This document shows, piece by piece, positions 1 through 64,000 of a stretch of 64,000 nucleotides of DNA. The DNA is taken from assembly GCA_018389105.1 (NCBI GenBank), contig JACATO010000306.1:1160001-1224000 (forward strand), in the 5' to 3' direction. Position numbers and translations under genes: made by a program. The stretch's first letter is position 1. Every line of letters starts with the position of its first letter. Under the pieces are notes generated by a model. The model was not told the DNA's origin. It saw only the letters and a list, made by a program, of their open reading frames with translations, and made no database searches. This DNA comes from Nautilus pompilius (Eukaryota; Mollusca; Cephalopoda; Nautilida; Nautilidae).

Positions 1-880
1 CAAGTTATTTAAAGATGGTTGTATGAAATGTTCTTGCTTTTTCTTGACAAGTCATCAGTGAACAGCTATAAGTTTAAGAAAAATGTATTCTTTAGTGACT
101 AACAATGGCCAGTCAAGTAATAGACAGGCAAAGTGTCAAGGGTAGCTACACAACAGAATTAAATGATGAATGAAGTAAGGTTATTATTATTATTGTCATT
201 TTGTTATTGAACAGATGACTCAGATGTCCAAAATATAGCATCTCAATATTTAGTACCATTAAAAAGTGACAAGGTCTGGTGCTTTGAACCAATGTTGCAA
301 ATTTTGGGAATTTTTTTTTGTTTTTAATTAATAGCTACAAAAATTGAAACAATTTTAAAATTATTGATAACATGGAGAAAATTGCAGTGTTTATTATCAT
401 CTGTTGACCATCTGGTTGTGGAGTGGTATATATGATATAGACTAGGGTAGTAGGATTAAGAGTTGGGAAAAATTATGCATGGCAATTGGATATTTGGTTT
501 TGAAGATCTTCAATTGGTGGTTCTGCTTTCTGTCATGTAGTTTTTCTTCTTTCTAAAGTTGATGGTACCATGACTGAACTACAGATCCTTGCCACAATAA
601 TTTGAACATATGCATATGAAATAGTGATACAACTCAAACTATTATCCATGAGGCATTCTAGCGAAAGCCATTTGATGTGGAGTGGAAAATGACTATTGAC
701 ACTTACTTAGTGATTTAGCAAAGGCTGGTGACAACTGGTACTTATGATTGGCTGGTTATGGTATAGATGAAGGAAGACAGAATGTTAAAGATCTTGGCTG
801 TCAAATGTTTGTAGCCTCTGCACTGTCATCATCATCACTACCATTATGACAGAAACCACTCAAGATTCCTTATAAAAATT
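1..880. other. AT-rich DNA, no gene seen
   Basis: I see no convincing coding exon, RNA gene or mobile-element motif here. It holds short A/T homopolymers and a small ATT-type run near 181-200. Confidence 0.5.
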
Positions 881-914
881 GCTTTAATGACATTATTTGG
901 TTGGCCAATGGCTA

Positions 915-985
915 GACACCTGGCTTGGTTTGGTGTACCTCCCTGGAATGGTTTTTTTTCATTATTCTTTCTTGAGGAAAATGAA
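915..985 (+). repeat. SINE fragment
   Basis: A short block containing TTTGGTGTACCTCCCTGGAA followed by a T-rich stretch and TTTCTTGAGG closely resembles the middle of the tRNA-derived SINE at 28992-29285 (TTTGGCATACCTTTCTGGAA) and the reverse-strand copy near 15140. Only the core survives; no tRNA-like head is visible. The open frame across it has no recognisable product and I treat it as incidental. Confidence 0.5.
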
Positions 986-999
986 AGAAAGTTTTTGTT

Positions 1000-3129
1000 G
1001 TATCTAGTGACTTGTTTTGCAGATGCAATCAGTGCTAATGTAGATGCTGCAGAAAGGTTTATGGAAACCTTTAAAGACTAATTGAGTTAGTATCAGCCTG
1101 AAAAAAATATTTAACACTAATGAAACAGGTTTATTTTGGAAATAATTACTCTTACAGACCTGTTGTATGCTGAAACAGGCTTCTACTTCTGGTTTCAGGG
1201 TATCTAAGAACAGGATAATTGATCTTTTATGTTCCATTGCTGGTTTAGATTTTTTTTGCCCTCTGTTTGTGTTTATAGAATACAGAAGTGCTTTTAAAAA
1301 CATCTAGCAACCCTTAGTATGTTGGAGGGCTAATAAAAATGCTTAGGTTACTGCTCAGATCTTTGAATGCTGGTTTAAATCTGTATTTATTTGTAAAGTA
1401 ACTTGTTATTTAAACCAGAAAGGCCATGATTATCTTAGATAAGTCCCCTGGCTATCCTGCAGATGTCCTGAAATCTACAGATCTGATTTTAAGGTGTTAT
1501 TTTGTTCTCCTAACACCACCTCCCACCTTTATTCCAAGGTGTGATTGTCAGCTTCTAGTGTCTTGACCTCCACCTTTTTATGGAAGAACTGACCTTAGTG
1601 GAGGATAATATCCAAGAAAAATAGCTTTAATGTGACATGGAAGAAATTTAACATTTTGGAATGCTTCAGATTAATGATCCAGGCATGGAATGGAATACCG
1701 TAGTCTGCTCTGCAAAGTGTTTGGAAGCCTTTTTTCCTGTCTGTAACACCAGACTTTGGAGATTTTGAATAAATAAAATATGGTGTTTTAATTGTACAGT
1801 AATTTTAAGTATAGTATCATAATAATTATAGTATTTAGAGTACCTGTAAGTGAAATGAAAACAGAAACAGTGAATAAATATTTATTTTATTTTAATTATT
1901 ATCTGTTATTAATTTTTTACTTTCTGAAATTTTGATGAATCAGACTGACTTATTAAGTTGGAGGTTTGAGGACTAACTGTAATTATATGCACTTCTACAG
2001 ACTAGTTAAAAATAAAATAAATATTTTTTTCGGTCTTGTAAACAATTTGAGGAAAATTAATAATAAAAAGATAGATATTTTCAAATGAAACCCAGCCAGA
2101 TATACTATTATGGTGATGCTATTTTAGTCAGTCTGATTTGAAAATTTCTAGTACTTAATTAGTTTTTTTTTTTTTAATTCGCTTTAAAGTTTAGGTAAAA
2201 ACAACTCAAAAGTATGAAATAAAAATAATAGCTGATTAAAAATTTGTGCTGCATTTTTTCTCAGCTTTAATGGCTGAGCACTATCAGTATTTTTTATTAT
2301 TGATCTGTATTTTTATGATTAGCTTTACTTTGGTGCTGTCATAGTGTTTATTACTGGAGTATGAACAGTTCTGTTGACGGAGTAGTAGTACATAATGAAA
2401 GCGCTGCCATTGACTAGATGGTTAATGCTTCTACAGTAGCTTTGTTTGCTGTGTTAATATTATTTGATTTTAATGAAGAAAGCAGTATGTCAAAAATGTG
2501 TGAATATGTATTTTTTGCCAACTTCATCATAGGTAATCATTGATACCATTGTTTATTTTCCTGAATGTTGTAGATATTTCAGTTGTTCCATGTCAGACAC
2601 TGATACACCAAGGGACATTACTCTAGGATGAAAAATATATCATTAGATGTCTTAGTATCTGTCTTTGTTATGTTCATAGTTAATTGCCTTTATCATGATA
2701 AAGCATCTTATAATATTGTTTAGAAAATTACTGTCTTAGCTAAACAAATGAAGCATAATGAGCACTTTTTGCAGCACCACCTAGTCCATTTCCTCAATGT
2801 TGTGTGATTCTAGTGTTGTGTGTAATCTAGCCTTTGGCAAGACAAACAAAGCTTCAATATGCTTGCTGGCTCTCTTAACTATTGTTCCAAATTTATTGTC
2901 ATTAGCAAAAAAATACAAGCTGATTGGTTAGTTTGCAGATGTTGCTTTGAATACCTTCATTAAGCACTCAAGCATAGGAAATTCTTTGATTTCAAACATT
3001 GAAATACATTGTCAGTACATGCTTCAGATATCATGCTATATGTCAACATTTCTTAAATAAAACAAGCTGGATATTTATGCAATTAGATTTGCATTGCTCT
3101 AGAGAGATTTGCCTAGAGAAAATATTGAC

Positions 3130-3130
<1 letters not shown>
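1000..3130. other. AT-rich DNA, no gene seen
   Basis: Only short open frames with no recognisable product. Many A/T runs. No splice-flanked exon that I could support. Confidence 0.45.
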
Positions 3131-3136
<6 letters not shown>

Positions 3137-3198
<62 letters not shown>

Positions 3199-3224
3199 CA
3201 CGTGTGCATGCATGCATGCATGTG
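3137..3224. repeat. Compound microsatellite (TA)n-(TG)n-(CATG)n
   Basis: A run of TA dinucleotides passes directly into TG dinucleotides and then into repeated GCAT units. Open frames across it on both strands are artefacts of the repeat. Confidence 0.95.
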
Positions 3225-3229
3225 TATTA

Positions 3230-5630
3230 TTTAATGACTTGAAATTTTTAAATTGTTGCATTATCATGTATTTAAAAATTCACATAATGAAGTGTATATG
3301 TTTACAAAAAATTATGAAATACAAATAAATTCTCTGCTCTAAATAATTTTCAGTAGGAAATAGGATTCTTGTCTCACATGTTAAACTGGCTCACTATGTA
3401 GTATGTGTGACTTTTAATGATTGTAAGTAAATATGTAAAATAAGTAAATAAAATATGTATCTAAACAGAAACAAGTTAGGTTACCTTGTTATAATAATGG
3501 TAATAATTTAGGATACTTTGTTACACTAATAATAAATATGGAATTTGCTTATATTTGTGTTTCTTTATGGAATATATATATTTTCTGAATATTTTACTTT
3601 TGATGAAAATTGGTGAAATACTTTGACTTGGCACCCTTTTGTGTTGACTTTTGTGCATTATTATAAAATTAGAGAAGCTAGTTCAACCTGATTTCAAAGT
3701 ATAAAAATACCTAAAGTTCAGCAAAGGGTTTTGTTTATAGTATGAGAAGATGGCCAAAATGTACTAAGTAATTAGTTTCATGCTGCCAGCTCTCACTGAT
3801 TTAACTAGTAACATGTGTGTGAGCTACAAAACTACAAGATGTAAAACAGAATCTGATGAAAGGCATTTATTACACAAATTGGCCATGGCTAGTTACTAGT
3901 TTTCAGTATTAACTGTATAATTTCTCATGTTGTTGTTGTTTTCTTTTGATTGGAGGAACAAGTCAAATGCTAACAGACATCTAAAGAATAAGAAAAAAGA
4001 CGAAATTTCTTGGTGTGTAATTTGTTGATTTGATGACAGATTAGCTTTGCACTGCTGCTGTGATGGAAAGGATGGATTCTTAGTCTCTGTGTAATAACAG
4101 CATCATCACGCATGTTCTATTGCGAGTGGGCTGGAGGAAGTCCAAAAAGATCTCTGGTGTTAATCTTCTGTTCTATCTGCGTATTGATTCAGTTCTTATA
4201 TTGACCAGTGCATCAAAAATGAGGAAACGGTTTCTTCAGGGGAATTAATTAATTAGCCGAGAGTTCATTGTGGTGGAAAACTGCTGGGGCGGCAGACTGG
4301 GTACCATTATTCTACCTTTCTGCTAGCCAGCTATGCAGGAGAGAGGGAGGGAGGGAAAGAAAGAAAGAAAGAAATAGCAAGAAGGAGACTGTAGAAGTAG
4401 TGATTAGATGAAATCTCTCTCTCAGTGGCTGTCCAGACCTTATGCCTCAGTGTAATATAAAGATAGCTGCCTTGAGAGTAGAGAAGTGTGCTGTATGTAG
4501 TAGTAGTAGTATCATGTAACCTCACTGATGACTGACTGAAGAAAGCTGTGTACTGCTTTATGCTGAATGGCGGAAAAAATACATCTTGAGGAAGATAATT
4601 ATTATGTTCGCATGAAGCAGGCTCAAATCTTATAACATATGTGCATGGATGACACTGGTTAGCATACCTGTTATGAAGATGGAATGCCTACCTACTAACC
4701 TCACTGTAACCAATCTTATGCAGCTTGGATCCTAGGAATGTACAGATCTGTGTGTTTACATGTGCTGTTTATGATCTGAAGCTTTTATTGGACACAAGTT
4801 CTAGAAAGCAATACTTGTTAAGGTAGGTGTTACCCAGGGTTTAGCTGCTTTCTGTCATTTTAATTTTTTCACCTTAAGTATTACCATGCTTTTCTTTTTA
4901 TTCTATATTGTTGTATGCAAGATTGTGCTCTATTATTTGGCTTCCAACAATGTTTATGCTGAAGTTAACCACAATTTTAAAGTCCATTTGTGGACACACA
5001 CACACGTGTAAACTAAGTGTCATACTTTGCGAGCTCTGGTGCTAATTACATAGTACACCTAGGTGCATAAAGTTTGGATTTTGTTGAACCATTTTGAAAT
5101 CTATATACATTCCATTTGTCTTCAAAACATCACATGCTGTATTTCAGATGAATAGTTTCAGGTTTTTTTTTTTTTTTTTTTGCTGTATGCACTAAAACTA
5201 AAATACAGGTGTTTACATATCATTTATTATATCTGCTTTATGAACCAGTGCAGAACTTATAACAAAACTAAAGATACAGTACGCATGTATGAGATGTACA
5301 TTATTCTTAAAAATACTTTTACCAGTCAAATAATAGTTGAAGATTGAAAAGTATGCAGTAGTTTAAAGTAAAGTAGATTGTTGGAAAGTATATATATTAT
5401 ATTATTACACTCCTACAAGGAGAAAGCCATATCCCATCTGATTGTAAAATTTTGACTGAGATGCACGCAGTATACAGAATGTATCTTGATAATGTAACAG
5501 AAAAAAGAAAACATTAAAAATGAAGTTTAATTTAATAGATATTTATTATGAATAATAAATTAAAAATATTGTTTAAGATTTTTCTTACTGACAGATATTG
5601 GATCTATATTTTGTGAGCTATCTGATATTG
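3230..5630. other. Non-genic DNA with a purine tract
   Basis: No gene supported. Contains a GGGA/GAAA purine tract at about 4338-4376, a TAG trinucleotide run near 4495-4512 and a poly-T run at about 5163-5181. The GAAA tract and TAG run make a reverse-strand open frame that is only low-complexity sequence. Confidence 0.5.
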
Positions 5631-5633
5631 TAC

Positions 5634-5861
5634 TTAACAATCAGCCCAGCGCGGGGTCGCAAACACTTGCCCTAGAAGCAGCTTTAAAGGAGAGAGTTCC
5701 TTGTAGTCTTGTTTGTGGTGGTAAAACTTGGATGGGATCCCATTAAAACTTGCCAAATCATTGTGCACATGTGAAAATGTATAGTTAGTTAGTGCATTCT
5801 TAAAATAAATGCCAATATCAATTGCAGTGGCATGACTGTTATGTCTGCTTTGAGTGCACAA
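5634..5861 (-). other. Unrecognised 75-codon open frame
   Basis: This reverse-strand open frame has mixed composition and is less AT-rich than its surroundings. I recognise no domain, signal peptide or membrane segment. No clear splice sites border it. It could be a piece of an unidentified repeat or chance; I do not claim a gene. Confidence 0.15.
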
Positions 5862-5864
5862 ATT

Positions 5865-8165
5865 GAAGATTTAAAAAAATTTTAGAGGAGTGTGAGTAGA
5901 GTAATTTAGCCATATCAAGTAAACAAATGGCGCTGTGTGGGTGTGTGTGTGTGTGTTTGATTTTTAGGTAGCTGGTAATAATATCGTTAAGCTGTAAATG
6001 ATGTTTTTCACATCAATTATTAATATTTGATATATTTTTACATATTTTCTAACATAAAATATGAAGATAGTTAATTTCTTTCATAAAATATCATTTTATC
6101 TTTAATGATTGAGTTACTTTAACAAAATCTAAGTGGATTAAATTTGAGTAGTTACTACTGTTGTTCACTGATGCAAGAAACTTGTACTCTCAGAGAGAGA
6201 GAGAGTGTGTGTGTATGTGTGAAATGATTCAAAATATCCATTATCTTTGCTTTATTAAAAAACCATAAGAAACAATTGTTGTAGTATGGTTAAAACCTGA
6301 AGTATAATTCCTTTTCTTAGCAAAAGGGTACTTGTTACTTAATGTGTACATATTGTAAACATTTTCATTTTTAAATTGAAAAAAAATAATCTTTGTAAAA
6401 CTATGTAGTTTAGGCATCTAATTAGTACCAACAAAATTTTTTACATCATTTGTTGACAGATTTTGTTCCTAGCTGAGACATTCTTTTTTGTTTGTATTTT
6501 AATTAAATCACAGATGAAGTAGAGCATTTACCACAACCTTTAGGACTGCTGTGGTTTGGCCTTGCTCATAGATGCACTTCTCTCATGCCCTCCTTGTTCT
6601 AGTGCTCATCTTGGTTAGTTTTTTAAAATGATATTTATCCTTCACACTTGCTATGATTTTAAGGATTTCAGCAAGAGTAGCCAGTAACAACACTTCTATT
6701 CTTAAGCAAAGCTGCACTTCGCTAAGTTTCCAGCTACAAGGTAACTATAAAAATAATTTAAAATTTATTTTTAAAAGTGGTGATGAAGTGACAGAACAAA
6801 ATGTTTGAAAATGTTAAGAATTATCTGCATGCATCAATATAAAATGAAATAAAAATAAAATGAGTCATTTTTGTTACTTTGAATAAAATTTAATGTTACT
6901 TTGTGTACATTAGGAGAAACTGGCTGCAAAGAAAATCATTTGTTCAGGAGCCCTAAGATGTAGCAGTTGAAGTAAACTGGATAAAAGTGAAGTAGGTTTA
7001 ATTTAAACATTTTAAATAGAAAAAAAAAGGGTGCCTACAACGATGAACATAACCAATTAAAGAAAATAAATAAAGGAAACTGAAATATATTCAACCTAAC
7101 ACTAGTTTATTCTTAATTAATTTAAATGGAAACAAAAAGGAAAATGCCGCTGTATGGTAAAAATTTTGAAATTATTGTTTTATAAATGGTAGGGCTTGAA
7201 TAATAGGAAAACATGTACTTGTTATTCATTCATCCTATAAGATTTGATGCCATTATAAAGAGTCTGGAGTCAAATGGACCACAATGTCATCTGGATGAAA
7301 TTTGTTCTCAGTGAATTTGAATGTTGTGAATTCTTCTCTTAGACAAGTGTAGAGTAAATCATAATTGCTGTGGGTTCACCAGTGTGTATGCAGGTCTGTA
7401 GGTCCAACATTTAATTCAAGATACTGCATATGACTTGTAAGGATAGGAAGCTGACTTTCTAAGGGAATAGCAACCCCAATCCATATCACAGGTTTAAAAC
7501 ACTTATGAGTTAAGCAGCATGAAATATCACATCATTAAAATTAACTAAATGAAATGGAAGAAAAACATACATTAAAATAAGTGTTTTGATGTAGTTTAAT
7601 CAATATCTGATTAGTAATAGGTTTGAAACAAAGATTTTATAAATTGAGTTTATGAAATAATGTAGGAAGATTATATTATAATCTCAGGTAAAAAAAAAAA
7701 AATGAGCAACGTTGAACTCAAATGAGATGACCACTTGTTTTATTTGAAAAAAAACAGTTAACAGATTTTCCAAATACAATGGATTTCACTTTCCCATGAA
7801 GTTGTTCATGCAAAAAAAGAGAGTTGCTACCCCTTCTCATCGTAGAACACGCAGAATATAGTACATGTATAGTAGTGTCACTAGTATAATAAACACTGAT
7901 AATTTGTGGTTATGATGCAAATATTAAAAAATTAAAAACAATAATGTCGACCATTTAAGAATATAATGCATTCTGAATGAGAATGAATACAGCCACTAAT
8001 GTTAAAATGGGATAAAAGATGCCACTAGACTCCTGTAGCTGATAAAATTCATATAGAAAGTGGAATCTGTTGTAAAATGATTAGTTAGATAAACTCATCA
8101 GTATCTGCTTGTTATCTAACTTACATTATTATTTAATTGACTGTAAATGAGGTACATTGTATATA
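5865..8165. other. AT-rich DNA, no gene seen
   Basis: Contains short TG and GA/GT microsatellites (about 5937-5957 and 6189-6222) and many A/T runs. No supported gene or element. Confidence 0.45.
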
Positions 8166-8169
8166 AATA

Positions 8170-8434
8170 AGGTTGAGAATCCCTTATCTGAAATTCTTGA
8201 GGCTGAATGTGTTTTGGATTCTGGAATTTTTCAGATTTTGGAATATAGATATACCGGCATAATTTGGTAGCTAACCCAATTGGGAGTGGGAACTGACCAC
8301 AAATTCATTTACAACATTATAACTGCATATGGATACATATAGTCTACTGGTAGTTTTATGCAGGTGCTCCAAAAATATTTTGAATTTTTTAACTTTTTGG
8401 TTTTCAGAATTTCGGATAAGAGATTCTCAACCTG
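8170..8434. mobile_element. Pogo/Tigger-type MITE (MER2-like ends)
   Basis: The two ends are inverted copies of each other: the left reads AGGTTGAGAATCCCTTATCT and the right, on the reverse strand, AGGTTGAGAATCTCTTATCC, followed on both sides by GAAATTCT. Internal segments such as GATTTTGGAATAT also occur. This closely resembles the ends of vertebrate Tigger/MER2 elements of the pogo family, which start with TTGAG.ATCCCTTATCCGAAA. A TA sits immediately outside the right end and a TA overlaps the left end within one base, as expected for TA-target insertion. At roughly 265 bp it has no transposase and is non-autonomous. Confidence 0.8.
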
Positions 8435-8617
8435 TATATATATGTATACACATCAATATCAAGAAAAGCTTGGTACTTGAGAAAAAAATAGCAGTCATGG
8501 CATTGACTAAATTAATCATATTAAGTGTACATTTATTTTATGCATTCTTTATTTCATTGGTAGTCTCTCAAGATATTTTATTGTCGTAGCATTTTTATTT
8601 CTGAATAAAAGTTCTCT

Positions 8618-8738
8618 CACAAAGAGAGAGAGAGCGAGAGAGATGATGTCAGTACAGAGAGAGTGAGAGAGATAGAGAGAGAGAGATGATGTCAGTACAG
8701 AGAGAGTGGGAGAAAGAGAGAGAGAGAGAGAGAGAGGG
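8618..8738. repeat. GA-rich minisatellite with duplicated unit
   Basis: A purine-rich GA tract carries a duplicated segment: GATGATGTCAGTACAGAGAG occurs twice, about 50 bp apart, embedded in GAGA runs. The pattern suggests unequal expansion of a roughly 50-60 bp unit. Short open frames across it are repeat artefacts. Confidence 0.85.
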
Positions 8739-9114
8739 GGGTTTACTACCACAGAAGGATTTTTTTCTGGATCAGTGCTGCTGCATCATTAGAAATATTT
8801 TAAATGGAAAGTGGTGTTTATTATCACATAAATGTAATTTATACTTAGTGCTTGTGACTTATAATCAGTGAAATTCAAATGCCATATATGGTAATAGCAA
8901 TTTGTTTACTTTTTTAGGTAAAGAAGAAAAAATATACAGTGCCATGCCATATTAATTTGCCAACTTCTATAAATAATGCATCTGACTGAGATTTACATGT
9001 TTACAGTGTGGATATGTATATATTGGATATCTAAGTGAGAAAATAAGCAGTATGCACTATTGCCATGCCAAAAAAAAACAAACTATTTCATGATATTTCT
9101 TTGTACCAGAGGTA

Positions 9115-10050
9115 TTGTTATAGATTGTTCAGAGTGTAGTCAGAGCCAGCAACACATTGACAAAGAGCTTGACATTTCTCATCAATCTGTGGCCAATATT
9201 ATTGTGAAATACACCAAGGCAAATGCCATTCTGTGACACAGCAACTTGGCAGGCTTTTAGCAATGACACCATGACAAGTTATTTGCTACATCCACTACAA
9301 ACAGAAATGAGGCAAAGGACTGGCTGTTATCTTCACTAACCTGACTACAGAGGGTGTGTAGCATGGAAGAAATCTTTGACCAAATGATACACCTGGCAAA
9401 ATACTAGAGTAGTGATAGCATGCACTCTTCTCCACTGAGACCCAAGCTTCAATTTACATCTGGAAATTGCACCTGGGTTTGGAGAAGATTTAACATAGAT
9501 CTTCAACTCCAATGTTTTCATTGCATAGTCAAGCATGGAGGTATCATGGTATGGGTTTCAATCTATATGGTGAATAGACAGAATTAGTATTTGCTGATGG
9601 ATGTCTTGATTCTGTTAGTACATTTTTAAAGAATGTTTTCCCACTATACCAACAAAGCATGAGGAGATTGAATACCCGCATTTTTTTTTTTTAACAATAG
9701 CAATGCGTATGTGTCATATATCTTTTGTGACCATAGTCTCTAAAGAGGAATTAAAGCATTTGGATTTTCACCTGGATACTCCAAAGTCCTGATATTAATC
9801 TGATTGAGCACCTGTGGGAACATCTAAATTGTTAGCTAAGAGCAACCCATCCACTTTCCATCAGTATGGTGAAACTAAAATAGGCTATCATATGGATATG
9901 AGAGAAGCTAGTTCAGACCATGATACAAAATCTTGCTGATTTAATGGAAAATAGGGTTAGAGGCTTTGTGCGGCAAAAGGTGGCTTGGTCAAATAATAAT
10001 TCAAAAATTATTCCATCGCTTGTCTTTATTTGCCATTTTTCACAACAAAC
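9115..10050 (+). pseudogene. Tc1-like transposase fossil
   Basis: A decayed Tc1/mariner superfamily transposase reads on the plus strand in broken frames. Near 9160 a helix-turn-helix-like stretch reads KELDISHQSVANIIVKY. Near 9526-9550 the DNA encodes VKHGG.IMVWG, the conserved Tc1 block before the second catalytic aspartate. Near 9773-9833 one frame reads SPDINLIEHLWEHLN, the diagnostic Tc1 motif holding the last catalytic acidic residue. The C-terminal region continues to about 10000 (ADLMENRVRGFVRQK). Frame changes and stops between these blocks show it is dead. I could not find convincing terminal inverted repeats. Confidence 0.85.
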
Positions 10051-10054
10051 TGGC

Positions 10055-13000
10055 ATTTTTTAATAACAAGAGGTCATGTATAGAGCTGACATTATGCGGA
10101 GTTCACTAACAACAATCTATTTGCATTAAAAATGTGTAAATATTACTTATATACACAATGATTATGATATACTGAATGGTCAAATGCAATAATAATAATA
10201 AAAGAAATACCAGAGAAAAAAATTATAGTTGGTTTCAGTTGTTTTAATTCATAAAATTTCTCTACTCAGCATGGTATGCAAATTATGAAAACTAAAGTAT
10301 ATTTTAATATTTAACCTTTTGAAAATAAACCTGTAAATGCTTTTTTTTTTTGCTATATTATTTCATGCACAGAATAATTATAATTATGGTGATGATTTAA
10401 AAAATCGAAGTACCTAGTGAACTAAAATAGAAATCACTTGTAAGCACACCAAGTTCAATATGACTGACTCCACAAAGAATTAGCTTCAAACAAATAAGGG
10501 TAACTCTGATAAATGAATGTTTCATATATGATAAGTCATTTTTCAAGAGAGTGGTCTTAAAGCTCATGAAGAAATATCTGGAAGAAGGCACAATCTAAAG
10601 GAAGACAGTATAAAAGAAGGAATTGCTTACTGGAAGGTGAGAAAATGGATCTAAGGTTACTATGTATGAGGGACAACAAAAAAGAGGATGCCACTGTTAA
10701 GTGGAAGAAATGAGATAAGAGGGATGGACATGGGTGAGAAATCTCAAGAATTGGAATAGCAGCATCAATTGAGAAAAACAAAAAAAGTAGTGTTTATAAA
10801 TTTTTTTATAAATGAAATAAAATTTGAATTGTTTGGGTACAAGAATGTTTTTTATCAACTTTTAAAATTGATGTAAACCATTATGTAACTAAGATAGTAA
10901 ATTATGTTTTTGAGCTATATGTCCATGAGTGGACTCTAAGAATTGCAAGCTTGTTCTGGTTTCAGGAAGGCAGTGACACTAAGCACAAATTCTAATTTAT
11001 TAGAGAAATTTAGCACAAAAGGAAGACCTAAAGGAAATTGTGAAGCTGCACTCTAATTCCATTGAGCAAGCCTACGATTTCTTTGATAATGAGTGGGATA
11101 AATTCTCTATGGTCAGAAATTGGAGTAGATATCCAGACAATGCTTGCTGGGCATCAGTTATTTTAGGAGTGAAATTATGTAAAATTTGTTTATAATTTTT
11201 TTAATGATTTGTAATTTATTTAAAAGATGTTATGGATATCATGACTTTTCAAAGCAATAGCATAAGTTTGTACAGTATGATATATTTTTTATATTTCAAT
11301 AAAAAGAGAAAGAACATTAGTGTGTATGTTAACTAATAATAAATGGTATACAACCAACTTCAAACTCTCTCAATATATATTTAGGAATATTATGCCATTG
11401 TTTATGAATTGCATTTAAAAACCTGTTTTTGATTTTTATGGCACATTCATGAACTGTCTTAATGTTCATGAATAGTTATTTCATCAAGAGATTCTGTAGG
11501 ATATGATATATAAATATTGTAGATGATACATTCATGTCTAGTTCATGAAAATCTAAAAAAAAAACAACTATTTTTGTAAATTTGAATTAATTTACTGTAA
11601 GTGAAGCACAACATACATCATAAATTAATAATCTGTTTGAAAATTGTTATTATTTTGAGTTTACATATAATGTACATTTCAATCATTTGTTGATATGTCT
11701 CCTACAAATGTATAGTCATCTGTAGACTCACCAGTGATGTATTCTTTAGAATATACTCAATTTGTTTGTGTATGTAGTTGCATACATATTAGTACATGAC
11801 TGTTAACAAATAAATATATATACGTGCACACAACAAGATGTGTTATGAACAATATGTTTGTTGGAACATTGATCTTGCAAGATTTTTTTCATCTACTAGG
11901 GATGTTTAAATGAAAGTCAGCTGAGAAAACATCATTGTAATTGCATCTAACCCTTGGGCTTCCTCTTCAGATATTTCATTGGTGCATCCACATTGATAGC
12001 CACATTTGTCTACAGTGTATTTTTACATACCTAATAATTATTTCTTTACCATTTTTTTCTGTCTTTGCATTATAGAAATAGAATTTCCATGGTATGTTTT
12101 TGGAGTAAAATTTTAAAACATTTCAGCAAGGTTTTCAGAATTTCGTTCCAGATTTTAGGGGGTAATATTATGTCTGACTGCTAGTGGTTACAGCAGTTTG
12201 TGCCATTAATCGAGGTTAACTTGAAAATCCATATCTTATATTTTTTTAGTGAGGCAACTGGAAAAGTTGATATGGCAACATTTGTTGTGAATCAGATTAC
12301 ATGGTCAATAAAAACACAAAAATATTATTCCTTTTTGCTTGAAGCATTAAAGGTGTAAACTGCATTGCCATCAAGAAAAATATCAAATAAACTGGCTGAA
12401 GATGAAGATATTTATTGACAGGCAACACACACTGTTAAATTTGTTCACAGAAAACATGTTAATACTGCAGAACATGGTGGCTTGCTCTCTCTAACTCTTA
12501 CACACACACACGGATTTTGGCATAGATAACCAAGAGCCAAAGTGGCTGGTTGTGTCTAAATATTTGTGTAATAAAATGCTGATTTGTGTTCACTAACTGA
12601 AGAATACTGAATTTTAAGTAGGTAATAGAAATACTTAATGTCAGTTACTATAAAATTTATATCCTGTAAGAAATTGCTTTTTTAAAATTATCATTATAAG
12701 CTGTGAATTCGACCAAGGATGAATTTATGATAAAATAATTTAATAAACATTTTATATCTCATTCTTATCTCATATACACAAGTTGATGAGTTACTGTAAA
12801 ATAAAACAAATGAACACATTTACCATAGTAATACTTGGCTAAAATATTTAGTTTTTGAATTTCTAGAAAACATCATTTTGATTATACACAATGTTATTTG
12901 CTGGGTGTCATTAAATACACATTGGATCAGATGTCACAAAATATAGTTGCTATAACCACTGTTTTGGGGGGGGGAGTTAAGAAATCTGTAAAGAAATAAT

Positions 13001-14390
13001 CTGAAAAAGTATGTAAGCTAAATCTTTTTATCAGTCTTTGCAACTTCTGGTAATACAGTATAGGGAAGAAGAACTATTGGATTAACAAGATTCCTACTTT
13101 ATTGCCAGTTAGAATATCAAATTAAGGATGCATTTTAAATATCAAATTTTAAAAAAAGTTTATATTTAAATAGCTTCAATGTACTTGTCTTATGAAATTT
13201 AATTTGTATTAGTTAATCTGACATTAATACAATAAACTACTAAATGTTTCTATTCATTATCTGTGTAATCTATACTTGTTTATCATAGTTGATTGGCAGT
13301 TTCCCTGTGTCGCATTGCTGCCAGATATGGCAGTTGTAAAAGGAAAGTAAGATTCACATTTGACGGGCTTATTTAATATGACAAAAAAAAGTTTGACAAT
13401 TTTTTTTGGATGGGATGGATTATGTATGAAAAATTTAGTCATAAAATTACAGTATTAAACCAGCAATCACCATTTTTATTTTGGTTGCATATGTTCTGCC
13501 CCAAATGTGGAATTTCTCAATCAATCTGTAGATTACACAAAGAAATTGTGTAATTCCTGAGAATGCTCAGTGCCATGGCTAGGCCCAGTAATCACACAAT
13601 GAGTTGAGCTCCTTACCTGAGATTGGGCAATCATTTAATCTACATAGTCCTATGGAGTGAGCAATGATGTTTTACACTTATTTAATGATTGACTAAAATT
13701 CGCTGTTTACGTGTTTTATTTCATTAGTTTGATGGTAACCCCAAGATGGAGGAAAAATCAAATTTTAAAATTTAATTAACAAAAATGTTCCAACAAATAG
13801 GATTTTATTATACCAGAATGTTTTAGAATGATATTTTATATTCTGTGATATCATTTACCACTGATTTAGCTGCATTTCTATTTTTAGCAATAAACATCAT
13901 TTTGAACTACTGTAAATGGACTATCAAATTGATATATATTGTCAGAATGTTTTACACTGAAATGTACTAATTTATGATATTATAATTAACTGCATGATGT
14001 AATAAAAAAACTTATGAAATACTTCCATAGTTTTTGCTCATTCTGTGGGATTATGTAGTCAATATGCCTGTTCTACAGATTAAGCATGCAAGGATGCTGT
14101 TCCTGGGAATGGAGCAATTACCTTGCGTAATCTGTTGGGACTGGGTAGTTCTGTGAATTATGCTCGACACATGCACACTATAGTTTCATTTTTGTGGAGA
14201 GGTCTATTTAAATGTGACATTATACTTCTGAAAGTCTGCTCATGACTCTAGAAGTATAGCTTTAACAGTTTTGTTTAATTTGTACAAGAAGGCATGAAAC
14301 CATTGTGGCTAATGCAAAGGTCTTGGGAAAGAGAGATGTCTTTATCAAATATAATTTAAAAAATTCATTTAAGCTGTCACCACCAACAAT
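10055..14390. other. AT-rich DNA, no gene seen
   Basis: Apart from one copy of the ACTAGGG repeat near 11895, nothing is supported. It includes a short CA run near 12501-12511 and a G homopolymer near 12966-12973. Confidence 0.45.
11895..11955 (+). repeat. ACTAGGG dispersed repeat, copy 1
   Basis: Begins ACTAGGGATGTTTAAATGAA and continues with CAGCTGA..AACATCATTGTAATTGCATCT, matching the other copies listed in this window. Confidence 0.6.
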
Positions 14391-14394
14391 GGAT

Positions 14395-14570
14395 GGTGCA
14401 GTAGTCCAGTGATAGACGACTGAGTTTGAGAGGCTGAGTTTGAATTTCACAGGGGATCTAATCTTTTTTGGTGTAAATACCCCCTTGTTGTAGTTTCCTC
14501 TCGCTCTCTTCACCAGTTGGCCATGCTTTTTGTTGTACATTTGCATTCATTGAGAAAGGTAAAAGGAAAC
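14395..14570 (+). repeat. tRNA-derived SINE (head with A and B boxes)
   Basis: The segment TAGTCCAGTGATAGACGACT near 14402 resembles a tRNA gene 5' half with an A-box, and GAGTTTGAATTTCAC near 14436 resembles a B-box. The downstream part, with TTTCCTCTCGCTCTCTTCACC, resembles the body of the other SINE copies. Pol III-type internal promoter boxes are expected for tRNA-derived SINEs. The tRNA identity cannot be assigned by eye. Confidence 0.55.
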
Positions 14571-15049
14571 AACTTTAGCTCTTTATCTTTCTGTTACTGC
14601 TTTGAGCCATGAACCTGAGATGTATACTATGTAAAGATGGTTTTTTCGTTCTTGATAGCAGACCATGTAGGTTACTAATATCTGGTAAGCAACATTTTAT
14701 ACTTTTTAATTGATAATTGTTCAATAATTTGATTAGCTATATGATGACGTTTCTATATCAGACATCGGTGGTGAGATAAATAATAAAGAGGCCAACTTGA
14801 GAAGTGCACCATTATCTACTTTTGTTGTAGTTCAAAAGTTAATAAGATTGTGAATATTTGAAATCTTTTTGGGTTCAAATAATTCTTAAATTGATCTTGA
14901 AAACAGTGCACAAGAAAAAATTATATAAAAAGCAGGTTAATGAGTGGACTGATGAGACGTCTTGACCAAAATAATACTTTTGGGGGGGTGGAGATGAGTT
15001 TCCTTATGAGATGATTGTAAATGGTTTTAAGTGTTGCCAGCATATGGTG

Positions 15050-15205
15050 AATGAATCCACCAAAAGTTCCTACTATAACTCTTCCTTTCTAGAAGTGTTG
15101 GCTGGTAGAGAGATAGAAGACATGATACCAGGGAGGTGCACCAAACTAAGCTGGTCTTGACTGGGATTTGAACTTGGGCTCTCAATTGGCAATCTAATAA
15201 TTACT
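15050..15205 (-). repeat. tRNA-derived SINE, reverse copy
   Basis: On the reverse strand a B-box-like AGTTCAAATCCCAGTC is followed by TTTGGTGCACCTCCCTGG and by a segment like the CCCACATCTAAA..GAGTTCTAGT block of the SINE at 28992. Order and orientation agree with that element, so this is a minus-strand copy. Confidence 0.65.
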
Positions 15206-15214
15206 GCACTGGCT

Positions 15215-18200
15215 TCTTGTTTATGTACTCTTATCCAAAAGTGAAAATAGAAATTCCTTCAAAAAGCTAATTTAAAACTTTTCAAAACTAAATAATAAGT
15301 GAGCAGTCCAACAACAACAACAATAAGAAAAAAACAACACTTGAAAATTAACAGGTAGGAGGATGGAGCTAAAAAAAATCTAATGATGAAGAAGAAAAGA
15401 AAAACTTAAGTGAAATAAGATGTGACATAATTTTTTTGGGCAAATAGCATAAACTGTTTTGAATAATGAAACAAAATCATATCATCAAACTATGTAAGGC
15501 ATAAATAAAAAAAGGGGGCAATTGTTTAGAATTTAGGGAAGCTTGAATGAGACATTAAATATTTCTTTAACTTTAAAACTCAGAACTGGCAACTGTATTG
15601 AGGATTTTTACATTGAGTGATAAAAAATCATAATCAGTGAATCCAAATGTCCTGACAGGTACTTGGTGTACCAGATGGCTTTTTCCCATGCAAGTGGCAG
15701 AACATTGCTAGCAATTAATGAAGTGAACAGCATGGGATTTAAAGGAGTTTAGATTCAAACTTGAAATAACAACAGCTTGAAAATGTGAAAATTTTGCACA
15801 CAAAAAAAAGTTTTATTAAAAATGGCTTTCTCCTGCTGTCTACAAAGATACAAAAAAAATTCTAAATAAATTTTAATTTAATTTGTTTTTATCAGTATTA
15901 TAAGCTCTACATTATGAAAAATACTTATGGTTTTAAAGAATGAAACAATAGATGCCAGTGTAAAATACTTTATAGAAACTACTAGAGATGTTCGAATGAA
16001 AACCGGCTACTTCACCTTGTGGTAATTTAAATCATGAAAAAGTCACTGAGAAAGTGTACTCCTTATATGCCAACCCTACTGTTTATCTGTAAATCTTGCT
16101 GATTTTGTTGATTTCAGGGTCTTACGGTCATAAGAAGTATTTCGTGTAGATTTCTGCATCTTGAGCACCACTTAAAATGTGTTTGTTTTATGTCATTGGA
16201 AGTTGGTTGGAATGGATGCATGGGAGTTGAACTGGAAGGTTACCTTGGTTTATAAATAGTTTGACCAATGTGATTAAATCTATTAAGACTAACCAATTAT
16301 AGTCATTTCTGCCATTTATCAAAGTGAAGCATAGAGAGTGAGTGGGAAAGGGAGAGGTGGTGCATCTGTTTTCAGTATTTGATGGAGATCAAACCACCTA
16401 AAAAGGTATATTTAGGCAGGTTTTAGCTTGACTGGATTGAAAATTCAGAGGTGAGATAGTTGGATCAACATTAGGTAAACAATACTTTGATGTACTGTAT
16501 GTGCTTGCTTGGAAAAATTGCACCTTCAGGTGTGTGTGATTGACTAAATTACAAGGATTTCCTCTGGATCTCATGGATTTTAAAATTTAATTTTATGGTT
16601 AATTACCATTAAATATTTTTTTTTCACAAAATATACTAATATCAATAACATCTACTGAATTATTTTTATCAAAACTATCCAAAAAATGATAACTAGCTAC
16701 TGTTTTCATTTAATATGGAAGAAAGTAATTCTAGGGCATATGCTGTATATTATTAATTTAAAGAGAACTAACAACTTATTGGCCTGAGGTTTTTTCTATA
16801 TGCCAAACAAAATGAGAAGATATCAGTAGAGTACTGTTTTCCAGGTGCAACATGAAAGTTTCATACTGAATCTGTGATGAAGCCATGGCAACTATAAAAT
16901 TTCTGTCAATATAAATGGCCATTAAACAAAGCAATTTTTGTTGTTGTTGAAAATGTTAGCTTCTGTTGAAATACATCTTTTATGTTAGTGGTTACAGACA
17001 GGTATGAACCAAAATATGTCTTTACTCTTTATGTGAATCAAATAAAAAGCTTTGAAAGTAAATCTAGAGGAATGGATGTAAATAATGCATATTTTCTTAT
17101 ATTGTATAATGGTGTGTGTGTGTGTATGTGAGAGAGAGAGTGAAAAAACTATTGTGTAAATATAGTCTCAAAAATTATATCTGAGTTTGAAAGATGTTTG
17201 TAGGAGACTGAACCACAGCTAGTATCAATTTAACAAAATTGTTTTAAAGTCACCTGATTTATAAGGTTTCTTTTTATCATTACATAAAATGTTGCTTTGG
17301 TGTACAGAGTTGAAATTTAATTGCCGATTCCAGTATTTAGATTTTATAGCAACCAATTTAGCTGTTACTTGGGGTGCTGTATATAATGGATAGTAGGTGT
17401 TATATATATTATGCATGCTGAAATAAATCACAGAAATCCCTTGACATGCATTTTTCTCATTTTATATGTTGCACATATTAAGCTAAAGTTTACTCTCTAG
17501 AATGCAGAATGCTTTGATGATAGGTTCTAAATACCTGAAGTATATCTATTTTCCTGACAGAATTGTGTCAAATTCTTATTTTTGCTGGTGCTCATTAGCA
17601 GTGTTTCTTTTGGAAATGTTTGAATAAATAAAAAAAAAATTTTCATCTAATTTTTTTTCATAATTTTGCAAGTACTATGAATCTATTTCTAATATATAAA
17701 GTACATTTATGAAGCAGATAACATTTTGCATAAGAACTTTAAGAAAACTTATTGCATGTTGTAATGCATCTGCTTTGGTACAAAATGAGTCAATTGCAGC
17801 GAGCTACTGTATGAGAAACAGTTTTATTTGTTCATTATTTGATATTGGTGATATTATAATTTAGATTAGAATCTGTAGACAATTTTTTAACTGTTGCCTG
17901 CCTGAAAAAGTTGTTAACCTCAAATTAACCTGTTAAAAACTTTTAATTTAAGATATCTTTCTTTTGATGCTTGAGTCAGCATATTGGTGCCACACTGATA
18001 ATTTCCTTCCATGAACATAGTCTTGCTTTTGTACCAAATTGCTGTGCATACCATTTGACAACATAGCCACCATGTTTGATGGTAGGTTGAAAAGATAGTT
18101 GATTGAATTGCTTAAATACTCAAGTTTCTCCAGTTGATATCATTTACCATCTATTGTGCTTATACTGCTCTGTGGCCTCTATTGATATTTGTAATGATCA

Positions 18201-18350
18201 TTTTTCCTTTATTTTGTCGTCATACTTCCATTATAAGCAAGCTTACAAAGGATTCTTTGTAGTTTGATGCTTCAAATTCATAACACCAGCAATTTCTGTA
18301 ATCATTTGCCTAACATGATGGCAAACAATTGCATGTTTGGTAATTGATCT
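15215..18350. other. AT-rich DNA, no gene seen
   Basis: One ACTAGGG repeat copy near 15981 and a TG/GA microsatellite near 17111-17142. Short open frames have no recognisable product. Confidence 0.45.
15981..16040 (+). repeat. ACTAGGG dispersed repeat, copy 2
   Basis: Begins ACTAGAGATGTTCGAATGAA, followed by ACCGGCT and GTGGTAAT, in line with the consensus start ACTAGGGATGTTCAAATGAA. Confidence 0.6.
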
Positions 18351-18353
18351 GCT

Positions 18354-18840
18354 CAGGGGCAGATCTAGGATTTTTGTAGGGAGAAGGTTCACTGAAGACA
18401 TCCATGTTCACAGATTGTGAGAATATCTACTACCAACCCTTGTGTCACTCTTATTCATGTTATCATCTTTTATATTTTTTAGCTCAACAGTATCAAATCC
18501 ACATGCTTAGCATTGACTGATATAACATCTTACTGATGTATGGGTTTGTTTACCATAGGTTCTCATGTGCCTCAGCTCGATAGCATTCCTGCTGGGAAGA
18601 GGTTAGGAAGAATAATGCCAGAATAATTGTGACTAAGTTTGGTTTGGCTTGGCTTGTTGTAATCAAAAGACCTATGATTCATCCATTGTCTAATGATATC
18701 TTGCTGTATGATCGCATGGTGCTTTGTTCTTTATGGTTGGATTTATTGGGATAATACATGTCTGAAAAATTGCAAAAAAAAATTCTTAGGGAGTGTTCAT
18801 GGACACCCAGTTTGGGGGGGGTGTCGGCCTCTGGTACTAG
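18354..18840. mobile_element. Possible DNA-transposon remnant
   Basis: CAGGGGCAGATCTAGGATTT at 18354 looks like a transposon end of the CAGGGGCGGATCTAGGATTT type seen in many invertebrate genomes. About 460 bp further on lies a segment with a G homopolymer (GTTTGGGGGGGGTGTCGG), common inside such elements. I found no matching inverted end and no target duplication, so limits and class are uncertain. Confidence 0.3.
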
Positions 18841-19050
18841 ACATTGATTTTGCACAGAAGTTGCAAAGGAATCTCTTAAAATGTGCAATGAAAAGGATGC
18901 ATGACCATTTGACAATTCAAGATCTTTAAAGGATGTGCTTAGCCAGTGTGTGTGATCAAAGTCAATCTTTGCTGGAAATATCATGAGGTCTACCTTTTTA
19001 ATTTTTTGACATCTTTATGGTACCTGCTAAACAAACTTTTTTTTTTTTGG

Positions 19051-20042
19051 TGTTGTGCGGTGTTTAGGGGAGTGTATGTGAAGTTGCATATGTATGTGGG
19101 TGTAGCTGGATCGGTTCCACGACCGGCCGTCACAGCTGTTTACAAGTGAGGTCTTATTTAGGCCTATTTGTTTTGTTTAATATGTACCTCAACCTAGCGA
19201 GAGCAGCGGGCTACCCAACTCCTTTGTATTGCACGCAGGAGGGGTAGGTTTATCCTGGCTGGACTCTCTAGAACAGAGTTTTCTCTCTGTATGTCCTTGT
19301 TCTGAAGGGGAAGTTTGGGCCACTGTTTATTTTTCAAGTTTCCAAAGTGGAAGGATAGAGAGAGTTCTATTTTTATTTTGCAGGACGATGGATGGAGACA
19401 TGTTCTCCCTCCATTTGATCTTTTATTTAGTTCTCCCTCGTGGGGGAATCAGAGATTCCCGATGACGTGGAAGAGAACAGAAAGTCTTTATGACTTAAGT
19501 TCCTTCTTTTTATCCATCGTGGGGGGACCGGAGGTTCCCTGGCTGGTGATCATGCCGAGAAGTAGCACATCTGCTGTGGTGTTGGTCATCATAGCATCTG
19601 TCGCCCCATTCCACACCACAGTAGTTGGGTCTGTGTTCTTCTTTTATTTGGACTTTGTGATGTGTTTTATTAAACGAAGAAAGACTCATGGTTAGTCCAT
19701 GTGAGCATTATAGGGGTGGATTGCTTTATAAATAAATAGAGGCTTACACTGAAGAAAGGGGAGGGGGTGGGATTTTAGTTTGATAATTCTTTCAGTAAGT
19801 TTTAAAAGTTAAGTTATAAAGTGGTCAAAGATCACTTAAGAGATGAAATTAATTATAATTAAAAGTAATCCTTTAAGGATTTATTACATAATTGATATAC
19901 AGTGCATAAGAAAGAGGAGTAAGAAGGAGAAATAGAGAAAGAAAGAGGAAGAGAGGAGAAAGAAATCTTCTTTTCCAGCAACCTACATTAATTTAAAAAG
20001 CAAAGACATTTAAATTAGACATAGGGGTGGAGAAGGGGTGAC
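19051..20042 (-). other. Probable LINE 3' untranslated region
   Basis: This stretch is GC-richer than the flanks and lies between the LINE stop codon and the poly-T tract that represents its poly-A tail. Open frames at 19229-19695 on the plus strand show no recognisable domain. A purine-rich patch (GAAAGAGGAAGAGAGGAG) lies near 19940. Assigning it to the LINE is an inference from position and composition; a separate nested insertion is possible. Confidence 0.5.
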
Positions 20043-22840
20043 TCAGGGTGGTCGATCTAAGCTAAGAGTTGAAGTTGGGGAATTGTCAATGTGTATGTGT
20101 AATGTTTTGTTTGTTTTGATGTAACCTAATGCATTATTAATTAGCCAAGTGGAAGAGAAGATTAGTCTGTCATTTATACTAGATTTCATGACCGCATATT
20201 TTTGGTGTAACCAATTAGTTACATAGTTTTGGAATAGTAATTTCGTTGAGGTAGGCTGACCGCCTTCTAAAGCCTTTCCGCTACCCCAAGCGATCCGCTG
20301 GGCGGTAAAAACCAGAAAATTCAAAAGGCAGTCCTTTTTAGTTCTGTTATTGAAGCCAAAGATGCGTCAGAACGACGTAAGTTTGTTCTGGGGGCTTTTA
20401 ATTTTAAAAATCAAGTCTCGGACTAGACACCATAGTTCTATGTTCTGCGAACACGAGAACAAACAATGGATTGCCGTTTCGTCCACCTTGTGACAGGCGA
20501 GGCATTTGGGTGAGTTAATTAATTTCCATTTATGCTTGTTTTCCCTTGTGGGGAGAACATTCCTAATTAGTTTCCAGTGTATGTCAGATGTATATCTGTC
20601 CATGAGACGATTAATGGAACTAGCCCATATCCTGTCCCACAGAAGTGGTCCTGAATTGAGGTTATCTTCCTACCTCTTCCTGTAATTCGGATGGGTCATG
20701 ATGACAGGAAGAGGTAGATATCTCGCTGGGATAATTTGTCTAGTTCTATTTTAGTATCTCCTAAGCTTACGATGTTATCTGTGCCTATAGAGATGTTGCT
20801 GCTAATCCATTGCTGGAGTGTTGTTAGATGGTAATATGTTTCTTTGTGCTCTATATAATTTTAGTTAGTGAGAACATCGACCCCATCGAGGGTGTCAAAT
20901 GCTTTCGCTAAACGAGAGATGAAGAGATTTTGCCATCTTGGCCTATCGTTTACGTTTCTTATGATATCTATTATGTTTAATATTTGTTGAGCACCTACTT
21001 TGCTCTCTAGATTTATTAAATTTAATCCGCCTTGGCTCCGAGGGAGTCTAATTATTTGTTTGTTTGCCAGGTGTTTGCGCCCTTGCCACAGAAACCGAGT
21101 TAGCTCGACGTCTATGGCGTTGTGCACCCAGCCTGGCATCCCTATAATTTTAGATTTATAATAGATTTTGGGGGCGAGATAGGTGTTGACTAGTTCAGTT
21201 TTAGTAAAGAAAGAAAGGTTTAGCGAGGACCATGTGGTTAGTAAAGCGTTGACTTTATTAATCACAGGTTGCCAGTTGTCATGCAGCGTGTTAGTGTTGT
21301 ATTTTGTTGGGAAGTAGATTCCCAACAACTTAATTTTGTTTTCCACCCAGTTGATGTTGTATTGGCGCAGGGGTTTATTACTGCCCCCTAGCTATGCTGC
21401 GGTGGTCTTTCTTTTGTTTATTTTTGCCCCAGAGGCCTTTTCATAGACCTCTAGGACTTTAAATGCTGCGTCCAAGCTGGCCGCATCCTTTAACAGGAGG
21501 GTGGTGTCATCAGCGTATTGCTGAATTTTGACACCGTTTATCCCCCTGATTGTTGAGTTTTTCCGGATCATGGCAGCCAGGGGTTCTGCAGTCAGAACAT
21601 AAAGCATGGCGTTAAGGGGACACCCCTGCCTGATGCCTCTTGTTGGGTGGATAGACGAAGAGAGGAAGCCATTCTGGTAGATGTTGGTTATGAGGTGGGA
21701 TTGGAAAAGCCTAACAAAGTTAATGAAATACTCTCCGAAGCCAAGGGTTTTAAGTGTTTCTAAGAGAAAATTCCAGTTAACCCTATCAAAAGCTTTTTTC
21801 TGGTCTACGGCTAGCATAATTCCTATGGAATTTTCCGTGTCTAGCCTACTTGTAATTTCTCTGAACAGTTGAAGCGTATTTGTGATACTCCTTCCTGGAA
21901 CTGAACAGGTCTGGTCTGCACTTGTAACTTTATGCATAACTTTGGCTAGCCTAGTTGCTAGAGCCTTAGCTATGATTTTATAATCACTGTTTAAGAGACT
22001 GATGGGTCTCCAGTTGTCAAAGTACTCCGCGTGGCCCCCCCCTTTGGTAGCAGGACGACAGTGGCCGTACGTTGGCTTTCCAAGAGTACCCCCCCTACGA
22101 TATGCGCTATTCGCAATCATTGTCAGGTCTCCTGCTAGAAGATATTAAAATTTCTTATAGAATTCTGGCGTAAGGCCATCATTTCCTGGTGATTTTTCTT
22201 TATTTGAAGCTCTAATAGCTTGTTTTATTTCTTGAATAGTTAGGGGACCTTCACAGAGCTCGGCATCTAGGGGATCTAGTTTATCATCTAGACACGCTAA
22301 GATTTCGTCCTGAGCAATGGGACAGGTGTCTTCGCTATTGTATAGTTCACTATAATACCGACTCTCTTCCTGAATAATATCTTCTATGTCAGTTAAGACA
22401 CGGCCTTCCTTAGTTTTTAGTCTATTGATGGTTTTCCTTTCTGCCTTAGACTTCTCTAAACCACAGAAGGACATTCTATTCCCTTTGCCATTCATGGCCA
22501 GTACTCAGGCCCTAATTCTAGCACCCTCTGTTTTGTTAAGTTGCAGTTTTTTTCTATTTGTGTTTGGATGGCTTTAATTTTGTTTGTTCTATCTATACCT
22601 GAAGCGGCCTTGTTTAATTCTAAATTTAATTCTATTTTCAGCTTATTTTCTAAGTATTCTCTGTAAGCATTTCTTGCCTGACAATATTTTATGCTAATGT
22701 CCCTAAGTTTAACCTTACCTAGGTCTCACCACTCCAGGAGGTCCTCAAACTCATCCCGGCGAAGTGACCATTGTTCCCAGAAACTCTGTACGCTCTCAAC
22801 ATATTCCAACTCAGTCAGAATAGTATTATACAAACTTAAC
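20043..22840 (-). pseudogene. LINE reverse transcriptase ORF, disrupted
   Basis: Reading from high to low coordinates: a linker region (FWEQWSLRRDEFEDLLEW, then a stop, then DLGKVKLRDISIKYC), then EKSPGNDGLTPEFYKKF, then the RT palm with NWRPISLLNSDYKIIAKALA, DQKKAFDRVNW, RGIRQGCPLN and the catalytic QYADDTTLL, then a thumb region, and near 20400-20600 a zinc-binding RT tail with CLACHKVDETAIHCLFSC. The order and motifs fit the L1/Tx1 group. Lesions: in-frame stops at 22726-22728, 22505-22507, 22145-22147, 21392-21394, 20861-20863 and 20367-20369; frameshifts near 22540, at C-runs 22089-22095 and 22035-22042, and near 20690. It cannot make a working enzyme. Confidence 0.9.
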
Positions 22841-22859
22841 CTGCTACTGCTTCATTTTA

Positions 22860-24990
22860 CTAAATTTTGGCTACCTGTTGTTTTTTTGTTTTCTTTACTA
22901 TCCATAAACTAAATCTAAATGCAATATATTCTTCAAATATTTATTTCATTCTTCGTAATTTTAGTAAAAATTTTAATGTTCATGTCAGGTTCATTTTAAT
23001 ATTAATTTTTAAAAAAAATTTTGAATCTTTTTAAAATGCATTTTTTTTTGTTTTCACATTTTTAAAAGTATTTCCTCAATTTGAAATTGAATTTGCCACA
23101 ACTTGCAATAGTATTACAGATTTTCTCTCTTGCACTTAATTTTTTCTTCTTTTTTGTGATTTGTATTTAGTTATTATCTCTTAATAATCTTTTCCAACTG
23201 AGAATGCCAGGAAATTTATTTCAGAATTTTATGTTGAAAGATAGTTACTGATCTGTACTTCATACGAAATGTATTAGATTTCAATAAGTACTTGTATTAG
23301 AATTCAGTTAACTTTTAAAAATCTACTAAATCAAGTTAATTTTGCTTTTACTGTATGGCTTAATTTTTGTTTTTTTTAAAATACTAAATAACAAACAAAA
23401 TCTTGTGTTTATATTGAAGAAGTAGATTTACGATATCACACTCACCGAACAATGGATTATAAAATGGACCTGGCAAATTTTTAAACATAATTTATCACTT
23501 TGCTTTTAGATAATTAGTTGCCTAGTCAGTTTATGTATGAAAACACACACACACACACAAAATAAAGATCAAACTTGTAGTGGCTTCATAAGAATAAAGA
23601 AAGTAGTTTTTAGGTCATAGTTTAGAAGGTTGAAGAAAAAAGTTCCTATTTGTATTAAAAATAAATTAACAAAATATTTGTTTTTTTCTAATTTTGAAAA
23701 TCATTTAAAAATTAATTTATCTAAACAATCTTCTTTGGAAGAATGACTCAAATAGATTTTAAGTGCTTCTGATAGACTCTACAGTTGTGTACTATCCTTT
23801 AGCATGTTTTGGCCCATTATCCATAGGACTCTTAGGTTAGTGGGTTTAGCAGAAGTTGATCCGTTCTCTATCATCCATTAGCTTAGCTAGTAACTCCCCA
23901 CTCCTTGTATAAACTTCTAAGCCATAGTTACTTTGTTGCCCTTTTGGCACTTTTATTCAGGCATTTTGATGGTGCTTTGCATTGTTTAGATGAGAAACCA
24001 ATAGCTTTTAGTGTTTTCTCTCTCTATTGATCTTCCCACTAGTCTTCTGGGACTTTCACTAAACTGGGAAGGCCACACTTTCCATTCTTTCATCTTGATT
24101 TCTTCACACAAGTCTTCATACTTTGTCCATTTCCTTTTGATTGTCTTGTATTTTGTTTTCCCACTGTACTGTTAACTGATTAACAAAACCTGCCTTGTCA
24201 TCTTTGACCAGATGATGTTGGAAAAAGAACTAATTTCTGTCCCACATCTACCAGTACTGTCTAGTCATTAGCTGATGTTAGGTTACTTTATTGTTTCTTC
24301 AGTTTTCTTGGATACTTCCTCTCTTTTGAAATTTTATAAATGGTGCTGATTTCTTAATATATTTACAAGTTTTGACCTCCTTTTCTTTGCCAGCATGTGT
24401 ACTGTCTTTATGTTTATGAAAGCTTTGCTTTATTCTTATGCATCACAACAGAAACTTTTTATTTCTAAAATCTTTATTTGAAGAAAATAGCAAATATTCT
24501 GACTAACAAAAGATTTTAATACTTCTATATCAGGAGATTTGCATCTTTTATGAAGTATCTGTATTTTTCATAATTTATGGAATTCAGAATCATATTTGAG
24601 AAACTATTTTCTGTTATCAGGTACATATATAGAGCAAAGGTATTTTAAGTAAAGATAAATTTATATGATCGTTTATAACTTGGGCTAAGATTTAAAAAAA
24701 AAAAAGATTTTCTCAGTAATTTTAGATTTCATGGCTGAGGCATAGGCAAAAAAGGAATTGCAGAAAGATTACTAAATAATGTAGTTTTGGCTAGTTCAAC
24801 ATATATAGATAGGCACTTTTAAATAGCACATTAAAACCAATAATATAATCACTATTGATATTGACTTCCGAAAAGTTTAACTGTTACTTTACAATAAAAA
24901 AAATGGTTATTATACTTAGAGTTTTCTGTTTCTGAAACAGCATGTTGTATATTACAAAGTTGTCATCTCACAAGACACAATTGTAAAAGA
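22860..24990. other. AT-rich DNA, no gene seen
   Basis: Short AC microsatellite near 23544-23561. A pyrimidine-rich section near 23770-24400 has slightly different composition and might be a very old repeat, but I identify no family. Confidence 0.4.
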
Positions 24991-25559
24991 GAAATTGATC
25001 TTGATCTCTCAGTCTGTACTATTAATCAACGGGCACCAACAGACTCTTCAAAGCAATTACAGCCAGATTTGGAAAGCAATCTTTTAAGTCTCAGCAATGT
25101 TCAAACACTTCCTTCATATCAGAACCTGCATTGATGTAGCTGCTAAATTTGGCTTTTGCCAACACATTGTCTTCAAACATGGGAATCATGTCAAATACAT
25201 TTAGAGGTCAAGATGTTTGGCTTGGTTGGGATTGAACACTTCGCATGCTTTGAAAAATATGGCAGCATGTTAAAAAAGGTGTATAGAACCTGTCTTTTAG
25301 TTTTAGATTTTATAGCTGCTTTTGATGAGCATTTATAAAGCTAACACATTGTCATTTGTATCATTGGAAGATTTCTCTCAACTGGCAAGATTGGCCAAAT
25401 TATTTCAAGCTTATGTGATTTGATTGATGTTTTTTTTTTGTAAGCATTAGGAGCTGACAACATTCTTGGAGCAAAAACCACTATTGCTGCAACATATGCT
25501 TTGATTTTTGCTGATCCACTTAAGTTGACTACAGCTTTGCTCACATTTCTCTTTAAAGA

Positions 25560-26537
25560 AATCCACCTAGTTCTGGAGGTGGCTGGCATGAAAATGGATA
25601 GCTTCAGACCATCTGTTCTACCTTGTGATTACCAGTGAAGGTGGTATATATAGCAGGCACTTTCTACTTTTCTCGCAATGACTGATTGAATCATACCTTG
25701 CAGGCAGAACAGGCAGAAAATGTCAATTTTATGGCATTGACAAGTTTATTTAAAATGCTTTTCTTCAGGTATTTCCAACTAAGTTCAGATGTTCATTGTA
25801 AGTAAAATGCACTGCATTTAGAAAAAAAACACTTTGAGACTCTTTCCTAAGGTTTTGCTCATATATACAACAAATTTACTTACAAAAGCAATGATTTTAT
25901 TATGGAATTTTGTATATCAGAACTGTTTCCACCACTGTTTGACTCTGAATTTTAATGTTTACGGTCTTTAAACAAATGCAGTCTATTGAAAGAGACTTAA
26001 GTTTCAAACTTCCTTCCACTTTTCCACTTGTTGCCTTGAAGTTGAAGTGTACTGCTATGATATTTAGAACATAATAGCTAATTGGATCCACTGTTTTGTT
26101 TACTACAAGACTAAATTCAACTTAATTATTTAATATTTCTTTTATGTCATTTATATGACTTCCAAAAAAGCTTTGCTAAATACATTTTTTGCAATTGATC
26201 TAAAGAAGTATAACTTTCCAGATAGCTTTTTATGGCAGGATTGTCTACAATGAGAAGTGGAATATTAGTAATGCAGAAATCCTTTTGTAAGTCGGTAAAC
26301 CTCTGTTCTACATTGCATCTATTCTTTTGTCTTTACAGAAAACAGCTTGTTCACCATTTTTTGTATTGCAGATTCAATGGCTTGTAGCTTAATATATTTG
26401 TCTCAGCTTGTTTTTTGCTTGTAATCCACAGAAATATTACATGTTGTACAAAACATCATCCCATCACTTTCATGAAATATTCCTTTTGGGTATTTTCCAC
26501 TTTCATTCCTGATGTTGCACTTGCTTGCTGTCGACAT
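25560..26537 (-). pseudogene. Decayed CGGBP1-like/hAT-type transposase gene
   Basis: A start codon at 26537 opens a reverse-strand frame with GIFHESDGMMFCTTCNISVD, the zinc-finger start of CGGBP1-like proteins, which derive from hAT-type transposases. A stop interrupts it; where the family usually has a zinc-binding histidine (DKH) this copy reads DKYIKL. Further on, NIPLLIVDNPAIKSYLES matches the next conserved block of that family. At 25900-26091 DPISYYVLNIIAVHF resembles the first catalytic-region block, and near 25590 R.NRWSEAIHFHA resembles the TRW..W..A..YH segment. Stops and shifts throughout show it is dead. Family assignment rests on remembered motif pattern. Confidence 0.6.
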
Positions 26538-26959
26538 TTTTTCACTCCGATTATACTCCACTCACTTGCAGCCTCACTCAACTAAAATCCTACTGCCTGA
26601 GTGACTGCGTGTATACACCCATGCAAATTACAGTGATTTGTATGTTCAGCACATGAAGTTTAGCATTTTTTAAAGGAAGCACCTTATCTAATGTGCTTTT
26701 ACAGCCATCTCCAAAATTTAATAGAGTTTATTCAAATCGATGATTTCTGTGACCTCTGACAAATCGTGGCTCTATTTATAACCTGTCAGTTAACTGATAT
26801 AAAATCCATAGGTTCATTAGAAATAGAAATACAAATAAATATCTGTTCATTGTGCATGACAATGATTTATTGCATTTACAAAAAATAAGTTTCAATTTTA
26901 TAGTAAATTTTCCATGGTAAACCCAAAATGTTTTTATTTATTATTTTTCATTTCTTCAG

Positions 26960-27041
26960 AAAATGTACAGATTTGAGGAAAGGCTGGTTGAATGGATTGT
27001 CTTATTTTTGTGCCTTATTGGAGGATTTCTATCTGAGAACG
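26960..27041 (+). CDS. Candidate host exon, 82 bp
   Basis: A polypyrimidine-rich acceptor (TTTTTCATTTCTTCAG) ends at 26959 and a consensus donor GTAAGT starts at 27042. Between them an ATG at 26963 begins MYRFEERLVEWIVLFLCLIG, followed by GFLSEN, ending in phase 1. That reading has a hydrophobic core (WIVLFLCLIGGFL) and could be a signal peptide or signal anchor in a first coding exon. A second frame is also open (KCTDLRKGWLNG), so the frame is not settled. I do not recognise the protein, and neighbouring exons are not visible. It lies about 420 bp head-to-head from the decayed hAT-type gene. Confidence 0.35.
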
Positions 27042-27429
27042 GTAAGTTTACTTGTATGTATTGTGTACTGTGCAGAATACTTAACTGAGGTAAGGACTGC
27101 TTTCTACAATGCAAAAAAAAAATGTTTTTCTGTCTTTTCTTTTAACTTAGAAGGCAAAAAGGCTGGTTCAGAAATAATGTGTTAAAATTATTTGATTTGT
27201 ACAAGTCAAACTGAATGGTCTGTATATTCTTCCATAATATAGGATTAACGTGCAGCCTTAGAACAAGGACATATCTTATTTAATTTTGATAATGTACTCA
27301 CAAAAGTAATGTATTTTGATAGAGCATATACTTAGTATCACACTATATACAGTTTGTTCCAAGTTGATGTCTACACTTTATTCTATAGTCTAGTAAAGAA
27401 AGACATTGCTGGATAGAACTTTTTGCTTT

Positions 27430-27780
27430 ATACATCAGACACTGCAAACATGATATACTATAGTAGGTGTTTAAAATGTCTATCATCGCAGATTGCAGCA
27501 TTTTACCACAGAGCAACATGTTTTCACAGATCTAGCTATTGGTATTTGTGGATGGTAGGTGATTTTGGTGTAAACCTTGTGATTCAACACATCCTGCAAG
27601 AAAAAAATCTGGTAATGTGAGATTTGGAGTGTGTGGTGGATATTCAACCGGTCCGCATCATCTCATTCACTTCCCAGTAAAGTGTTCACCCAAAAACGAC
27701 TGAAAACACATGATTCAGGGATAGGATGATGTGACACATGGTACCATTGTCTGGGAGTTTCTGAATGAAATGGCTTAACA
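27430..27780 (-). pseudogene. Mariner-like transposase C-terminal fossil
   Basis: On the reverse strand, 27596-27657 encodes CGPVEYPPHTPNLTLPDFFL, a recognisable form of the PRSPDLTPLDFFLWG block that precedes the end of many mariner-like transposases and holds the last catalytic acidic residue. Downstream the reading continues through a stop towards 27430. Upstream, towards 27780, only vague similarity remains in mixed frames. No inverted repeats were found. Confidence 0.6.
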
Positions 27781-27840
27781 CTGAGAGACAAAATGTTATA
27801 TGGAAGTGTTTGGAAGTGTGCATACATAATTTTTTGATAT

Positions 27841-27871
<31 letters not shown>
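27841..27871. repeat. (TA)n microsatellite
   Basis: Uninterrupted TA dinucleotide run. Confidence 0.95.
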
Positions 27872-27873
<2 letters not shown>

Positions 27874-27889
27874 AAAAACAATTTAGAAA

Positions 27890-28840
27890 TTTTTTCATTT
27901 ATTCATATTTTTAATTTTCTGAACAAGCTTTTAGCTGAGGGTTAAAAAATGATCGAAAAATTCTCAGTTTAGTGATGAACATTTCTGGTTACATGATTCA
28001 ATTAAAGATCGAGAGCCATTTCAGTACTGTCTGTGTGTTAGCAACTATCTAATTTAGAGCAATACTAAATATGGGGAATTAGAAGTTATTTTCTTGCATT
28101 TGTGGGGCTTACAAAGATTAAATTTTTTTTTTTTTTTTTGGGTGGTGTGGGCAAGTGTGTTTGCGTGTGAATCTCCGAAGAGTAGATATTAGCAACTTTG
28201 TTAACAAGTCTACTGAAAGAAATTTACATGAATTATGTTACATTAGTTTCTTATTTTACCACAGCAACTGGGACATTGTATTTAGAAAACAGTATTCACA
28301 GCATACTTTGACATTAGTCCCTAATGGGTTTTCAGCACTGTCAGATGTGAAAGTGACACCAATAAGCTGAGCTTGCTGCTATATACTGCTATGGAGCTGA
28401 CATTTAATCTATGAATATAATGCATCTTTGGAATAAAATATATTTACTAATGTTAGATTAATGTGTTTCATTTTTAGCTTACTGTTGAACTTAAGAATGA
28501 TTTTTAAAATTATAGTTTCAATAAAAGCTACTTAGTATATGGAGTCAAAAGAATTACATTTCTCCAAGTTTAGCTTCACTATATAAGTTATAGCAGAAAA
28601 CTCATTTTTGAAACTGAATTTAGGGAATTTATGGAAATCAGTTAAATAGTGGCAGAGTTCTAAGATTTCTTCCTCCCCTTTTAATGACTTTGTAGATGAG
28701 CAGAAATGGGTATGTACTTGTAGCACAAAAGACTTTGAATTCAGATTTATGCCTTTAACACATCTTAGTTTTAATCCTTTGCTGCGCTTAGTATTTATAC
28801 TGAAATTTTTGTTATTGGCAATAAGTTCATAAAGTTTTCT
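27890..28840. other. AT-rich DNA, no gene seen
   Basis: Holds a T run near 28123-28139. The reverse-strand open frame at 28532-28882 has no recognisable domain and overlaps a dispersed repeat at its start. Confidence 0.4.
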
Positions 28841-28846
28841 ATTTAT

Positions 28847-28920
28847 ACTAGGGATGCTCGAATGAACCCTAGTTGAATACAATCATTGTAATTCCATTTT
28901 AGCCAGGTTTCATTATTGGA
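28847..28920 (+). repeat. ACTAGGG dispersed repeat, copy 3
   Basis: Begins ACTAGGGATGCTCGAATGAA and continues AATCATTGTAATTCCATTTT, agreeing with the other copies. Confidence 0.65.
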
Positions 28921-28991
28921 TTAATGCCATTCATCTATGTTGATCACTAGTTTACAATGTGATGATACATTTTTTTTAAATATGTGCATGT

Positions 28992-29285
28992 AGGGTAGCT
29001 GGTAGCTTAGGAGTTAGCTTACTGGACTATCAAGACTGAGGGCCTGAGTTTGATTCCCCCGTCATAGTCAGTTTGGTTTGGCATACCTTTCTGGAATGGT
29101 TTATTCTCACTTTTCTTCACCATCCACGAGTCTTTTCCAGGTACTTGGGTTTCCTCCCACATCTAAATATGGAGAGTTCTAGTTAAGATTTTCCTTTCAA
29201 AGTTGGAATTGCCAGGCCCTATGTTGTGCAGGATTGGCAGTGCTCTCTAGTGTAAGGTAGTCTCCCTTATAGAGACTTACAAGAT
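28992..29285 (+). repeat. tRNA-derived SINE, best copy
   Basis: The head TAGCTTAGGAGTTAGC near 29003 resembles a tRNA A-box and GAGTTTGATTCC near 29046 a B-box, the split Pol III promoter of tRNA-derived SINEs. The body includes TTTGGCATACCTTTCTGGAA, TTTCCTCCCACATCTAAATA and GAGTTCTAGTTAAGAT, which recur in both orientations elsewhere in this window (about 915, 15050, 59920). It ends in a short A-rich, CAA/ACA-like stretch near 29290. Known cephalopod SINEs have this general plan, but I cannot name the family. Confidence 0.75.
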
Positions 29286-29299
29286 GACGACAACAAAAA

Positions 29300-30560
29300 T
29301 GTGCATGTGTACATGGACACACATTTCCTGGAAAAGCGAGGTTTTCTGTTTTTTTTATCAGATAACCATGTATACTTGTTTCATATGGGTTTTTTGGGGA
29401 GGTTGTCTAGTTTTCACCATTTAGATTTTGTAATTCAATTGTTAGTTTAGGTTATGAGAAGTACATTTTTCAAAATGGAACAAATAAACCTCTAGTTTCT
29501 CTCTTAGCTTAAAGTGTGCAAAAACATGGCTTCATTGAGTCAAACTTGGGCAAGCAAACAGAAATCACAAACACTTTCTTGTAAAGCAGGAAAATATACT
29601 AGGAAATTTATTATATTTGCAGACAGAAGGGATAATATTTCTGTTTAAAATATTTATTTTTTTAAAAAAAATTTTGAATCGTAGGAAACTATCTCAAAAT
29701 AATGTGATGCATCAAAATGGACTTAGTTGTTGGCAATATTGCAAAGTGGACTTCATGTGAAATACAAGCATCTGGCTGGCACCACACTAAACTACCTACC
29801 AATGCAGCCAGCTCAGCGTTTTTATTAGCCAAACTTGGTTTCAACATCATTGATCATGTTTAAAGAGTGAAAAAAAAAAAAAACATACAATTTTTGAGAT
29901 TTGATTACAAGTTTGTTTTTTTTTTGGTAAGAATGCTTCCTGTGCTTCCTTTGAAATTTAATGTTATTTTATTATTATTTTTCCATTTAAATGTTCTAGA
30001 ATTTTTCTTGTGGTGGTGAAGCTGAGCTTGCATCACCGGAGATAGGGTAACGAATCATATTGGTTGGTTTGTCTTGTGGAATTGAAATATATATTAATAT
30101 TTTTTCCTTTTTTCCACAATTTCTTTCATTAATTGATACACTCCATCATTTTTCTATCTAATCCACAAACTTTTCCACTTGTAGGCTGGCCATAGGAATT
30201 TTTGGATCTACTAAATTATCTGTTTATTTGCTATTAGTAATTTAGTAGCCTTACTTGCTTAATGGTTCCCTGATCTCATGGTCCCCTCTCCCAAAGAGTT
30301 GGTGATTCAACCTTAGAAACTGTATTGTTTGTTTGGTATCTTTGAAAAAGTATCTTAGCTGACGTGTAGAATAGTGCTGCCTGCCTTAACAGATTAAGGA
30401 TTCTAATTGGGAGTTTGCTTGTTCTAACTGCTTTTTATGGTGCAGGCAGTGGCTCATTTCTGGATACCATCTGCTATTCTAAAACTGATTAAAAATTACT
30501 TAGTCTGTTTAAAATATTGTCTGTACACCAGAATTTGGTATATTTAGTAATAATACAATA
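29300..30560. other. AT-rich DNA, no gene seen
   Basis: Several A and T homopolymers. No gene or element supported. Confidence 0.45.
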
Positions 30561-30568
30561 AACACCAC

Positions 30569-30620
<52 letters not shown>

Positions 30621-30621
30621 T
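30569..30621. repeat. (TTA)n microsatellite
   Basis: About 17 consecutive TTA/ATT trinucleotides without interruption. Confidence 0.95.
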
Positions 30622-30624
30622 AAG

Positions 30625-33600
30625 AAAAACTTAACTAAATTATCTTAATAAACTTGTTTTCATTTTTAATTTTTTGAAGGGATTTTTTAGATTACTAAGG
30701 TAAAACTTTGATGTTACAAAAGGAATCATGAATACATTTTATTGCTTTTTAAAGAGAGTTTTTGATTGGGGCATTATTCAAGTTACAGTCAGTAGTCAAA
30801 TTCTTTCTTGATCAAATGGCTTTGTTGAAATACCTGTTGCAACAATTTAGAGAGTCAGCTGGTTGGCCTCATCATAATAGTAGAAGCAAGTACTGTGAAA
30901 TATATTAATCTAACAAAAAGAGGAAATAAATAAGAGTTTATATATTGTTTTTCATTAACTTCATTTCTGATGTTGACAGACTGTCATCTTAATAAAGATA
31001 TAAGCAGGATTTAATAAGTTTTTTTATTTATGGTCAATGTTAAGTTTTAATGTTGAAAAGAGTAATCCACAACTAAATTAATTTCCCATTGGTAAATGAA
31101 TTAATTAAATGAACGGATTACTACTAAGCTTGACCATAATTCCTAAATACTCTGATTGAAACAAACTGCTAATATTTGAGCTTATTTTATAATCTTTATA
31201 GATAGATATTTATTTGTTATCTTTTCATGAGTATTTGACATAAATGTCATGGCTAAAATTGCTATTAAATTTAAAAAAAAAATCTTTGCAGTCTGTGCAT
31301 TGAAAATGGTTAGCCTGCTTGGCATTCTGCATCAGCTCATAAGAGGCTGTTCATTTTAAACTTCTCTAATTTCAGTGCATTAAACACCTGACAGGTATTT
31401 GTTTTTTAAATGAACTCTAATTCATGTTTTTGAATAATTAACAAAAATGTACTTGAAAAGAATATTCTCTACTTTTCTAATTAGTGTAATTTCTGCACAT
31501 GTACTCTAATTATTACATCTTACAGGGGTTAATTTTTGTAATACTATAATTACTACAGAGAATATTTAACTTTTTCACAAGAACATTTTTCTCTAACTAA
31601 AATTTTGCTACAATATAGGTAGCTTTTCATATTTTCCAAAGAGCAATGTTATTATCAGGATGTAAATCATTTAAATGATATCCTTAGTTTATATTGTGAT
31701 ATTAAAACTAGCATTTATTCATTAATATGGTAAATCTGGATTTCTTAGTTTAATATTTAAAAATTTCACTGGCATTATTTAATTTTTTCTGATATTTAAA
31801 TAATGACAGTGCTGTTAGACTTGATGTTTTTTTTAATGCTATAATTGCTGAAAATACTTACTAGAATTTTTTGTTAGCTCTGCTGCAAAAATTCTTGAAT
31901 TATCCAGGCTCCACCAAATATTTCACTGCTCTTCACAGCTAAAACTGCTCACTGACATTGAGCAGCTGCAGAACAGACAATGCAGTGTTTACACAGGTCT
32001 TTGGTTATTAGAAGTTGCTCCAAAACCACTTCTGATTCGTCATAAAATTCATTCTTCAATGGATTTTAAAAAAGCCATTGCTTTAGAAACGCCTCGCTCA
32101 TGACTGATCTGGCTGACTGTGCCAGACCAGAAGGTGAAAGTTGTTTTTTTTTTTAATGCTTTGCCGAAACCATTGTGGTATACTGCCATGGTTTCATGAA
32201 TGCATCAATATTCATGAAACAAATTTCTGTTTTAGCTGTGTGACTTTTATGGTTACAGATGGCTGTTTGAAGATTTCAAGATTGTGAGATTTAGCAGATT
32301 TGCATGTGTGTATCTTGATAAAGATACTAAATATATCTCTGTTTGATGGATTCTTGTAAACTTCCAGGCAACGATGACTGGCTTTGAGTTTTAACACTAG
32401 AGGCTATCTGTTAAAGGTGTTATTCAGAAAATTGTTGCAGTGGCATTAGTGGGTAGGATTGCTTTCAGTACTTATGTTACTCTTAAACATACAAGGAAAA
32501 TATGAAAAATGCATGAATATTCTAAATAAGGTTCATATGGCAAATAAGATTGCCATTTTTTGCTCACAGAAGCCAGATGCTTGGACTGTTAACATAAGTC
32601 ATAATGAAAAAGTGTTTTTAACAAAATAACAGGCAGTAATTGCCACTTTTTACTGTGCAGAAATCCAAATAGTCATATCCAGACTTTCCACTTTGTGCTT
32701 TGGTTACAACCATTTTTGCTGTAATGATGTTATAAATGAAGATATACCTGTTTTAAAACTATTTATGGTTATCTTAGTATTGTAGAATGTATTGTATGAT
32801 TTTTTTTAACACTTAACCCAATGCTTGAGTCATGTGATAGTACTTTTTTATTCAAGACTGCATGGCTTTCTCTGGGTGGAGCATACCCACAAGGCATACC
32901 ATTGTAAGCTGGTCCACCATTTGAATAATAATGGTATCATCTTCTGAGCTGACTCCACTCATTGAAGTATTGATGAACTTTGCTACTAGGGACATTCAGA
33001 TGAAATGCCCTGATAGTATTTGGCTTGGTTTCTTTCGACTATCACTAGTACTTTATTCGCTTTTACTGTTTGCACAACACAACAACACTACCAAGAAATT
33101 CATACATATCAGACACAGGTTTCACTATGGCCAGCAGCAGCATAATTTATATGAAGTAAAAGTTGTCAAACTTTAGAATTAGTTACTGTATTTAAAGGAA
33201 GGAAGCCATCATAGTTCATACAAGACCCTTGGAGAAGAGAAAAGACCACTGATATGATCCTTACATTAATCCATACTTTCACTTTTAACTGCATGGTCTA
33301 TTACACTAATTACTGTTTCTTTTACTAAAAAAACCTATTTTATATCTAATCATGTTGAAATCATAGCTAAATTGTAATTATGGCTCATAGTATTAGTAAC
33401 TATACATAGTAAAAAAACAATCCATGCCAAGATATTGCTATACATGAGCACAAAATGATTGCTCAACATTAACAGACTGCAATTGCCACCATGAAAGTCA
33501 ATATTTTTCATAAACATAGGATGATGGTAACTGTTTTGCCTTACATTTGAATGACAAAAACTGAGCAATAGACCATAAATCTTTAATTCTACAAGTTAGC

Positions 33601-36600
33601 AATGTAGTTTTGGGTATTTACTAATCTTTTATTGTGAAAGCAAAACAAAAAAAGTCTCCTTATTCACATCATTAGTAACAGGATCATAACTGTACAATTT
33701 TGTTTCTTAATTCTTAAAAATAGGGAACCTTTATTTCATTAACTTTATTTGTGATTACATTTTAAATCATTATCTTTATAAATGTTCAAGTTTCTTTGGG
33801 GATGTGTGAAAATCAGTTAGGATATTTTGAAGGGCATTTCCACGACATATACTTGTTAATGTTTGGAATTAAACTTGTGTAAAAGTGTTACTTCACAACT
33901 TGGGAATTTCCTATCAGTTTCCATTTTGTCCAAAACTACATTTTGTTGGTTCTGATGTAACTAACTTGTAGCAGCATGTTTATGTGGGTGAAGTCTTTTA
34001 ATTTGATTTTTCCAACTTTAATCAGCCAGCAAAGCTGGGGAACATTAAACAGATTTTGAATAAAGCTTTTACTTCAGCTGTAATCCAGGAAAATGTTTTT
34101 GATCACACTTTTTTGACACCTATGGCCTTTGACTTGTGGTAACATTTGCTTTTGATGATTTTTCAGCATCAGGTAAGAATTATATTTTTGTTTTGTTTTT
34201 TGATGATTTAGTATTAAATACCTTGAAGTATTGATCAGCTCCTATTAGTTGTCTGTAGGAATTCAGTAACTAACAAGATACAATTTCACAAGGACTAAAA
34301 CCCAAACTAAACACAGAGATTTGAAGTTTTGAACCTCTTATTGGTAGATGGTTACAAAGTAGATTCCATACAGAAAATTTACTTTTTGGCTTGGGGAATA
34401 TCTTTGTTTATACTTAGATTGGTCATAAATTAATATTACCAGTCATGTTTATTATTTTGTGTTGCTTAAACCTGCCCAGTTAGTGGGGTCTTTACCTTTG
34501 TTTGTTATATTTTTGTCACTGTATTACTGAAGTGTGGACCATTTTCTTGAAACAACATACTATCACCTGACATGAAATTATGAATTTATATTATTTAAAA
34601 GTATCCTCATTTTACTAAAACAACACCAAAACAATTTGATCTTGCTTCATGCCAAATTACCTTTTCATATAGTAAAGTTTCACTAGGTTAACTTTCTGAT
34701 GAAATATGAATATTATTATACTTGTTCATGGGAATATGCTTTCTTATGATCCTTGATTTGTTTTAATAATTCATTCCAGTCATTCTAAGGTTGCTTGGTT
34801 GTCTTCCATCCTGTTTGCTGAATGCTTTTCATTTTTTCTGTCACATTGTAATCTTTAGTTAGATTTCTCATGATGAAAAAGGAGTTCTTGTGTAAATGTG
34901 ATGAAACTTGTCAAGAAAATTTAAGGGATGGAAGCTACAATATATAACCCCTTGATCACTGTTCCATGGTAGGGATTTGGTGGTGTGGATTTGTTTTGTT
35001 TTTCTCAATATGGTATTGTATATCTGTAGCTTAGATGTCTAAAACCTCCCATACACAATATTTTAACATAGAAAAAGTTTCTGATTTCCTTAGAACAATC
35101 AAACAGGCAAGCAAACAAAAAGAAAAATTCCTGAATACTTAGGTAACAAATATGTTATGGCATAAATAAATTCATTGTCAAAAGTTCATTATGAACAATT
35201 TAAATAAAAATGAAGAAAAATTGTTTGTTACAAAATCAGACTATATATATAGTAAATGTTAGGAAGATTGAATGCTGTTTGAAAGTAATGTGAATGAATA
35301 TAATGCTGTAACTTACTCCATCTAAACATTCTTATTATCATTCTTATTTCAGTATTATTAAATTGCACCATTTTTTTTTGAAAGCCAAAGTTGCATCATA
35401 TTTTTTAAAAAAATGATGAAAAGGCTGCATTTCTGTTACAGAAACTGGTAAACTTGGTGCAACTATTGGATTTCTAAAAATGATATAATGTTTTCATGAA
35501 AAGTTCAGCAAGAGCTAGAAATATGCAGGCCAAGGCTTTTGAAATTTCAGCCTGGGACTCCTTGAATTATTTCACGTGCAATGACCCAAGTGTCTTCAAT
35601 TATTATGACTATAGCAAGTATCAGTTAATTTTTGAGCTTTATTAGTTTTAAAAGGGACTTACAAATGAAACTAACTATCTATATAATGATATAAAATTTT
35701 TTTCATACACTTGCAATTGCATTTATAATAGATGTACAGCATATACAATTTTTTAAATTTAGAATGTGGGATATATTTATTAGGGTTTAACTACCTTTAA
35801 AAATAAAATGAGAAATAGTGAAGGAAGAGGGGGAAAAAGAATAAAGATTCTAAGAAAGAGTTTAAAAGAAACAAACAAAAAGTCTTTAAAATTAAATGGA
35901 AAAATGGGTTTCAATGCCTGGAATATGAGAACAGGAAGACATACAGCCAACCATGTTGAAAGTACAGTAAAATTGGTAAACCAGGAAGAGAATCATTAAC
36001 TGAAGGGACAGATAAATACAAACATTTTAAATTTAAAAAAAAGGCATGTTGATTCAGATACTCTTAGCATCTCTACAAAAATGCTTCTCTTACATTAATG
36101 TCACTTCAAAAATAGTCTTGGATTTTTTAGTTACTTACCAGGCCTCTTGATTTCTCATGGAGCCCAAGTGGTTTCATGTTTCAAACCCTTGCTTTAGTTA
36201 TTGCACATTTCATGTTCAACCATATTTTCAATTATGTGTGATATATTGAATTTAATTCTTTATCAGATTTTAATTATTTAAAAGGTTCCATAATAATAAT
36301 ATTTAAAAAATGACTACAAGATGTATGATTTTACTATATTAGGCATTAAAAATATTAAGGCATTAATCCAAAGTCATTTTCTGATCATGAAATGTAAACA
36401 GTTTATGACTTTGCTGTATCAGGTCATTAAAAACAGTTCATATAATAAGTTTTTATATCTTGCTGTTTTGACCTTAGTGATATGAAAAAAAGAAGGAAGT
36501 TTTTTTTTTAAATGTAATGCATACTTAAAGAAAATTTTAAATTATCTTTGATGTGGATAATTTTTGGATTAACATCTGCATGGTGCTAAACAAAAATTCA

Positions 36601-37035
36601 GAATGTAATTCTATCTCTATAATGGTCATTGCAAGTGATGGAAACTGAGCTGGATCTGGTAGAGCTCTTGTAATTAAAATGCTTTATTGAATTTGACCTC
36701 CATTTGTGAGTGGAGGACCTAAAGACGCACATTGACTTGTCAGCATCAGGGAAGAATATGGAATAACTGAACTGAGAAACAATGTGATAAATTCAATTTC
36801 AAATTCAATTTCTTTGCTCTTTGGTTGCTCCAGTCATTGTTAACATTTGTTTTTCCTTCTGTTAGTTATTGACAAACTTTTTTTATTATAGATTACTTTT
36901 GAATATTTTATTGAAAACCTAAGGAGATTATTTTTTTTACTATTTAAAAGAAGATGAAATTATGACAGATACATTCATTTAAAAAAAATGTTCTGTGTAA
37001 AGCATTTACTTTGAAAAAGTAATTCCTTTTGATAG
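30625..37035. other. AT-rich DNA, no gene seen
   Basis: No splice-flanked exon or mobile-element motif beyond one ACTAGGG repeat copy near 32985. A less AT-rich patch near 31890-32120 has no recognisable coding content. The lysine-rich open frame at 35808-35999 looks like low-complexity sequence. Confidence 0.4.
32985..33030 (+). repeat. ACTAGGG dispersed repeat, copy 4
   Basis: Begins ACTAGGGACATTCAGATGAA, then GATAGTATTTGGC. The match to the other copies fades after about 45 bases. Confidence 0.5.
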
Positions 37036-37038
37036 TTT

Positions 37039-37105
37039 ACTAGGGATATTGTTCAAATGAAACCTGGTTAAAATAGCATTGCCATAATAGTATCTGGAAT
37101 GGATA
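37039..37105 (+). repeat. ACTAGGG dispersed repeat, copy 5
   Basis: Begins ACTAGGGATATTGTTCAAAT and continues GAAACCTGGTTAAAATAGCA, then ATTGCCATAATAGTATCTGG when read in overlapping parts. It carries a two-base insertion relative to other copies and otherwise keeps every block. Confidence 0.7.
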
Positions 37106-37109
37106 TTCT

Positions 37110-39170
37110 TTTAATTAATAAATGATGCTGGGTCATTGATGACATCTAATATTCTCTTCCATCAATTCTGGTTTTTGTTGCGAGTCTTTATTTGGCTATG
37201 CAATCTAATCTTGGTAAATATAAATACAATTTTACACACACACACACACATCTACAATTAAATCCTGAAAGTTTTATAGAAACTTCATAGTTAATAAAGT
37301 ACCTTGATGAATATTAGCCTACTATGTAAGTACTATTTTATGTAACTAAAGTGTACTCTATCATGTGTCAATGATATTTGATGGTATTTGAAAGTTGACA
37401 GCTTTCAATCTCATGGTAATGATAAAGGGTGCCTTTTGTAAAAGTTTATTAATAAGAAAACATATTTAAAACTTCATATAATTGAGATCAGGTGCATCAA
37501 ACTACCATTGATGGATGGATCTTACAAAGGTGTCAATTTTCTGGAAACATCAACAATACATTGCATACTTTGCAGCCCATAAATGCCATCTATCAGTAGA
37601 TGTATGGCAGTACTGATTTAAGATTTGTTAACTACTCTGACAATGCTGTTTCAGTCTTTAAATGCATTATGTAGTTCCATAACCAAACAATAATTATCTT
37701 TCCCCATACAGTTTTCCCCAAGGGTAATAGTTTAGGGCATTTAAAGAGCATCCACTAAAAATTCAATTTAAAAAGGCATATAAACTGTAAGTCTAACATA
37801 CAAAGCAACTCTGTGTGTGTGTGTGTGAGTCACTTCTGCATAGATACAGATATGTTTCTTTAACTATAGAAATTTTTTTTGTTTTTCTTTTCATCTCTCT
37901 TTCATCAAACAAAACCTGTATTCATAAACAATAGGGCATTTTGTGATAATCAGCTACAAGCAAAGACTTTCCACCTTGTTGCCTGCATTCAGAGCTTTAC
38001 ATTTGTTTGTGGTGTGGGAAAATTCTTGATGATTGGCTGAGCAGACTTTATTCACATCTTTACTTATTAAGCTGGCTGTTAAAACTTTGTGGTTTTGAAA
38101 GCAAAGATGTCAGAAAGATCAGTAAGCCTTGAAAATTCTATGAAACAATTCTTGAGCAAATTTCAGCCAGGTTGATCAGGCGAATTCAAGTGCATAAGGA
38201 AAGTTCCAAGGGAATTAATTGTTTTTTTTTTCATATTCTGTAAAATCAATTTTGTGCTTAGACATGGAAGGAAAAAAGACAACGTGAGCAGGCATTTAAA
38301 ATTATTATCACGTTTTCTGCATGAAAGTAGTTACTAGCAGTAAATTTTAAAACTTTTTTATCAGTATGAATGTCAATTTTATAAATAAACCAAAGTTTCC
38401 AAATGATCAACAACAAAATATAAAAGAAAGTTATGCAGAATAAATGTATGAAAATTAAAAAAAAGCAACAAACACATTGTAAATGCTGATTTTTAAAATA
38501 AAATGTCATTTTTGTTTAGTAATTTTTTGCTATTAAAAACTCTGATGGCTGCACTAATCTCCTGTTTTGAGATATCTAATCTCCCTGACAACATTCATAG
38601 CAGTTTCACTTGTATGATTCATAGTTTAGTGACCATTTTTATAATTAACATTAATGATTTTATTTTTTTTTCTTGAATATAATGTTACTTATTTTGTGTG
38701 TCATGTAGCTACTGGTTTCACATTTGGATGTTTATGAGTGAAGGGTGTCTTACCTCTGAGAAGGGAGTTAGTTAACCACTCAACAACTTCTAATAAACAG
38801 GAGAGGTGCAGTTTTCTCTCTGAATGGTGCCTGTGCACTGAAAAGAAAAAAATGGTAAATCATCTTTCCTCTAGTAATTTATACAAGGAAGTAGAACTGT
38901 TAATCAATTTTTTACAGCAAAACCAAAATGAAAGAGTCACTGCTGTTACTCTACTTAAAAGAATAAATCAGAAAAGATTAATAAATACTAAATCAGTTTA
39001 TTTTACTCAACATAAGTAGACACCTAAGCTGGTAATTCATGTGGTGAACACTAAATCTGTAAAATTAACTTGTGGCTCTGGTCTGTATAGTCTAATGTGT
39101 TGCTGATTAACCAGCTATCTGAAAATATATGTACTGCCAATAGCACAAGAATTCATGATTGTATATTTTT
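37110..39170. other. AT-rich DNA, no gene seen
   Basis: AC run near 37234-37251 and TG run near 37809-37827. The 93-codon plus-strand open frame at 38738-39019 has no recognisable domain and no clear splice sites. Confidence 0.4.
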
Positions 39171-39171
39171 G

Positions 39172-39570
39172 TTATAAGCTTAATCTTATGAAATGTCTGT
39201 ATATCAATTTAGTTTGAGTGGACTTCCCTTCCTCTAAAGCTCTGTAGCTACTCCAAACAGCTTTCTGAGCAGTGAAAATAAAAAAGTTCAAATGACTAAC
39301 TTTATTACTTTTCCAAGGATTTTCTAGTATAGTTTTTCTGTGCAAACAATTTTTAATATATTGAGCCAAATGATACACTATGTCCCAGACTAGACGGCTC
39401 TTAGGATATTTAATAATACAAGGGTGGTTCATTGAGTAAAGATTTTTTAAATTATTTCTTTGTCTTACATCTAAAAAAGCTTCTCTGCCTGCAGCGATGA
39501 AAAGCTGCTTATTGCTTATCTTGATCACAGACAAAATACTGAACTTGCAGAGAATCTTTCAGTGGCTAAA
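39172..39570 (-). pseudogene. LINE reverse-transcriptase tail, second copy
   Basis: The reverse-strand frame reads CIIKYPKSRLVWDIVYHLAQ and then NFFIFTAQKAVWSSYRALEE. The LINE at 19-22.9 kb has the equivalent NFLVFTAQRIAWGSGKALEG at its C-terminus, so this is a related but divergent copy of the same LINE group. Only the region after the zinc knuckle is recognisable; upstream towards 39790 the reading is broken. No poly-T tail is evident at its low-coordinate side. Confidence 0.7.
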
Positions 39571-39789
39571 ACAGTTGAAATTTGGGTGATGCAAAATCTG
39601 GACTAAGAAGGTATAACAGAAACCAGCATAATATTTTTCACTCTCTTAACTGGAAGTTTGTCAGTGTGTGGATAAAAATCCCATTGGTTTGCTTGGCTGT
39701 GGTTTTTTATTTTTTAAAACTTTTGGCTATTATTTCCTATCAAACGACTTTTGAGTTTTTGCCACAAAAAATCATACCATAGCTTATTG

Positions 39790-41760
39790 CTCTTCTAAGA
39801 TGCTTTACATCAATGCATCTACCATCTTTAGCTGTCAACTCTTCTACTGCCTGCAGGATTGAAGCATTCTGTATAAGAACTTTTATAATTATTATTAATC
39901 CTTAGGTTTATTAATCTGATAAAAAAATGAAAATTTTTTTTCAATGAACACCTCTCATAATTTCTCAGTCTTTTATTAAATAGTCAGGTTGATTTAGAAT
40001 AACTTTAAAATTATCTCTACTATTCATAATTTGATCAGTATTGTTTGTAGTATATTCCATAATTCTTTTGATGTTTCATATTTCATTCATTGTGATATCT
40101 CGAGTTGGAGACATTTGTTAATTAATGAATATGCATTTATGCATAATACTGTATTGGTCATCCTTGTTCTGTTTAGAATTTATTAATGTTAGTCACATCT
40201 TTTTAACCTTCCATACACCACATCAGTTGTTTTTTTTTCACTTATGCCACCTCACTCTAGAAGCATTAGTGATTGTGTTGAATTGTCTGTGTATTCTAGT
40301 TAACTTATTTATAATGCAAAACACAAGGTTGGAGTAATATTTGGAGTTGTTACAAAGGGCTATATAATGAGAAAGATACTATGTGCAAAAATCCCCATTG
40401 GCTCATTTTTTTGCTGAGTAATACAGATTTGAAAGATAATCAAGTGCAAATGCATCCCAGGTAGTATACAGAGGGTTAAAAGTAATACACATTGCTTATT
40501 TTATGAACTCAGTATCTGAATAAGGTTTGGAGTTTGAATGATCACATGATTTGTTTCTTGATTTTCTACATCTATCTTTTTAATTTTTTAAAAGGTTGTC
40601 TGCATTCTGATTTTCTTATTTACAAATTGCAGTTCGATTATCTGTTGGAGAAGATTAAAACAGTTGCTGATTAGTTTCAGTGTGTAGCTGCTATAAGAAA
40701 CTAAAAAACAGGCTGAAAGAACAGTATATATTTACTCTGATAAGATTGATTTGTATTCCTATTAGCTTACATTATATTATATAATAACTGCATCCAAACT
40801 TGAGTGGTTACTGGAAAACAGCTATATTCCAAAGATGAAATTATATTGAATAAACAACTGGTCAATTTTTCGTTACCAGCATATGATTTTTCACTATTGG
40901 ATTCAGACTTTAAACAATAAAAATATTAAATTTACTAAAATCTACTTGTTTTAATGCCACTGTTCTCTTGTCACTTCAACATCTCTGATAATAAAAAATT
41001 CTGATTGTGAAACAGTAAAATAGGTCAGGTGGATCAAGAACTTTCTTTTTAATAGAACCAGGTTAAAATTAACAGAACAGTTAAGGTTATTGTTTGAAAG
41101 CTATACAATATTATCTGTTAATGCACAGTCTCATCCGCCACAAAGAGCAATCCAGTTTTCTTTATAATCCAAGAGCCCAAAATATCAAATTAAAAATTGA
41201 TTTTTTAATAAACTTTTTAAAATACCTTTTGTTGTTATTATTGAAGCTGGGCTATAAATGTGACAGCTATAAGATTCTGAAAACTTATTGTTACTGTTAA
41301 TAGAAGGATAAAAATGAAGTAACACGCTAATTATGAACTATAGCTGAACTAGGAGGAAAGCAATTATTTAGCCAATCTATATTTGATTGTCAAAGGGAGA
41401 TGATTTGCTGAGTTTCAATGCTTTAACCAGGTATCTCCCAAGGCTATAGCATTGATGAAATAAAAGGCTTCTGTGATAATTGAAGTAATTATCTCCCGAG
41501 CATTCTTCCATCTAAAGAGGAACTAGCTGTAAAGCAGTGGTGCTTCTAATTATTAGCTTGTCCCAGCATAGTGAGAAGAAAATAAAAAGTAAAATGTTAA
41601 TGTGTTAAAATAGTGTTGTCAAGGATTTTTAAAAATGTTTTGCCATAAACACAGACAGACAAAATGAAACTGAGCCATTATCTAGTAAGAAAGCATTTTC
41701 CTGACACATTTAAAAGACAAAAGTTTGTTATAATGACTTCTCTTTTAAATATATGACACT
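39790..41760. other. AT-rich DNA, no gene seen
   Basis: No gene supported. A stretch near 41340-41540 is less repetitive and holds several TAAT/ATTA core sites; whether it is a conserved non-coding element cannot be judged from one sequence. Confidence 0.4.
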
Positions 41761-41764
41761 GAAG

Positions 41765-41829
41765 TTTGGCAGGATATCATTACAGTGATGCTAGTTCAGC
41801 TAGCTGTGTTTTATTTGAATGTCCCTAGT
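41765..41829 (-). repeat. ACTAGGG dispersed repeat, copy 6
   Basis: On the reverse strand it begins ACTAGGGACATTCAAATAAA, then CAGCTAGCTGAACTAGCATC and ACTGTAATGATATCCTG. This is the only clear copy in reverse orientation. Confidence 0.7.
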
Positions 41830-41834
41830 ATTTT

Positions 41835-43180
41835 TTCACATTTATATCTATAATGGAATGCTTTGTTACTAATAGGTAGGTAGTAGATGCTACGCTACTG
41901 ATAACTTCTCCACTCTTTCTCTTTTTTTTTTCCTCACTTTTTCTCTCTCTGACTTTTCATGTTTGCTTTAGGCTTTTCATCTGTGTCTGTCATTAAGTAG
42001 AAATGTTTATCCATTAATTGTTCACTATCTTTAGTCTTGAAGTGTTGTAGGCTCTCATAACTTTATCAAGAAATAGTATCTGGCACATACTGCTTGAAAT
42101 ACATGTTATAGGGAATATTTTGGAAATTTATACCTGCCCTGATTCATTCAGTCAGGCTATGTTTATTCTAGAGATTTTTTTGTGAGTGTGTATTCCATGG
42201 TTTTTTATCTGAAAATTTAACAGATAGTTTGAATTACTTTTTATATAAGCTGACAAATGCAATAGCGTAGACAAATTGTAACATTTTATTTATTATCAAA
42301 GATACATTATGCATTTTATCTTAATGTTGAAGCATACAGAAAAATTTATATCTGTTCATGACAAACTGGAGTGGCAGTGCAACTTACATTTTACCTGTCT
42401 TGAAGCTCCTAATCAGTTATGTTTATACTTCTTTGTGCTGTCCATTAGGACTTCACAAATCCCAGCAACTACACTTGGATATTTGTTAAACTGTTTGGAA
42501 CAGTATAGTGTTAGAACAATGCTCTTCAGTCAGTAAAAGTCAGACTATAGTTGTAGTCTTGTTATTAGGCATTCCCTTGTGTATTAACTTTCTCTGTACA
42601 ACATTTGTTAGTGTGTGATGGAAGTTTTGGGGATATTGGCTTGCTTTTTGCAGAGTTCTTCATTCATTTGATCACATCTGCCATGTACAGTTGCTATTTC
42701 ACTGTCTTTCACTTTCAGATCAGCATCTCTGTACTACCACACACATGCACATTGTATTTTATTTTATTTTTTTGATAGAGAATTGGCAGGATATCTGTTG
42801 TACACTATTTTATCTTCATATATATCACCAATTGCTGTTGTATTCTTCTTTTATCAGGAAACCTTACTGAATGTTTTGTCTTGTAACCAAATCAGCTTTT
42901 GTGCAAAAATATTTTCCATCATATTGCATACAATACTAGTGCTTGAGCTGTTAATTTTTTCCTTCTGTTTTTTCCAAGTGCTAGTTTGAAATATTTTGTT
43001 TATTTATTGTTTTTTTTTTTCAATTTTTCAATTGTTTTTATCTTGTCTTTGCTATAATTTCTTCAGCCTTTTTAGAACGATCAAAGTTTTGAAGAACTGA
43101 TTTCCCTTTGTTCTTGTTTATTAATGGCAAAGACATTACAGTGTTCAAAAGACGTATGATAATGAGTGCATGTCTAGCAG
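41835..43180. other. AT-rich DNA, no gene seen
   Basis: Pyrimidine-rich sections near 41915-41955 and 42560-43110. Possibly an old minus-strand repeat, but no motif is identifiable. Confidence 0.35.
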
Positions 43181-43182
43181 GT

Positions 43183-43245
43183 GGCACAGAGGTCAAGCAG
43201 TTCATTGGTACACTGCTTCAAGACATCAGTCATTTGAATTTATAA
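43183..43245 (+). repeat. Possible SINE head next to transposon A
   Basis: TGGCACAGAGGTCAAGCAG near 43183 resembles a tRNA A-box region, and GTCATTTGAATTT just before 43243 could be a decayed B-box. The target duplication of transposon A (43243-43245) falls immediately after it. The body of the SINE is not recognisable on the far side, so this is tentative. Confidence 0.3.
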
Positions 43246-43715
43246 CACTGGTCAACACAATATTTTTGGCAGGAAAAGTGAGACTGGTTTCTGGGGTTTT
43301 CAAGGGCGCTGAATCCGAATCTGACATTTGTTTTTTCAAGTTGGCTCTAGTTTTGGAGATATCACAGGGGGGTCGTTCGTCTGAAATCACCCATTCGCGA
43401 CCATAACTAAACGTACAAAAAACGGCTAAATAGTGCAAAAATGTCAGATATTGATTTTTATGATAATCCAAAACCACAAAGACAGTGTAAAATCTCAATC
43501 TAACAAGTTAAGTTAGATATAACATCATTTCATTTATTAATAAATGAACACTTTTCATATATTTCGAGAATATACAAAAAATTTGCTAAAAATTTGCTGA
43601 ATTTTAATTCTCCAAGGGAAAAAAACATTTACATAATCAGTTATATATCATAAATTAATGCAAAGCATTATTATACACTAGATTCTTAGTTACAATGAAC
43701 ACACAAAACAATATT

Positions 43716-44267
43716 TTATTCACAAAAGTGAAATTGACGTTTATACGATTTTCGCTTGTGAGCAACTTTCGGGCAGTCTCTCAAAAGGTTCCAGCAGTAG
43801 TCTGCCATCATGTGCTCATCCCATTTGCCTTGATACCTCTCTTCCATTGTTTTGATGTCTTGATGGAATCTCTCTCCTTGCTCCTCACTGTAATCACCAA
43901 GATTACCAGGAAATCTGTCGAGGTGGCTAAACAAGAAATGAACTTTGATGCTCACATTTGCCCCTAGTTTTTCGTATGCAGTAAGCATCTTACGGACCAA
44001 TTGCTTGTAATTGTCAGCTTTGTGATTTCCCAAAAAGTTTGTCACTACATCTGTGAAGGACACCCAAGCATTTAACTCAACCATGTTCATATGATTAGTG
44101 AAGTCAGAATCCCTCATGAGCGTTCGAATCTGAGGTCCATCGAAGATGCCACCTTTAGCTTTTTCGATGGAAAGACCTGGAAATTGCCTGCATATGTACT
44201 TGAAGCAATCCCCATCTTTGTTCAACGCCTTAACAAACTGCTTCATGAGCCCTAGTTTTATGTGCAA
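43716..44267 (-). pseudogene. Transposase-like protein, C-terminal third (A)
   Basis: An uninterrupted 183-codon frame reads LHIKLGLMKQFVKALNKDGD at its start (the first codon is TTG, so this is not a true start), then DGPQIRTLMRD, NFLGNHKADNY, VHFLFSHLDRFPGNLGD, EEQGERFHQDI, MEERYQGKWDEHMMADYCW and a basic tail KRKSYKRQFHF. The same blocks in the same order occur in transposon B. The glutamate in GERFHQD is a candidate last catalytic residue. I know the family only as unclassified proteins common in arthropod and other invertebrate genomes. It lacks its N-terminus, so it is presumably non-functional alone. Confidence 0.8.
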
Positions 44268-44306
44268 ACTGTTTTAAAAACACTACATACATAATAATTA
44301 TTATGT

Positions 44307-44374
44307 ATTTTCTGATATTATTGAATCATTATAATGATTATAATCATTATAATGATTCAATAATATCAGAAAAT
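44307..44374. repeat. Perfect 68-bp palindrome
   Basis: Two 34-base arms meet with no spacer between 44340 and 44341 and are exact reverse complements. Each arm contains ATTATAATGATT, and the centre holds two copies of AATCATTATAATGATT, itself a palindrome. It lies just upstream of where the coding match between transposons A and B ends (about 44265), that is, near the internal deletion junction of A. Confidence 0.95.
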
Positions 44375-44576
44375 TATTATTTACTGCTTCTATATTGAAG
44401 TATTTCAGGGAGAATTTTAGCAGTTTAGGCTTATTTGAGGCTATCAATATCTTCTAAACTAGAGCCAATCAGACAAAACCAATGTTATATTCGTAATCAG
44501 CGACCTTCAAAACCCCAGAAAACACTCCTAGATGGTCTGCCAAAGAAAAAAAATAAAAATTTGTTGACCAGTGTAA

Positions 44577-45345
44577 TCAATGGCAGAAGGTGAAGAAAAT
44601 GCCTGCTGCACTGGGTGAGGGGATTGTGGCTACAAATGTAGTAACAGAAAGAGAAGAAAGGTGGTCAGACAGTATGGGAATGTCCAACCATCAAAAAAAT
44701 TGACCAACTGACGGAGACATTCAATTCAGGGCAATCCATACCTGTCTCCTGCTGTACCTTGAAAAAACTTTGCAGAAAATGGACATTTATGGTGAGAGAC
44801 CATTGTGTAAACTACTGATTGCAGCTACTGACATGAAAAGATACCCCGTGGTGTAGGGAGCATAGGAATTTGACAAAAGTAGAACTAGCAAAAATTTAAT
44901 GTTGTCTGATGAGTTATGCTTTGCCCTTTCCCTTTTTAGTAAAGATAGTAGAAAACATTTGGAGAAAGCCACAGGGATCACTAGACCCTCCTTTTGTGGT
45001 TGCAACTGTGCAGGTCTCTGGTGGTTGAGTCGTGGTTTGTGGTATGCCTTTCCAGCATACCTTGGTGCTTCTTGCTTGGTCCCAGTAACATTTACGATCA
45101 AATGCATGTAATGATACTTCATGTGTATCTCGATGAGGATGGCTACATCAAAGACAGGAATGGTTTTTATCCAACATGCTCACATCGTGTGTTCCTTGTT
45201 CAAAGAACATGATGGAGAGTTTGGGGATCTTTCATGGCCAGTACAATCTCCAGATCTTAAGCCAATTTAGCATCTGGGATGAACTTAAAAGATGTATTCA
45301 CCATCATGTTCTTCTGCGTATCTTTCCCTGTACATTCATACATTA
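44577..45345 (+). pseudogene. Tc1-like fossil, main part
   Basis: Plus-strand Tc1-like transposase remains in broken frames: YLEKTLQKMDIYGERPLCK near 44750, CREHRNLTKVELAK near 44860, LSDELCFALSLFSKD near 44902 (the WSDES.FTLF block) and SPDLKPI near 45252-45275 (the SPDLNPIE.LW.LK block, where a stop replaces the glutamate and a one-base loss follows in the HLWDELK part). It stops at 45345, where transposon B interrupts it, and resumes at 47704. Confidence 0.85.
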
Positions 45346-47703
45346 CACTGGTCAACAACATTTTTGGTGCATTGATACTGACAATTGATATTACCTAATT
45401 TGAGAGTGCTGAATTCAAATACGAAGTTAGTTTTACTCTGATAGCTCCAAGTTTTTTGCAATTAAGCTTTTTTTTATATTTTCCGAAATTTGAATGTTTA
45501 TCGTATGATGATGCAGTCCATCTGAAAATTTTTTGGTTATACCATCTTCATAATAGGTGAAAAACAAATATCTTTACATTGAGGTTCTAGATCTATTCAT
45601 AAATACGAGTTAGTACACCACAATAAGAATTAGGCTATAAAAATAATATTTAATATTCCGATAAATGTTACCATTTGCCAATACAGAAACGTAACTCCAT
45701 TATAATAAGTATGTGTACTGTTTTTCAGTGGAAAACATACATTATATACAAGTAATAGGTAGCTCGGTCAGAAACGGAATAGTATTGAAGGCAAAACAAA
45801 AATAGATCTTATTCAGGCAAGAATTTGCGCTTGTAACTCTTGCGTTTGTGGACTTTCCCAGGGCAATCTCGCTTAATGCTCCAGTAGTAGTCTGCCATCA
45901 TATTTTTGTCCCATCTGCCTTGGTACCACTCTTCCATGGTTCTGATGTCTTAATGGAAGCGCTCTCCATGCTCATCACTAACAGCCCCGAGATTCTCAGG
46001 AAATTGATCAAGGTGACTATGCAGCAAATGGAGTTTGACACTCATTTTACTCCCAAGATCACGAAAAACTAACAACATGTTAGTTACAAGAATTTCATAG
46101 TCATCTGCTTTTCTGTTACCAAGGAAATTTTGTATAACTGCCACGAATGACAGCCATGCTGCCCTTTCCTTGTCATTCATCTTTCCGATAAATTCCTCAT
46201 CATGCACAAGGGCACGAATCTGAGGTCCATCTAACACACCTGCTTTAATCTTCTCGAAGGACAAAGCAGAGAATGCAGAGATTATATGTTGAAAACATTC
46301 ACCATCAGTATTCAATGCTTTCATGAACTGCTTCATCAAGCCCAGCTTGATATGGAGTGGTGGGAAAACAATCTTATCTTGACTGATGATTGGATCATTA
46401 ACAATATTTGGCATGCCTGCTTCCAGAGTCTCAAGGATGGGCCACTCCTTCTGGATCCAGTGTTTTTCTCCAGCTAGGCTGTCCCACATTTAGAGATAGC
46501 AAGGATAGTTTGTGAAACCTTTCTGTTGACTGAGGAGGAAAGTGACCATTTTCAAGTCTACACAAATGATCCAGTTGTGTTCATGATATTTTAGTAGGTC
46601 AATAACCGTTTTTATGTCATTATATTCTTCTCGTAAATGCACTGAGTGACCAACTGGGACAGCTCCATAAACATTGCCATTGTGCAGGAGAGCACATGTT
46701 AGGCTGCGCTTAGAGCTATCTAGAAATAGTCGCCACTCAGTTGGATTGTAAGATTGAATGTCTAATACCTGGAGAAGACCTGGAATATTGTGGCAGAAAA
46801 CAAAATGTTTTTCTTCTGAAAAATAAGACACAAAAATCTGGTCCCATTTTTGAAAATAGGAAACTTTCGCAGTTTGGTCAAGTAGATGTTTTTCTTGCAG
46901 CCTGGATGCTAACACTTCAGCTGCATTCTTGGAGCCCCAGATCATGCACTAAATCATTCAGTTCTGGTTGGTTAAACTGTTGAGCTTTGAATTCTGAACT
47001 TATTTCTTGAACCTCGTTATCATTGTTGTGATGTTGTTCGCTTCTTTCATCTTCGGATGAGGTTAACCCACGAAATACTGAAATCGGGAGTGTATCAGAG
47101 TGCATAATAGGTCTAATTGCTGATGGAATATTAGGATAAGAGATTTTATGCCTGTTTTTCATGCCAATACCCTTTGTCTTGACCAGACAAAAATAACAGT
47201 CATTTGTGTGATCCCTGGGCTCTCGCCACCCCATAGGAACTCAAAAAGACAGACTCTTCCGTTTTCCTTTTGTCCAGTCATGAAGCCTTTCCTCGCAGAT
47301 ATGACACACAACATGAGGGGCCCATTTTTTGTCTTGGTCGCCAAGGGGAATTCCAAAGTATGCTTTATAGGCTTGTCTCACAAACAATGTTATATTACGC
47401 CTTTGACAAATAAGTGTGAAGGAACCACAGATGTAGCAGAAGCCATCAGGATTATTCACACATCGACGTTTGCTTGAAGAATCCATGATTAGAAGCAATG
47501 ATTAGATCTGAAACATAAACACAATTGTCAATTCTAAGTATGATATATCTCGACAGGTCAAAAATTATATCTTAAAATTGCAAGAAAACGAGAGCATATA
47601 GAGCAAAACTAATTTCAAATTTGAAATCAGCACCAAAAATTAAGCTAGAAACTGAAAAAAATCTCATGCACCAGAAAAAAAGAAAAAAAATTGTTGCCCA
47701 GTG
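45346..47703 (-). mobile_element. Transposon B: long-TIR element with transposase ORF
   Basis: The ends read CACTGGTCAACA (left) and CACTGGGCAACA (right, reverse strand). Inverted repeats run about 130 bp, sharing GTGCTGA, TTCAAAT, TTAGTTTT, CTC and TTGCAATT blocks (left about 45346-45475, right about 47575-47703). TTA flanks both sides (45343-45345, 47704-47706), a 3-bp duplication. One minus-strand gene of about 560 codons fills the element. It is inserted in the 3' part of a Tc1-like fossil. Its TIRs are related to those of transposon A, with the same terminus and GCTGAAT.C.AAT block, but diverged, so A and B are sister families rather than recent copies. Confidence 0.9.
45809..47486 (-). 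pseudogene. Transposase-like protein of transposon B, disrupted
   Basis: The best start is the ATG at 47486 (MDSSSKRRCVNNPDGFCYIC). The N-terminal part has three Cys pairs, CYIC, CHIC and CYFC, likely a zinc-binding DNA-recognition region. The middle has EWRLFLDSSKRSLTCALLHN, HEHNWIICVDLKMVTFLLSQ and YPCYL.MWDS. The C-terminal part has PPLHIKLGLMKQFMKALN, DGPQIRALV, NFLGNRKADD, HLLHSHLDQFPENLG and DEHGERFH, ending in a basic KRKSYKRKF tail. Candidate DDE residues are D in FLDSSK, D in CVDLK and E in GERFH (inference). Lesions: stops at 47241-47243, 46490-46492 and 45950-45952, and a frameshift near 46920-46945. Family not recognised by name. Confidence 0.8.
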
Positions 47704-47790
47704 TTATTAATAACTGAATGGGAGAATATTTTTCAGGATATTTTCCAGCACCTTGTAGATTCTTTGCCATGTTGTCTTCTGGTTATTTGT
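47704..47790 (+). pseudogene. Tc1-like fossil, 3' end beyond transposon B
   Basis: After the target duplication, 47718-47770 encodes WENIFQDIFQHLVDSLP, the usual C-terminal Tc1 block (W..I......LV.SMP.R). It continues the fossil that stops at 45345, showing that transposon B interrupts one Tc1-like copy. Confidence 0.8.
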
Positions 47791-47847
47791 GCAAAATTGT
47801 TCCTACACATTATTAGATATAGTTTCTAATAGTTTGGACAGAGGGGG

Positions 47848-47849
<2 letters not shown>

Positions 47850-47898
<49 letters not shown>
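47850..47898. repeat. (TG)n microsatellite
   Basis: An uninterrupted run of about 24 GT dinucleotides. Confidence 0.97.
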
Positions 47899-47900
<2 letters not shown>

Positions 47901-47909
47901 GTAGTAATT

Positions 47910-50900
47910 CTGTAGATGGTTTCAATGAGAGTGTACCTTTGTTTTGAAAACAAACTTACCAAGGATTTTCTGTTTAGTTACATAATGCAATGAAGGAGAT
48001 TTAGTAGACTATCTTTAAAATACTGTAATTAACAGAAACGAAGGCTGAAAAATGTGAAGTATACTAAGGATGTTTTCTAAATGAAACCTGGCTTAAATAG
48101 CATTGGTGTGATGGTATCTCTCCAGATTGCATTTGATCATCCTTACTAGTTGTCTGTTTTTCATATATTTAATTTGTCTACCATTATTTTATTCTTACTG
48201 TTTATTTTTTTGTTTAGCCTAAATTCTAAATATTGCAAGCTAAAGTTCAGCAAACTACAAAAGTATAAGTGCTTCCACCATTCCAAATGCCCATTCTTCA
48301 TCATTAACCGTCATGAATTCTTCTCTCACAAGGAAATTGTGTTATCATAGTAGTAATAATTTACCAGATTGTATCTACACTTTAATTGTGGATAGCTATG
48401 AAATATATGTAGTAAAATTGCTAGTTCACTGTTAAATTTTATATCCACCTTATTTTTTATTTGCTGTGTGTTCACTGGGCTTTGTGTATTTAGAATTTTT
48501 ACTGAATAATCTATAATCCAGTAAAGAATGGTCATGGTGGCCAACTTGTCTTCAAGTAAATCAATTGACCTTAATGGATGGAGCAACTGTGTGTAAGAAG
48601 CTTGCATTAGTATGGTGGCTTAGTTATCATTGTCAAGAATTATTCTGAATGCTCCCCAGGAGTTCAGTATCCATGCCATTAAACTTGGATGTTTAGATTG
48701 CATGCGCTCTGTGCTTGCCAACAGTAGTGAAATAAATGCTTAATATTTATGAAGTATTCCAAATAACTAAGTGAGAATATTTTTGAAAGATCTTTTAATG
48801 AATGGGCTAATTACTGATAAACAGACTGAAAATTAACCAGTTTAAATATGAGTGTTATTTGAAACAATTACTGTTTGAAAAAAAAAGAAAATTTTATTAT
48901 ATCATTTACTTAAAAACATACAAATTCTGTAGTCTACTCAAGAATTATGGTTAACAAAAATTGTTGCATATAGAAAGAGAATGGCAAGGATGACTTTAAT
49001 CCTGACCTCTTTTAAATGAAATTTTAATAAATCAAGAAACATCTAGCCGAGCTTACACATGTATAAATTTTACTATAGTTGTGTTGAATTCTTATGCTGA
49101 GTGCCATTAGTCTTTCTGTTGAATTTCAGTATGAAAACACTCTTATTTTAATAGAAGGTCTATTTAGCTTATGAATTGGTAGTTATCAATTTTGGTTTTA
49201 TACTGACACAATGATAAATCTGCATTTGATTACCTGATGGTGTAAATTTGTGACAACAACGTTGTCGTCTTTTTTTTTTTGATTTTAGGAGCTCTCTTCA
49301 TGTGAGTGTTCTTTCTTTCCTAAAGAGATTTATACTATTTTTTTCAGGTAGTGACTACAGACAATGCATTATTATATTAGTCTGCTTGTTTACTAGCCAT
49401 TTTTAACACTGATCAGGTTTGCAGTTTATATTTATAGAAGTTTGCTTTCTGGTCAGTGATACTGACTTTTCGGGAAGCATGTTTCCAAGATAGGTTGCAT
49501 TAGCTTGATAGTTCATCTTTGTTGCTTCCAGCTTCTAAGCTGTTTGATTGGTTAATTATCTTTGCCTTTTGTCATCTTTTTTATGTGTTCCAAATGTTGG
49601 TGAGATACCCTGGTGTTATTTTATTCACACATGTTAGAGTGCTTGTTTTCATTTCCTCAATCACTTTGTTATTAGCTATATTATGTCATTTACACAGTAG
49701 CTTAGTGCATTAATGTGATGTTTCAAGGCTTTTCCTCATAGCATCATCCACCCACTTTGTTGACAGTCCTACTCTATGGTATTATATAAGCTAGCTCTTC
49801 ATTTCATCTGTTTGTAATCTCATGGCCATGAAAACCAAATAATTTTTGGCTATAGGATTTTGCATGCCTGCATGCATCATCTTCCCCATCCTTAGCTTGC
49901 ATAGCAACCAGTCATAGCTTTTACATCTTTAGCAAATTTCTTTTTGGATGATATCTCAAATATCATTTTGGGGCAACAATTTTGTCTCCAGGTTTGAATT
50001 AATTATCTACACTTGGAAAAAAAAAACTGTCAGTAACATATTTGGAAAGGTTTCCCAAGCATTCTCTACAATGCATTAACACTCAGTTTAATTAGAACAA
50101 ATAAAAAAGTTTGTTGTCTTTAGTTTACAGGATGAATATCAAATGGAAAAAAACTTTTAACATTTTTTTAGGTTTACTGAATCTGTATACTAATATCTTT
50201 TAACAACCATGAAAGATAATAGTGGACATACTTAAAAATTAAACAAGAATTAGAAGACAAGAGTTATATTTTGTTTTAGTAAGAAAATCTGGATTGAGCA
50301 GATTAATTTCCAGTGTCAGCTAATAATAAAAGAATGAGAAAATTTCATATCATTATTGTTGAAGAAAAAGGATTTTTTTTTTTTTTTTTGTTTGCTTTTA
50401 AAAAATAAAGTTTTAGCATTTTGGTGGCTGATAAACAAACACTGGTTAAAAAAACAACTGTAATGTTGCCTTTTTGAAGCTTTTTTAAAAAAAATATTAT
50501 TTTGTTTTTCTTTCCAAAATTTCAATGTTGTTGTTATCACAGCAGGAAATGAATTTTTAGTTTGCTAAGAAAGAAAGTGAGTTTATTATGTTGAATTGAT
50601 CTGTTTTCACTGTAGACTTGTTTGTAGTCATTTGCAGCTGTATTTCACTTGAAACTTTTTTTCTCTTTTTTGAATTTTACTTAATATTTTACCAATTTTT
50701 GTTATTTTACCATGTCATTGTCTTTAGGGAAAACAGTTAGAATGTGGAAAATTATTCTATTAGTGTGAGTCCAAAAAATTATGAATTCTGGGGAAGATTT
50801 ATTTACAATTAAAAGATTGACAACATCTGCTGATTGTCATCATCAAGATTAATGAAGTTAGGGGCATTAGAGGAGTAAAAGATCTAATTAGGTTAAATGC

Positions 50901-53900
50901 CTTTAAAATCAAGATAACACTGTTTCTCTGGAGTATGTGGGAGTAATAAGTATTTTTTTCTCCCACACTACATTTCCTAGAGGTCCAAGGTTGAGAAAGT
51001 TTTGTTATTTGCTTCTCTTGTTGCTGTTATATTGCTGGCTAGTAAAGCATGACATTTTATGATGGTAGTCTGTGAACCTTTGCAATTGAGGCCTAACCAG
51101 CAATTAGGTAGAGAGAAATTTGTCAAAGACTTTGATATAAACCACCTCAAAGGAAATAATAATGATAATTATCAGATAGGTCACATTTCTATGAATATTT
51201 TTCCAGTAAATCAATAAAATCCATAATTATTTTTTGCATTCTGTTCTTAGTACACAAAAATTGAGATCAGTTTGAAATTTTTATTTTCAATTTGTTCAAT
51301 AATAGTTTTATTGTCTAACAATGGTGTCACCTTTTAGCATTATCATTCGGTTTTGGCTGTTTTTTTTAAAATAACAAATATTATGCAATGGCTAAACATT
51401 CTATTTGCTTTGTAATGGGTGCTGTCAAGATGTGTGGCCAAAACTTTTCAGTTTTTTATTTTTGAACATTTTTTGTGGATAGCTTGGTATTTAGTTAAGT
51501 AGGAAAAGGCTTGGTACAGAATAGGTTACTTGTGTATTGTATTTATATTCTAGATTGACTACTGATGAATTCTCTATCATATTATACAGGTTTAACTAGT
51601 GATATCAAGTCAGATTTAGATAAACAACTAGTGCAAAATGAATTCTACAATCATTAAGTTGATATGTAAAGATCTTTCATGGGATTCTATCAGTTGTTAT
51701 TAAAGATGAGATATATATGTTTGTTTTTTTTTCATTGTTGTCTTTTTTAACCTTTTGCAAATAGCAATATTGTAATAAAGAGGTCTGCTGTATCTAACTT
51801 ATTGGAGTGGCACATATTAGAATTGGCAGATTTATAAATAATGCTAGGTACAACATAATTCATTGCTATTTCTCAGGTGTCAGATCAGTTTATTGTCAAA
51901 CATTTCGTGCAGAACTACAATCGCCATTAGAAAAGAGATTGTCCATAATTGATTAATCAGTAGTAGTTATGTGATACTTTCAAATCAGTATCATATGTTT
52001 GCTTTGATGACCATTCTTTATCAATAATTTTACATCTGTGGGACATCATTCACATGCATATATTTGATCTATCCTTGTTCTGCAGCAGCCTTTTCTAAGT
52101 TATAGGACACAATCAACAACAGAATTTACATGACCAGATCTGAATATTGGAGCACTTAAATCTGCTAGGCCATGGTAAAATATTCACACTAGGGTTGTTC
52201 ATGCATTTTGAAGCCAGTAAATGGACTTGTTTATATGTTTATATATAACCGTGATAATTCCAAAAGCAAGTAATGTATTCTTTAATTCCTACTTATGGAA
52301 AACCATCTTGTTTGTTTGTTTGTGTGTGTGTGTTTTGAAACCATAAGAGTGACTTAAGAGATAATCTTTATTATATACAGACAGATTGGATCAAATAGAG
52401 TCAAATCAGTTTGAATTTTTGCAGCATTCATGCTAGCTTGGACTTTCTCAGTCTGCTTTTAATCCTTTGTATACTATCTGAGCCACATTTGCACCCCCAC
52501 CACCTTTCAAATCTCAGCATAGGTTGAGCCATAGGATCTGTGACAGATAGTACTTTTCTCGTTAATATGACTCTTTGTAACAATAAATCAATCTATTGCT
52601 TTAACTCCACTTGTTCTGCATTACAACTGTGTTGACTAAGTATACAGATTGCTTGGCACAAATATTAAATAGTGCTTCTAGTTCGGTGGTGTGAGTAAGA
52701 TTAAAGCTGTTGTGTGTATAAAGGATTAATCCATAATGGCTAGTAAGGATAATTGAGTAAAGTATCATTGTAGACAGTTAGTCTTCATTACTTAAATACC
52801 CTCTGGTGGAAAATGACACTAATGAAGACACGGCTACTATTCATCAAGTTGAAGGCTTTTAGATATAATTTTAATATTTTCTCTTATAACATTTACATTT
52901 GTTAGTTTTCAACTGTAGACCAGAATACACAATTTCTTTCAAATTTTCCATGTGTTATTTTTTACTTGAATGATGAACCATTTTGAAATTTAAGTAGAAT
53001 AGGTTCCAAGGAAATTTTGAAAAATTCCGGACATTTTATCGCATGTTTAAAAAGTGTAAGTGCCATTGTATACTTTACAACTAATTTAGTCTTATTGATG
53101 TAACTATGCTTCTCTATTAGCAACATATTTCACAGTCTAAGGTTTGTATATAATCTGCCAGCAATGGATTTCTTGTTTATTAGTAAATTAAAATTCTTTT
53201 GCAAGCATCAACTTCCTCAGCAGTTTTCCTTCTCTAGATAGGAAAGTTTATCAGTTATATTTTGAGAAATGGTAATCATTATAAGTTTCATCTAAAAGTT
53301 ATTTGTTTTTTTTTTTCTTTATAGACAAAGTTTAGAAATTAAAGATTGTTACATAGACTTTTAATAACCAGTACTTTGCTTCAGACCTCTTGAAAAAAAT
53401 AGTACAGAAGATTGACTCAGAATTTAAAGTAATTTTCAGGTTATTCATAGTCTATCAAAGCATGGTGCATACTAGTGCATTTGACAAAGTGCTGTCGGTG
53501 ATAACTGACAAAAGTATTCTACCATGGCCATTTTATCCTTAGAAGAACAATTTATTCTTCAGGTTTGCAAACATTTAAAATGAAAAAAAAAAAAAACCAC
53601 TCAAACTATGATGTCTACATCTCATATAATGAAAAACATGAATTTGACTTTTAGACTAACTATTCTTTTTATGGTAAACCATTTTGCATTTTTGGCAAAA
53701 CGTGCAAAATTCTTTAATTTTTGTAAAACTTAAGACTTTTACAAGTATGAGATCTGGGGCTCATATCAGTCATGAAGAGAATTGGTATTTTGATTGAAAA
53801 CCATTTGTCAGTTTAAAAATATTATTTGGAAATTCTCTCCGTAGATCATGGAAAATTAATTTTCTTTCATGGAATTTAGCTGTCTAGAAAGCTGATGAAC

Positions 53901-54525
53901 CCTGGATATTAGTGTTAATAATTATAAATATGTATCAATTAACAAACTAGTAATTGAATATAAAAAAGATAACCAGCAACAGATTCAGCTTGCTTGCTTC
54001 CTATAAGTCACATAGCCCACTACAATCTTCCATGGAAAATGGTAAGATCCTAATGGTCTCAGTGTTGCATTCTGAGCTGAGAATAGTACTTCGTGAATAC
54101 CTTGCCAATACGAATGTTTTCTTGTCATATTTTTGTCAATTTTATATCTAGAGGCTACATTTTTAGTTTTTATCATCTTAAAAATATGTCCTATGAATAA
54201 TTTGTACATAATTGTGCCATATCATGCATTTCCTGGTATGCCAATGAACATTTGATTTGCAATATGTAATTAAAATATATTTATAAAAAGAGACATAATT
54301 ATAGATCCATTTTAGGTAATTTATCAACAAATTATTTTTAGCATTTGAAAAAGATCAGCCAGGTTTACTGCAATTATAAAACAAATTTTAAGTAATATTG
54401 ATATTCAGTAACCATTTTTGTTTCTTTTGTCACTATTGGTCATTTATAACAGTAAGGTAACCAATCATATTTTAGACACAGTTTAAAATACTGGAGGAAT
54501 TGTAGTTTAGATGCACATAGCTGTT
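47910..54525. other. AT-rich DNA, no gene seen
   Basis: Contains one ACTAGGG repeat copy near 48063, a T run near 50372-50389 and a TTTG/TG run near 52311-52333. A section near 49490-49990 has more mixed composition; a reverse-strand WVDDAMRKSLETSH is faintly like a LINE C-terminus, which I do not count as evidence. Confidence 0.4.
48063..48125 (+). repeat. ACTAGGG dispersed repeat, copy 7
   Basis: Begins ACTAAGGATGTTTTCTAAAT, then GAAACCTGGCTTAAATAGCA, then TTGGTGTGATGGTATCTC. It agrees block by block with copies 5 and 8. Confidence 0.7.
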
Positions 54526-54529
54526 TATT

Positions 54530-54590
54530 ACTATGGTTGTAGAAAGAGAACTTGGCTGAAATAGCACTGCTGTAATGTTATTTGGTTCCC
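54530..54590 (+). repeat. ACTAGGG dispersed repeat, copy 8
   Basis: Starts ACTATGGTTGTAGAAAGAGA and continues CTTGGCTGAAATAGCACTGC, then TGTAATGTTATTTGG. The first ten bases are diverged; the middle is a good match. Confidence 0.6.
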
Positions 54591-54599
54591 AGGTTTCAG

Positions 54600-57500
54600 T
54601 TGAATATCCCTTATCATTGGAGTCACATACGTTCACCTTCACAGTGAAAGATATTTGTATTAAAATAATGGCAGGAGTTTTGAAAAAGCAAATCAAAAAT
54701 GTTGTAATATACTGTACTTCTGTTAGGCAGATTAATGTTTGGAAAGGAAAAAATAAATGTAGTAAAGTGGTACATTTGAGTGAAGTATAAATTGTTTTAA
54801 CTTAATATGCTGCATTGCTTATATCATCTATTTTGAATTCTTATCACTGCCACAACAATGTCTAATCAAACTTTTGTTTTTATTTTGGAACAATAAAAAA
54901 AAATCTTAAAAAATGTAGTTAAAATGCTTTGGGCTCCAACAACTATATTCTAATATATTAGATGTATATTTTAACATACATACTTTGCCTCTTCTTTTTG
55001 CTATTCAGCTGGAATTTACTTTCCTACAATTCCCTTCATTTTAATCACCCTTCCTTGAAGTTTGCTCAAAATTCATGCTGTACTTTTGTGTTCTTTTTTC
55101 TTCTTTTAGCTTTGATTCAATCTGCCTGTTTGGCAGTTTCTTCTTTTTGGTTCCATGAAGTGTGTAGCTTTTTTTGACCTTTTCTGATACCTATGATTTT
55201 CTGAAATGGATGTGGGACCTATTTTCTATCTGCTCCTGCCATTCATTTGGTTAGCAGTTGCAACCTTTGGACACAGATAAGAAATCTTGATCTGTACTCC
55301 TTACTCTGAATGATTAAATTGCATTGATGTTATCCTTTTTTAGTCCAAGGACAATTGGCTTTGGTAACCAAAGTGATGGCACTGCCATCCCAAAAGCATA
55401 GATAGGCATTATGATTCTGGACTTTGTATCATTTAAACCATTGTTCTGCTTAGTTTAAATTGAATATTTATTATTAATCTAACACTTGGCAGCTTAAATA
55501 TATTTGCAAAATTTTGATCTCTTTGTCAAGTTGTTTAATTTAAATTGTTTACTCAACATTTTTGTTTGTAATAACTATACTAAATGGCTTCATCATCATC
55601 ATTTTTTTAAAAAACTTATTTCAATGCTCAATTTCCAACATAGATGTCTGTTGTTCTCATTGCAATCAAGCCTAAAAATGGTACCATTTTTTGTCTGTCT
55701 ATGATATCTTGTTAATTTTGATTTTTTAGTTTAGCTTGGGCTTATTGTATCTTCTGCTAATTTTAACTATATAGCCTGTATGGTTCTGGACAGAGCACCA
55801 TTTGGATAAGGAATACCTCTCCTGCCAGTTAACCATTTACCTTTGCATCTGCAGTATGTCTCCAGTTCATGCTAAATCTGCTTGGATTCTGCAGGAGGCT
55901 TTTCTTAGGAATTATGCTATTTGATTCAGCCAACAAGACTATTGTCACTGCCATTCATGATGGAAGCTAGCATGCCTGCAGATCTCAGCCAAATGTTTTC
56001 TACCTCTTTGCTCTACATGCTATTTTGATAAATAATTCCTATAATAATTGCAACAGTTTTTCCCATGCTTCTACACCCCCATTCATCCTGTATTTTAAGT
56101 TGATTTTGAAAAATTTTTTTTCTAAAGTTAATCTCTGGATGTTTTGAAAGCAAAAATGCATGCTTCAGGGTTTAGTTTTCTTGCAGTACAATGTTTGACT
56201 GTGCAAAAGATAAGATTCAAGTCAGACTTTCTTCTTTAACTATACTCCTGAATAGCCCAATTACCTGACTACATCAACCTGCCCACCTACCTAGCATATC
56301 AGTTCTATTCAACCCATTACAACAGACTTTCAACAAATAGTTAGAGCAAGTTATTATTTTGGAACATCTTGCCTGAATCTCTCAATATTTGTTAACTGCT
56401 CTGGAAATATCATTTAATTTTTTTTCCCTATAACAGAAAGCATGTTTACTGCCAAGCCCATCATTTGCAAATTTTCCTACTTAGAAAAATAAAAATCAAT
56501 TACTTCAATGTGGCTTCCACTGCATTTGATAATTTATCTCTGAAATTGTGCATTAGCAGTGGGCCTTTCTTTTTTTTTTAAAGCATGTTTACTGATTTTA
56601 ACTTTCTACTTTATTTTTAAAATTTTGTCATTTACATAATGTAAATTTCTGCTGGTCAGTATTCTTCCTCTCTCTATCTATTTTTGCATAGCTCTCTGTT
56701 TCAGATGAACAGGTTTAGAAAATTAAAAAAAATACATTAGACAAGAGAAATCAGAACTGTGAAAAATGGAAAGAGGATAATGCTCTTTGTTTTGTTCTTT
56801 CAGATGAAGATAATGAATTCTATAGAAGAAGAAATAATCACAGTCAATATGCAGTAGATATGCTCCATAGTCATTTAACTGAAAACTTTGTTCACAAGAT
56901 CTCTTCTCTATATAAAAATTCAGTGCATGGATGAAATGAATAAAAAACATTATCTTTTTTCTTTCTTTCTTTTTTAAAGTTACAAATTACTTTGAATTAA
57001 AAAAAAAATTTCTCTTCAGAAAAACTGATAATTCTGAATTAATTAATAGTAGTTAATGAGCAGGTCATTATGACAAAGTTTGTTTCTGAAACTAGAATTA
57101 GGAATGGATACAGATGTACTCTCTTTATTAGCTTATTAGTCTAATTGCTTCATAATATGCTGAGAACTTTATAAAAGGTTTTGTCTTTATTCTAAAAAAT
57201 CAATTTCTGGAATACTAACTTCTGTGTTGTAAATTAACAGGGTAAATCATGCATAAGTGCCGCAAGGATAATGTTTCTTTACAGTAGATATAGAATGTTA
57301 CTATAGTGTTTCTGCAGAATTAATGAATTATTACAAATATAATGAAAAAAATGTTTTGTGGCATAATGTGTTTGCCATATAATTTTTCAATTACTTATAA
57401 CTTTTAACTATTTCTTTTGAAAATTTGTACAGTTTTAAATATTGCATTGCTTAACAAAATAGTTGATGTAATTCCTGCAACTGCATTTTCTGGCTGTTCT

Positions 57501-59915
57501 GTTTCAGCAGTTTATTTATCACCATCTACCTAAAGGAAACTTCATTTTTCTGCTACACACTATGTTTGTTTTAGCCTTGCTCAAAATACACAAGAATTAA
57601 TCACAGGCACCATAAAATGCCATTTCAACAAGCTTATAATAAAAATATGTACTACTTGTACATACCTGAAGCTTGTTTACAGTTTCAGACATCCACTATA
57701 TGATTCAAGCAGCAGCTTTATTACACATCTTGTTTGTTTGTTTTTTTTTCTATCTCATAGAAAAATGCTTTTGATTGATGGATTTGATATTTGCCAAGTT
57801 TTCAGCTTGAATATTGTCTGTGGAGAAGCTTTCTTTAATTGCTGGACACCTGGATTAGATAATCCTATGCTTTTTTCTACTCAATTAATACACATGATCA
57901 GTAAAGAACTGGGCCTGTGTTTACCTGTTTTCTTAGTTGGTTGCTGTGATGCTTGTGGATTTAGTTGAATATTCACATGTTTAGGCATCTAGATGACATT
58001 TGCTGGGTACATATGCAAGTAAAACTTTTCATTCCATACTCCTTTTCTTTACTTAGGTAAAAATTGCATTATTGTGTTTATTAGCTTTGCTTGTGTTTCC
58101 ACCAAAAATGGCATCAAGAAATGGTTGCCACTGGATACATTATATGTCTTTATGCCAGTTTATCTATGGGGTTTTGGTTCCATTTAATATGGACAAAGTT
58201 GTAACTCTTATCAGTATTAATGAGTCTGACTGGCTAATTATCCCTGTTGCAAGTTTTATGCCATTAAGAAAATTTTAACTACTTTTAAAAGTTTAGTTTA
58301 ATTTAAAAAGCAAAAATTGATTGATATCCATGTTTATTATTACAGTTTTGAAGTTGACTAATGTTTCTTCTGCCACTGTTTTTTTTTTTTAGTATACAGT
58401 GAAGAAATTTAAATTAAAATGTGCAGACCTTTGCTATTTTCTATTTTTACAATAAGCTCAAAAACCCAGGTTTTTAGAGTGGAAGGCTGTTAAATTTTTT
58501 GGAAGGAAAATGAGTGACATTTTTAATTTGTAGAATTTTGAGTAGATGCATTTATTTAATTGGTAATAAACATAAAGAATTCAGAACATTGACTTAAAGA
58601 TCTTGTATCTCAAGTAAACTTGAAATTTTGCTGAAGCTGATCTGCTAGGGAGTTAAAAAAATTGATACAGATATTTCAGGATTTCAGAAAAGTTACAAGA
58701 ATTAGAAACATTTTAGAAAATTAGCATTATTAGATTGGGGATTAATGAATTATTTTCAGTTTAAAAATGTACTTTTCAAATGCTTTAAAATTCTTCTTGA
58801 TGTTTTTAAGATTGGGATTGGAGATCTTTATCTTGGTTATAAAATGGATTGTGTGCTTACATACTGTGCTACATAATCTTTTCTTAGCATTAAAGGCTAT
58901 AAGTGAAAGTCCCTACCAGAAGGCTTTACTTAAACTATATTTTTAAAAAAAAAATGAGATGTATGAAGATATCTTCTAAAGCCAATATTCTTTGTTTTTT
59001 TTGGTTGCTCAGAAGGATTCAAACGTTGTAGCATTATTCTTCAATAAGCTGAGTTTTTTGTTTTCTTCAACTCTGATTGTTGCTGCTCTCTCATCCATTC
59101 CTTTGTCCTCAGTTTATGGTTGGAAGAAACCTATTGATATATAGCTACAAGCTACTAACTAGAAAACTAGGGGAGAGGCACACCTAATCACTTTACTGGT
59201 TGTTTATGTACATAGTAGCAGCTGATCTGCATGGTTTGTACCACTCATAATTAGGCATAAACTTTGATAGCTTTGAGATGGGGTATTTTCTTGACTTGGC
59301 TCCTTTTTTGAGGTTTTCTCCTTGCTTGCACAAATGGATTTGAGTTTGTAGACAAGATTAAAGATTCTTTGTCTTTTAGCTTAAGTTATTTGAATTTTCT
59401 CACCTTGCACAAAATAAGAATTTCTTTTACTTTTTCCCTAAATGTTTAGAACCAAGTTTCTTTCTGTAATGATGGCTCATGCAACTCACCCACCCTTCAG
59501 GAAAGAGAAATATTTGGAAACACTATTGTCTAAATGATTTGTTCTCTTATTATTAACTATATTTATTGGTAATTTATTTTCATTTTACTAAGAAAATATT
59601 TTCTGATACTGAGTCAGAATGAAGTCTTAGAAAACTTGTAACTACATCCTCTACCTGTGGATAGTTGGGGGAAAAAAAGGGTATTGCTTTGACATCACAA
59701 AAACATTTAATTATTTTGGAAATAGTCATAATCTTCTGTTAGTAGCTGAAATACCATTGCCATTAGATGTTATTTTATGAAGTGAGGAACAAAAATTAAC
59801 TATTAACTTCATAGATGCACTACATACATCCTTGCAATTAACCTCCATTAAGCATGAACTTTTTTACTTTTTTCTCAAACCCATGCACTAATTTTGGTAT
59901 GTAAAGTATCCATCC
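54600..59915. other. AT-rich DNA, no gene seen
   Basis: Open frames at 54962-55177, 57738-57968 and 58072-58278 have no recognisable domain; the last two follow acceptor-like pyrimidine tracts (ending near 57760 and 58058) but lack a convincing donor. Sections near 55000-55450 and 55740-56340 are less AT-rich and may be old repeats. Confidence 0.35.
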
Positions 59916-59919
59916 ACCA

Positions 59920-60150
59920 GAGAGAGCACCTTGGTTTCAGCTTTCTAACCCAATTAGAGGAGAACAGAGTAGGGTGGTTAGCTGCATGCCTACTTGTCAT
60001 TAAAAAAGTCTCTACTAGAACTCTTCATTTTTAGATGTGGGAGGAAACTCATGGAACTGGCTAGAGAAGAAGAGCAAGAAAAAACTAAGCCAGTTTCAAC
60101 TGGGATTCAAACTTAGATTCTCAACATTAGCAATCCACATCCACTTGAAA
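59920..60150 (-). repeat. tRNA-derived SINE, reverse copy
   Basis: On the reverse strand: B-box-like AGTTTGAATCCCAGTTG, then a body with AAACTGGCTTAGTTTTTTCT and TTTCCTCCCACATCTAAAAA, then GAGTTCTAGTAGAGAC. This is the same element as at 28992, and several blocks are better preserved here. Confidence 0.75.
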
Positions 60151-60159
60151 AGCAGTGAA

Positions 60160-61590
60160 TTTTAGTCTCTCTCATCAATGTTTACCTATTCTTATGATTT
60201 TGTGTTATCTTTAAACTTATCAAAATGGCCATATTTGTTTCTATAGTTGAATACATAATAATTTACAATGGTTTAATTGTTTAGGATCATGCATGAAAGA
60301 TGTCAGTGGACACTGGTAAAAAAAAAGTGGCCTAATTACTTTCTATAATTTTGGTGTCTTTTATTTTTTCCTTAAGCTGTAAATATTAATAATCATTATT
60401 TACATCTTTCTGATTCTTCTTCATGTCAAACGAAGAAATATAACCATACTCATAGTCAGTGCCTACTATTCTTAAAAATTTACATCAGAAAATACAGCAT
60501 CAGCTTTAACAAATCATGTCTTCTGGTAACTGGGCAATGAAAGTCTATTACAAAGCAGTTTTTAGCAGCTTCTAGATCATACTTTGTTAAGCCACCAACT
60601 TTCTTGAATTAAACACACAGTACTTATTCTTTTCATTATTTTAATAAATTATTTGGAAATTTCTTCTACTTGCTTACCATTATTATATGTTTAGTCTTTA
60701 CAAAACAGAATTCTTACTGTTTTTGATTAATAAATTTATTTTCTTTTTCTTATTTTATTTCTGATGAAGTTTGAAAGTTTGGAAATTTGTACTATTCCTA
60801 TCACTACTATTATAACACAATTTTCCTACCATGTGGTTAACTGTTGAAAATTTAAATTAAATGCAAGTAAATGTCATTAAATCACCAAATTTGCACAGAA
60901 TTTAACATTTACTTTTTTGTATTGCATGATTGAAAATGTGGCCCCTTTTTAATGTTTACATTCAGGTGACAGATGAGTCTTTTGATGAATTTGGACAATT
61001 AATTAAGCTTTTGTGTAATTTGAAGAACACTTTCATCTCTGTATATAATATGCTGTCAAAAAATGTTTATTATTAAGTAACTTCTAGCAGATAGTTTAAT
61101 GGAAAGTTTGAGGAAAGATGCTAAATAATGGAATATCCATGGAAAGCGGCCACAAGTATTTTACCTTCATGCAATTCTTAGATCTCATTTTTTATGAATT
61201 TACATGCAGAACCTATTTTTATTGTAATTAATAAATTAGTTATTTTTGAAGTATTTGTATACATCAGAGGCTTGAAAATAAATATGAAAATGCACTCTTA
61301 GTTTATTATACTTGTGTTTGGAGACTGGACAGCTTATCTCTCATTTGATAATATTGTTTCTATCGGGATTTAACTCGGTTTGGTGACCTCCCACAACATG
61401 GTTTCTTCTTTTAGTTCTTTATTAAAACAATTAATGATATTGCTGAAGTTTCTTAGTAGTATTTTATTTATGTAATCTGTTAAATAGAAAATATACTCAG
61501 CTGAATTTGCTGGATTGTTTACTTCTGAAGATCCCATTAGTATTAGAATTGAGAAAAATTCATAGGGTATTAGTCTATGATTAATTAGCT
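60160..61590. other. AT-rich DNA, no gene seen
   Basis: No supported feature. A frame after an acceptor-like CATTCAG at 60967 (VTDESFDEFGQLIKLL) runs to a stop without a donor. Confidence 0.4.
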
Positions 61591-61592
61591 TG

Positions 61593-62414
61593 TTCTATAT
61601 CAGTGGATCCCAACCTTTTTGGACTCGTGGACCTTTTTCTAATACTCAAAAGACTTGCAACCTCCTGCTACACTTCCATAATTGGAAAAAAATCAAAGAA
61701 TAAATTTAGCAAAAAAATCACATAAATAAGAGTTTTAGTAAATTTCATCATACATTTATTGAAAATTATTTTAGTGATTTTTTGGGGAACAACATCTGCA
61801 CATATAGTAAATTCATAACAGCTAAACAGAAATCTACTGGGATCAGTGAATTCTACCTCTGATCAGAACAGCTGTGTGGTGCGTTGTGTTGGTGCCCAAG
61901 TTTGCCTAAAATCAAGCTGGCTAGTGTTCGTCCAGCCAATGTCACAGTCCAGTCTTTGTAGTGTACTCTGCCCCAAGCATCATGGTCCGAGTCATTTAGC
62001 TACAGGCCCCAATGGTGTTAACCAATGGGAGTGTGGCTCAATTGCGTCAGTCCTACTGTGGTAACAGTTCAAGTTCTGGCCTTTGTTGCCAGCGTGTATT
62101 GTCCGTGTTTCTATAGGTTGGCAGAGCGACAGGAAGCCGCAGGTGGCCAGTGATGCAACCAGGAGTGTCTGCTGTAGGAGACAAGCCTTACACCTTCGGC
62201 GCTTGACCTTCCATCGATGATACTGGTCTATTGGACGCAGGGTAATTTTTGTATACTTTTTTCTGGAAAAAAGTGCATCTTATAAGCCGGCAAATACGGT
62301 ACATATAAACAAAACAAATACATACTCATGAACAGTTTCTTGACTCAGTCATATGACAAAAATTGAAACTTCCAGGGTCCCATGACCCCCTGGTTTGGAA
62401 CCACTGTTCTATAT
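61593..62414. mobile_element. Non-autonomous hAT element with 8-bp TSD
   Basis: The element spans 61601-62406. The left end CAGTGGATCCCAACC and the right end, reverse strand, CAGTGGTTCCAAACC are inverted copies, of the CAGTGGTTCCCAACC type common in hAT elements. TTCTATAT lies directly outside both ends (61593-61600 and 62407-62414), an exact 8-bp target duplication as hAT transposases make. The interior has no transposase; instead 61850-62230 is GC-richer than the flanks, followed by a short motif GCATCTTATAAGCCGGCAAA near 62275. The intact duplication points to a fairly recent insertion. Confidence 0.9.
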
Positions 62415-64000
62415 GCTCTCCTCTACTCTCTCTCTCTCTCTTTCTTACCAAAGCTTGTTCTTTGAACAGCTACCAAGCCACACTGAAACTGGAGGAAAAG
62501 TCAGTGTGTGTTATAGGTTACACAGTAATGTAACAGCTGCTGCATGTTGTTTTTGGCAATTTCATGGAAAGGGAATAAGAGATCATATAATTTTTTATTA
62601 TCATTTAATAAAACTTGTAGTATATGTAATTAAATCCTAATTAAAATGGTTGTGTTTTTGTAATAATCACATAATGCATATTAAATAAAAATTATCAAGC
62701 TATCCTGGTATACATCTTTTTCAAACATGCCAAATGTAATTAATACAGGTTTTAGAATTACCAACTTAGATTTCCTTTACTCTGTACTTCAACAAACTAA
62801 TTGTCTTATAGTATGTACAGTAAATGTTGAGGAGGATTTTTCCAGAAATTGATCTCTAGTGGCACTCAAGGATGATGTATGGCAGATAATTTAAATCAAA
62901 ACTTACATTTGTAGGGTTTTTTTAGGTCATAGAATGTTAAATCGGCATTACTCTGAAAGAATGCAGGTATAGTCTGTAATTTTGTATTTAATGGATTTTT
63001 GAAAGTATATTTTTGGTACAATTCAGGTTCAGCAACAGTTTTATAGAATTTTGAAAATCCAAGTCCAAAAGAAAATGATAATTTCTTCTTGACCTGTCTG
63101 CCATTTGATCAAAATGTCTTTGATAAAAAAGCTTTTAGTTCAGTGGTTATCACTCATTATTTCACTCACTTTCTTCACATTCACCTCTAGGTATATTTTC
63201 TGATAAATCTATACCATTGTCAAAGATCTTATAAAAGCTATTATTGATTCTAGAATGAAAAACAACTTTTTTCATTGCATGTTGTTTTGGTTTTTTAAAA
63301 AAGTATTTATTGATGTCAAAGAATCTCTAAGGGTTTAAGATATTATTGTAGCCTGACAATGACGTATGGAAAATATCACGAGCCTGCAGCATGATCTAGT
63401 TTTGTCAGGTTCGATGTGTAATAGTGATATTGCATAAATGCTGGTTTAATTTTCACTTCCTGAACTTTGTTATATCTAAATTTAAAAGTAAAATACTAAT
63501 AAATAATCCATAGCTTTTTGACAGCTGCAAGACCAAACTGACATTTTTTGTAGACAAGAATAAATTTGTTGGAATCAGAATTAGACCAGCTTAACATTTT
63601 ACAAGTTGCATACAATATATTAATTAAGAAATACAAGTGGCTTATTATTTCAGAATAATTATATCTGAAATGAAGAGTGTTTATTAACAAATAACTATAA
63701 ATTTTTCAACTTTTTTCATACACAAAAACTAAAAAAAAATAAACCAATATCTGTTAGTGGCAAGCATCTGCTGATATTTCTAAACTATTTGTGTAGCTTT
63801 TCAAATTTCAAGGAGCTATGCATAATAATGAAGTATCTCTTTTGAGTCCATACTGTAATAAAATTTATACTTTAAATTTGTCTAACAGCATAAAATGATA
63901 TCTTATAAACTTCTTTTCTTTTCACACATTTTTACAGTAAAAAAAAATAAAAGTGATCTTTTTAATTTGATGTTATTTCTTGATCTCATAGGTTTTCAGT
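62415..64000. other. AT-rich DNA, no gene seen
   Basis: TC microsatellite near 62426-62440. The last bases contain a pyrimidine-rich tract ending TCTCATAG near 63992, which could be an acceptor, but the window ends before any exon could be judged. Confidence 0.4.

Follow-up and report, generated by a model that had tools for sequence, protein, structure and literature searches.

The window analysed in this study is a continuous stretch of 64,000 nucleotides (64 kb) of the Nautilus pompilius genome. Analysis of this window revealed two DNA transposon insertions separated by 0.8 kb, designated element A and element B; the features of both are listed in Table 1. Element B carries a transposase gene on the reverse strand and had been described in an earlier note on this DNA, whereas element A was absent from the text of that finding.

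Table 1. Positions of the features of elements A and B in the window (TSD, target site duplication)
Feature	Position	Strand	Details
Element A, 1328 bp, derived by internal deletion from a 2516-bp family with intact transposase	43246..44573	-	100% identity to full-length 1-306 + 1495-2516
TSD left of element A, TAA	43243..43245		
TSD right of element A, TAA	44574..44576		
Remnant of the A transposase after the deletion, residues 380-562 (C-terminal)	43716..44267	-	
Perfect 68-bp palindrome near the 5' end of A	44307..44374		Full-length (L021) positions 200-267
Element B, degenerate Chapaev3-type DNA transposon	45346..47703	gene on -	2358 bp; ends, TSD, protein homology
TSD left of element B, TTA	45343..45345		
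TSD right of element B, TTA	47704..47706		
Terminal 12-mer CACTGGTCAACA, 3' end of B	45346..45357	+	
Terminal 12-mer CACTGGGCAACA, 5' end of B	47692..47703	-	
Short spacer (8 bp), 12-mer to GGTGCAT block, 3' end of B	45358..45365	+	
Long T-rich spacer (19 bp), 12-mer to GGTGCAT block, 5' end of B	47673..47691	-	
Subterminal box, 3' end of B	45396..45463	+	78% inverted match to 47576-47642
Subterminal box, 5' end of B	47576..47642	-	
Transposase pseudogene of B	45809..47486	-	tblastn with intact A transposase, E 4e-180

The limits proposed for element B in the earlier note proved exact to the base, and the 3-bp TTA duplication claimed there is present on either flank. The ends, given previously as CACTGG(T/G)CAACA, occur as CACTGGTCAACA and CACTGGGCAACA, and each is followed inwards by a T-rich spacer and a subterminal region with the box. 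The inverted repeats of about 130 bp are real; they are imperfect, the inner boxes being 78% identical over 69 aligned columns and the 5' end having extra spacer. When up to two mismatches were allowed, the terminal 12-mer was found 13 times in the 64-kb window against 4.8 expected, a number reached by none of 100 shuffles; its only three exact matches each coincide with an end of element A or B, which have four ends in all. Paired ends with equal flanking 3-mers were sought across the window (at most one mismatch, spacing of 100-5000 bp), which gave A, B and one weak pair at 60311-62027, with flanks GGA and not TWA. Comparison of the gene in element B with the intact A transposase revealed about 50% identity over residues 2-189 and 56% over residues 188-558 (joint E 4e-180). 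A single gene of about 560 codons had been described here: the length is right, but the gene is broken by three in-frame stops and one frameshift relative to the intact A relative, which makes it a pseudogene. We regard element B as a Chapaev3-type copy that is old and dead.

Family A was collected from the host genome (727.6 Mb, 2558 contigs) with the 183-aa fragment of element A as query. Of 5889 first-look candidates 150 were scored; all 150 had the same top score, and a 572-residue open frame was present in two of them. Both ends, sought with at most one mismatch, were found in 39 of the 41 places examined (40 loci), the other two being without an end; the terminal 12-mer is exact at 39/39 of the 5' ends and 38/39 of the 3' ends. 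The 60-bp left end of A has 255 exact occurrences genome-wide (reversed control, 0), 124 of which are preceded by ATTA. Three of the 39 copies are 2516 bp long: two are identical to each other (L021 and L022) and contain a 562-aa ORF, and in the third (L034) the frame is broken. Internal deletions of several different kinds account for the remaining 36 copies; since the query needed the C-terminal part, deletions that removed this part lie outside the sample. The window copy, which is without full-length positions 307-1494, belongs to a deletion class of 1326-1329 bp represented by 17 sampled copies with a mean pairwise divergence of 0.00018, and 11 of the 17, itself counted, are letter for letter equal to it. 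Element A represents a second family, in which intact ORFs are present and working members may still exist; the window copy itself is young and non-autonomous.

The left breakpoints of the sampled A deletions fall at positions 184-321, several within or adjoining the 68-bp palindrome, as if repair had stalled at a hairpin. By eye, a pyrimidine tract ending in CAG lies just 5' of the ATG of L021 (element positions about 330-360) and could be the putative acceptor of a 5' UTR intron. At one place (G000:C299, L036) two 1383-bp A derivatives are neighbouring insertions of opposite orientation, and a separate TTA duplication flanks each of them.

A second search of the genome, with part of the B protein (150 of 5705 candidates scored), revealed among the matches listed blocks of identity at about 85-94% (B-like), about 69-73% and about 55-60%, with A at 55%; a 582-residue stop-free open frame was present in five of the 150. 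At least four families (A-D) in this genome thus have this protein, ends of the CAC(T/A)GG type and mostly TWA duplications, and between families the proteins are 55-73% identical in aligned columns. In family B both ends were found in six of nine distinct copies (L041-L048 and L054; L049-L053 are repeat fetches of places already counted, and were counted once), with a pairwise divergence of 2.9-5.2% (mean 4.2%, 15 pairs). The three family C loci examined (2274-2307 bp) all have both ends, CACAGGGGAACA and CACTGGGGAACA. One of them, L055, contains an intact 574-aa ORF; L056 differs from it by 0.6% and L059 by 0.4%. The frame of L056 is open over its full length but has histidine at the second candidate aspartate, a candidate catalytic position, so its open frame is no proof of activity. 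Family D has both ends in six of the eight loci examined, and the D copies read hold only a partial ORF. Among all loci read, no unrelated transposase was noticed inside the same kind of ends. Families A and C look young and B and D older, and two such families look recently mobile in this genome, having intact copies and many internal-deletion derivatives.

Target site duplications were counted in copies with both ends, leaving out three B copies with only the right end and two D copies with a single end. In family A the flanking 3-mers are equal in 37/39 copies (TTA 26, TAA 10, CTA 1), giving a TTA or TAA duplication in 36/39, and are unequal in two. The duplication is preceded by A in 33/37 and followed by T in 33/37, and both insertions in the window fit this A[TWA]T context. 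Equal flanks were found in 3/6 copies of family B, 3/3 of family C and 4/6 of family D (TTA on both sides in C and D), older copies often being without matching flanks. Empty sites are present in L017, where five uninterrupted units of a 68-bp tandem repeat have one TTA and the filled unit has two. Weak spanning matches were also seen between L023 and L034 (75%) and between L005 and L040 (71%). The target consensus of family A (L001-L040) is longer than ATWAT and reads tGA[TWA]TCa, with weak palindromic symmetry, its outer positions being T in 20, G in 19, C in 18 and A in 17 of 37.

The A protein has C(2)C at residues 332-335, LH at 380-381 and H(4)H at 489-494, a motif set also covered by an alignment of parts of the A, B, C and D proteins. 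A second LH occurs at residue 270, which makes LH alone a weak marker. The candidate catalytic residues D259, D313 and E508 or E511 are located in conserved blocks and are proposed from the motif layout only. Three CxxC pairs (16, 60 and 95) in the first 100 residues of the A protein are compatible with the N-terminal 'Chapa' zinc finger described for Chapaev3 (PMC4411706).

Searches of Pfam, NCBIfam and PDB sequences with the protein gave no significant match, Rfam gave 0 matches, scans of viral-contig and genome-contig collections gave no confirmed relative, and protein strings used as a literature text query found no match. A sub-threshold zf-AD match (E 0.026-0.14) lies over the N-terminal CxxC pairs and is perhaps not due to chance; the other sub-threshold matches, namely Glyco_hydro_18 (0.019), Styelin (0.073), SbmA_BacA (0.082), SLATT_5 (0.17), FYVE_CARP1-2 (0.39) and two PDB chains of adenylyl-cyclase-associated protein (0.44 and 0.57), were taken as chance. 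An AlphaFold model built from the B core and the A fragment (two rows) has a mean pLDDT of 46.8, and Foldseek of this model against the PDB returned 0 matches at E <= 0.001, the PDB matches of the model being meaningless. The order of strands and helices around the two candidate aspartates would be in keeping with an RNase H fold, but at pLDDT 46.8 this does not count as evidence.

Elements A and B are very probably insertions of two different Chapaev3 families (CMC/CMCT clade), with the protein of about 560 residues as a DDE-type transposase encoded by one uninterrupted ORF. The CMCT clade consists of EnSpm, Mirage, Chapaev, Transib and RAG1, and Chapaev3 is placed within Chapaev (PMC12730594). 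Chapaev3 is described as inserting between A and T, with TWA duplications in every member that the authors of the description examined; C(2)C, LH and H(4)H are given as its transposase motifs, most members are single-exon, and CAC..GTG ends are reported for Chapaev at large (PMC4079192). The elements analysed here have CAC...GTG terminal inverted repeats, 3-bp TWA duplications, the A/T insertion context and the three motifs; their sizes (562 aa and 2516 bp in A, 574 aa and 2307 bp in C) compare with about 556 aa and about 2.3 kb, and they are single-exon in the sense of an uninterrupted ORF. Because motifs, size, ORF, ends, duplications and A/T-flanked targets match this description, the elements are filed as Chapaev3. 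The named families Merrow, Garfield and Conan have in common with A-D the CAC..GTG ends, TWA within A..T, size and motifs (PMC4079192). Two exons are reported for Garfield, which is 2289 bp long and encodes a transposase of 556 aa, and for Merrow (PMC4079192). Families A-D are not equated with any named family. Chapaev elements of the 4-bp group share the CMC motifs and CAC ends and differ from A-D, where the duplication is 3-bp TWA. Families A-D would accordingly match as new families within the known Chapaev3 group, a placement set by the published description of the group and not by its sequences.

The view of the earlier note that element B is a DNA transposon with terminal inverted repeats and the transposase as its single gene is supported, since the protein copies share such ends; copies of the protein lacking the repeats, which the note had named as counter-evidence, were looked for, with the outcome given above for each family. 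Its suggestion of the CMC group, possibly Chapaev3, gains support from the A[TWA]T target, motifs, length and uninterrupted ORF. The label 'unclassified' was too strong, because Chapaev3 is already a named group, though Pfam and NCBIfam have no significant match. The 'uncharacterised' protein inside these elements is hereby given a named transposase group, with genomic evidence.

Three other explanations were considered. A PIF/Harbinger or CACTA (EnSpm) element would also leave 3-bp duplications, those of Harbinger being TWA, and CACTA shares the CMC group and the CAC ends. However, the ends here are CACTG or CACAG and not CACTA, the motifs are as in Chapaev, and no Pfam transposase, including the PIF/Harbinger DDE nuclease domain and the CACTA transposase domain, matched at E up to 10, a search in which HMMER filters may drop very weak or distant matches; this explanation is highly improbable. 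Equally improbable is a composite element, with ends from another transposon and an ORF captured from the host. Its sole support is that the protein belongs to no curated Pfam or NCBIfam family, against which stand four families, 55-73% identical, each with the ORF or part of it between ends of the same type; a one-time recent capture would not yield this arrangement.

A separate undescribed lineage of the CMCT clade, outside Chapaev3 and with Chapaev3-like ends and motifs, deserves somewhat more weight and is still unlikely. The database searches and the inability of the earlier reader to place the protein are in keeping with it, and the C(2)C and H(3-4)H motifs are common to the whole clade (PMC12730594). 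Against this, TWA in A/T context, a length of about 560 aa, the uninterrupted ORF and the Chapaev motifs jointly fit Chapaev3, the assignment retained below.

Comparison of the two ends within these Chapaev3-type families revealed spacers of unequal length between the terminal 12-mer and the next conserved block, the longer 5' spacer being T-rich. In family A, 38/39 copies have a 5' spacer of 17 bp and a 3' spacer of 7 bp (16 and 7 in one); the corresponding lengths are 18-21 and 8 bp in family B (6/6) and 18 and 8 bp in family C (3/3). The six copies of family D have 5' spacers of 16, 17, 18, 18, 19 and 11 bp and a 3' spacer of 7 bp (at most three block mismatches). Measured from the first seven bases, the block lies 12-13 bp inwards at the 3' end. 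The corresponding 5' distance is 22 bp in family A, with one copy at 21, and 23 bp in family C; in families B and D it ranges over 23-26 and 21-24 bp, apart from a single D copy at 16. These absolute distances hinge on the chosen block start, and the difference of about 10 bp does not.

The offset was also measured without motifs, by ungapped sliding of the 5' against the 3' subterminal regions over shifts of -20 to +30. In family A, 38/39 copies matched best at a shift of 10 (9 in one); the best shifts were 10, 10, 10, 11, 12 and 13 in family B, and 10, 10 and 9 in family C. Family D gave 11, 11, 9, 14, 18 and -7, hence 9-11 bp in three of six copies. Among its outliers, inspected by eye, L057 (18) has lost part of its 3' subterminal sequence, L062 (14, closely followed by 12) is ambiguous, and in L058 (-7) no 5' region past the block can be aligned. 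Family D is therefore the weakest case for an offset of one turn, which is clear in A, B and C. The identities at the best shift (0.77, 0.57, 0.58 and 0.78 for one copy each of A-D) exceed those of all 500 single-base shuffles made of the 5' subterminal sequence in each case. The 5' and 3' ends are thus related to each other; how large the shift is was read off directly. Since the A copies are near-identical, the independent observations are four families and not 54 copies, and a single ancestral event could suffice for the offset in all four. Although the sequence of the spacer changed, the spacing stayed close to one turn of the helix, which suggests that the spacing is under constraint.

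This one-turn asymmetry is the interesting point of these elements. By analogy with the RAG system, we tentatively consider it possible that Chapaev3 ends follow a 12/23-like spacing rule, in which the transposase would pair one long-spacer 5' end with one short-spacer 3' end, the two differing by about one helical turn. Transib duplications are 5 bp long, and in place of such 5-bp GC-rich duplications the elements here have 3-bp TWA. A GC preference is documented for Transib duplications, and ProtoRAG has 5-bp GC-biased ones, which differ from those of A-D (PMC8289069). Transib, RAG1 and ProtoRAG have in common with A-D the CMCT clade, ends beginning with CAC and, for the RSS, ProtoRAG and some Transibs, unequal end spacing (PMC12730594, PMC8289069, PMC8355894). 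Outside V(D)J recombination, 12/23 asymmetry is stated to be known only in some Transibs, and a figure legend of the same paper also lists asymmetric ends for an oyster RAG-like element (PMC8355894); ProtoRAG spacing is 27/31 and most Transib families have symmetric ends (PMC8289069). The RAG system further has an RSS nonamer and a RAG2-like gene, whereas in elements A-D no second, RAG2-like gene was seen and no RSS nonamer was identified. The passages on Chapaev3 in PMC4079192 make no mention of a 5'/3' offset of about 10 bp. The titles and abstract openings listed, largely of literature outside subscription journals, contained no report of end asymmetry in Chapaev, which may nevertheless be known. 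If the reading is true, ends that differ by one turn either date far back in the CMCT clade, to which RAG1 belongs, or arose repeatedly. If the asymmetry is functional, these elements offer a one-gene system within the RAG1 clade for the origin of unequal ends, which bears on the origin of the 12/23 rule.

For transposition of these elements we infer the following course. At either end the transposase would bind the terminal CACTGG..AACA as well as the subterminal box, possibly by means of its cysteine-rich N-terminal domain, and would pair a long-spacer 5' end with a short-spacer 3' end. Cutting would take place at CAC, and insertion into A[TWA]T targets would generate the 3-bp TWA duplication.

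Two further features were observed in the window. A segment of 296 bp (19050-19345) matches a portion of the D copy L058 at 78% identity and probably represents another repeat nested in that copy. At 20861-22120 on the reverse strand, two ORFs resemble, by eye, pieces of the reverse transcriptase of a non-LTR retrotransposon.
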